Shown here piece after piece: positions 1-42,286 of a stretch of 42,286 bases of DNA (positions are counted from its first letter, which is position 1; each line of letters starts with the position of its first letter). A model generated the notes under the pieces. That model ran no database searches. It was given only the letters and a program-made list of their open reading frames with translations, and was not told the DNA's origin. Both the position numbers and the translations under genes were made by a program. This stretch comes from Arenicella sp. (GTDB lineage: Bacteria > Pseudomonadota > Gammaproteobacteria > Arenicellales > Arenicellaceae): the NCBI GenBank assembly GCA_023301745.1, contig JALZVW010000066.1, forward strand, positions 1 through 42,286, written 5' to 3'.

Positions 1-159
1 CCGGTTGCCGAGCTAACCGCGTTATATAGCAGTAACGCATTAATTCATCAGGTAACACCCGCAGAAGTTGCCCTGCTTGTTCTAGGTGGAACCTTCCTAG
101 GCTGGTTAGCGGCCCGCTGGTCAGTCGCTCAGCACCTGCGTAAAATCCAACCGAAATAA
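1..159 (+). CDS. ftsX: Cell division protein FtsX, C-terminal end (partial)
   Basis: The open frame runs from the window edge to a TAA at 157-159 and gives 52 residues, including L-G-G-T-F-L-G-W-L-A-A-R-W and ending in Q-H-L-R-K-I-Q-P-K. The last transmembrane segment followed by a short basic tail with a QHLR-like motif matches the end of FtsX. FtsX is the membrane partner of the ATPase FtsE and controls peptidoglycan hydrolases at the division site. The rest of the gene lies upstream of the window. In many gammaproteobacteria ftsX is followed directly by rpoH. Here it faces ubiB, with only 14 bases between the two stop codons, and rpoH lies 19 kb away. The identification rests on a short tail, so it is good but not certain. 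Confidence 0.75.
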   Translation, partial: PVAELTALYSSNALIHQVTPAEVALLVLGGTFLGWLAARWSVAQHLRKIQPK

Positions 160-173
160 TTTAACTGCGTTAC

Positions 174-1835
174 TTATCGATTCAGTAGCACTAACACAAT
201 GCCCACGGCGGCGACCCATGGGCCAGCATTCGCGAGTGGTACATCAACTAACGAAAGGTGCTGCAACACGATACTGTGAAGCGTCCCTAGCACTGTCGCC
301 GACACTCCTAGCTTGGTTTGCAAACTAGACTTAGGTACCCTCACTTCAAGCTGTGGCTGCTTTTGTTGCTCAATTAGCCCTTTTAGTACCCCAGGCAGCT
401 CTGGCAACAACGCCCGTAACTGCGGCCAATCGCGCTGAAGGTCTTCAACCAAACCCTTCGCTGACAATTGCTCTTTCATCCAATTTTCTAAGAAAGGCTT
501 AGCGGTATCCCATAGGTTTAATTGCGGATACAATTGGCGCCCTAAGCCTTCAATATTGAGCAAGGTTTTATACAGTAAAACTAACTGAGGTTGCACCGGC
601 ATCTCAAAGCGACGTACCGTTTGAAACAATTGCAGCAACACATTTCCGAACGATATTTCACTGATTGGCTTAGCAAAAATTGGCTCACACACAACTCGAA
701 TCGCCTGTTCGAATTCAGCGGCATTTGTATCCGTCGGTACCCAACCTGCGCTTAAGTGTGCCTGCACGATGGTTGCATAGTCTCGATTGAAAAAACCTAG
801 AAGCATCTGCCCTAGATATTGCTTATCTTGCTCACTAAGCGTGCCCATGATGCCGAAGTCAATGGCTATCCACTTACCTTCATCAGAGACAAAAATATTA
901 CCAGCATGCATGTCAGCGTGAAAAAAATTATCTTCAAAGGCTTGTTTAAAAAATGTCTGAACACCGTCTTCACCAAGCGATTTCATGCTATAGCCCTTCT
1001 CCTTCAATAGGGCTATTTCTCGAATTGAGGTGCCATAAATTCGCTCCATCACTAGCACGTTGCGCTTAGTATAATCCCAATAAATGCGCGGCACATAAAT
1101 CAGATCACTGTTTTCAAAATTTGCCCCCATACGCGCACCATTAGCGGCCTCTATCCGAAGGTCTAATTCGCCGTGAATGGTGTGATCATATTCTTGTATG
1201 ACATCAAGTGGCTTAAACTGCTGGCCGCGAGACCAATGCTTTTGCAGTAAGCCCGCAAAAAAATACATGACTCTCAAGTCACTTTTGATTACCTTCTCGA
1301 TGCCCGGCCGAAGTACTTTGATAACAACATCGCGATTAGCGATGCCGTTCTGACCTTCAATCGACAAGCCTTCTCTCAAGGTCGCACTGTGTACCTGAGC
1401 GACCGAAGCCGAGGCCAACGGCTGGCGCTGAACCGATTCAAAGATACTGTCAAAATCATCGCCATATTCTCGACGAATTATTTGCATTGATTGGTCCGCA
1501 TCAAATGCCGGCACTTGGTCTTGCAATTTAGTGAGCTCTGATGCGATATCTTCAGGCAGTAGGTCAGGCCGAGTGGAAAGCGTTTGGCCGAGTTTCACGA
1601 ACACCGGCCCAAGTTCTTCCAACGCTTGGCGAATACGCACACCGCGTTGATCATGCTCACCATACGAGTTTTTAGATGTATCTCGTCTAACTCCGCTTCG
1701 GCCAATCAGGGCATTAGCCGCAAACCTTGCGGGTCTCGATAGATTGAGTTCATCTAATAGTGATACCAAATCATGCTTTTTGATTACACCGCGAATCTGC
1801 CACAAACGTGCAATTGGAGAACGTACCTGTTGCAT
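174..1835 (-). CDS. ubiB: UbiB, ABC1/ADCK-family atypical kinase for ubiquinone biosynthesis
   Basis: The 553-residue protein is close to the usual UbiB length of about 545. The family marks are in order: the K-x-G-Q motif (K81, Q84) in the N-terminal extension, the alanine-rich loop A-S-A-S at 141-144 that replaces the glycine-rich loop of ordinary kinases, the lysine in V-I-K-V near 173, the H-A-D-M-H-A-G-N catalytic loop near 306-313 and D-F-G at 326-328. The last 45 residues are hydrophobic and should be the membrane anchor. UbiB is an ATPase that supports the later ring-modification steps of ubiquinone synthesis, probably by extracting or presenting lipid intermediates. The ATG directly follows the ubiJ stop with no spacer, so the two are probably translationally coupled. 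It is the last gene of the DUF971-ubiE-ubiJ-ubiB unit. Confidence 0.95.
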   Translation of the reverse strand: MQQVRSPIARLWQIRGVIKKHDLVSLLDELNLSRPARFAANALIGRSGVRRDTSKNSYGEHDQRGVRIRQALEELGPVFVKLGQTLSTRPDLLPEDIASELTKLQDQVPAFDADQSMQIIRREYGDDFDSIFESVQRQPLASASVAQVHSATLREGLSIEGQNGIANRDVVIKVLRPGIEKVIKSDLRVMYFFAGLLQKHWSRGQQFKPLDVIQEYDHTIHGELDLRIEAANGARMGANFENSDLIYVPRIYWDYTKRNVLVMERIYGTSIREIALLKEKGYSMKSLGEDGVQTFFKQAFEDNFFHADMHAGNIFVSDEGKWIAIDFGIMGTLSEQDKQYLGQMLLGFFNRDYATIVQAHLSAGWVPTDTNAAEFEQAIRVVCEPIFAKPISEISFGNVLLQLFQTVRRFEMPVQPQLVLLYKTLLNIEGLGRQLYPQLNLWDTAKPFLENWMKEQLSAKGLVEDLQRDWPQLRALLPELPGVLKGLIEQQKQPQLEVRVPKSSLQTKLGVSATVLGTLHSIVLQHLSLVDVPLANAGPWVAAVGIVLVLLNR

Positions 1836-2429
1836 CTATTTGTTGGCCTTCAAACGCTCAAGCCTAGCGCTCAAACGGTCTACATCGGCGCGAATAGTAT
1901 CAACCGCATCAAGGTGCGTTTCTACCTCAATTTTATCGGCGACCAGCGCCATGTCATCTTTAATCAGCGTGTTGAGAAAGCCCTTCAATTTATCTCGAGA
2001 TTCGTCGGCAAATTCTTTCGCTTGACTGGTCGCAAAGCTAACCGCTCTGGCGGGCGACTCGCCGATATTTTCAGCCAGAAGAGCCTCCCAATCTATGTTG
2101 AGTTCTGAAATAACTTGAGCGAAGCGCTGGCCAACAATAGGGTCGCCTGCGATCTCTAATTCACCAGGCTCAAGTTCGGCGTTGTCCATACCGTCGCGCG
2201 ATATCTTAATCATGGCTCCTAATGTAGCGCTTAAAGTGACGTCTACTTTTTCGGGTATAGCATGAGTAAATTCCAAACCTTCTCGATGAGACGTTATCGA
2301 CAGCGATTGACCAATTGACTTGATATTCAAAGTCATGGTCTTGCCTTCGAGCTTGGTCAAGCGTTGCAAGGTTTTTGGGTCGTGTTCCAGTGTTTTATTA
2401 CTGGCTAATTCTAATAAATCTAAAAGCAT
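1836..2429 (-). CDS. ubiJ: UbiJ, SCP2-domain accessory factor for ubiquinone biosynthesis
   Basis: A 197-residue protein with an SCP2-like lipid-binding fold over about residues 25-115 and a charged, heptad-like helix at 165-195 ending in S-A-R-L-E-R-L-K, consistent with a coiled coil. UbiJ is a lipid-binding accessory factor of the Ubi complex, in which the hydroxylases UbiI, UbiH and UbiF and the methyltransferases UbiE and UbiG act on a hydrophobic intermediate. It lies between ubiE (8 bases away) and ubiB (no gap), which is the usual gammaproteobacterial order and supports the name more strongly than sequence alone, since UbiJ diverges quickly. Confidence 0.9.
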   Translation of the reverse strand: MLLDLLELASNKTLEHDPKTLQRLTKLEGKTMTLNIKSIGQSLSITSHREGLEFTHAIPEKVDVTLSATLGAMIKISRDGMDNAELEPGELEIAGDPIVGQRFAQVISELNIDWEALLAENIGESPARAVSFATSQAKEFADESRDKLKGFLNTLIKDDMALVADKIEVETHLDAVDTIRADVDRLSARLERLKANK

Positions 2430-2437
2430 CTTCAGTA

Positions 2438-3190
2438 TTAGTATTTATAGCCGATGTGCAGCGCGACCACGCCACCGGTAAGATTGTGATAACGCACTCG
2501 ATCAAAGCCAGCATCTAACATCATTTGCTTGAGTTCTTCTTGCGGCGGGTGCTTGCGAATCGACTCCACCAAATATTGATAGCTATCACGATCATTGGAG
2601 ATCATTTCGCCTAATTTAGGGATGACATTGAACGAATAGGCGTCGTAAACCTTGCGAAACATTTCGTTGGTCGGCTGAGAGAACTCTAACACTATCACTC
2701 GCCCACCCGGTTTCAGACAGCGCTGCATTGATGCCAGTGCAACATCTTTGTGGGTTACGTTACGCAAACCAAAACTGATAGAAATACAATCAAAACTATT
2801 ATCGTCAAACGGCAAGTTTTCAGCATTAACCAGACAATAGCTTACATTGCCAGCAACACCTTGATTGGTTAACCGTTTACGGCCTTCTTCGAGCATGGCT
2901 TCGTTGATATCGGTAACAATCACTCGCCCTTCATCGCCTACTTTTTTAGCGAATTTGAGTGACAAATCGCCACTGCCGGCGGCTAAATCAAGTACTTGGT
3001 CGCCAGCTTGAACGCCACTTTGCGCAACCGCAAACCATTTCCAAGCCCGGTGAACCCCCATCGACATAGCGTCGTTCATAACATCATAATTACTAGCGAC
3101 TTCGCGAAACACGCCTTTAACCATGCCCTGCTTATCGTTTTCGTTGACATCTTGAAAGCCGAAATGAGTTTTATTTTGAGTTTCTGACAT
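2438..3190 (-). CDS. ubiE: UbiE, C-methyltransferase of ubiquinone/menaquinone biosynthesis
   Basis: A 250-residue class I SAM-dependent methyltransferase of typical UbiE length. Motif [11 protein letters not shown], lies at residues 67-76. The conserved [12 protein letters not shown] signature is at 34-45, and the end [12 protein letters not shown] is characteristic of the family. It methylates 2-polyprenyl-6-methoxy-1,4-benzoquinol in the ubiquinone pathway, and demethylmenaquinol where menaquinone is made. No menaquinone genes are visible here, so the ubiquinone role is the supported one. It follows the DUF971 gene by 2 bases and is probably cotranscribed with ubiJ and ubiB. Confidence 0.96.
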
Positions 3191-3192
3191 GA

Positions 3193-3570
3193 TTACACTA
3201 AATATTGATCGTTTTCTTGAGGTTTACGGCTCTCGCCAGCGTTTTTTAACTGACTCAGATAATCTTGCCATTTGCAGTAGCGATCGCGACCTAATTCGTA
3301 CAAATAATCCCATGAATAGAGTCCAGAATTATGCGCATCGCTGTAGATTAAGCGCACAGCATAATGGCCGACTGGCTCGATGGCAACGATGTTGACCTCT
3401 TCTTTGTCGAGCTGTAATACTTCTTGCCCTGGCCCATGACCTTTAACCTCGGCCGAGGGAGAGTTAACTCGCAAGTATTCACAAGGAAGCGTAAAGGTCT
3501 CGTCTTCGAAAACAATTTCTAATAGCCTAGATTTACTGTGCAGGCGGATATCGGTCGGCGTTTTATTCAT
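3193..3570 (-). CDS. DUF971 (GBBH-like N-terminal domain) protein
   Basis: A protein of 125 residues beginning [19 protein letters not shown], which matches the start of the DUF971 family (related to the N-terminal domain of gamma-butyrobetaine hydroxylase). The frame is open upstream to a GTG at 3627, but the family begins at this ATG, so the longer start is not preferred. Neither start has a clear ribosome binding site. The domain fills the whole protein, with [20 protein letters not shown] as its best-conserved stretch. Its biochemical role is unknown to me. It is commonly found between hslVU and ubiE in gammaproteobacteria and here is the first gene of the ubiE-ubiJ-ubiB unit, so a link to quinone or membrane metabolism is possible but unproven. 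Confidence 0.85.
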
Positions 3571-3764
3571 AGTTACGTCTAATTTAGCGACTAATGCTAT
3601 TTTATTAAATCGTGATTTGAACGACACATATGCCCTAACAACAACAGAAGACCAATGTCGAATCGTTACTCACCTGTCAGTATATCCTCTATCTGCTAAG
3701 CAAATAAGCACTTGCATAAAAATCATGTTATTTTGTCAATTAGAAAAACACCAATGATATTTTT

Positions 3765-4127
3765 ATGGAACATTACAAAATAGTTCTTCCGGCAGACTTA
3801 AACGATTACGGCAGCCTATTTGGGGGCACCTTACTTAAGTGGATAGACGAAATTGCGTATATTCGTGTGAGTTTAGATTTCCCAGGTCAGCATTTTGTCA
3901 CCATAGGCTTGGATCATGTTGAGTTTCGAAACCCAATCAGAGAGGGGCAAATATTACGTTTTCACTGCAACAAAACTCGTATTGGCAATACCTCGGTTAC
4001 CTACAACGTTAAAGTTTACGGGGCTCGATACAACACTGAGTCTGAAGCCACTCTATTTGAAAGCAACATTAGTTTTGTTTGCGTAGACAAAACTGGCGGA
4101 AAAACCAGTATAAAAAAGCTCGAATAG
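3765..4127 (+). CDS. Hotdog-fold acyl-CoA thioesterase (YciA/acyl-CoA hydrolase type)
   Basis: A 120-residue single hotdog domain. The segment D-Y-G-S-L-F-G-G-T-L-L-K-W-I-D-E-I-A-Y-I at residues 14-33 matches the N-x-x-G-x-x-F-G-G-x-x-L-x-x-x-D pattern of cytosolic acyl-CoA thioesterases, with D28 the likely catalytic acid. A second strand block, V-E-F-R-N-P-I-R-E-G, matches the family's V-x-F-x-x-P-I-x-x-G. It should hydrolyse acyl-CoA to free acid and CoA, but the substrate cannot be told. It stands alone, transcribed away from the ubiquinone operon. An imperfect AGCGCG/CGCGCT hairpin overlaps its stop codon (4126-4146) and has no clear T-run. Confidence 0.8.
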   Translation: MEHYKIVLPADLNDYGSLFGGTLLKWIDEIAYIRVSLDFPGQHFVTIGLDHVEFRNPIREGQILRFHCNKTRIGNTSVTYNVKVYGARYNTESEATLFESNISFVCVDKTGGKTSIKKLE

Positions 4128-4362
4128 CGCGTTAGGTATACGCGCTTATTGCCGCAAACCAGATGTCGCCACCTAGGCGCAATCACGATTGGTCGATTTG
4201 GTTCCACGGCCGCGTTGCTAAGGTTATTACCGCGTTTAAATTCATGGCCAAGCTATTATGGCGCCGACATAAGACCTTGGAAACCGTGCCAGTAAACCAG
4301 CGTTAGCGTAAATATACATCTTTATTTTTTAGACTTCAGAATTTCAACAGAGAATTTCAACA

Positions 4363-5028
4363 ATGCTTAGAATTTTCGCTTTTTTAGTACTCATTATTAT
4401 CGCTGTCGCCAGCTACGTTTGGTACTCGGCGCAATCACTGCCGAGTTGGTTCAATGCACAGACCTCACAAGAAAGTCAGGCCGCTGAAGCGCTAAGCCAG
4501 AAAATCAAACAACAAGGTGTCTCCAACTTCCTCGGCAATAAAGTTAGTCAGGTTTTAAATGGCAAAGTGACGTTCACCGAGGCCGAGTTTAATGCCATTA
4601 TGTTGGCAAGTTTGAAGTTAGATGAAGATGGTCAAAAATTATTGGCCGTTAGCGATGCGGTTAAGGCATTTATCAATAAAGATCAATTAGAGTTAAGCGC
4701 GATTATCAACCTAGATAAGGTTGAGGAGATCGACCCAAAAGCGCGCAAAGCGGTTGAGAAGTTTGATCGTATTTTCCCGTTCTTAAGTGACTCGCGAGTC
4801 GCCGTGACGCTCTACGGAACGCCGATAGCTCGAAATGGGCACCTTGCAATAAAAGATGACTTTCATATTAAAGTTGGGGCGATACCCATTTCGAATAGCG
4901 CACTGCGCCAATTGGGTGCCGACGTTGAGCGGGCTAATACAAGCGATCTGCCTATTAAGTATTTATCAATTAGCGAAATAGTCGTCAACGACGGTGAAAT
5001 TGAGTTATCAGTATTACCTCGCTTCTAG
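4363..5028 (+). CDS. Hypothetical protein with one N-terminal membrane anchor
   Basis: I do not recognise this 221-residue protein. It starts with a basic residue followed by a strongly hydrophobic helix at about 4-22, with no clear signal-peptidase site, so it is most likely a type II membrane-anchored protein with its bulk in the periplasm. The rest is soluble, rich in L, I, V, E and K, and has no cysteines. After residue 85 it looks like alternating beta strands, as in a lipid- or polymer-binding fold. The coding bias and good spacing support a real gene. It sits alone between the thioesterase and a convergent small gene, whose stop is only 13 bases away, and the 235 bases before it hold no clear promoter. 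No function is proposed. Confidence 0.7.
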   Translation: MLRIFAFLVLIIIAVASYVWYSAQSLPSWFNAQTSQESQAAEALSQKIKQQGVSNFLGNKVSQVLNGKVTFTEAEFNAIMLASLKLDEDGQKLLAVSDAVKAFINKDQLELSAIINLDKVEEIDPKARKAVEKFDRIFPFLSDSRVAVTLYGTPIARNGHLAIKDDFHIKVGAIPISNSALRQLGADVERANTSDLPIKYLSISEIVVNDGEIELSVLPRF

Positions 5029-5041
5029 CGGCCAGGGTACC

Positions 5042-5299
5042 TTAAGAGCGATATTTACCTTTCCAATAATTGTAAATTCCGATAGACGACGCGGCAATCC
5101 AGAAAACTTCGATAACAAAACTGGCTAAATTAAAGTGCACCAACAGGCTGAGCAATAAAAATACCGCTCCCGCCAAGTTAATCAGATTGAAGCGAAACCC
5201 TTTAGGGTCTAACTTATTTAGTTGCATTAAAAAGTAAGAACCAACTACAAAAAAAGTGCCAACCATGCCAATGATATTGGCAAGTAATTCGATGCTCAC
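5042..5299 (-). CDS. Small three-helix membrane protein (CBU_0592-like)
   Basis: An 85-residue, very hydrophobic protein with three predicted membrane helices at about 6-25, 37-55 and 60-78. The short loop L-N-K-L-D-P-K-G-F-R between helices 1 and 2 and the ending Y-N-Y-W-K-G-K resemble the small membrane proteins grouped as CBU_0592-like, though I make that link from memory. The start is GTG with a good AGGAAG ribosome site 8 bases upstream. It is 80 bases downstream of the cytochrome b561-YceI gene on the same strand and could be cotranscribed with it. A short GGCC/GGCC hairpin lies in the gap. The function is unknown. Confidence 0.75.
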   Translation of the reverse strand: MSIELLANIIGMVGTFFVVGSYFLMQLNKLDPKGFRFNLINLAGAVFLLLSLLVHFNLASFVIEVFWIAASSIGIYNYWKGKYRS

Positions 5300-5379
5300 A
5301 ATGATTTCTTCCTATGATTTAGGCCGTAGGCCTTATTAAACTGGGACAACTAATAAGTGATGACTGCGACACATCTGAT

Positions 5380-6564
5380 TTATGGTTTTGCGACCACTCG
5401 AACCTCAACCTTAACGTTTTGACCTACCCAGTCTGTATCTACCCAATCGCCAGACCCAATATTCCAATTAAATCGGTCTAATGACGCCGAGCCATTGAGT
5501 ATCTTTGTCGTGGAACTTTCTGTAATGCTAAAACTTAAGGCGACATCGGCCACAACGCCTTTCATTGACAGCGTACCCAAAGCTTCATACTCCGCGCCCT
5601 TACTCGAGAATGTATCTACGTAGTAAACCACTTCAGGAAAAGACTCGACATCAAAAAAATCAGCCGATCGAATCGTATCATCACGGTCTTTGTCATTCGA
5701 AAAACCTGAGCTAGGATCGACCGCCACACTAAAACGAGACATACCAAATTGAGTCTCATCAAATTGAATCTCAGCCGACCATTTTTGCCATTCACCGTCA
5801 AAGGGTGCGCCGGCTTGATCGCCGGTAAACTTAATGTAACTTTGACTATAGTCGATATCCCAAAGCGGTAAGTCACTTTGCCGGCCTTGCTTGCTCGGCG
5901 GCAATGCAACCGCGGCCTTGGTCACGTCAACACCCCCCAGCGGGTCACTTGTTGTGACTGGGCTCGTATCAAAAAGGCGGCCAAAAAAGCTAATTACAAA
6001 CACCGATACTAAGACAAAAAGTGCCCAACTAAACCGGCTAGAGATACGAACAAGTACGTCGTCTTTGTCTATAAAGTGGTGTTTCAACGCAGCCAAAATA
6101 TGAATCACCGCGATTACGAAAAGAGCTTCAGCCAAATAATAGTGAATAGTGTGCAGGTTTTCGGCCAACGATTCATTCGGTGCTACAAAGTTTGGTAAGG
6201 CGATTACATTAAACCAACTAACAGAATAGGACTTGGCTGACGACATTAGCCAACCACTAATTGGCAGTAAAAACAGAAAACCATAAAGCAAGCGATGAGA
6301 TGCCTTAGAAGCGATTAGTTGCCAGTGAGGTGTGTTTGGCGGCAAGCCTGGAATCGGCACCTTGAATCGATAGAGTAGCCTAATCACAGCCAGCACCAGA
6401 ATGGTGATGCCAACTGATTTATGATTTGCCAATAGAGCAAGCTGCTCTAAGATTTGATTTTCATGCTTGGCATTCTCAGCCAATTTGGCCAGCACGTATT
6501 GGCTGACAATCAATCCGGCGACACTCCAATGAAGAAACTTAGCTATAGTGGAAAATTTCTTCAT
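5380..6564 (-). CDS. Cytochrome b561 fused to a YceI-like lipid-binding domain
   Basis: A 394-residue two-domain protein. Residues 1-175 form a di-heme cytochrome b561 with four membrane helices. Candidate heme-ligand histidines include H12 (in F-L-H-W), H48 (in N-H-K-S-V-G), H90 and H141 or H155. A fifth hydrophobic helix at 178-195 is followed by a low-complexity linker. Residues 234-394 match YceI, a secreted lipocalin-like barrel that binds polyisoprenoids such as ubiquinone-8 (W-D-I-D-Y-S-Q-S-Y-I-K-F at 235-246, R-S-A-D-F-F-D-V-E-S-F-P in the middle). The design suggests a membrane redox protein carrying its own periplasmic quinone-binding domain. In many genomes b561 and YceI are separate neighbouring genes, so this is a fused form. 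It starts 2 bases after xerC ends. Confidence 0.9.
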   Translation of the reverse strand: MKKFSTIAKFLHWSVAGLIVSQYVLAKLAENAKHENQILEQLALLANHKSVGITILVLAVIRLLYRFKVPIPGLPPNTPHWQLIASKASHRLLYGFLFLLPISGWLMSSAKSYSVSWFNVIALPNFVAPNESLAENLHTIHYYLAEALFVIAVIHILAALKHHFIDKDDVLVRISSRFSWALFVLVSVFVISFFGRLFDTSPVTTSDPLGGVDVTKAAVALPPSKQGRQSDLPLWDIDYSQSYIKFTGDQAGAPFDGEWQKWSAEIQFDETQFGMSRFSVAVDPSSGFSNDKDRDDTIRSADFFDVESFPEVVYYVDTFSSKGAEYEALGTLSMKGVVADVALSFSITESSTTKILNGSASLDRFNWNIGSGDWVDTDWVGQNVKVEVRVVAKP

Positions 6565-6566
6565 GC

Positions 6567-7484
6567 TTATTCATCAGCCTTTTTTAAGCTCTTTTTAGCT
6601 CTTGGATGAGCATCGTCGTAAACCTGCGCTAAATGTTGGAAATCTAAGTGCGTATAAATTTGAGTGGTACTAATATTGGCATGCCCAAGCAACTCCTGAA
6701 CGGCTCTCAATTCACCACTCGATTCAAGCATGTGGCTAGCAAATGAATGGCGCAACATGTGTGGGCTAACCGAGATTTCAATACCTTGTTTGGTCGCCCA
6801 GTGTTTCACACGAGCTTGAATGTTGCGCACGCTAATACGATTTCCGTGCTGACTAACAAATACCGCTTGGTAGTCTTTAAGCGGCAGAGCATTGCGTTGC
6901 AATAACCAGTTTCGAATGGCCTGGTCGGCTTGCCGGCCGATTGGCAAATCCCTCATTTTATTGCCTTTACCTGTTACCCGCAGCATTTTTTCTGGCAGAT
7001 TAAGGTCATTCAAGTCCAATGAACACAGCTCAGATAAGCGCAGACCAGACGAGTAAAACAATTCTAAAATCGCTTTGTCTCGATAGCTTAACGGGTCATT
7101 AACATCAATTTCGACCAATGAAACGACTTGGTCAACATTAAGCGTTTTAGGTAAACGCTTCTCCGATTTTGGCGCACGAACATCGTCAAACGGGTTGGCC
7201 GTGAGCTCGCCTTTCTGAATTAGATATAAGCTCAATCCACGACAAGCCGACAAAATACGTTGAATACTTTTTGCATGCATTCCATTCGCATTTAGACTGG
7301 CCGAGAAAAGCCGGGCCGAATGATTATTCAAACCTTTCCACAAAAATAGACCGCGCTGATCACTAAACGCCAGCAATTTTGTTAGATCGCGACGATAAGC
7401 TTTAATCGTATGCTCACTTAGGCGCCGCTCCACAGCCAAGACCGTTAAGTAAGCGTCAATATCGTCGCGAGCATTTTGACTCAT
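6567..7484 (-). CDS. xerC: Tyrosine recombinase XerC
   Basis: A 305-residue tyrosine recombinase of normal Xer length. The N-terminal SAM-like core-binding domain covers residues 1-95 and the catalytic domain 110-300. All catalytic residues are visible: R149 (in S-G-L-R-L-S-E-L), K173, H242 and R245 (in P-H-M-L-R-H-S-F-A), H268 (in L-L-G-H-A-N) and Y277 (in Q-I-Y-T-H). XerC works with XerD at the dif site to resolve chromosome dimers. The position after dapF and the DUF484 gene is the standard location of xerC rather than xerD. It is separated from the DUF484 gene by 25 bases. Confidence 0.93.
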   Translation of the reverse strand: MSQNARDDIDAYLTVLAVERRLSEHTIKAYRRDLTKLLAFSDQRGLFLWKGLNNHSARLFSASLNANGMHAKSIQRILSACRGLSLYLIQKGELTANPFDDVRAPKSEKRLPKTLNVDQVVSLVEIDVNDPLSYRDKAILELFYSSGLRLSELCSLDLNDLNLPEKMLRVTGKGNKMRDLPIGRQADQAIRNWLLQRNALPLKDYQAVFVSQHGNRISVRNIQARVKHWATKQGIEISVSPHMLRHSFASHMLESSGELRAVQELLGHANISTTQIYTHLDFQHLAQVYDDAHPRAKKSLKKADE

Positions 7485-7509
7485 AAGAAGTTCAATCGTT
7501 TAAGTAGTC

Positions 7510-8181
7510 TTAGACTTCACTTGGCTGCAACCGCGCTAAGCAAAGGCCTGACATCAAACCCAATCGATCTAGATGAGCGGTGCCCAAGTCATTAGTGTAT
7601 CGATCGGGGTGTTGTGACCCTAAGGCGAGAATGCCTAATGGTTCTTCGCTATTAGGTTTGCGCATGGGAATTAACGCGGCAGAATTAATATTGGCTGAAA
7701 AAAATAATTTCATTATATTGCTTGGCCAGCGATTATCACTAACAGCTCGATTATTAACCATACGCCGCACAGCGTCATCATAACCTTCGTTATCACTGGG
7801 CCGCCTTGCCGCCGCTTGAGCGGTTTTAAACGAGACTTCATCAATATTAAAGGTAGTGCGTAATTCTGATGGAAACTCCGTGGCAAATTGAGACAAATTA
7901 GTGAAACCAATCATCTGGCAAATAATATGAGTAAAACTGTCGCTGATCTGTTCGTTCTCACGCGCAACCTGCACAAACTGCGAATGCTGCGATTTGTGCT
8001 CACTCAATCGTTCCTTCATCATCGACACCTGACGCTCCAATAAAGAGGCAGTCCCGCGACTATCGGCAAGAGTTACTAGCTCAAGGAGTTCGGGGTGCTG
8101 TTGAAAAACATTGGGATTATTCTCGAGATAACTAACCAATTCTGCTTTGCCAAATATTGTTTCTTGTTTTTCAATAGTCAT
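7510..8181 (-). CDS. DUF484 family protein
   Basis: A 223-residue protein with the DUF484 signature near the N-terminus, where V-S-Y-L-E-N-N-P-N-V-F lies at 13-23 and is followed by Q-Q-H-P-E-L-L-E-L-V. A helical, probably coiled-coil segment follows at 48-80, and the C-terminal half is GAF-like. The biochemical role is not known. The family is almost always found between dapF and xerC in gammaproteobacteria, as here (9 bases after dapF, 25 before xerC), which is why a role linked to XerC or chromosome segregation is sometimes guessed. There is no direct evidence in this sequence. Confidence 0.9.
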   Translation of the reverse strand: MTIEKQETIFGKAELVSYLENNPNVFQQHPELLELVTLADSRGTASLLERQVSMMKERLSEHKSQHSQFVQVARENEQISDSFTHIICQMIGFTNLSQFATEFPSELRTTFNIDEVSFKTAQAAARRPSDNEGYDDAVRRMVNNRAVSDNRWPSNIMKLFFSANINSAALIPMRKPNSEEPLGILALGSQHPDRYTNDLGTAHLDRLGLMSGLCLARLQPSEV

Positions 8182-8190
8182 AATCTCTCA

Positions 8191-9024
8191 TTATAATTTA
8201 AGTACACCTTCAAACGAAGTTTCGGCCGGCCCAGTCATCATGACGCTTTGCCCCTCACCATTCCACTCTATCGTTAAATCGCCTGCCGTGAGGTGAGCCG
8301 TGACTTTAGAGTCCAGCAAACCGGCGTTAATGCCGGCCACGACGGCCGCACACGTTCCTGAGCCGCAGGCAATTGTTTCGCCGGCACCTCGTTCAAAAAC
8401 TCTTAAGGAAATATCATTCCGGCTGTTAATTTGCATAAAGCCAACATTCGCTCTTTGCGGAAACATCGGGTGTACCTCTAGGCTGCCCCCTAATGGTTGA
8501 ACAGGCGCGGCTACAACGTTATCGACAATAATAACGATATGAGGATTGCCCATAGATAACGCTGAAAACTCTATTGTCTGTCCATTATGATCTAAGCGAT
8601 ACAAGGGCTCACGCTTGGCCGCCAACAAGGGAATGTCGGCCGGTTCAAATCGTGGCGCACCCATATCAACCGTCACAAGGTTGGTGGCCTTGTCTTCACT
8701 GAGGACCATCTGGCCGGTCAAGGTTTCAACCGTAATCGGGTTTTTGTCCGACAAGCCTTTTTCATGTACATAGCGAACAAAGCAGCGTGCACCGTTTCCG
8801 CATTGTCCGACTTCGCTGCCATCAGCGTTTAAAATCCGATATTTAAAATCAATTCCTTCGCGGCAGGACTGCTCGACGATCAAAATTTGATCGCAACCAA
8901 CGCCAAAATGACGATCGGCAATATGCGCGGCTTGTGCTTCAGACAAGTGAATAACCTTGTCTGTAAAGTCCAGCACAACAAAGTCGTTGCCCAAGCCATG
9001 CATTTTTGTAAATTTTAATTCCAT
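8191..9024 (-). CDS. dapF: Diaminopimelate epimerase
   Basis: A 277-residue DapF of normal length. The two catalytic cysteines are present: C75 in G-Q-C-G-N-G-A-R and C220 in I-A-C-G-S-G-T-C. The N-terminus M-x-L-K-F-T-K-M-H-G-L-G-N-D-F is typical. It converts LL- to meso-diaminopimelate, which is used for peptidoglycan and as the substrate of LysA for lysine. In many gammaproteobacteria lysA lies directly upstream of dapF. Here lysA lies about 23 kb away, at 31747. The 60-base gap to the divergent yrfG must hold the promoters of both genes. Confidence 0.97.
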   Translation of the reverse strand: MELKFTKMHGLGNDFVVLDFTDKVIHLSEAQAAHIADRHFGVGCDQILIVEQSCREGIDFKYRILNADGSEVGQCGNGARCFVRYVHEKGLSDKNPITVETLTGQMVLSEDKATNLVTVDMGAPRFEPADIPLLAAKREPLYRLDHNGQTIEFSALSMGNPHIVIIVDNVVAAPVQPLGGSLEVHPMFPQRANVGFMQINSRNDISLRVFERGAGETIACGSGTCAAVVAGINAGLLDSKVTAHLTAGDLTIEWNGEGQSVMMTGPAETSFEGVLKL

Positions 9025-9071
9025 AGGCGTATTTAAGCATAGTTTGAGGGTAATTTGGGTAAGCGTTTAGG

Positions 9072-9077
9072 TATAAT
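9072..9077 (+). promoter_or_regulatory. Consensus -10 box (TATAAT) just before yrfG
   Basis: A perfect TATAAT ends 7 bases before the yrfG ATG at 9085. If it is used as a normal sigma-70 -10 box, transcription would start at about 9084, giving an mRNA with almost no 5' leader. No good -35 box stands 16-18 bases upstream. Confidence 0.45.
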
Positions 9078-9084
9078 CGGATCT

Positions 9085-9726
9085 ATGGAATTTGATTGGA
9101 ACAATATAGATACCGTGCTTCTAGACATGGATGGCACCTTGCTCGACTTACATTTCGACAGTCACTTTTGGCTCGAATATATGCCCAGAGTTTGGGCTAC
9201 TAGAAACGGCTACCCACTCGAAGATGCACGTATTAAGTTAATGAGCATGCTAGACCAACACGCTGGCACGCTGAACTGGTATTGTGTTGACTATTGGAGC
9301 GAGGCCTTAGGGCTAGATATTATGCAACTTAAGGAGCAGGTCGCTGAAAAGATTGCTTATCGGCCTACGGCTAAAACTTTTTTACAACGTTGTAAACATG
9401 AGTGTAATGATATTCGAATGGTCACCAACGCGCACCGAAAAGTACTTGAGCTAAAGATACTAAAAACCAACATCGATCAGTATTTCGACCAATTACTCTG
9501 CTCTCACGAATTAGGCTATCCAAAAGAAAACTCTGAATTTTGGCATCAACTAAACGACAACAAGGCTTATGACCCACAAAGGACCTTGTTCATAGACGAT
9601 AGTGAAGCCGTGCTCGAGTCGGCGGCGCGCCATGGAATAAAGCATATCTATAGTATTGCCAGTCCAGATTCATCCATGAAAAGAAGAGCCCCAAGCCGGT
9701 TTGAAATGCTCGATCGCTTAGCATAA
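9085..9726 (+). CDS. yrfG: GMP/IMP nucleotidase, HAD superfamily (YrfG-like)
   Basis: From this ATG the protein has 213 residues. HAD motif I, D-M-D-G-T-L-L-D-L, begins at D14, with D14 and D16 as nucleophile and general acid. Motif II is T-N-A-H, motif III uses the lysine in G-Y-P-K-E, and motif IV is F-I-D-D-S-E. The phrase T-L-N-W-Y-C-V-D-Y-W-S-E-A-L-G-L-D-I is nearly identical to E. coli YrfG, a purine 5'-nucleotidase acting on GMP and IMP, and separates it from YigB, the HAD gene usually found next to xerC. The frame extends to a TTG at 9055, but the alignment with YrfG starts here. It is convergent with the GNAT gene. Confidence 0.88.
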   Translation: MEFDWNNIDTVLLDMDGTLLDLHFDSHFWLEYMPRVWATRNGYPLEDARIKLMSMLDQHAGTLNWYCVDYWSEALGLDIMQLKEQVAEKIAYRPTAKTFLQRCKHECNDIRMVTNAHRKVLELKILKTNIDQYFDQLLCSHELGYPKENSEFWHQLNDNKAYDPQRTLFIDDSEAVLESAARHGIKHIYSIASPDSSMKRRAPSRFEMLDRLA

Positions 9727-9751
9727 ATAGCTCGTTCTCGAGCACCACATC

Positions 9752-10315
9752 TTAAGGCGAACTTAGCCTATGGTAACGAATACAGAACTCACTACCCGAG
9801 CCCGGGTCAATTTTTTCGGTATGAACAACTTTAAAACCGAGCTTATCTAGCAGTTTCAAAGACGAGACATTCTCGCCTTGAACGACCGCGCGGACCGCAT
9901 TGATGCCCGGTTGCGACATCAAACCATCGATCAAAGCCAACATCGCCTCTATCATATAGCCTCTATTCCAATCAGCTTGATTCAACACATAGCCAAATTC
10001 ACAGCTTTGGTCACCCTTATCAAAGTCGAAGGCAATGCAGGTGCCAATTATTTTCCAGTCACGTTTTCGTACCACCACGAATTGTTCGGCATCATTATCA
10101 ATACGACGTTTCTGTACGCGCTCATACCACTTAACGGCATCATCTGGGCTAAGCCATGTTTCATATGGAATGTAGCGATTAACCTCTTCATCAGCATGAA
10201 TTGAAAAAACAGCCTCTAGATCAGCCTTAGTGGCAAGACGGATTACAAGGCGTTGTGTTTCTAAACGCTGTATTCCCAAACAAGGGCTATCCAGCGTCAC
10301 GCTCGAACTGCCCAT
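9752..10315 (-). CDS. GNAT N-acetyltransferase (RimJ/RimL-like)
   Basis: A 187-residue GNAT protein. It begins with the L-E-T-Q-R-L-V-I-R-L-A block typical of RimJ/RimL-type enzymes. Motif A contains the acetyl-CoA-binding strand-turn region around G-Y-V-L-N-Q-A-D-W-N-R-G-Y-M-I-E-A, and the terminal N-V-S-S-L-K-L-L-D-K-L-G-F-K block is standard for the subfamily. The substrate could be a ribosomal-protein N-terminus, an amino acid or a small amine and cannot be told. Its start overlaps the end of the upstream hydrolase gene by 29 bases, so the two are translationally linked. It closes the glmU-glmS-uvrD-hydrolase run. Confidence 0.82.
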   Translation of the reverse strand: MGSSSVTLDSPCLGIQRLETQRLVIRLATKADLEAVFSIHADEEVNRYIPYETWLSPDDAVKWYERVQKRRIDNDAEQFVVVRKRDWKIIGTCIAFDFDKGDQSCEFGYVLNQADWNRGYMIEAMLALIDGLMSQPGINAVRAVVQGENVSSLKLLDKLGFKVVHTEKIDPGSGSEFCIRYHRLSSP

Positions 10316-10955
10316 CTTTGATAAATGCTTTGACTTGACGAATAACTCTTCGGTCGCGCATCATAAATGTGTGGTCTACCGGCAGAACCAAATGATCATT
10401 CATGCCATCAACTTTTGAGCTTTCCACCGTAACTTTGCCATCGGAATCATTGGGCATAATTTGCGAATAGATAAAGTTGAAATTCTTAGTTCCAGCAATT
10501 ACTCCCAATGGGAAATCAACCTCACCTAAGGTGTTTGGAATACTGCTGCCCGCCGTGCTCAGTTGGCGGCCGGCAGGGCCATTCGCTGAACTAAAAAGCC
10601 TATCAAGAAATGGGCTTTTTTGAAAAAAATCGACTAACTCACTGCCCCGATTAGGTGGGCCAAGCATCACAACATTACCGAGTTTAGGAACATGGTGGTC
10701 ACGCAAATATTGGCGTACCAAAATACCGCCCAAAGAATGTGTTACAAAGTGAACTTTAGAATAGTCATCTAAGCATTTCGACAGAGCACCGCCAACCGCA
10801 ATTTTTGCCAACTCTTCGATTGTATGCTTGCGCGATGGGTAAGTATCATTAACTACCCCGTAGGTATTCATTAACTCACTAGCGAGCTTATTCATGGAAT
10901 ACCTAGTTCGGCCTAAGCCATGCAACAAAATTACGCATTCATTCTTGACGGACAT
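10287..10955 (-). CDS. Alpha/beta-hydrolase, lipase/esterase type
   Basis: A 222-residue alpha/beta hydrolase from the ATG at 10955; a TTG three codons upstream is also possible. The oxyanion-hole motif H-G-L-G-R-T lies near residues 12-17. The nucleophile elbow T-H-S-L-G-G places the catalytic serine at S74, with D172 (S-D-G-K-V) and H195 (V-D-H-T-F) as candidate acid and base. There is no signal peptide, so it should be cytosolic. The family resembles short PGAP1- or LipA-like esterases, and the real substrate is unknown. It starts 13 bases after uvrD and overlaps the GNAT gene. Confidence 0.82.
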   Translation of the reverse strand: MSVKNECVILLHGLGRTRYSMNKLASELMNTYGVVNDTYPSRKHTIEELAKIAVGGALSKCLDDYSKVHFVTHSLGGILVRQYLRDHHVPKLGNVVMLGPPNRGSELVDFFQKSPFLDRLFSSANGPAGRQLSTAGSSIPNTLGEVDFPLGVIAGTKNFNFIYSQIMPNDSDGKVTVESSKVDGMNDHLVLPVDHTFMMRDRRVIRQVKAFIKDGQFERDAG

Positions 10956-10968
10956 GATAATCAACCAA

Positions 10969-13143
10969 CTAAGTTTGAGTTAAATTTGCATAGGCCAGCA
11001 CTAGCCATTTACTACCAACATCACTAAAATTAATTTGAATTCGAGCGTATTCACCATGCCCTTCAAGGTTGACCACCGTGCCGTCGCCAAACTTGGGGTG
11101 CCGCACATTCATTCCGACCGAGACGCCACTCTCATGGGCACTTTGATCATCGACCCAGGCCGAGTGCTTGCGCACTGGGGCAACATAAGGGTTGCTTGGT
11201 TTCACTCGAACAGCTTGTACCATCTCATCAGGTATTTCACCTAAAAAGCGAGACGGGCTAGTGTACTTTTCTGAGCCATACAGTCGACGAGATTCAGCAT
11301 ACGTAAGCCACAACTGTTTCATTGCTCGAGTCATTCCGACATAACAAAGGCGCCGTTCTTCTTCTAATCGTCCAGCGCCTTCCTCGAGCGAACGCTGATG
11401 TGGAAATAAGCCTTCTTCCAATCCAGTCAAGAATACCAAGGGGAATTCGAGGCCTTTGGCGGTATGCAAACTCATCAGTTGAACACAGTCTTCCCATTCT
11501 TCGGCTTGACCATCACCCGCTTCCAGAGCCGCATGAGCTAAAAACGATGATAACGGTGCAAGGTCATCTTCAGTTTCATCAATTTCGTAGCCACGAGCAG
11601 CCGTCACAAGCTCCTGTAGATTTTCGACTCGTGCTTGACCTTTCTCGCCTTTTTCTTTTTTGAAATGCTCAATGAGTTGACTCAAGTCCAACATGATTTC
11701 AATTTGTTGAAATAAGTCTTGATCTGCAATTTGAGACCGCGTTTCTTGAATCAAATTAATGAAACCGGCGAGAGCTGTCTGTGCGCGACTGGTTAACTGC
11801 GTACTCGCAATCAGTTTATTTGATGCGTCCCACATTGATAGCTGATTTTGGCGAGCATACTCACGAACGGTATCAAGCGTTTTATTGCCAATGCCGCGAG
11901 TTGGTGTGTTAACCACGCGCTCAAACGAGGGGTCGTTATCGGTGCTATCGCAAAGTCTCAAATAAGCCAACGCGTCTTTAATTTCTGCACGTTCAAAGAA
12001 ACGTAAACCACCATATACTTTGTACGGCATGCCAACGTTCAGCAGGCGTTCTTCAAAGGTTCGAGACTGTGCGTTTGAGCGATATAAAATCGCCGCTTCA
12101 CTTCTTAAGCCGCCATCATCCACCCATTTTTGAATTTGGCCAATAATGAATTTTGCCTCATCTTGCTCGTTGTATGCCGTATAAAGCTTAACCGGTTCGC
12201 CCGCCTCACCGGCGGTCCATAAGTTCTTGCCGAGGCGCGTTTCATTATTTTCAATGACCGCGTTAGCGGCGTTCAATATGTTAGTAGTAGAACGGTAATT
12301 CTGCTCAAGGCGAACTACTTTTGTATTTGGAAAGTCTTTTTCGAACTGCAATATATTTTCGACTTTCGCTCCACGCCATCCATAAATACTTTGATCGTCG
12401 TCACCTACAGCAAATAAACAGTGCGACTTCTGTACAAGCAAACGTAACCAGCCGTACTGGATCGAATTGGTGTCCTGGAATTCGTCTACTAATACATGTT
12501 GAAATCGGTCTTGGTAACGAGCACGAAGTACCTCATTATTTTTTAATAGCTCAAACGCACGCAGTAATAGTTCTGAGAAATCAATCAAACCAAAGCGTTG
12601 ACACAGGTCTTCATAATGATTGTAAACCGCCAACATAGTCTGTTGCTGCGGATCATTGCTGGGAGGCACATTTGCTGGCCGACGGCCTTCTTCTTTATGG
12701 CCGTTGATATACCATTGTAGTTGTTTGGGCGGCCAGTAGGCTTCATCTAAAGCCAACTCTTTCAAACTACGCTTGACCATCCGCAACTGATCATCACTAT
12801 CAAGAATCTGAAACGCTTGCGGCAAGTTTGCTTCTTGATAGTGCAAGCGTAAAAGTCGGTGAGCAAGACCATGAAACGTGCCAATCCACATACCTGACAT
12901 TGGCAGGCCAAGAATGTCTTCAATACGAATGCGCATCTCGCGGCTGGCTTTATTAGTGAACGTCACGGCCATAATGGATAACGGCGAAACCTGGTGCGCT
13001 TCAACAAGGTAGGCTATACGCGACGTGAGAACACGCGTTTTGCCACTGCCGGCGCCAGCGAGAATTAAAAGAGGTGACGGCGACGCGGCCACAGCTTCGC
13101 GCTGAGCATCGTTTAGGTCGTTAAATATATGAGAAATATCCAT
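10969..13143 (-). CDS. uvrD: DNA helicase II (UvrD)
   Basis: A 724-residue superfamily 1A helicase of standard UvrD length. The Walker A motif G-A-G-S-G-K-T is at 30-36, Walker B/motif II is D-E-F-Q-D-T, motif III is V-G-D-D-D-Q-S-I-Y-G-W-R-G-A and motif VI is V-G-M-T-R-A. The C-terminal Tudor-like segment (K-F-G-D-G-T-V-V-N-L-E-G-H-G) identifies UvrD/PcrA rather than Rep. It unwinds DNA 3' to 5' in nucleotide-excision and mismatch repair. It lies 37 bases after glmS and just before the hydrolase. I see no LexA box in the short upstream gap. Confidence 0.95.
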   Translation of the reverse strand: MDISHIFNDLNDAQREAVAASPSPLLILAGAGSGKTRVLTSRIAYLVEAHQVSPLSIMAVTFTNKASREMRIRIEDILGLPMSGMWIGTFHGLAHRLLRLHYQEANLPQAFQILDSDDQLRMVKRSLKELALDEAYWPPKQLQWYINGHKEEGRRPANVPPSNDPQQQTMLAVYNHYEDLCQRFGLIDFSELLLRAFELLKNNEVLRARYQDRFQHVLVDEFQDTNSIQYGWLRLLVQKSHCLFAVGDDDQSIYGWRGAKVENILQFEKDFPNTKVVRLEQNYRSTTNILNAANAVIENNETRLGKNLWTAGEAGEPVKLYTAYNEQDEAKFIIGQIQKWVDDGGLRSEAAILYRSNAQSRTFEERLLNVGMPYKVYGGLRFFERAEIKDALAYLRLCDSTDNDPSFERVVNTPTRGIGNKTLDTVREYARQNQLSMWDASNKLIASTQLTSRAQTALAGFINLIQETRSQIADQDLFQQIEIMLDLSQLIEHFKKEKGEKGQARVENLQELVTAARGYEIDETEDDLAPLSSFLAHAALEAGDGQAEEWEDCVQLMSLHTAKGLEFPLVFLTGLEEGLFPHQRSLEEGAGRLEEERRLCYVGMTRAMKQLWLTYAESRRLYGSEKYTSPSRFLGEIPDEMVQAVRVKPSNPYVAPVRKHSAWVDDQSAHESGVSVGMNVRHPKFGDGTVVNLEGHGEYARIQINFSDVGSKWLVLAYANLTQT

Positions 13144-13180
13144 GAATTACCTTAGCACATCGCTATGACAGCTCTAAGCT

Positions 13181-15016
13181 CTATTCAACCGTCACTGATT
13201 TCGCTAAATTGCGAGGCTTGTCAATATCAGTACCTTTAAGTAACGCCACATGATAAGACAATAGCTGCAGAGGTATTGTATAAACAACCGGCGCAATATA
13301 ATTATTAACCGGTGCGACCTTTAGCACCATCGTATCGTCATCGGACTCTAGACCTGAGTTCGCATCAGCAAAAACAAATAGTTTTCCACCGCGTGCACGA
13401 ACTTCTTCAAGGTTCGACTTTAGCTTCTCGAGCAATTCGTCATTAGGAGCAACAGCGACAACAGGCATATGCTCATCAATCAATGCGAGTGGGCCATGCT
13501 TTAGCTCTCCCGCGGCATAGGCTTCAGCATGAATATATGAAATTTCTTTAAGTTTGAGTGCTCCTTCTACCGCTATCGGGTAGTGAGCCCCGCGGCCCAA
13601 GAAAAGCGTATGATGCTTGTCTGCGAAACTCTTGGACATTGCAATAATATCGTCTTCCAAGGCTAAGGCATTTTCAATTTGTTGAGGCAGGCTGCGCAAC
13701 TCTTTTACAATTTCCGCCTCCATTGAATCGATGCTGCGCCCATCACCAAACCTGCGGCGACGCAAGCAAATCGCCAGCATCAACAAAGTCACTAACTGAG
13801 TGGTGAAGGCCTTGGTAGAGGCCACCCCGATTTCACGACCGGCATGGGTGAAAATAGTTAAGTCACTCGCTCTTACCAATGAACTTTCGGGAACGTTACA
13901 AATACATAAAGTGTTGGTATAGCCCAAGGTTTTAGCCATTTCTAACGCGGCCATAGTGTCTAGCGTTTCGCCCGACTGAGAAATCGTCACGAATAAAGTA
14001 CCTTGGTTAACAACATGCTTTCGATAACGGTACTCACTTGCAATCTCGACATCACACTTAATGCCAAATTCTTCAAACCAATAACGTGCAACACAGGCCG
14101 CGTTGTAACTGGTGCCGCAGGCAATAATTTTAATCTCTTTGGTTTTATCAAAGATTTCCCGCGCGTTTTCTCCAAAAGGTAGCTCTAAAACACTATCAGC
14201 ACCAAGGCGGCCCTCTAAGGTTTCGGTTATTGCACGCGTTTGCTCATGAATTTCTTTTTTCATGTAGTGAGCATAGCCGCCTAGATCAGTTTCTTCGTCG
14301 CTCAAAGTACTAATCAAAATTGGACGTTCAACTAGTTCGCCGGCGGCATTAAAAACCTCTATCGAGGTACTGGTTATTTTGGCAATATCACCGTCTTCCA
14401 TTACCATATATTTCTGCGAAACCGGTATCAATGCAGACATATCCGAAGCAATAAAATTTTCACCATCGCCCAAACCAATAAGCAAAGGAGAACCGCTACG
14501 AGCCGCCACCAACAAATCGGGCTCATGTTTCGACACCACGCCTAGGCCATAAGCACCCTCGAGCTCTCCTACTGTAGATTGAACAGCATCAAACAAACCT
14601 TGACCTCGCTGCATATGCATATCTATTTGGTGCACAATTACTTCGGTGTCTGTTTCAGAACTAAACGGAAACCCTTGTTCTTTTTGTAGAGCACGCAGCT
14701 CGTTATGATTTTCAATGATACCGTTATGTACCACCGCCACCTGAGATGAGCTGGTATGAGGGTGTGCATTATTCTCCGCTGGTCGACCATGAGTGGCCCA
14801 CCTTGTGTGCGCGACACCGGTGGCTCCTGCAACACCATCACAAATACTTTCTAAGTTAGCCACCCGACCGACACTTCGGCGTAAATCGAGCTCATTTTTT
14901 GCATCAACTACCGCCAGCCCAGCGGAGTCATAACCTCTATATTCGAGCCGTTTTAGTCCATCTATTAAGGTAGGGGTTACATCACGGTTAGCTACCGCAC
15001 CGACAATTCCACACAT
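13181..15016 (-). CDS. glmS: Glutamine-fructose-6-phosphate aminotransferase (GlmS)
   Basis: A 611-residue enzyme of the usual GlmS length. The N-terminus M-C-G-I-V-G-A-V supplies the nucleophilic cysteine of the class II glutamine amidotransferase domain (about 1-240). Two SIS sugar-isomerase domains follow, with T-S-Y-N-A-A, S-Q-S-G-E-T-L-D-T and G-V-A-S-T-K-A-F-T-T motifs and the invariant end K-S-V-T-V-E. It makes glucosamine-6-phosphate, the entry point to UDP-GlcNAc for peptidoglycan and LPS. It follows glmU by 27 bases, giving a two-step amino-sugar operon. That gap is too short for a glmS ribozyme. Confidence 0.97.
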   Translation of the reverse strand: MCGIVGAVANRDVTPTLIDGLKRLEYRGYDSAGLAVVDAKNELDLRRSVGRVANLESICDGVAGATGVAHTRWATHGRPAENNAHPHTSSSQVAVVHNGIIENHNELRALQKEQGFPFSSETDTEVIVHQIDMHMQRGQGLFDAVQSTVGELEGAYGLGVVSKHEPDLLVAARSGSPLLIGLGDGENFIASDMSALIPVSQKYMVMEDGDIAKITSTSIEVFNAAGELVERPILISTLSDEETDLGGYAHYMKKEIHEQTRAITETLEGRLGADSVLELPFGENAREIFDKTKEIKIIACGTSYNAACVARYWFEEFGIKCDVEIASEYRYRKHVVNQGTLFVTISQSGETLDTMAALEMAKTLGYTNTLCICNVPESSLVRASDLTIFTHAGREIGVASTKAFTTQLVTLLMLAICLRRRRFGDGRSIDSMEAEIVKELRSLPQQIENALALEDDIIAMSKSFADKHHTLFLGRGAHYPIAVEGALKLKEISYIHAEAYAAGELKHGPLALIDEHMPVVAVAPNDELLEKLKSNLEEVRARGGKLFVFADANSGLESDDDTMVLKVAPVNNYIAPVVYTIPLQLLSYHVALLKGTDIDKPRNLAKSVTVE

Positions 15017-15043
15017 GGTATTTCCTGATACTGAAATTTCTGA

Positions 15044-16429
15044 CTAGCGTGCCTTGGTCGGTCGCTTCCAGCCATCAATTTGCCTTTGTTTGCCACGGCT
15101 AATCGCAAGCTTATTCGCCTCGACCTTTGCAGTGATGGTTGAACCTGCACCGATAGTCGCGCCGTCTTCAATCTCAACGGGCGCCACTAATTGACTGTCA
15201 GAACCAACGAACACATCTTTGCCAATGGTAGTTTTATGTTTATTTGCGCCATCGTAATTACAGGTAATTACGCCAGCACCTATATTTGTATTGCTGCCGA
15301 CGCTAGCGTCGCCAACATAGCTCAAATGGTTTACTTTTGCACCCGCGTCGAGCTGTGCATTTTTGGTTTCTACAAAATTGCCAATTTTCACATTCTTGCC
15401 CAGCGTCGTACCCGGCCTCAAACGTGCAAATGGGCCTACATTAGCGCCCACCCCAAGGTCAGAGTTCTCAATGACGGTATTAGGGTGCACCGTTACATTG
15501 TCAGCGATAACGCTATCACTAATGACGCAGTTCGGCGCGATAGTAACATTACTACCAATCCGAGTTGGCCCATTAATCACCACGTTAACATCAATAATGG
15601 TGTCTTGCCCTATTTCAACATCACCACGGATATCCAAGCGCGAGGGATCAATAATTGTAACACCCGCATTCATCAGTCGCTCGGCCTGCCCACGTTGATA
15701 CAACCTTTCGACCTCAGCCAGCTGTACTCGACTATTGATACCATTAACTTCTGAATTATGATCAGGATGCATGGCGGCAATTGGGTTGCCGGCCTCATAG
15801 GCTAACCCTACAACGTCTGTTAGGTAAAATTCATTCTGCGCATTATTATCACCAACCAAATCCAACCAACGCTCTAATTGGTCTCGATGCGCACAGATAA
15901 TGCCCGAGTTAATCTCGGTTATTGTTCGCTGCTCAGCGTTGGCATCTTTTTGCTCAACAATACCGCTCACCGCATTGCTATCATCACGGGTGATGCGCCC
16001 TAAGCCAAAGGGATCTTCAACAATCGCTGTTAATAGCGCCAAAGGGCATGATTCCATTAAATCAACCATGGCGCTTAGCGTACTCGTTTTAATCAATGGC
16101 ACGTCAGCCGTCAAGATAAGTACATTTGCGTTACTTTCAATATCAGGCAATGCCTGCGAAACCGCATGACCCGTACCTAACTGCTGTGCTTGCTCGACCC
16201 AACTAAGGCGTTCAACCGATAAATGGTCAGCAAAGGCATCAACCACTAAGTCTTTTCCGTGGCCGACAACAACGTGTATTTTGGCGGGGTTAAGCTTCAG
16301 CGAACTATCAATAACGTGGTTCAATAGGCTTTTACCCGCCACTTGATGCAGTACCTTGGGTAAGTCCGAACGCATGCGACTACCTTTGCCAGCGGCAAGA
16401 ATAACAATGTGCAGTGGTTTTTGGCTCAT
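15044..16429 (-). CDS. glmU: Bifunctional UDP-GlcNAc pyrophosphorylase/GlcN-1-P acetyltransferase (GlmU)
   Basis: From the ATG at 16429 the protein is 461 residues, near E. coli GlmU (456). The frame is open 33 codons further upstream, but GlmU proteins begin just before I-V-I-L-A-A-G-K-G-S-R-M, at residues 8-19 with this start, and a sigma-70-like promoter lies between the two starts. The N-terminal domain (1-230) is a Rossmann-like uridylyltransferase with the G-x-G-x-R-M signature and L-P-K-V-L. The C-terminal half is a left-handed beta helix of hexapeptide repeats (many I-G-x-N-V and V-x-I-G units) with the acetyltransferase motif G-V-I-T-C-N-Y-D-G near 375-390. It makes UDP-GlcNAc. Confidence 0.95.
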   Translation of the reverse strand: MSQKPLHIVILAAGKGSRMRSDLPKVLHQVAGKSLLNHVIDSSLKLNPAKIHVVVGHGKDLVVDAFADHLSVERLSWVEQAQQLGTGHAVSQALPDIESNANVLILTADVPLIKTSTLSAMVDLMESCPLALLTAIVEDPFGLGRITRDDSNAVSGIVEQKDANAEQRTITEINSGIICAHRDQLERWLDLVGDNNAQNEFYLTDVVGLAYEAGNPIAAMHPDHNSEVNGINSRVQLAEVERLYQRGQAERLMNAGVTIIDPSRLDIRGDVEIGQDTIIDVNVVINGPTRIGSNVTIAPNCVISDSVIADNVTVHPNTVIENSDLGVGANVGPFARLRPGTTLGKNVKIGNFVETKNAQLDAGAKVNHLSYVGDASVGSNTNIGAGVITCNYDGANKHKTTIGKDVFVGSDSQLVAPVEIEDGATIGAGSTITAKVEANKLAISRGKQRQIDGWKRPTKAR

Positions 16430-16450
16430 ATGAAAAGCAGACTTGGGAAT

Positions 16451-16479
16451 ATTAAAGTAATAAAGTCTAATTCTAGCAA
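16451..16479 (-). promoter_or_regulatory. Candidate sigma-70 promoter of glmU-glmS
   Basis: On the minus strand TTGCTA (16474-16479) and TTTAAT (16451-16456) are exactly 17 bases apart. The start point would be near 16444, giving a leader of about 15 bases before the glmU ATG. It lies inside the possible N-terminal extension of glmU, which is another reason to prefer the shorter protein. Confidence 0.5.
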
Positions 16480-16530
16480 ACCACGCTCTTAGTAACGAGA
16501 TAAAAAAGCCTCTTATAGGGTTGCGCACGT

Positions 16531-16536
16531 TATAAT
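16531..16536 (+). promoter_or_regulatory. Consensus -10 box (TATAAT) abutting pdxA
   Basis: A perfect TATAAT ends 6 bases before the pdxA ATG. With normal geometry, +1 falls on the A of the ATG itself, which predicts a leaderless mRNA. No convincing -35 box is seen, and no Shine-Dalgarno sequence precedes pdxA. Confidence 0.45.
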
Positions 16537-16542
16537 CTAATA

Positions 16543-17499
16543 ATGTCCTGTACTAAAAAAATAGCCTACACCGTTGGAGAACCTGCGGGAATTGGCCCTG
16601 AACTCATTCTACAACTCGCCAATACAGATGCGCTCAATGATGTCGTCGTAATTGGCGACGCTCGCTTGCTCGATCATCGAGCTAAAAAGCTAGGGCTTGA
16701 GATTCCTAAACAGCTTGATCTTGTAGATATACCTATCCAAAAGATAGACTGCTGCGGCCATGCGCATACAGAAAATGTAGAGGGTGTTATAGACATGCTC
16801 AATACCGCTGTCGATGGCTGTATGAATGACCAATTTTCGGCAATGGTCACCGGCCCACTGCATAAAGGAGTCATTAATGATACCGGGCGGCTATTCTCTG
16901 GTCACACCGAATATTTGGCCGCGAGAACCGGGGCGGCTAAACCGGTAATGATGCTTGCTACATCGAGTTTGCGTGTGGCACTCGTAACAACTCACCTTCC
17001 ACTGAAAGATGTTAGTGCGGCGATCACACAAGAATTGGTGATCGAAATATGTCAAATAATTCATCATGACATGAGAAAGAAATATGGAATTAGCCAACCA
17101 AGATTACTTGTTTGCGGTTTAAACCCCCACGCTGGCGAAGGCGGTCACTTAGGCATGGAAGAGATCGACGTCATCATCCCCGCACTAGAAATACTCAAAA
17201 GCCAAGACATTGATGTCGTCGGCCCCTTACCCGCCGACACTTTATTTACTCCTAAGTACCTAGAAAATGCCGATGTAGCGATTGCGATGTACCACGACCA
17301 AGGCCTGCCAGTACTGAAATCTCAAGGCTTCGGCAGTGCCGCAAACATTACCCTAGGGCTCCCAATTATTAGAACCTCGGTAGACCATGGCACCGCGTTT
17401 GACTTAGCTGGCACCGGTCAAGCGGATACCGGCAGTTTATTAACTGCGCTGACAGTGGCGCGCGAAATGGCCGCATTGCCTTTTAAGAGAAAAATATGA
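16543..17499 (+). CDS. pdxA: 4-hydroxythreonine-4-phosphate dehydrogenase (PdxA)
   Basis: A 318-residue PdxA. The start T-V-G-E-P-A-G-I-G-P-E, the V-T-G-P-L-H-K-G-V-I-N block near 106-116, S-G-H-T-E-Y-L-A, G-L-N-P-H-A-G-E-G-G-H-L-G and M-Y-H-D-Q-G-L-P-V-L-K supply the conserved metal-binding histidines and the substrate site. It oxidises 4-phosphohydroxy-threonine in pyridoxal 5'-phosphate synthesis, using NAD(P)+ and a divalent metal. Its last four bases overlap the start of rsmA (ATGA). The surA-pdxA-rsmA order of many gammaproteobacteria is kept only in part, because surA is not next to it. Confidence 0.96.
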   Translation: MSCTKKIAYTVGEPAGIGPELILQLANTDALNDVVVIGDARLLDHRAKKLGLEIPKQLDLVDIPIQKIDCCGHAHTENVEGVIDMLNTAVDGCMNDQFSAMVTGPLHKGVINDTGRLFSGHTEYLAARTGAAKPVMMLATSSLRVALVTTHLPLKDVSAAITQELVIEICQIIHHDMRKKYGISQPRLLVCGLNPHAGEGGHLGMEEIDVIIPALEILKSQDIDVVGPLPADTLFTPKYLENADVAIAMYHDQGLPVLKSQGFGSAANITLGLPIIRTSVDHGTAFDLAGTGQADTGSLLTALTVAREMAALPFKRKI

Positions 17500-18299
17500 G
17501 TAAATTTGCCGCGCCACGTAAGTCATTAGGGCAAAATTTTTTACAAGACCCAAATATTATTAATAAAATAGTCGAAGGTCTTGGTATCACAAAGACTGAC
17601 ACAGTGGTCGAAATCGGCCCAGGTCGTGGCGCACTGACTGAACTAATTATTCCGCAAGCTGGCCATACGCATTTGATTGAATTCGATCGAGATCTAGTGC
17701 AGCACTGGCAATCTAGAGCTGAGTCGAATGACAGCTTAACCGTGCACGGGGTCGATGTGATGAAGTTTGATCTTGACGAAATAATTGGCACCACGTCAAA
17801 GAGACTTAAAGTTATCGGAAACCTGCCGTACAACATCTCAAGCCCAGTGTTGTTTCACTTAATGCATTACGCCGACGCGATTGAGCACCAAGTGGTCATG
17901 CTGCAAAAAGAAGTGGTAGAGCGCATGGCTTCGGGCTCTGGGAGCAAACAATACGGGCGATTATCGGTAATGCTACAACAACGCTATCAAATAGAAAATC
18001 TTTTCAAGGTTCCACCGACCGCCTTCTTTCCGCCACCAAAGGTTGACTCTGCAATTGCTCGATTAACTCCTTTGAGAGACATTCCGCACCCCGTTACTAG
18101 CCAAACTAATTTCGAAAAAGTGGTGAAGCAGGCCTTCAGCATGCGCCGTAAAACCTTACGCAATACCTTAAAGGGCTTATTAAGCTCGGAACAAATCGAA
18201 TCACTCAATATAGACCCGAGCGCACGCGCTGAAACTCTTGAGGTTTCAGACTTCGCCGCACTAAGTAACACGTATACAATGAACGAAGAAAGTACTTAA
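17496..18299 (+). CDS. rsmA: 16S rRNA dimethyladenosine transferase (RsmA/KsgA)
   Basis: A 267-residue KsgA. The hallmarks are L-G-Q-N-F-L-Q-D near residues 10-17, the SAM-binding E-I-G-P-G-R-G-A-L-T at 40-49 and the catalytic N-L-P-Y-N-I-S-S at about 109-116. The C-terminal domain has F-P-P-P-K-V-D-S-A and A-F-S-M-R-R-K-T-L-R-N. It dimethylates two adjacent adenosines near the 3' end of 16S rRNA during late small-subunit assembly. Its ATG overlaps the pdxA stop, so translation is coupled. The apaG gene that often follows is absent, and rpmE comes next instead. Confidence 0.96.
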   Translation: MSKFAAPRKSLGQNFLQDPNIINKIVEGLGITKTDTVVEIGPGRGALTELIIPQAGHTHLIEFDRDLVQHWQSRAESNDSLTVHGVDVMKFDLDEIIGTTSKRLKVIGNLPYNISSPVLFHLMHYADAIEHQVVMLQKEVVERMASGSGSKQYGRLSVMLQQRYQIENLFKVPPTAFFPPPKVDSAIARLTPLRDIPHPVTSQTNFEKVVKQAFSMRRKTLRNTLKGLLSSEQIESLNIDPSARAETLEVSDFAALSNTYTMNEEST

Positions 18300-18327
18300 A
18301 ATTCAAGTAATTTTGTGTAAAGTTATC

Positions 18328-18356
18328 TTGAATTGGTTTAGAGCTTGGTTTATATT
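18328..18356 (+). promoter_or_regulatory. Candidate sigma-70 promoter of rpmE
   Basis: TTGAAT (18328-18333) and TATATT (18351-18356) are separated by exactly 17 bases, each with five of six consensus bases. The predicted start is near 18363, giving a leader of about 59 bases. This is the clearest canonical promoter in the window. Confidence 0.7.
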
Positions 18357-18373
18357 CGCCGGCCCTGAGTAAT

Positions 18374-18397
18374 GAATTCGCGCCAAATCACGAATTC
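18374..18397 (+). promoter_or_regulatory. Inverted repeat in the rpmE leader, possible L31 autoregulatory site
   Basis: The arms GAATTCG (18374-18380) and CGAATTC (18391-18397) are perfectly complementary with a 10-base loop, and lie inside the predicted rpmE 5' leader, ending 13 bases before the AGGAG ribosome site at 18411-18415. Leaders of L31 mRNAs in gammaproteobacteria are known targets of autoregulation by the protein. I cannot confirm that this matches the described motif. Confidence 0.35.
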
Positions 18398-18421
18398 GAT
18401 CTCTAATAATAGGAGAACATC

Positions 18422-18625
18422 ATGAAAGCAGACATACATCCAGCGTACGGCAAAATTAACGTAACCTGTGCATGCGGAAATAAATTTGAGACAGCATCAA
18501 CGCTAGGCAATGACCTACATGTTGAAATTTGCTCTGATTGCCATCCGTTTTATACTGGCAAACAGAAGGTAATGGACACAGCAGGCCGTGTTGGCCGCTT
18601 CAAAAGTCGTTACGGCAAAAAATAA
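18422..18625 (+). CDS. rpmE: 50S ribosomal protein L31, zinc-binding form
   Basis: A 67-residue L31. It starts M-K-A-D-I-H-P-A-Y and carries four cysteines (C16, C18, C37 and C40, the last two as [12 protein letters not shown]), so it is the zinc-containing C+ form rather than the zinc-free paralogue. The [10 protein letters not shown] end is typical. A good AGGAG lies 6 bases before the ATG. It has its own promoter and its own terminator and so is a single-gene transcription unit. C+ L31 also serves as a mobile zinc reserve in other bacteria, but no zinc-free paralogue is present in this window. Confidence 0.97.
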
Positions 18626-18665
18626 ATTTCTCGCAGTTAGAGTTATTTTTCTCACAGATGAGACG

Positions 18666-18692
18666 AAAAAGGCGCTTAATAGCGCCTTTTTT
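18666..18692 (+). terminator. Rho-independent terminator of rpmE
   Basis: Stem GGCGCT/AGCGCC with loop TAAT, preceded by a run of A and followed by six T. The A and T runs extend the stem, and the A-run would also serve the opposite strand. It lies 40 bases after the rpmE stop. Confidence 0.9.
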
Positions 18693-18874
18693 AGTGCTCG
18701 TTAGCAACACTAAGACGTAAATTGATTCATAAATACAGAGAACCCGCTTGCCGACACGGCAAATATCTTGCTCAAAAAGCTGACCCCAGCCGCTAAGACT
18801 CATCAACGCTTCCTCAAAGAAGGAAAGTTCATCGTAGTGATTTTTTAAATTACCCCAGAAATCAACATTCAGTG

Positions 18875-18899
18875 TTGAATAGTACCGCTTAAGCCCCAT
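18875..18899 (+). promoter_or_regulatory. Candidate sigma-32 (heat-shock) promoter upstream of rpoH
   Basis: TTGAA (18875-18879), a 14-base spacer and CCCCAT (18894-18899). In E. coli the groE and dnaK heat-shock promoters have TTGAA or TTGAT and CCCCAT separated by 13-14 bases, so the fit is good, although the base before TTGAA is G rather than C. The start point would be near 18907, about 45 bases before the CIRCE element. The match was made by eye and short motifs occur by chance. Confidence 0.45.
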
Positions 18900-18951
18900 C
18901 AGTCTATTAATCAGTTATAAATATTTCCGTTATTAACAGAATTTAAATTTA

Positions 18952-18978
18952 TTAGCACTCTTCATGTGCGAGTGCTAA
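18952..18978 (+). promoter_or_regulatory. Perfect CIRCE element (HrcA operator) upstream of rpoH
   Basis: TTAGCACTC (18952-18960), a 9-base spacer and GAGTGCTAA (18970-18978) match the CIRCE consensus at every position. CIRCE is bound by the heat-shock repressor HrcA, normally in front of groESL or dnaK operons. Here the only downstream gene is rpoH, whose ATG is 99 bases further on. hrcA itself is not in the window. Confidence 0.95.
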
Positions 18979-18995
18979 TATGCTTTTATAGACAT

Positions 18996-19014
18996 GTTGC
19001 TAATGATTAGCAAC
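18996..19014 (+). promoter_or_regulatory. Second inverted repeat between CIRCE and rpoH
   Basis: GTTGCTAA (18996-19003), TGA, TTAGCAAC (19007-19014) is a perfect 8+8 palindrome with a 3-base centre. It contains the same TGCTAA and TTAGCA hexamers as CIRCE but in the opposite order, with the dyad turned inside out. It could be an operator for another regulator or a hairpin in the rpoH mRNA leader. Confidence 0.6.
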
Positions 19015-19077
19015 CGCTGAACATCGCTCAAACGAGTGCCTAAATTAGGGCTCAATGAGAGCACAGGAGAAATCACT

Positions 19078-19923
19078 ATGGCTACTGCTAACCCAGTATC
19101 TCTATATCAAGACACTAATTTAGCGGGCTTTTTGAAAGTCGCTAATAATGCACCAGTGCTCAGTGCTGAGCATGAAGCTCGCCTTGCTCGAAAATTTCGT
19201 GATAACGAAGATGTTGATGCCGCACGCGAACTAGTTGTATCTCAACTACGCCATGTTATTCACGTTGCCAAAGGCTTTACCGGTTATGGTTTACCAGTCT
19301 CAGACCTTATCCAAGAAGGCAATATCGGCCTAATGAAAGCGGTCAAGAACTTCGACCCCGAACGCGGCATCCGCTTAGTTTCATATGCCGTTCATTGGAT
19401 CAAAGCCGAGATTTATGAATACGTTCTCAAAAACTGGAAAATCGTCAAAGTTGCGACCACTAAAGCTCAACGTAAGTTGTTCTTTAACCTGCGTAAAAGT
19501 CGCAAGTCACTCAGCGCAATGACGGAGCAAGAAACCCAAGACCTCGCTAGCAATTTAGATGTGCCGGTTAAAACGGTACGCGAAATGGAATTGCGCATGA
19601 CCAGCTCTGATGTCGCGTTTGACGGTATCGACAGTGATGACGATGACTTTGTCACTAGCCCATCAGGTTACTTGCCCGACATGCGCTTCAACCCTGAAGA
19701 GTTAGCCATGAAAACCGAGACCAGCGACAATAATCGCAACGCTCTGTATGACGCGATTGCTGATTTAGACGACCGCAGCAAAGACATTTTGCAGCGCCGT
19801 TGGTTATCAGATAAAAAAGCCACTCTTCATGAACTGGCTGCAGAATACAATATCTCTGCAGAACGCATACGCCAAATTGAAAAACGCGCGATGCAAAAAA
19901 TGAAAGGCCAGTTAGCCGCTTAA
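19078..19923 (+). CDS. rpoH: Heat-shock sigma factor RpoH (sigma-32)
   Basis: A 281-residue sigma factor from the ATG at 19078, chosen because AGGAG lies 8 bases upstream and RpoH proteins start close before L-x-x-Y. Region 2 (L-I-Q-E-G-N-I-G-L-M-K-A-V through W-I-K-A-E-I-Y-E-Y) is followed by the RpoH box Q-R-K-L-F-F-N-L-R-K, which separates sigma-32 from other group 3 sigmas. Region 4 has the helix-turn-helix S-A-E-R-I-R-Q-I-E-K-R-A-M-Q-K-M-K. It directs transcription of chaperone and protease genes. The gene has its own control region with CIRCE and its own terminator, and is not next to ftsX as in many relatives. Confidence 0.96.
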   Translation: MATANPVSLYQDTNLAGFLKVANNAPVLSAEHEARLARKFRDNEDVDAARELVVSQLRHVIHVAKGFTGYGLPVSDLIQEGNIGLMKAVKNFDPERGIRLVSYAVHWIKAEIYEYVLKNWKIVKVATTKAQRKLFFNLRKSRKSLSAMTEQETQDLASNLDVPVKTVREMELRMTSSDVAFDGIDSDDDDFVTSPSGYLPDMRFNPEELAMKTETSDNNRNALYDAIADLDDRSKDILQRRWLSDKKATLHELAAEYNISAERIRQIEKRAMQKMKGQLAA

Positions 19924-19978
19924 TAGCGATCGTACTCTAAGGCTATTAGGCCAAACCTAGCTTCGCCAGCAAAAAAAT

Positions 19979-20007
19979 AGGCTCTTTCTTCGGAAAGAGC
20001 CTTTTTA
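19979..20007 (+). terminator. Rho-independent terminator of rpoH
   Basis: A near-ideal hairpin: a GGCTCTTTC stem, a TTCG tetraloop and GAAAGAGCC, preceded by A-rich sequence and followed by CTTTTTATT. It starts 56 bases after the rpoH stop. Confidence 0.95.
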
Positions 20008-20048
20008 TTGCCTGATTTAAGGCCGCGTTAAACTATTGCCTTTTTAGA

Positions 20049-20073
20049 CTCGAGCTTGTTTGTTAAGCTTGAG
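20049..20073 (+). promoter_or_regulatory. Inverted repeat upstream of gor
   Basis: CTCGAGCTT (20049-20057), loop GTTTGTT and AAGCTTGAG (20065-20073) pair over nine positions with one G-T pair. It lies 41 bases before the gor ATG and could be an operator or a leader hairpin. There is no T-run on the plus strand, so it is not a second terminator for rpoH. Confidence 0.4.
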
Positions 20074-20113
20074 GCTAGAAATAGCCAAAATCATTAAATA
20101 GGAATAATTGAAT

Positions 20114-21466
20114 ATGAGTAATTACGATTTGGTCGTCATTGGTGGTGGCTCAGGTGGTGTTCGAGCAGCGCGTATTGCCGCTGGCCATGGCGCTAAAGTA
20201 GCCATCTGCGAAGAATTTCGTTACGGCGGCACTTGCGTTATTCGCGGCTGTGTTCCAAAAAAAATGATGGTCTACGCGGCTCATTACCATGAAGACTTTG
20301 AAGACAGTCGCCACTACGGTTGGAATACAACCGTCGAAGGCTTTGATTGGCCTCGACTGATAGAAAACAAAGACACTGAAATCGATCGACTCAATGGTAT
20401 TTATGAAAATTTACTCAGCAATGCGGGAGTCGAAGTTTTATACGGTACAGCGAGCCTGGTCGATGCCAATACGGTAAAGTTGGGTGACCAGAACCTAACG
20501 GCCGATAAAATTCTGATCGCCACTGGCGGAACACCGTTTTTACCCAATATTACAGGTGTTGAGCATGCCATTAGCTCCAATGAAGTCTTCCACCTAGAAG
20601 AACAACCCAAATCAGCCATTGTAGTAGGCGGTGGTTATATAGCGGTGGAATTCGCAGGAATATTCCAGGGCATAGGCACCAACACGACATTGATTTATCG
20701 AGGCCCACAAATCTTGCGCGGCTTTGACAATGATATTCGAAATCACTTATCTGGTGAAATCGTAAAGAAAGGTATCGATTTACGATTAGAAACCAATATC
20801 GAGAGCATCGCATTGGACGCCAGTGGCCGCAAGCTTGTGACATTAACCGATGGCACCACCCAAACGGTTGATTGTGTTCTATACGCCACCGGTCGTAAGC
20901 CAAACGTGGAAGCCTTGAACCTCAAAAACGCGGGCGTTGAACTTGGGCCTAAAGGTGAAATTCCAGTTGATAAATATTCACGCACCAATATCGATAGCGT
21001 TTTCGCTGTGGGTGATGTAACTGATCGAATTGCATTAACACCGGTTGCGACAATGGAAGGCCATGCCTTCGCCGACACATTTTTTGGCAATAACGAGCGC
21101 TTTGCTGATCATACAAATGTGCCATCTGCCGTATTCTCACAACCGCCAATCGGCTCGATTGGTTTGGGCGAGGAGCAAGCACGCGAAGAATATGCCAATG
21201 TCGATACTTACTCATCTGAGTTTCGCATATTGAAGCACACGATCACGGATAACACCGAACGTACTCTAATGAAGTTAGTGGTCGATGCCGATACTGACGT
21301 TGTTATTGGCGCTCACATGGTTGGACCAGACGCCGCCGAGATCATGCAGGGTATTGCTATCGCAGTTAAAGCCGGCGCTAAGAAAGCCGACTTTGATGCA
21401 ACCGTTGGCATTCATCCGAGCACCGCCGAAGAGTTCTGCACCATGAGAACCAAAGACGCTAAGTAA
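20114..21466 (+). CDS. gor: Glutathione-disulfide reductase
   Basis: A 450-residue flavoprotein of glutathione reductase length, from the ATG at 20114 rather than the TTG two codons earlier. The FAD-binding G-G-G-S-G-G is at 10-15. The redox-active pair C41/C46 lies in G-T-C-V-I-R-G-C-V-P-K-K, where the VIRG form is typical of glutathione reductases of the alphaproteobacterial and plant-like type rather than C-V-N-V-G-C. The NADPH-binding G-G-G-Y-I-A-V-E-F-A follows, and the C-terminal H-P-S-T-A-E-E-F supplies the catalytic His-Glu pair. It keeps cytosolic glutathione reduced using NADPH. It stands alone behind the rpoH terminator. Confidence 0.92.
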   Translation: MSNYDLVVIGGGSGGVRAARIAAGHGAKVAICEEFRYGGTCVIRGCVPKKMMVYAAHYHEDFEDSRHYGWNTTVEGFDWPRLIENKDTEIDRLNGIYENLLSNAGVEVLYGTASLVDANTVKLGDQNLTADKILIATGGTPFLPNITGVEHAISSNEVFHLEEQPKSAIVVGGGYIAVEFAGIFQGIGTNTTLIYRGPQILRGFDNDIRNHLSGEIVKKGIDLRLETNIESIALDASGRKLVTLTDGTTQTVDCVLYATGRKPNVEALNLKNAGVELGPKGEIPVDKYSRTNIDSVFAVGDVTDRIALTPVATMEGHAFADTFFGNNERFADHTNVPSAVFSQPPIGSIGLGEEQAREEYANVDTYSSEFRILKHTITDNTERTLMKLVVDADTDVVIGAHMVGPDAAEIMQGIAIAVKAGAKKADFDATVGIHPSTAEEFCTMRTKDAK

Positions 21467-21483
21467 ATAGCAGCAATCGATTA

Positions 21484-21717
21484 ATGGCACGTTATAAAGA
21501 AGGGGAAATCCCCAAAGAACAACTCGCGGTGCACGCCAGTGACGACATGTTGTTGCTCACCGCGGTGTTGGGCGTTCTAATCGGCTTAGTGTTAACTTAC
21601 TTAGGCCGCAAGGGTTCTCAAATGTGGATGTGGGTCTGGGGTATAGGCTTGGTTTTTTGTAGCGCCTATTTAGGCTTATCAATGAGCATTGGCTTGAAAC
21701 TCTTTGAGCATTTCTAA
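21484..21717 (+). CDS. Small two-helix membrane protein, function unknown
   Basis: A 77-residue protein with two hydrophobic helices at about 22-40 and 47-68, joined by a basic G-R-K-G-S turn, with a charged N-terminal stretch (R-Y-K-E-G-E-I-P-K-E). I do not recognise a family. It begins 17 bases after gor and its last 14 bases overlap the next gene, so it is probably part of a gor, small membrane protein, UDG-like transcript. No function is proposed. Confidence 0.65.
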   Translation: MARYKEGEIPKEQLAVHASDDMLLLTAVLGVLIGLVLTYLGRKGSQMWMWVWGIGLVFCSAYLGLSMSIGLKLFEHF

Positions 21718-22303
21718 CACTAAAAAGCCTGACCTAGAGACACTCGTCAACGACGTCAGGCAATGCACGCTGTGTAGCGATAAACTTGAATACGGCGTAC
21801 GGCCGATTATACAGTTAAGCCGTTCATCAAAAATTCTCATAGCCGGACAGGCTCCTGGCTCTAAAGTACACGCCTCAGGGATCCCATTTGACGATGCTAG
21901 CGGCGACCGTTTGCGTGAATGGATGGGCATCGACGAGAACACATTCTATGATTCTGAAAAGGTGGCTATTTTGCCTATGGGCTTTTGCTATCCTGGCAAA
22001 GGAAAATCAGGCGATTTACCTCCAAGAGAGATATGTGCTGAGACTTGGCGAGCATCTTTATTAGATGCCATGCCACAGATCAAACTCACCTTAGTAATCG
22101 GTCAATATGCCTTAGCATGGCACTTCCCTGAATCAAAACAAGCACTTACCCAAGCCGTGAAGACTTGGGCTGAGTACCCAAAAAACATATTGCCACTACC
22201 TCACCCCAGCCCCCGCAACAACATCTGGCTTAAGAGGAATAACTGGTTTGAAACTAGCGTGCTTCCGGCACTCAAACAGCGTGTAGCCTCAGGGCTTAGC
22301 TAA
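21704..22303 (+). CDS. Uracil-DNA glycosylase family protein with probable iron-sulfur cluster
   Basis: A 199-residue protein of the UDG superfamily. Motif A, G-Q-A-P-G, is at 48-52 and motif B, H-P-S-P-R-N, at 167-172. Cysteines C21, C24, C95 and C111 have the C-x2-C ... C-x15-C spacing that binds [4Fe-4S] in family 4 enzymes. The variant motifs (Q in place of E in motif A, HPSP rather than HPAY) place it outside classical family 4, and uracil removal is likely but not certain. The start is a TTG inside the preceding gene, the only initiation codon near the beginning of the conserved region. It converges with ptrB. Confidence 0.8.
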   Translation: MSISNTKKPDLETLVNDVRQCTLCSDKLEYGVRPIIQLSRSSKILIAGQAPGSKVHASGIPFDDASGDRLREWMGIDENTFYDSEKVAILPMGFCYPGKGKSGDLPPREICAETWRASLLDAMPQIKLTLVIGQYALAWHFPESKQALTQAVKTWAEYPKNILPLPHPSPRNNIWLKRNNWFETSVLPALKQRVASGLS

Positions 22304-22329
22304 AGGTAGATTCGAGCATTGCTTAGATA

Positions 22330-24420
22330 TCACTGCGTAATACCATGCGCTAGAAACATAAATGCATACTCTTCGGCATAGTCTTTTAAGCGACCGTAAC
22401 GACCGCTGTTTGAGAAATGCCCTGCCCCCATATTAATGCGCATTACTAACAAATTATCATCCGTTTTTAGTGCTCGCATTCGCGCTGTCCATTTCGCTGG
22501 CTCCCAATAAGTTACCCTAGGATCATTAAGCCCACCACTGACAAACATCGGAGGGTAATCGCGTTTTTCAATGTTGTCATAAGGCGAGTAAGCAGCGATC
22601 AAATCATAATCATCAACGCTTTCAATTGGGTTACCCCATTCTTTCCATTCTGGAGGAGTTAAGGGCAAAGTGGCATCTAACATGGTGTTCAACACATCAA
22701 CGAATGGCACGCCTAAATTAACCGAGCGCCACAATTCGGGCGCTTGAATTACCGCCGCACCCATTAACTCGCCGCCAGCGCTACGGCCCGATATGGAAAT
22801 ATTGCCAGCGGCAACATACTTCTCTTGAACCAAGTAACGGGCTACGTCGACAAAATCATTAAATGTATTTGTGCGCTTGTGCAGTTTGCCATCGAGATAC
22901 CAATTGTAGCCCATCATTGAGCCACCTCTAACGTGGGCGATGGCGTAAATAAACCCTCGATCGAGTGCGCTCAGTAGCCCACTTGAAAAGCCTGGTTCGA
23001 TAGTTGCCGCATAAGCACCATAACCATAGAGCCACAGAGGCTGACTAGCATCTCGCTTCATGCCTTTTTTGTATACTAATGATACTGGCACTTGAACACC
23101 ATCACGCGCGGTCGCCATAACTCGCTCGGTTTGATACTGAGATTTATCGTAACCAGACGGAATTTCTTTAACTTTGCGAGTAATCAGCTCTTTGCCAACC
23201 AGATCATAGTCATAAATGGTTTGCGGTGTAATCATCGACTCATAACGCAAACGAACAAAGTGTTGCTTAAACTCGACATTGACATCAAGGTCTGCGGTAA
23301 ATAAAGCCTCTGGAAAATGTACTTCATGGCTCTCGCCGCCATAAGTACGAATGTGAATTTTCTCGAAACCTTGATCTCGAGACTTAATCACGATGAAGTC
23401 TTCAAATGTTTGCATGTTAAGCAAGTAAGAATCATCAGACCCGCCGATCAAAGTCTGCCAGTTTTCTTTTCTGGGGTCTTTGTCGCTCACGGTAACAAGT
23501 CGAAAATTCTTATGCGTGTCGTTTGCCATTATATAAAACTGGCCGTGCGCATGATCAACGCTCTGGGAAAAGCCCTCTTCGCGGCTCACTAATTTAACCG
23601 GCGTGCCGACCAAATCACTGGGCAATGCATAGCTTTCTTGCCGCTCACCTTGAGATGAAACAATTACAACAAAGTCATCACTACTAGTCTTGCCAAAGCC
23701 AATGAAAAAACCGTCATCCACTTCATGATAGACAGTTCTGTCGACACTTTGTTCAGTGCCAAGCGTGTGTACATTAATATTTTTAGAGTGCCATCGATCT
23801 TGTTCCAATAGTGCATACATTAATGCTTTGCCATCGGAGCTGAACTCTATTTCACCCTGCACATCATTCAATACGTCGTCTAAATATTTACCCGTTTGCA
23901 GGTCCTTAATTTTTACTTGATACCGCTCGTCACCGGTCAGATCAAATGAGTAGGCTAAATAGCGATTATCTCGACTGATTACCCAATCACCAATAACAAA
24001 GTAGTCACGCCCATCAGCCAAAGCGGTTTCATCCAAAAAAACCGACTCTTCACCCGTGGTTAAGTTTCTACGGCTCCGTGTTCGGTACTCCTGACCTGGC
24101 CGGAAAAACCAACGATATTCATAACCATTTGAGATGTAAGGGACCGATGCTTCGTGCTCATCGGTACGCCCTTTAAACTCGTCAAAAACAGTCTCTACCA
24201 ACTTGCTATTAGGCTTTAAAAACCTCTGATAGTAGGCGTTCTCTTGCTCTAAATAGCCAATAATACTGGGCTTATCGACGACCGGGTAATCTTCATCTTT
24301 AAGCCAGTGGTAATCATCGCTCAATGAGCGACCATGATGCTCAGCCTTAAAGTCGATCTTACTCGCTACTGGAGCCATTGTATCTAGTTGTTTTAGTCTC
24401 GAAAATTCAGTCTCAGGCAT
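22330..24420 (-). CDS. ptrB: Oligopeptidase B (S9A prolyl-oligopeptidase family)
   Basis: 696 residues from the ATG at 24420; a GTG eight codons upstream is an alternative and neither has a good ribosome site. The N-terminal half is the seven-bladed propeller, starting D-D-Y-H-W-L-K-D, and the C-terminal part is the alpha/beta-hydrolase domain. The nucleophile S547 sits in G-R-S-A-G-G, with D633 in G-L-N-D-P-R-V and H668 in G-A-G-H-F. The combination of G-R-S-A-G-G and G-A-G-H-F-S is typical of oligopeptidase B, which cuts short peptides after Arg or Lys in the cytosol. It follows mutM after 171 bases and probably has its own promoter. Confidence 0.9.
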   Translation of the reverse strand: MPETEFSRLKQLDTMAPVASKIDFKAEHHGRSLSDDYHWLKDEDYPVVDKPSIIGYLEQENAYYQRFLKPNSKLVETVFDEFKGRTDEHEASVPYISNGYEYRWFFRPGQEYRTRSRRNLTTGEESVFLDETALADGRDYFVIGDWVISRDNRYLAYSFDLTGDERYQVKIKDLQTGKYLDDVLNDVQGEIEFSSDGKALMYALLEQDRWHSKNINVHTLGTEQSVDRTVYHEVDDGFFIGFGKTSSDDFVVIVSSQGERQESYALPSDLVGTPVKLVSREEGFSQSVDHAHGQFYIMANDTHKNFRLVTVSDKDPRKENWQTLIGGSDDSYLLNMQTFEDFIVIKSRDQGFEKIHIRTYGGESHEVHFPEALFTADLDVNVEFKQHFVRLRYESMITPQTIYDYDLVGKELITRKVKEIPSGYDKSQYQTERVMATARDGVQVPVSLVYKKGMKRDASQPLWLYGYGAYAATIEPGFSSGLLSALDRGFIYAIAHVRGGSMMGYNWYLDGKLHKRTNTFNDFVDVARYLVQEKYVAAGNISISGRSAGGELMGAAVIQAPELWRSVNLGVPFVDVLNTMLDATLPLTPPEWKEWGNPIESVDDYDLIAAYSPYDNIEKRDYPPMFVSGGLNDPRVTYWEPAKWTARMRALKTDDNLLVMRINMGAGHFSNSGRYGRLKDYAEEYAFMFLAHGITQ

Positions 24421-24591
24421 AGTGAATATTTTAGTTTTAAGCACTCAGGGCGCGTAATGAGTAAGAGCGGTGCCAACATGTTAAGTTGATCGAACCGCGG
24501 TTAATAGCAAAAAGACAAATCTCAGGCCTAGTAAGTAAACGTCTCAATGCAAGAGAGGCAGTCAAAAGAAAATGAAGAATACTTATCTAAC

Positions 24592-25410
24592 TTATGGTCG
24601 CTGACAGGTTTTACAAAAGAAAGTATTGCGTTGACCAATAACCTTCGACTGAATCTCCGTGCCGCAGCGATTGCATGGCTCACCAGACCGCCCATAAACC
24701 TGCAGCTCTTGGGCGAAGTACCCAGGTTTGCCATCTGTTTGAGTAAAATCATTTAAGGTCGTGCCGCCGGCTTTTATAGCTTTGGATAAGACCTTAATAA
24801 TCTCGTCGGCGAGTTTTTCATACCTTGCTCGAGATATTCGTTTAGCCGCGATAGTAGGCCTGATGCCAGCTTGGAATAAAGACTCACTGGCATAGATATT
24901 GCCGACACCTACCACCACTTTATTATCCATAATAAAGTTCTTAACAGCTTGCGATTTACCCCGTGAAGACGCGAACAAACGCTCTGCGCTAAACGCGTCA
25001 CTTAAGGGCTCTGGCCCAAGATTAACTAATAGTCGATGCTGATTAACCGGCTCAGTAATCAATAGACAACAACCAAAGCGGCGCGGGTCATTCAGCCGTA
25101 CTATTTTTTTGCCACCAAACTCGAGGTCTAAATGATCATGCTTACCATGAGCCTCACTAACATCAAGAACGCGCAAACTGCCAGACATACCAAGATGCAA
25201 TAAGATGCAGCCTTTGGCCGTGTGAATCAAGATGTATTTAGCACGACGCTCAAGCCTAATGACCGTTTGACCAACCAAGGCACTCAGCTCTTTAGTCGGT
25301 ATTGGCCAACGTAGAGAGGCATTTCTCACAACCACGTCGGTCAAGGTTTGGCCGATCACATGGGCCTCAATACCACGCAATGTGGTTTCAACTTCGGGCA
25401 ATTCTGGCAT
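24592..25410 (-). CDS. mutM: Formamidopyrimidine-DNA glycosylase (MutM/Fpg)
   Basis: A 272-residue Fpg. After removal of Met the N-terminus is P-E-L-P-E-V-E-T, with Pro as the Schiff-base nucleophile and Glu next to it. K58 lies in R-R-A-K-Y-I. The C-terminal zinc finger has C246, C249, C266 and C269. The helix-two-turn-helix G-V-G-N-I-Y-A-S-E-S-L-F-Q-A-G-I is present. It removes 8-oxoguanine and formamidopyrimidines. It is the last gene behind hemX-hemY, 52 bases after hemY. Confidence 0.97.
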   Translation of the reverse strand: MPELPEVETTLRGIEAHVIGQTLTDVVVRNASLRWPIPTKELSALVGQTVIRLERRAKYILIHTAKGCILLHLGMSGSLRVLDVSEAHGKHDHLDLEFGGKKIVRLNDPRRFGCCLLITEPVNQHRLLVNLGPEPLSDAFSAERLFASSRGKSQAVKNFIMDNKVVVGVGNIYASESLFQAGIRPTIAAKRISRARYEKLADEIIKVLSKAIKAGGTTLNDFTQTDGKPGYFAQELQVYGRSGEPCNRCGTEIQSKVIGQRNTFFCKTCQRP

Positions 25411-25462
25411 TGAGTTGCTTAGTCGACGTTTATAGATCTAAAGTGATTGCGCGATATTCAAC

Positions 25463-26698
25463 TTAGGTTTTCGCTGGCTCGACTAATTCACCTTCAAATA
25501 CGTCACTAGCGGCAATCAATGTGCCCTCGTTCGAGTTTGCCAGATTCATCATTCCACTGCGGTATAACTGCAACGCTTTTGCGCTGTCATTAGTCGCTTC
25601 AAAGGCCTCACCTAGTAAGGAATAGGCCTTGGGCAGTTGATCAAGTTCTATCGCCTTTTGTAAATACTCTTTAGCTTTATCCAAATCTTTCTCTTGAAGA
25701 GAAAGTTGACCCGCCGCTAAATTTAACTCTGCGCTCTCAGGTCTAGCCATCAACCAACCTTCGACGGTTCGGCGCAACTTAGCCGGCTTATCATTAACCA
25801 AGGAACCATATAAATGAACCAACTGATCGCTCCAATCGTTTTTAAGCGTTGTACGTATCAATTTCTCTGCCGCGACCGCTTCGCCATTGTTAACTAAGTA
25901 AGAAGCATAAACTAAAATATTATCTGTACGCTTACGTTGGTCACGAGGCATCGATTTCCAAGCCTTCGCTTTCTCTGTCGCATCGTTCAATGCCGACGAA
26001 TAGGCTTGGTTGGCTATTTGCTCTAAAGTGTCGTTTGGCAGAGCGGCTTGTTTACGTGCCGCCGCCAGTAGGCCATTGGCTTTAGCCCATTGGCCCGTAT
26101 GCTCATAAGTCTGCATCAACATAGCGGTATATTGGGCATTCTTTTGCCCAATATCTGAAATATCTTCTAGTGTCGCTTCGGCTTGCTCATATTGACCGGC
26201 TGACTGATGTAACCGAGCCTTGATAAGGCCTATTGCCAAGCGCTCTTTTGGTGCCGCTTTAAACGCTAAATTCAGGTAATCATCACGCTGTGACATACGA
26301 CCTTGCTCTTGGGCCGCCTGTGCCGCGGCTAGATAGTTCACGTAAGGAATACTGCTTGAATCTGACTTTGCTATCAGGCTTTTTTCAGCACTTCGCCAAT
26401 CACCTTTAATCAAAGATAAATAACCAGCACCAAGCGCTTTGCTGGCTTTTTTCTTATTGCTACTAAGCCGCCATGTCGAAAAAGACTTGGGGGCTTTCCA
26501 AGCCATGCGAAACAAACGAATCGAGAAATAAAGCACCAACACCGACGCAATTACCAACAATATAAAGCTGAGTAAATTTAATTCGATTAAATACGAACCT
26601 GCATAAATTTTGACGTAATTTCCAGGTTCAATTTGACCTACAAGAAACGCGCTATAGCCGGCAATAGCGGCAAACAAGATTAGTAACAAAAAACGCAT
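25463..26698 (-). CDS. hemY: HemY-like heme-biosynthesis-associated TPR membrane protein
   Basis: A 411-residue protein with two N-terminal membrane helices (about 1-22 and 40-62) and a helical, TPR-containing periplasmic or cytosolic body; the clearest repeat is in E-Y-L-Q-K-A-I-E-L-D-Q-L-P-K-A-Y-S-L-L-G near 340-360. It matches the HemY family of gammaproteobacteria, which always follows hemX. This is not the protoporphyrinogen oxidase that bears the same name in Bacillus. Its molecular role is not settled. It starts 2 bases after hemX ends, so the two are coupled. Confidence 0.88.
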   Translation of the reverse strand: MRFLLLILFAAIAGYSAFLVGQIEPGNYVKIYAGSYLIELNLLSFILLVIASVLVLYFSIRLFRMAWKAPKSFSTWRLSSNKKKASKALGAGYLSLIKGDWRSAEKSLIAKSDSSSIPYVNYLAAAQAAQEQGRMSQRDDYLNLAFKAAPKERLAIGLIKARLHQSAGQYEQAEATLEDISDIGQKNAQYTAMLMQTYEHTGQWAKANGLLAAARKQAALPNDTLEQIANQAYSSALNDATEKAKAWKSMPRDQRKRTDNILVYASYLVNNGEAVAAEKLIRTTLKNDWSDQLVHLYGSLVNDKPAKLRRTVEGWLMARPESAELNLAAGQLSLQEKDLDKAKEYLQKAIELDQLPKAYSLLGEAFEATNDSAKALQLYRSGMMNLANSNEGTLIAASDVFEGELVEPAKT

Positions 26699-26700
26699 GA

Positions 26701-27831
26701 CTATTGCCCGCCTTTAACTGTTTGCAGTTCGCTGTAAGACCCCGAGATCGAAGGCAGTTCCTCGGACAAAGAGATACCTTTGAGCTCCTTGATTTGAGCT
26801 AATACGTCCTTAACCTGCTCATCTCGAAGGTCAAAGTACTCGTTTAACCAAGTGGTTGCGACCTCTAAACTCTCTAGGTACACAGCTGAACGATTTTGCA
26901 CCAAACCTAATTCGGCTTTCGCAAGTTGCAATTGAATATTTTGATTAAGGAAATAACGTTGCTCAGGTACCAACAGCGGCTTAGGTGCCTGGTCTATTCG
27001 TTGAACTGAATTGTAATTAACAATGTCAGCCCACATATCTTTAAGCTCAGCTTTAAAGCCTTGAGGTTGATCGTCAACTTCAACCACTACGTCGCCGAGC
27101 GCTGGCACATCATTTTCCAACGCTAGCGATGGAATACGGTTGGCTAAACTCTTGAGCCTAACCGTCATACTCTCGATGTCGACCTTTTCAATACTCTCTA
27201 ACAATGCAATCTCTTCATTGATTTTTAAGCGCACCAAAGAATATCGCGGGTCTGCCAGCTCTTTTAATTGGCTATCAGCAAGCTGCAATGCCTTGATCGC
27301 TGATCGGGAGTCACTAGAAAACAAGGCGCTATTATTAGCTAATTTAAGCAACTGAGAAACCTCCGCAATGATGAAGTCGTTAACGCCGCTGTTTAAATCT
27401 TGATTAATCTTAGCTACCGAGTTCAATAATTCAGACTGGCTCTGTTTTACGTCGCGGAACTGCAAATCAACAGCACTCGAAGATTCCAATAATCGAGTGG
27501 TCAACTGTTCTTTAGAAACAACATTACTTTGTTCGTTTTGAAGGCGTGAAATAGAATCACCCAGACGACTTACATTACCTCCGATTTCAGCCACTTTAAC
27601 GGCCAATTGGGCATCGTTATCGCGATCCAATATTTCGCTTTTGTAAAAGCTAAAGCCGGTACCCGCCAAGGCAACAAGCGAAAAAAGTATCGCGACGATG
27701 CTTAGGCCTTTAGAGGCGCCTTTCACTGGTGCCGGCACAGGTGCATGTGATGCATCAGGCGCAGGGGTATCAAGAACAACCTTTGTGAGGGTCACTTCTT
27801 CAGATTCATTTGGTTTTACAGATTCAGTCAT
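26701..27831 (-). CDS. hemX: HemX-like membrane protein
   Basis: 376 residues from the ATG at 27831; the frame is open to a TTG 11 codons upstream, which is less likely. A proline- and acid-rich cytoplasmic N-terminus of about 40 residues is followed by one membrane helix at 43-63, then a coiled-coil region at about 75-150 and a helical C-terminal domain. It matches proteobacterial HemX. The family was once annotated as uroporphyrinogen III methyltransferase, but no methyltransferase motif is visible here. It is separated from hemCD by 278 bases with their own promoter-like and repeated sequences. Confidence 0.87.
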   Translation of the reverse strand: MTESVKPNESEEVTLTKVVLDTPAPDASHAPVPAPVKGASKGLSIVAILFSLVALAGTGFSFYKSEILDRDNDAQLAVKVAEIGGNVSRLGDSISRLQNEQSNVVSKEQLTTRLLESSSAVDLQFRDVKQSQSELLNSVAKINQDLNSGVNDFIIAEVSQLLKLANNSALFSSDSRSAIKALQLADSQLKELADPRYSLVRLKINEEIALLESIEKVDIESMTVRLKSLANRIPSLALENDVPALGDVVVEVDDQPQGFKAELKDMWADIVNYNSVQRIDQAPKPLLVPEQRYFLNQNIQLQLAKAELGLVQNRSAVYLESLEVATTWLNEYFDLRDEQVKDVLAQIKELKGISLSEELPSISGSYSELQTVKGGQ

Positions 27832-27935
27832 GATCAAAACTCGTGGTGATATAAGTAAATTCAAGCACGTCGCTAAATTTACGCGGGGCCAAAAAAATAG
27901 CCATAAAAAGAGGGGTACATTCGTCCGATTCTCAT

Positions 27936-28037
27936 TTAACCTTAAGCCAGCACCCCACGTAAGGTTAACACAACAGTAAACTCGATTAATCAGTGGCTCA
28001 TGTAAAAAACAGTAAACCTTCTATAAAAAAGCCACTG
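27936..28037 (-). promoter_or_regulatory. Repeat-rich leader region before hemX-hemY
   Basis: Within this 102-base stretch there are three exact repeats. TTAACCTTA (27936-27944) and TAAGGTTAA (27960-27968) are 9-base inverted arms with a 15-base loop. CAGTGGCT (27991-27998) and AGCCACTG (28030-28037) are 8-base inverted arms. AACAGTAAAC occurs as a direct repeat at 27972-27981 and 28008-28017. Much of it would lie in the hemX 5' leader if the promoter at 28020-28048 is used. Confidence 0.5.
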
Positions 28038-28048
28038 GTGATGCCCAA
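28020..28048 (-). promoter_or_regulatory. Candidate sigma-70 promoter of hemX-hemY
   Basis: On the minus strand TTGGGC (28043-28048) and TATAGA (28020-28025) are separated by 17 bases. The -35 box is weak. Transcription would start near 28013, giving a leader of about 180 bases before the hemX ATG. Confidence 0.35.
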
Positions 28049-28109
28049 AGGTATTTTCATAGTTTAAGGATACTCCAATACGATTAACCCATTACACAGT
28101 TCATAGCAC

Positions 28110-29807
28110 TTAAGATTGACTAGAAAAAGCGATCATCATATGTTTGTTTGACGGCGATTCAGCGATACGAATATCACCCAACCAATTGAGGTCCTTGGCT
28201 GTTTGAGCGATGCGTTTGCTGCCAGCGACCAAAGTCGCTCGCGACACTCTGGTTCTTTGACTACCAGCCATGTTCATCAAATTTTCTAGCGACAATGAGC
28301 TGTGGATAAAAACGCCTTCGAGCTGATCGTTTTGCGCTAAGGCATCACGCAATTGAGAGGAACTCGTCTCAGGAACGGTTTGCCGATAGCAATTGGCCTC
28401 ATCAACTAAAGCGCCGCGCTTTCGCATTTCGTCCGACGGCCAAGACAAACCTAGTTCGCCTCGCATAACCAATACCTTACGGCCTTTCATCTTCTTGAGT
28501 TGGCTAACCTTTAATAAAGCCTCCGCGCCACATCCTTCACTTGGAAACATCGCGTCGATACCGTGACGATAGAGCTGCTTCGCTGTCTCAGTTCCGACAG
28601 CCATAACACAGACACTATCTGGAATACCGCCGAGTTGCTCAATCATCGGCATGCCAACTTCAACGGCGCTACGAGAAACAAATAACAGGTCGGTGTAATT
28701 ACTCAAATCATTCAACAATTCGCGTAGTTCAGGTTTATTACTAGGTTCAGTAAGCAGCGTCGGCACATGCGTTGGCTGAAAATCCAAACGCTGTAAAATA
28801 GCCGCCATATTCCCGAGATGTTGCTGCTGGCGCGTCAGCAACACCATAGGCTTACTCAACTTATTCAACTGCATTGGCTCGCGATAAACGTTGGCCAATA
28901 TGCTAGACGCTCCTTGAACTAGCAAATCGTGAGCAATTTGTTCGCCCAACACTTGAGCATTTGCATTGGTGACTTTAGAGCTTGCCGCCTCAGCCCGTAA
29001 CACTTTGCTACCATCCGGGTCACCAACCATGCCTCGCATACGAATTTTACCGTTCTCTAGTTGGGCATACCCAGCAATCGGCACTTGGCAACCGCCTTCT
29101 AGGCCGGCATTCATGGCTCTCTCAGCGGCCAAAAAGAGCGCGCTTTCTTTATTATGTAACGGTGCCAATAGCGACTTTGTTGCTTGATCGTTACTCCGGC
29201 ACTCGATGCCAACAATTCCCTGGCCGACGGCAGGCAGGCAGAGCTCTGGCGTGATGTATTGTTTAATACGATCGCCAAACTCGAGGCGTATCAAACCTGC
29301 TGCAGCGAGAATAATCGCGTCATAATCGCCCTTATCAAGCTTTCTCAAGCGTGTATTAACGTTACCGCGCAACTCAATAAACTCTAATGCTGGAAATGCA
29401 TTTTTTAATTGCGAAACCCGGCGCAAGCTAGACGTGCCGACTTTAGCGCCCTCAGGCAAAGCATATAAATTTTGATAGTGATTAGACACAAAGGCATCAC
29501 GAGCGTCTTCTCGCTCACAGACGACTGATATTTCCAAACCTTGCGGCAAGTCGACTGGCACATCTTTCATCGAATGCACCGCTATATCAGTCTCATTATT
29601 GAGGAGTGACACCTCTAATTCCTTCAAAAATAAGCCCTTTCCACCGGCCGCGATTAGGCTACGATCAAGCAATTGATCGCCTTGAGTAGTCATAGACACA
29701 ATTTCTACGACTAAATCACTGTGCGCATTCTGTAATTGTTCTTTTACATAATTCGCTTGCCACAAGGCAAGTGGACTATTGCGGGTCGCGATACGAATAG
29801 ATTTCAT
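28110..29807 (-). CDS. hemCD: Fused porphobilinogen deaminase / uroporphyrinogen III synthase (HemC-HemD)
   Basis: A single 565-residue frame joins two enzymes of the heme and siroheme pathway. Residues 1-310 are HemC, with the N-terminal [13 protein letters not shown], the G-T-S-S-L-R-R block near 124-130 and the dipyrromethane-cofactor cysteine C240 in G-L-E-G-G-C-Q-V-P. Residues from about 318 to 565 are HemD, beginning K-P-M-V-L-L-T-R, with F-V-S-R-S-A-V-E and M-A-V-G-T-E-T-A blocks. In most gammaproteobacteria these are adjacent separate genes. Here no stop or frameshift separates them. It makes uroporphyrinogen III from four porphobilinogens. A CAAAAC/GTTTTG hairpin sits just before its ATG (29814-29828). 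Confidence 0.93.
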
Positions 29808-29933
29808 GGATTACAAAACGTAGTTTTGGATAGCAATGAACTGTACCATAAGCGCCTCTTTTCTCGATAGTATTTCGTCTAAACTAGGCGGCTTATGCTC
29901 ACCATTCGCTCGCACTTTTAAGCAGCCTCACGC

Positions 29934-29939
29934 TATAAT
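29934..29939 (+). promoter_or_regulatory. Consensus -10 box (TATAAT) for argH
   Basis: A perfect TATAAT 40 bases before the argH ATG. Transcription would start near 29946, with a leader of about 34 bases. No clear -35 box is seen at the usual distance. The divergent hemCD promoter must lie in the same 172-base gap. Confidence 0.5.
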
Positions 29940-29979
29940 TAGGGTTCAACTCCATGCCCACCCAACTTTACGTAAAACA

Positions 29980-31395
29980 ATGGTAAGCAATAAAAAAGCG
30001 GCCAGTTCAAAACCTGTTAGCTCCAAACCATGGGGCGGTCGGTTTACTGAGCCTACCAATGAACTTGTAGAAGCATTCACGGAATCAATCAGCTTTGATT
30101 CACGACTGTATAAGCAAGACATTCAAGGCTCGATTGCACACAGTAAAATGCTGGCTAAAATCGGTGTGATATCGAATCACGAAGCTGAAAGCATCGAGAG
30201 AGGCTTACTCGACATTCGCTCTCAAATAGATGCGGGCCAATTCGAGTGGTCGACTGAGCTTGAAGATGTTCATATGAACATTGAGGCACGCCTAACCGAG
30301 GCAATCGGCGAAGCCGGTAAAAAACTGCACACCGGCCGGTCACGCAATGACCAAGTTGCCACCGACATTCGTTTGTATATGCGCGAGGCCAGTGACGATG
30401 TCACGGCACTTGTTAAATCATTGCAAGAAGCTTTACTGGCGTCGGCAAGCAACGAGGTCGATACAATTTTGCCCGGCTTCACTCATCTACAAGTGGCTCA
30501 ACCGATTAGCTTGGCCCATCATTTATTGGCTTGGAACGAAATGTTAGAGCGAGACGTAGAACGCATTAACGACTGTCGAAAGCGCATCAATGTAATGCCG
30601 TTAGGTTCTGCGGCACTCGCGGGTACTAGTTTTCCTTTAGATCGGGATATGACGTGCGAGCTCCTAGGCTTCGACAGACCTAGCCGCAACTCTTTAGATT
30701 CAGTATCTGACCGCGATTTCCTGATTGAATTCGCAGCCGCCTCTAGCCTAATCATGATGCATCTTTCGCGCATGTGCGAAGAAATAATTTTATGGGCATC
30801 AGAGAGCTATAAATTCATTGATATTGGTGATGCCTTTTGTACTGGCTCAAGTATCATGCCGCAAAAAAAGAACCCTGATATAGCCGAAATAATTCGCGGG
30901 AAAAGTGGCCGCGTAATTGGTAACCTGCAAGCACTCTTGGTACTAATGAAATCCCAGCCATTGGCATACAACCGAGATAACCAGGAAGACAAGGAACCAA
31001 TATTTGACACCATTGATACTGTCGCACGTTCGCTACAGGTGTTCGCCGCGATGATCCCAAGTATTTCTTTTAATCGCGACACAATGTATCAAGCCGCTCT
31101 TAAGGGCTATGCTACGGCTACCGACCTAGCCGAATACTTGGTCCGTCTAGAGGTTCCGTTCCGTGATGCACACGAGATCGTCGGTGGTACCGTTCAATAT
31201 GCTATAAAGCAAGGCAAACCATTGTCTGACCTAAGCCTTAGCGAATTACAGTCGTTTGGAAAAATGATTCAAAAAGACGTTTATGATGTCCTAACGCTTG
31301 AAGGCTCAGTTAATGCACGATCTCACTTTGGCGGCACCGCACCTGCAAGAGTCAATGAGGCGCTGGCGGCGGCAAAAAGTCGACTAAACGCATAA
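29980..31395 (+). CDS. argH: Argininosuccinate lyase
   Basis: 471 residues from the ATG at 29980. The frame is open 48 codons further upstream, but that extension runs over the TATAAT box and is not conserved in character. The family start K-P-W-G-G-R-F-T lies at 17-24. [12 protein letters not shown] and the signature [12 protein letters not shown] contain the catalytic residues. The enzyme makes arginine and fumarate in the last step of arginine synthesis. It is divergent from hemCD, as in Pseudomonas, and is followed 40 bases later by lptM and lysA. No Shine-Dalgarno sequence is visible. Confidence 0.95.
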
Positions 31396-31435
31396 TAAAA
31401 TTAAACCGAAACGCTTATTTAAATTCGAGGGCACT

Positions 31436-31654
31436 ATGAACACACTACTAACAACACTGCTTCGCACCAGCCTTGTCACCGCGGCTTTAATCACTATCAG
31501 CGCCTGCGGCCAAAAAGGCCCGTTGATTCTAGAACAAATTCCGGCTGAGCAGTCACAGGCTACCTTAGAGAATTCAATTGATGAAATCCCACTGGAGACG
31601 CCTAGTCAAGCGACCTCTGAATCAGCCACCGAAGAAGTGCCGGCCTCAGAGTAG
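31436..31654 (+). CDS. lptM: LptM-like small lipoprotein (LppL/YifL family)
   Basis: A 72-residue lipoprotein. A hydrophobic signal ends in the lipobox I-S-A-C with C24 as the lipidated residue, followed directly by G-Q-K-G-P-L, the hallmark of this family. The remaining 40 residues are acidic, rich in Glu, Ser and Thr and probably disordered. In E. coli, LptM (YifL) binds the LPS-export complex LptDE in the outer membrane and helps its correct disulfide formation. The family typically lies just before lysA, as here. Confidence 0.9.
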   Translation: MNTLLTTLLRTSLVTAALITISACGQKGPLILEQIPAEQSQATLENSIDEIPLETPSQATSESATEEVPASE

Positions 31655-31746
31655 GCATCTAGTGTCAGTAGGTATTAATAAATAGTGCCGCTGGAACGGC
31701 TGCGAGACTAATCATCACCGCCCATCTTAAAACCACACCCTAACTT

Positions 31747-33003
31747 ATGTCTTTTTTCGAATACATTAATGGCGAACTTTACGCCGAGCAAACATCTCTT
31801 TCTTCTATCGCCACAGAGCATGGCACCCCTTGTTATGTCTATTCACGCGCAGCGATTGAGACCCAGTGGAAATCATTAAATGAGGCTTTTGGCGACCACC
31901 CTCATACGATCTGCTATGCGGTCAAGGCCAACAGCAACATAGCGGTCCTGAATATTCTTGCGCGCTTAGGTTCGGGTTTTGACATTGTCTCTGAAGGCGA
32001 GCTACGTCGTGTGTTAAAAGCGGGTGGCGATCCAAATAAAGTGGTTTTCTCTGGTGTTGCAAAATCGAAAAATGAGTTGGCGTTTGCATTGCAGAACAAC
32101 GTTCGAAGTATCAACATCGAATCGGTTGCCGAATTAGAACGTGTTCAAGAGGTGGCGGCATCGCTAAATACCACGGCATCAATTGCCTTTAGGGTTAACC
32201 CAAATGTCGATCCTGAAACGCACCCATACATTTCAACGGGTATGGACAAAGCCAAATTTGGCGTAACAATGGAAGCCGCATTCGAAGCCTACAAGCGTGC
32301 AGACCTACTACCGAACATTGAAGTGCATGGTATTGCGTGTCACATCGGCTCACAGATCACCAAAACAAGCCCATTTTCAGACGCCCTAGAAATAGTCTTG
32401 AGCATGGTCAAACGCTTAGCGACACAAGGCATTGAAATTAAACAGTTAGACCTTGGCGGCGGCCTTGGCATCGACTATCAGGGCGAAGTTCCGCCCAGTG
32501 CTGACGACTATGTGCAAAGTATGATCCAAGGTATAAAAGCACACGGCATCGATCTACCAATCGCAATTGAGCCTGGCCGTTATATCGCTGGAAACTCAGG
32601 CGTGATGCTCACCCAAATTGAATTTTTAAAGCACAACACCAGTAAGAACTTCGCCATCGTAGACGCCGGCATGAATGATTTGCTTCGCCCAGCGCTATAC
32701 CAAGCGTTTCACAACATTAAACCCATTAAGGAAAAACCAACTGAAGAAGCAAAGGTCTTCGACGTTGTAGGGCCAGTTTGTGAATCCGCTTGCGTATTAG
32801 GCTACGACCGCACTCTGGCGGTTAAGCCGGGTGACTTATTAGCCGTATTATCGGCCGGTGCTTACAGTTTTGTAATGGCCAACAACTATAACTCACGCAA
32901 CCGACCTCCTGAAATAATGGTAGACGGCACGCAAGCCCACGTTATTCGCAAGCGAGAAAGCTTCGAACAGCTGATCGCTGGCGAGACGCAGTTACCCGAA
33001 TAA
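31747..33003 (+). CDS. lysA: Diaminopimelate decarboxylase
   Basis: A 418-residue fold-type III PLP enzyme. The PLP lysine is K60 in C-Y-A-V-K-A-N-S-N. H-I-G-S-Q-I, the glycine-rich L-G-G-G-L-G-I and E-P-G-R-Y bind the cofactor phosphate, and C-E-S-A in the C-terminal barrel supplies the active-site cysteine from the partner subunit. It converts meso-diaminopimelate to lysine. It lies 92 bases after lptM and is probably transcribed with argH and lptM. dapF, which usually follows, is about 23 kb away. Confidence 0.96.
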   Translation: MSFFEYINGELYAEQTSLSSIATEHGTPCYVYSRAAIETQWKSLNEAFGDHPHTICYAVKANSNIAVLNILARLGSGFDIVSEGELRRVLKAGGDPNKVVFSGVAKSKNELAFALQNNVRSINIESVAELERVQEVAASLNTTASIAFRVNPNVDPETHPYISTGMDKAKFGVTMEAAFEAYKRADLLPNIEVHGIACHIGSQITKTSPFSDALEIVLSMVKRLATQGIEIKQLDLGGGLGIDYQGEVPPSADDYVQSMIQGIKAHGIDLPIAIEPGRYIAGNSGVMLTQIEFLKHNTSKNFAIVDAGMNDLLRPALYQAFHNIKPIKEKPTEEAKVFDVVGPVCESACVLGYDRTLAVKPGDLLAVLSAGAYSFVMANNYNSRNRPPEIMVDGTQAHVIRKRESFEQLIAGETQLPE

Positions 33004-33051
33004 ACACCATGCAGGCTGGCATTTTTTGCCAAAATACGTTATTGATATTGA

Positions 33052-33519
33052 ATGAAAATGACTATTCTAAAAAGATTCCTGATGACACTCATGGTGCTAG
33101 CTGCGTCGAACACATATGCGGCTAAGCTCTATAAGTGGGTTGACTCAAATGGCACTATTTCATATCAAGATCAGCCACCGCCGAAGAACGCTAAGATTCT
33201 GAGCGAACAAACGGTTAAATCTAGTGTTAGCGACGACATAAACAAAAACACTGACTTGCCTAAGGTGCTTATCTACACTGTCACTGGCTGCGAAGCATGT
33301 GAGAAAATGATCAGTATGTTGAACCAGTCAAAAGTGCCGCATATTCAGCTGCCACTTGAAGATGATCGAAAAGCTCAAAAACGTATCTTGCAACACGTTA
33401 GCAGCATCGTTGTACCAACAATATTTGTTGACGATGAGTTAATTCAAGGTCGCACGCCAGACCAAGTGCGGAAAATGCTCAAGACGGCTGGATTTGAGGT
33501 CGCTGAGGAAGGCTCTTAA
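33052..33519 (+). CDS. Exported DUF4124-glutaredoxin fusion protein
   Basis: A 155-residue protein with an N-terminal signal peptide (1-23, cleavage after T-Y-A-A). A DUF4124 segment follows, K-L-Y-K-W-V-D-S-N-G-T-I-S-Y-Q-D-Q-P-P-P at 25-44. A glutaredoxin-like domain covers 70-150, with the redox motif C80-E-A-C83 in T-G-C-E-A-C-E-K-M and a cis-proline at P122 in V-V-P-T-I-F-V. It should be a periplasmic thiol-disulfide protein. The partner or substrate is unknown. It sits alone between lysA and the exonuclease gene. Confidence 0.83.
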   Translation: MKMTILKRFLMTLMVLAASNTYAAKLYKWVDSNGTISYQDQPPPKNAKILSEQTVKSSVSDDINKNTDLPKVLIYTVTGCEACEKMISMLNQSKVPHIQLPLEDDRKAQKRILQHVSSIVVPTIFVDDELIQGRTPDQVRKMLKTAGFEVAEEGS

Positions 33520-33621
33520 AACGACGACTACTTCACACACCCTTGGTTTAAAACCCTAACTCTTGGCAGCGTATGCCAGCAAATCTAACTCTCGCCGTTA
33601 CAACTTGGCCGTACTGATTAA

Positions 33622-34404
33622 ATGAAAATTGCTTCCTGGAATGTTAATTCTCTGCGCGTTCGTGTGGAGCATGTAAGTGACTGGCTAACCGCCAATCAAC
33701 CTGACTTATTGTGCCTACAAGAATTAAAAATGGTTGATGCCGACTTCCCTGACGAAGTGTTTACTGAACTCGGCTATTACAGCGCCTTTACTGGCCAAAA
33801 GACCTACAACGGCGTTGCGATTTTAAGCAAAAAACCGCTCGCTAATGTGGTGACCGACCTGCCGGGCTTCGAAGACCCTATGCGCCGCTACATCGCTGGC
33901 GATTATCCGCTTAGCGATGGCAAAACACTTAGAATCGTTAATGTCTATGTTCCAAATGGACAAGCATTAGACTCAGACAAATTTGTTTATAAACGCGCGT
34001 GGTTTGCAAAGCTTCAAAAAGCAATGCGTCACTCACTTAGCGAAAATCGCAACACGGTATTGGTCGGCGATTTCAATATTACTCCGAGCGATTTGGATGT
34101 GCACGACCCAAAAAAATGGTCGGGCAGCATTCACTGCAGTGATATAGAACGGCTGATGTTACAAAAACTAATGAGCGAAGGACTGTATGACACATACCGT
34201 CATTTCAACAAAGATGGTGATCAGTTTTCATGGTGGGATTACCGAGGAGCCGGCTACCGAGCGAATGAAGGTCTACGTATAGATTTGGTATTAAGCTCAT
34301 CAGACATGCTTGACCGCGCCACAGCAAGCTCAATTGATGAAGCTCCTAGAAAGCTCGAGCGCCCATCGGACCACACGCCGGCAATTGCTGAATACAGCAT
34401 CTAA
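33622..34404 (+). CDS. xthA: Exodeoxyribonuclease III family AP endonuclease
   Basis: A 260-residue member of the exonuclease III / AP endonuclease family. The metal-binding N7 lies in S-W-N-V-N-S-L-R and E34 in L-Q-E-L-K. Further conserved blocks are N-V-Y-V-P-N-G, V-G-D-F-N-I-T-P and the C-terminal S-D-H-T-P, with H251 as catalytic base. It nicks DNA at abasic sites and trims 3' ends in base-excision repair, in line with mutM and the UDG-like gene elsewhere in the window. Whether it is the strict XthA orthologue or a paralogue (ExoA-like) cannot be settled here. Confidence 0.88.
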   Translation: MKIASWNVNSLRVRVEHVSDWLTANQPDLLCLQELKMVDADFPDEVFTELGYYSAFTGQKTYNGVAILSKKPLANVVTDLPGFEDPMRRYIAGDYPLSDGKTLRIVNVYVPNGQALDSDKFVYKRAWFAKLQKAMRHSLSENRNTVLVGDFNITPSDLDVHDPKKWSGSIHCSDIERLMLQKLMSEGLYDTYRHFNKDGDQFSWWDYRGAGYRANEGLRIDLVLSSSDMLDRATASSIDEAPRKLERPSDHTPAIAEYSI

Positions 34405-34522
34405 AAATTATCCTAAAATAGACTGCTTAATGCTGTGCCCCACTATTTTGCCAACATCCCGCTTGGCTTCTCTATACTCTCGATGGTTAAGGCACACAAT
34501 TTCTCAGCGCTAACAGATGATT

Positions 34523-34548
34523 AAAAATTGAGCCGTCGATCGGTTCAA
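34523..34548 (-). terminator. Candidate terminator of the secreted hydrolase gene
   Basis: On the minus strand TTGAACCG, a 5-base loop and CGGCTCAA form an 8-base stem with one A-C mismatch, followed by TTTTTAAT. It lies 26 bases beyond the stop of the gene at 34574. Confidence 0.45.
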
Positions 34549-34573
34549 CAAAGCTCGCTTTAGAGTTGGTTTT

Positions 34574-36478
34574 TTATAAACAAATCACGGCCAAAGAGTC
34601 GTTTTGAGTTTTAATTGGCACACATACACTTTCGTTACTTGATTCTTCAATGGGCCTGCGGACAAAAACCACCCATTCATTGCCAATGTCGTTTGGAGGA
34701 TTACCGAGAGATACCGAATCACCAGCGACTACCTCAATGACACTCCCGGCTTGCAGGCTTCCGCCGCTGCGTGGGTTGTACCAACGCACGTCATAATCAC
34801 CAGAGCCGCTTAAATCAATGCTAGGTGATCCGCCATCTGGCAAATAAACCACATACACATCGCCTTCTTCAGCTAGCGCAAAGCCGCGGTCAGTAAGATC
34901 ATCAGCATCACTCATGCGCCAATACGGTATCTCATTATCAATAAAAAAATCATGTGCGTGATCTAAGGCCTGCCAATAATCAGAATACAATCGATAGTCT
35001 TGTACGCTTAAATCGCCACCACCGCCGATGAAAAGCCCAACGCCTGCTCCGCCAAGCATAAAAGTATTCCAAACTGCGTCTTCTCGAAATACATCAAGAT
35101 CAGGGAATCGGCTGGGGGTAAACGGCTCATCTAAAGCAATCACCCATTTTTTCGGTGGTGTGGCCGCTGCAGAATCTACGATAAGCGCTTTCATTCGGTC
35201 TCGGATATTTGCCGATTGATTATTGTTTATTGAAGATGATTGAAATGAGGCGCCCGTGTAAGATGAACTTCCTTGGGCAATCAGCTGCTCGTGAATTTGC
35301 ACGCTGGGGTTATTATGTACAACGATATGATCTGCGTATGGGTTGATGTCGTCCAAATACTCGGCAAAAGCAATGCGCTGATCCGTCGTATTCGGGTCAC
35401 CAAAATCATTACTATTATTGCTTCGCCAGCCGTTCTCTTCGCCAATATTCCAGGTAATTGCATTTAAATAACCAAAACGCGCGACCATCTCCCGATAATA
35501 CAATTTTCGTGTGTCAGCAAAAGGAATGCCACCACTCAAGCCAGCATTCGATTCAAACCAATTCTCGTTCTCGGTTTCATTGAGTACAAAATGCGCCATA
35601 ACACCTTTGCTCATCATGTGATCGAATACGATTTGCCATTGATCAAGCTTAGAGACATCGAAGATGTCCGGCTCATCATTGTTCACATAAGGATAAGCTT
35701 GCCTACCATCACCTTCAATGTTCATGGTTAAAAAATAGTTTTCATTGATGCCAATTTCTGACAGATAGTTAACCACGCCAACAATCTCTCTGCCTTGATT
35801 AGTTTTCCATTGGGGGTCGCCTGCATTCCAATCACCAGCATGATCTTGGTAATCTCGATTCGAATCGGTATTGTCAAAATCGTCATATTGTAAGAAGACT
35901 TCTGGTGAATTAGCCGCGACCTTCAGAAAGAACTCTTGATTAGTGAATTGGAGAAAGTGTTCACCTACGTACTGTAGTTTTCCTTTACCTCTAAAATCAA
36001 GGCCACTTTTATTTGTTTCGATAACATCAAATGAACCAGAGCTACCATCAAAGCTACTAGGCACTGAAGCGCCTGCGCTTTGGCTTAGATCAATCGCAAG
36101 ATCGCTCCCGGTTCTAAAAGAAACTTGATAGCTCCAGCTGCCGATTTCTTGCGGGTTAATGTGTGCTCGCCACTGATTTCCGTTAACGGCACTGGTTTGA
36201 GCCGCATTGCCATCGGCAGCAAAATAACCAGGCACCAAAAACGTCTGACCACTAGGGCTAGTGAATATGACATTTAAACGATAGTCATTAAATGTTTCGG
36301 CGGACTCTTCTAAAGAAGGCCCGTTCCAAGCAAGTGTCACTTTGTGATAGAGGCGAGGAGTGGCCGATATCGAGTCGGCCGGCGCCGCAAATGCGCTGGC
36401 TAAAACTCCTAAAAATACAGCGAGGACTAAATGAACATGCAGCACTCTAATACTGAATTTAATAAACTTTGGATTCAT
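34574..36478 (-). CDS. Secreted DUF5060-containing glycoside-hydrolase-like protein
   Basis: A 634-residue exported protein. A signal peptide ends near residue 32 (S-A-F-A-A-P-A). An immunoglobulin-like DUF5060 module spans 45-125 (L-A-W-N-G-P-S, N-P-Q-E-I-G-S-W-S-Y). A TIM-barrel-like catalytic region covers about 165-525, with N-I-G-E-E-N at 344-349 and L-D-E-P-F at 449-453 as the probable acid/base and nucleophile of a clan-A-type glycosidase. A C-terminal beta domain (530-610) resembles the putative collagen-binding domain of such enzymes. Cysteines C619 and C633 could make a short disulfide loop at the end. Polysaccharide degradation is likely, but the substrate is unknown. It is isolated, with no transporter or sugar-catabolic genes around it. 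Confidence 0.78.
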   Translation of the reverse strand: MNPKFIKFSIRVLHVHLVLAVFLGVLASAFAAPADSISATPRLYHKVTLAWNGPSLEESAETFNDYRLNVIFTSPSGQTFLVPGYFAADGNAAQTSAVNGNQWRAHINPQEIGSWSYQVSFRTGSDLAIDLSQSAGASVPSSFDGSSGSFDVIETNKSGLDFRGKGKLQYVGEHFLQFTNQEFFLKVAANSPEVFLQYDDFDNTDSNRDYQDHAGDWNAGDPQWKTNQGREIVGVVNYLSEIGINENYFLTMNIEGDGRQAYPYVNNDEPDIFDVSKLDQWQIVFDHMMSKGVMAHFVLNETENENWFESNAGLSGGIPFADTRKLYYREMVARFGYLNAITWNIGEENGWRSNNSNDFGDPNTTDQRIAFAEYLDDINPYADHIVVHNNPSVQIHEQLIAQGSSSYTGASFQSSSINNNQSANIRDRMKALIVDSAAATPPKKWVIALDEPFTPSRFPDLDVFREDAVWNTFMLGGAGVGLFIGGGGDLSVQDYRLYSDYWQALDHAHDFFIDNEIPYWRMSDADDLTDRGFALAEEGDVYVVYLPDGGSPSIDLSGSGDYDVRWYNPRSGGSLQAGSVIEVVAGDSVSLGNPPNDIGNEWVVFVRRPIEESSNESVCVPIKTQNDSLAVICL

Positions 36479-36561
36479 AGCAACTCGGTATCAACGAATC
36501 ATTAATTGATACGTTTTAGGTTTGAGGTATTTGGATTGTACACTTGGGTGGGAACCAAGAT

Positions 36562-36575
36562 TTGTTTAGAAACAA
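36562..36575 (-). promoter_or_regulatory. Palindrome upstream of the secreted hydrolase gene
   Basis: TTGTTT, AG, AAACAA is a perfect 6+6 palindrome, 84 bases before the hydrolase ATG. It lies in the 258-base gap that also follows nasA. A second, shorter dyad, CTTGG/CCAAG (36543-36547 and 36555-36559), is next to it. Both would suit a transcription-factor site. I see nothing else assignable in the gap. Confidence 0.35.
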
Positions 36576-36736
36576 TATGGTAATTTTGTGTAAATAGGCA
36601 CTCACACATAGAACCATATCACTAAGAAGTCATTTCAACTCAGCGCCTCACTAGATTACCGCGGCCACGCTAAAATGAGACTGACCGCAGATCAAACCTC
36701 TCATTCACATGCATGCGCTTTAAGCGGGTTAATGAC

Positions 36737-39367
36737 TCAATTTGTCGCCGTCGATGAGTTTTGCAATAGCCTAGCCAGCTCAGGCTTGCAACTCCCACAC
36801 TTGGAGCCACAGCCTAGTGACAAACCAAGCGCTTCGAGACTGAGACATCCTTCGTCCATTTTGCTCTTGATCGTTTTCTCTGATACAGCAAAGCAACTAC
36901 ATATCTGCTGATCCTGCTCACCATTTTCCGAGCGTAACAAGTGAGAGAGAGTCTGGCAGTCATCGGAATCAAAAGCCGATGACAACCAAGAGAAGCTTGG
37001 CAACGCTTCTACTGTTGACTGGCTATAGACTAACAACTCAATAGAGTCTTGCGCTACAGCCAGCAGTGTTTGCGCACCGCTAATAGCATCGGAATATTGA
37101 GTGAAATGCACCCCCGACTCCAATTCAGACTCACTCCATTGTCGCCAATTAATAGCGCCATTAGTGCCCAATAGAGTTATGTAACCGCGTTTGGTTTTGG
37201 TTTGGGCCCAGTACTCGAAATTTCCTTTTTTAATCGCGTGTATTGAAGCAACTCTCGCCCAGTTGTCACAGCCAAAAAGATCAAGGTCGACCTTAGACGC
37301 TTTAAATTCCGGCTGCCCAGATACAGGATCAACGTCAGAGCTAATAACAGATGTAATCACCGAGCTAGTAGCAAATCGTTCACTCCAATGAATCGCACAG
37401 AACAACTCGCCAGGCTTCACATCGTCGCACAATTTCGCTGCGCCAATAAAATCGCCATACTCGTTTGAAAGTCGCACCAGCTGGTTCGACTTTATGTGAT
37501 TAGCATCGGCATCAACGTAATTAATTTGCACAATAGGCAAGTCATCGTGTGCCGTCAACGAAGGGGCTTGACCCGTCCGAGTCATGGTATGCCACTGATC
37601 ACGTAAGCGCCCAGTATTTAAAGTAAAACCGCTTTCGTCAGACACGCCCTTGGCTAACACCGCATCGTTGAAAATAAATTTAGCGCGTTTGTTCGGGGTG
37701 AAAAATTCACCGCCTTCGAACATACGCTTGCGCCCGTTTGGGTAATCACTATTGATGGGCCATTGAAGCGGGCTTAATGCATCATACTCACATTTATCGA
37801 TACCACTTAAACCACTAATATCGAACGCTCTTGAACCGCTGTTTTCAAATCCGGATAATTTACAATGCTCAATAAAAACTTGGTGAGCGTTGTCATAATT
37901 AAAATGCCGTTCAAAACCAAGCTTCTTCGCCACTTGGCTTAGCGCCCACCAATCTGGTTTTGCCTGCCCAGGTGGGTCTCGAAATTTTCGTTGGCGACTA
38001 ATTCGCCGCTCTGAATTGGTTACCGTGCCATTTTTCTCACTCCACTCTTCAGCCGGCAATAATATGTCCGCATAGGTACTTGTATCGGTACGCGTGACAT
38101 CAGACACGATAACGGTTGGGCATAAGGCCAATGCTTCTCGCACCTTGTTCGAATTAGGCAGGCTTACGGCTGGATTAGTCGCTAACACCCAGAGCACTTT
38201 AATTCGGCCATCAGAGATCGCATCGAATAAATCGACCGCCTTTAAACCAGCTTCGCTCGCAATGTATGGAGACTGCCAGAAACGTTGAACTCGATCGCAA
38301 TCCTCGTCATTGAATTCCATATGAGCGGCAAGCTGGTTAGACAGCCCCCCCACTTCGCGCCCCCCCATCGCATTGGGTTGGCCGGTAATCGAAAACGGCC
38401 CAGCGCCTTCATAGCCGATTTTACCAGTCGCTAAATGACAATTGATAATTGCGTTACATTTATCTGTGCCGCTAAGCGATTGATTGATTCCTTGAGAATA
38501 GAAGCTTACGACCTTTTTGGTTTCAGCAAACCATTCGAAAAACTTAAGCACCTCAGATTGCCCCAAGGAAACTCGTTCGGCAACGGTAGATAGATCAAAT
38601 TTATTGACCGCTAAGCCAGCTTCATCAAAACCATCAGTATGATCTTTTATATAAACTTCGTCAGTCGAGCCGGTCTCAACTAAATATTTAAGCAAACCCT
38701 GAAACAAAAAATTATCTGAACTGGGCTTAATCGCTAAATGCAGATCAGCGATGTCACAGCTTGCAGTCTTACGAGGGTCAATCAAAACGATTTTTGTATT
38801 CGGCTTAGCGTGCTTGGCCGCGGCCATTCGCTGATACAAAACAGGGTGGGTCCACGCCGCATTCGAACCAATTAAAATGATTAGCTCGGCGGCATCAATA
38901 TCTTCGTAGGAACACGGCACCGTATCAGAGCCGAACGAGCGTTTGTAGGCAGCCACGGCCGACGCCATACAAAGTCGTGAATTGGTATCAACATTTGCCG
39001 TACCAACAAACCCCTTCATCAACTTATTAGCGACATAATAATCTTCAGTCAGCAATTGCCCTGACAAATAGAAGGCAACACTGCCACGACCATGCTCCTC
39101 AATGCTCGACGAAATCTTATCGGCAATAGCACTCGTTGCATGATCCCATGTAACGAGTTCACCATTGACCTCAGGATGAGTTAAGCGCTGAGCTTGGCTA
39201 GCAGTCGTTAACGTTTCACCTAGAGCACTACCTTTACTGCACAAACGCCCTAAATTAGCGGGGTGTTCAGCATCACCCAACACTAAAATATTGGAGGGCT
39301 TATCAGTATTGATACTGACCCCACAACCCACACCACAGTATGGGCAAGTGCTTTTTACATTTTGCAC
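36737..39367 (-). CDS. nasA: Assimilatory nitrate reductase catalytic subunit (NasA)
   Basis: 876 residues from a GTG at 39367, preceded by GGTAGG 7 bases upstream; a TTG five codons earlier is possible. C8, C11, C15 (C-P-Y-C-G-V-G-C-G-V) and C43 bind the N-terminal [4Fe-4S]. The molybdopterin-guanine-dinucleotide domains follow, with S-N-A-A-W-T-H-P-V and G-Q-P-N-A-M-G-G-R-E-V-G-G-L blocks. The last 55 residues are a BFD-like [2Fe-2S] module, with C823-x-C825 and cysteines 853, 857 and 860. It reduces nitrate to nitrite in the cytosol. It follows nirD by 18 bases, and no separate electron-transfer subunit is seen. Confidence 0.93.
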   Translation of the reverse strand: MQNVKSTCPYCGVGCGVSINTDKPSNILVLGDAEHPANLGRLCSKGSALGETLTTASQAQRLTHPEVNGELVTWDHATSAIADKISSSIEEHGRGSVAFYLSGQLLTEDYYVANKLMKGFVGTANVDTNSRLCMASAVAAYKRSFGSDTVPCSYEDIDAAELIILIGSNAAWTHPVLYQRMAAAKHAKPNTKIVLIDPRKTASCDIADLHLAIKPSSDNFLFQGLLKYLVETGSTDEVYIKDHTDGFDEAGLAVNKFDLSTVAERVSLGQSEVLKFFEWFAETKKVVSFYSQGINQSLSGTDKCNAIINCHLATGKIGYEGAGPFSITGQPNAMGGREVGGLSNQLAAHMEFNDEDCDRVQRFWQSPYIASEAGLKAVDLFDAISDGRIKVLWVLATNPAVSLPNSNKVREALALCPTVIVSDVTRTDTSTYADILLPAEEWSEKNGTVTNSERRISRQRKFRDPPGQAKPDWWALSQVAKKLGFERHFNYDNAHQVFIEHCKLSGFENSGSRAFDISGLSGIDKCEYDALSPLQWPINSDYPNGRKRMFEGGEFFTPNKRAKFIFNDAVLAKGVSDESGFTLNTGRLRDQWHTMTRTGQAPSLTAHDDLPIVQINYVDADANHIKSNQLVRLSNEYGDFIGAAKLCDDVKPGELFCAIHWSERFATSSVITSVISSDVDPVSGQPEFKASKVDLDLFGCDNWARVASIHAIKKGNFEYWAQTKTKRGYITLLGTNGAINWRQWSESELESGVHFTQYSDAISGAQTLLAVAQDSIELLVYSQSTVEALPSFSWLSSAFDSDDCQTLSHLLRSENGEQDQQICSCFAVSEKTIKSKMDEGCLSLEALGLSLGCGSKCGSCKPELARLLQNSSTATN

Positions 39368-39385
39368 GACTATGCCTACCAATGC

Positions 39386-39718
39386 CTAAGCCGCTAGCAT
39401 CACATTTTGCCCATCAATGACAACCTTAAAAACTGGCACACTGGCATCTTCTTCTAAGCATTTACCGCTAATCAATGAAAAGTGTTGCTTATACAAAGGC
39501 GATGCGACAACCAGCTCATCACCTATATTTCCTAGAATGCCTCTGGACATTACATTGGCTTGACCAAGTGGGTCCCAATTGCCTAACGCAAATATTTTCT
39601 GCTCCGAGTCAGGAAGATAGTAAATAGCCACTTGCTGCTCTTGGCCATTAATAGTCAGCAGCGCGCAAATGCCGGAGTTCTTAGCCAGATCACTTACAGT
39701 GCAAATTGTTGTCGCCAT
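39386..39718 (-). CDS. nirD: Nitrite reductase small subunit (NirD)
   Basis: A 110-residue Rieske-fold protein of normal NirD length. It keeps the family stretches around F-A-L-G-N-W-D-P and S-R-G-I-L-G-N-I-G-D and the strand S-P-L-Y-K-Q-H-F. The C-x-H pairs that hold a Rieske cluster are missing, as is usual for NirD. It forms the NADH-dependent siroheme nitrite reductase with NirB, starting 2 bases after nirB ends. Confidence 0.92.
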   Translation of the reverse strand: MATTICTVSDLAKNSGICALLTINGQEQQVAIYYLPDSEQKIFALGNWDPLGQANVMSRGILGNIGDELVVASPLYKQHFSLISGKCLEEDASVPVFKVVIDGQNVMLAA

Positions 39719-39720
39719 GT

Positions 39721-42249
39721 TTAACTCACTGCCTTGAAGGCTAATCGTTTCTTTTCTATCTCGTTAGCCGGCCTTACTTGGCCACGCTCTTCAACAAAGA
39801 TAATGTTGTCATCTTGTTTGTCTGAATTGACGAATTGCTTAAAGCGCTTTAATTTCTCTTGATCATTGACGGCGGTCTTCCATTCACATTGATAGGTGTC
39901 GACCACATGCTTCATTTGAGCTTCTAGCTCAGCGGCAATACCCAACGAGTCGTTAATAATCACATCTTGTAGATACGTCAGCCCCCCTTCCAAGTTTTCG
40001 AACCACGTTGAGGTACGTTGTAAGCGATCAGCGGTTCGAACGTAAAACATCAAGAAACGATCAATGTATTTTATTAGGGTCGGTGTGTCTAAATCGGTTG
40101 CAAATAAATCGGCGTGCCGAGGCTTCATTCCACCGTTACCGCAAACGTAAAGGTTCCAACCATTTTCCGTGGCAATAATACCAACGTCTTTACTTTGTGC
40201 TTCGGCGCACTCTCGCGTACAACCCGATACCGCCATCTTAAATTTGTGTGGAGCGCGCAAACCTTTATATCGATTCTCAATATCAATTGCTTGACCGACA
40301 CTGTCTTGCACACCATAACGGCACCAAGTGCTTCCCACACACGACTTCACAGTTCTTAATGCCTTTGCATAACCATGCCCAGTTTCAAAACCGGCCTCTA
40401 TCAGAGCAGACCATATCGCCGGTAAGTCATTCATTTTGGCGCCAAATAGATCGACGCGTTGACCACCTGTGATCTTGCTATACAAGCCGTACTCTTTGGC
40501 AACCTGACCTAGAGCAATTAGTTGATCAGGTAAAATTTCACCGGCCGGTACGCGTGGTATCACCGAATACGTGCCATCTTTCTGCATATTCGCCATGAAC
40601 GTGTCATTGGTGTCTTGCAGTGGCAACAGGTCAGCTTCTAATACGTGGTCGTTCCACAGTGATGCCATAATCGAGGCAACGGTTGGTTTGCAGATATCGC
40701 AACCATGACCCGTTCCATGTTTTTCTATCAGTTCATCAAAGGTTTTAATCTGCGTGCTTTTAACAATAGTAAACAAATCTTGGCGAGTATATTTAAAGTG
40801 CTCACAAAGGTCAGTATTGACCTCTAAGCCACGCGCTGACAATTCGAAGTCGACGACGTTTTTCAACAAGGCCGCGCAACCTCCGCAACCCGTCGCTGCG
40901 CTAGTGCAACCTTTGACGTCAGCAACAGTTTGGCAGCCACCTTCAATCGCCTCAACGATATCGCCTTTAGAAACGTTATGACAAGAGCAAATAGAGGCAT
41001 TCATTGGTAAGGCGTCAACACCTAAGCTGGGCGTGCCACCTTCAACCGCTGGTAGAATCAAGTTTTCTGGATTATCCGGCAGGTCAATATCATTAAGATA
41101 ATATTGCAAAATCGTATCGTAATCGTCGCAGTCGCCGACCAGCGTTGCACCAAGAACTTTTTTTCCATCGGCTGAAACATTCAAACGCTTATAGACATCG
41201 TCTCGTTCATCACTAAAGACAAAGGCACGCGAATTTTCAGCAACACCTTTGGAGTCGCCGATAGAGCCAACGTCAACACCAAGTAGTTTCAGTTTAGTGC
41301 TCATATCAGCACCCGTGAACGACACTTTATCGCTACTCAATTGTGACACGGCGGCTTCGGCCATTCGATAACCGGGCGCGACTAAGCCATAAATAAAATT
41401 ACCCAACACAGCACACTCGCCGATCGCGAATATATTTTCGTCAGACGTTTTACATTGATAATCTATTTCAATCCCGCCGCGTTCGCCAACTTTTAAGTCA
41501 GCATCACGAGCCAATTGATCGTAAGGCCTGATGCCCGCCGAAAACACAATCATATCGGTCTCAAGCTCGGTGTCATCGGCGAACTCCATCTTCAACCGAT
41601 GGTCTTTACCTTTTGAAATCAGCTTGGTTGCTTTGCTGGTATGCACCTTCACATCGAGTGCTTCTATTTTACGGCGCAACATTGTGCTGCCACCGTCATC
41701 GAGTTGCACACCCATCAGTCCGGGTGCAAATTCCACCACATGTGCTTCTAAGCCCAAATTCTTTAGTGCATTTGCGCACTCTAGCCCAAGCAAACCTCCG
41801 CCGACAACCACACCGATTTTCTTGCCTTTTGCAGACGCCTTTATCTCAGCTAGATCATCGATGGTTCTATAAGCGAGACAGTGCGCTTGATCATGCCCAG
41901 GAACCGGCGGGATAAACGGGTAGGAACCCGTAGCAAGCACCAGCTTGTCGTATGGGAATTCTTGGCCACCCTTGGTAATGACCTTCTTGCCTTGTCGGTC
42001 AATAGACTCAACAAAGTCGCCAAAATGAGCATCGACTCCGAGTTCGACATAGTGCTCACGGGTGGTCATCGCTAAATCAGAAGGCTCCTTGCCATCGAAC
42101 ACTTCAGACAGATGAACCCGGTCATACGCAGGTCGACTTTCCCCACCAATTACGGTGATATTCGCATTTACGTGGGAGTTAGCTAAGGTCTCAACATAGT
42201 GATGACCAACCATGCCATTTCCAACAACGACAACATTTAATTTATTCAT
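39721..42249 (-). CDS. nirB: NADH-dependent nitrite reductase large subunit (NirB)
   Basis: 842 residues from the ATG at 42249, where the family begins (M-N-K-L-N-V-V-V-V-G-N-G-M-V-G-H); the ATG 11 codons upstream is less likely. Residues 1-300 are the FAD/NADH oxidoreductase module, with a second G-x-G-x-x-G near 149. BFD-type [2Fe-2S] cysteines C421, C423, C455 and C458 follow. Ferredoxin-like half domains precede the siroheme/[4Fe-4S] cysteines C637, C643, C677 and C681. It reduces nitrite to ammonium with NADH. It leads the operon nirB-nirD-nasA. The promoter lies at or beyond the window edge. Confidence 0.95.
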   Translation of the reverse strand: MNKLNVVVVGNGMVGHHYVETLANSHVNANITVIGGESRPAYDRVHLSEVFDGKEPSDLAMTTREHYVELGVDAHFGDFVESIDRQGKKVITKGGQEFPYDKLVLATGSYPFIPPVPGHDQAHCLAYRTIDDLAEIKASAKGKKIGVVVGGGLLGLECANALKNLGLEAHVVEFAPGLMGVQLDDGGSTMLRRKIEALDVKVHTSKATKLISKGKDHRLKMEFADDTELETDMIVFSAGIRPYDQLARDADLKVGERGGIEIDYQCKTSDENIFAIGECAVLGNFIYGLVAPGYRMAEAAVSQLSSDKVSFTGADMSTKLKLLGVDVGSIGDSKGVAENSRAFVFSDERDDVYKRLNVSADGKKVLGATLVGDCDDYDTILQYYLNDIDLPDNPENLILPAVEGGTPSLGVDALPMNASICSCHNVSKGDIVEAIEGGCQTVADVKGCTSAATGCGGCAALLKNVVDFELSARGLEVNTDLCEHFKYTRQDLFTIVKSTQIKTFDELIEKHGTGHGCDICKPTVASIMASLWNDHVLEADLLPLQDTNDTFMANMQKDGTYSVIPRVPAGEILPDQLIALGQVAKEYGLYSKITGGQRVDLFGAKMNDLPAIWSALIEAGFETGHGYAKALRTVKSCVGSTWCRYGVQDSVGQAIDIENRYKGLRAPHKFKMAVSGCTRECAEAQSKDVGIIATENGWNLYVCGNGGMKPRHADLFATDLDTPTLIKYIDRFLMFYVRTADRLQRTSTWFENLEGGLTYLQDVIINDSLGIAAELEAQMKHVVDTYQCEWKTAVNDQEKLKRFKQFVNSDKQDDNIIFVEERGQVRPANEIEKKRLAFKAVS

Positions 42250-42286
42250 GTTTTTCTCAAAAAAAATGGGTGGCAACGCCATTGTC

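Follow-up and report, generated by a model that had tools for sequence, protein, structure and literature searches.

Heat-shock control in bacteria is usually taught as two designs, a HrcA/CIRCE repressor or a sigma-32 activator, with groESL as the overlap between them. HrcA activity depends on GroEL, as established in Bacillus subtilis. The HrcA/CIRCE regulons of B. subtilis and other bacteria (groESL, hrcA-grpE-dnaKJ) share with the locus described here the same operator, the same repressor family, and presumed GroEL-modulated repression. However, the predicted target here is the gene for a sigma factor, so that the whole regulon would follow, and the operator overlaps promoter elements, whereas a groESL operator is found immediately after TTGAC-N17-TATTA. 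Escherichia coli has no HrcA (this control genome was negative) and no CIRCE before rpoH; its rpoH P3 is a sigma-E promoter, TTGAACTT-N16-TCTGA, the same motif that we find intertwined with CIRCE in other members of the class, while the present locus has a CIRCE and no sigma-E site.

For Geobacter sulfurreducens, a 2004 study predicted a CIRCE in front of rpoH, with the site at -51 (PMC545781, Table 8). It resembles the present case in that a perfect CIRCE stands directly before rpoH, hrcA is in the genome, and groESL is also a target (PMC545781). In contrast, G. sulfurreducens is a delta-proteobacterium and carries CIRCE at hrcA-grpE-dnaKJ as well, and the same paper describes no promoter overlap and no sigma-E part for the site. 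Our literature search found nothing further on CIRCE before rpoH, although older HrcA-regulon papers may have related sites. It also found nothing on the spread of CIRCE-rpoH in gamma- and beta-proteobacteria or on sigma-E interleaving, with older key papers lying outside the search. Permina and Gelfand reportedly treated the HrcA regulons of beta, gamma, and epsilon groups in 2003, Ueki and Lovley are said to have worked on Geobacter RpoH, and both bodies of work may contain related sites.

The operator and the rpoH unit

The window, the whole stretch of 42,286 nucleotides that was analysed, belongs to a marine gammaproteobacterium placed by its named relatives in Arenicella, Arenicellaceae. 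Positions 18952-18978 read TTAGCACTCTTCATGTGCGAGTGCTAA, with 0 mismatches at the 18 defined positions of the CIRCE consensus that we used (TTAGCACTC-N9-GAGTGCTAA, an inverted repeat with a 9-base spacer). The window holds no second match even when 3 mismatches are allowed, and none arose in 100 dinucleotide shuffles. The features of the region are as follows.

About 18670-18693, plus strand: rpmE terminator hairpin AGGCGCTTAATAGCGCCTTTTTT, read in the sequence, separating rpoH from the upstream unit
18874-18899, plus strand: possible sigma-32 (auto-activation) promoter GTTGAA-N14-CCCCAT, one mismatch to CTTGAA/CCCCAT, tentative
18952-18978, no strand: predicted CIRCE (HrcA operator), arms 18952-18960 and 18970-18978, spacer 18961-18969
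18952-18957, plus strand: possible sigma-70 -35 TTAGCA in the left arm, 4/6 to TTGACA, proposed from sequence
18973-18981, plus strand: extended -10 TGC-TAATAT, made of TGCTAA of the right arm and TAT beyond the operator
19065-19070, plus strand: Shine-Dalgarno AGGAGA of rpoH, from sequence reading
19078-19923, plus strand: rpoH, sigma-32, 281 aa, by TIGR02392 and RpoH box
19979-20002, plus strand: intrinsic terminator after rpoH, from the automatic scan

The operator lies 99 bp upstream of rpoH, whose product scores 368.6 bits against the RpoH equivalog model TIGR02392 (cut-off 323.1) and, when aligned, shares 50% identity with E. coli RpoH and carries the RpoH box QRKLFFNLRK. Upstream, rpmE (18422-18625, passing TIGR00105) is followed by a hairpin with a T tract that is absent from the list of the automatic terminator scan. 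Because of this hairpin on one side and the terminator after rpoH on the other, rpoH is a single-gene unit. The sequence-only reading of this DNA had described a perfect CIRCE before rpoH and rpoH as the sole downstream gene, and both descriptions stand.

That reading had also proposed looking for hrcA and for further CIRCE copies, and each search gave one. A single intact hrcA is present on contig C13 (TIGR00331 330.5 bits, cut-off 197.2), adjoining a gene read as nadK and having no CIRCE of its own. At up to 3 mismatches the 3.05-Mb genome holds two CIRCE sites, both perfect, the second being 54 bp upstream of groES (C134:2415-2441), and exactly two are present in most of the 21 Arenicellaceae genomes examined. 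The predicted direct targets of HrcA in this organism are therefore two, groESL and rpoH. In relatives, near-perfect sigma-32 promoters (CTTGAA-N14-CCCCAT) stand upstream of grpE-dnaK, and the family has no third CIRCE, so that dnaK would be under HrcA only through RpoH. The dnaK upstream regions were studied in relatives, which have dnaK, instead of in the window's genome (95% complete), where a search for a full dnaK gave weak matches only, probably owing to an assembly gap. No sigma-32 site was found before this genome's own hrcA or groESL at the threshold used.

Distribution of the site across the class

The comparison of rpoH upstream regions that had been suggested for relatives gave a uniform result. 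A CIRCE lies shortly upstream of rpoH in 21/21 Arenicellaceae genomes, and among these and 18 named family loci the arms are invariant and the spacer is free to vary. Of 80 named rpoH loci from a wider range (Arenicellales, Acidiferrobacterales, Muproteobacteria, one Methylophilales, and others), 79 have it as well, and the sequence of the remaining locus is truncated where the gene begins. At one further locus (L187, G028:C61:202300-203182) a tandem pair of CIRCE stands before a single rpoH at positions 268 and 300, one copy perfect and the other with a single mismatch.

Kinship among the Arenicellaceae sequences means that they cannot be counted as independent, and a class survey provides the fairer count. 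For this survey 114 genomes were drawn evenly from the class, close to one for each family and with some assemblies incomplete, and CIRCE upstream of rpoH was scored at up to 2 mismatches with orientation considered. The count leaves out the second rpoH copy of one genome (G050), which has two rpoH genes (L169 and L174) with CIRCE before one only. CIRCE was found before rpoH in 65 of the 75 hrcA-positive genomes versus 3 of the 28 hrcA-negative ones (Fisher p 7e-13). About 10 hrcA-positive genomes had none; the three that retain the site in the apparent absence of hrcA (G101, G131, and G034) possibly reflect assembly gaps. Gamma- and beta-proteobacteria with hrcA thus usually have a CIRCE in front of rpoH, and, as a correction to the earlier reading, the site is not peculiar to this one genome.

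Two genomes with no detectable hrcA, G087 (L180) and G085 (L146), have decayed CIRCE remnants before rpoH, for example TGAACTTTTTTGAAATTTGGCACTCTTATTTGTTGATGCTAAAAT in G087. In these remnants bases have dropped out of the arms, while both promoter motifs, sigma-E and extended -10, are intact.

Promoter elements within the operator

At the rpoH sites of the class, the right arm and a conserved AAT make up an extended -10 (TGCTAAAAT), which takes the form TGC-TAAAAT, TGC-TAATAT, or TGC-TAAACT at the 68 sites. More specifically, the third base past the right arm is T at 61/68 rpoH sites versus 5/34 groESL CIRCE sites (Fisher-tested), and at groESL the CIRCE comes after TTGAC-N17-TATTA. This difference in the flanks indicates that the rpoH operator overlaps its promoter, whereas the groESL operator is just downstream of one. 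In the window, the candidate -35 in the left arm is 18 bp from the -10; the variant common in relatives is TTGGCA (5/6 to TTGACA). The resulting sigma-70 promoter TTAGCA-N18-TAATAT is weak relative to consensus (8/12 plus TG), and a sigma-70 scan of 18600-20100 called no promoter, the extended -10 being recognised by comparison. The overlap of operator and promoter at rpoH sites is apparently undescribed.

A sigma-E promoter is also interleaved with CIRCE, at fixed offsets, in 43 of the 68 rpoH sites. Its -35, GGAACTT, lies 15-17 bp upstream of the left arm, and its -10, TCnnA, consists of the last two left-arm bases and the first three spacer bases. The groESL control sites showed such interleaving in 0/34 cases, and when flanks and spacers were shuffled the mean number of genomes with any overlapping sigma-E site was 0.62, with a maximum of 4. 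The arrangement was present in 43/59 genomes with canonical RpoE versus 0/9 without it (p 4e-5). It too is apparently undescribed. Canonical RpoE (TIGR02939) was found in 0/21 Arenicellaceae genomes, and the promoter GGAACTT-N15-17-TCnnA is absent before rpoH from the window and the 18 named family loci; in the window, then, the extended -10 promoter is the only one of the two that the operator overlaps. Weak matches in the genome come from about ten further ECF-like sigma factors.

The proposed circuit and its alternatives

It is highly probable that the 27-bp repeat functions as an operator for HrcA and that HrcA bound there covers the rpoH promoter and so represses transcription of the gene; we infer promoter use, HrcA binding, and repression at rpoH from comparison of sequences. 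In the unstressed cell, HrcA kept in its folded state by GroEL would occupy the CIRCE before rpoH and cover the extended -10, and probably also the -35, so that RNA polymerase would be kept off the promoter. When unfolded proteins occupy GroEL, HrcA would become inactive and groESL and rpoH would be derepressed together, after which sigma-32 could activate grpE-dnaK and the rest of its regulon. New GroEL would then restore HrcA activity and close the loop. The cascade of a repressor above an activator, as the sequence-only reading had put it, is supported as the best reading by the intact hrcA and the conserved site, but the coincidence of operator and promoter had been missed. In most other gamma- and beta-proteobacteria, where the same operator overlaps a sigma-E promoter, HrcA would gate the envelope-stress input to rpoH.

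Translational and stability control of rpoH, as in E. coli, may also be acting. A stronger form of this idea is that HrcA binds and has only a minor part in rpoH transcription, with RpoH set mainly by an mRNA thermometer and by DnaK and FtsH acting on the protein. The protein does retain regions like those of E. coli sigma-32 (at the 50% identity given above), and the rpoH leader folds somewhat beyond its shuffles (z -2.17, 5/200), with the Shine-Dalgarno paired with the coding start. However, predicted Shine-Dalgarno accessibility is nearly unchanged from 20 to 40 C, and relatives differ in the pairing. An E. coli-type thermometer in the leader was considered and rejected, as folding gave no consistent opening with temperature. 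Moreover, both arms are strictly conserved over about 65 families, which argues for real selection for HrcA binding. Such a minor role of HrcA at rpoH is therefore unlikely, though it merits consideration.

Alternatively, the main effect of HrcA may be to block, from downstream, transcription that starts at the tentative sigma-32 promoter at 18874-18899, limiting the self-amplification of RpoH with no promoter occlusion. This site is 52 bp upstream of the CIRCE, and because it lies upstream of the operator HrcA would need roadblock action there. Its N14 spacing is that seen before grpE-dnaK in relatives, and like sites with the same spacing occur at L046 and L047. Altogether three Arenicella genomes have a site of the sigma-32 type (GTTGAA-N14-CCCCAT or better) ahead of rpoH, which suggests lineage-specific self-activation. 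However, the 16 remaining named family rpoH genes that were checked have no such site in front of them, in contrast to CIRCE and the extended -10, which are near-universal, and we regard a main role as roadblock as improbable. A conserved relic, or a repeat retained purely for the -10 and sigma-E elements that its arms carry and that would be enough alone for retention, without any HrcA role, is an explanation with very little chance of being right, given that the arm bases beyond these elements (GCAC, GAG) are nearly invariant, that the site tracks hrcA in the survey, and that G087 and G085 have lost arm bases but kept the promoter motifs.

Returning to repression by promoter coverage, its wider history can be stated with less assurance. 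On balance we lean slightly towards the view that HrcA repression through an operator interleaved with sigma-E and extended -10 elements is the ancestral gamma/beta wiring, and that control of the E. coli type was derived after the loss of hrcA. If so, rpoH would work as an AND gate for envelope stress, through sigma-E, and cytoplasmic folding stress, through HrcA and GroE. The interleaving offers a testable prediction for how the two stresses are combined, and it makes the E. coli paradigm look like a reduced version. If HrcA governs rpoH in most hrcA-bearing gamma- and beta-proteobacteria, the two taught designs would be one hierarchy, and every sigma-32 gene would sense GroE load besides DnaK load.
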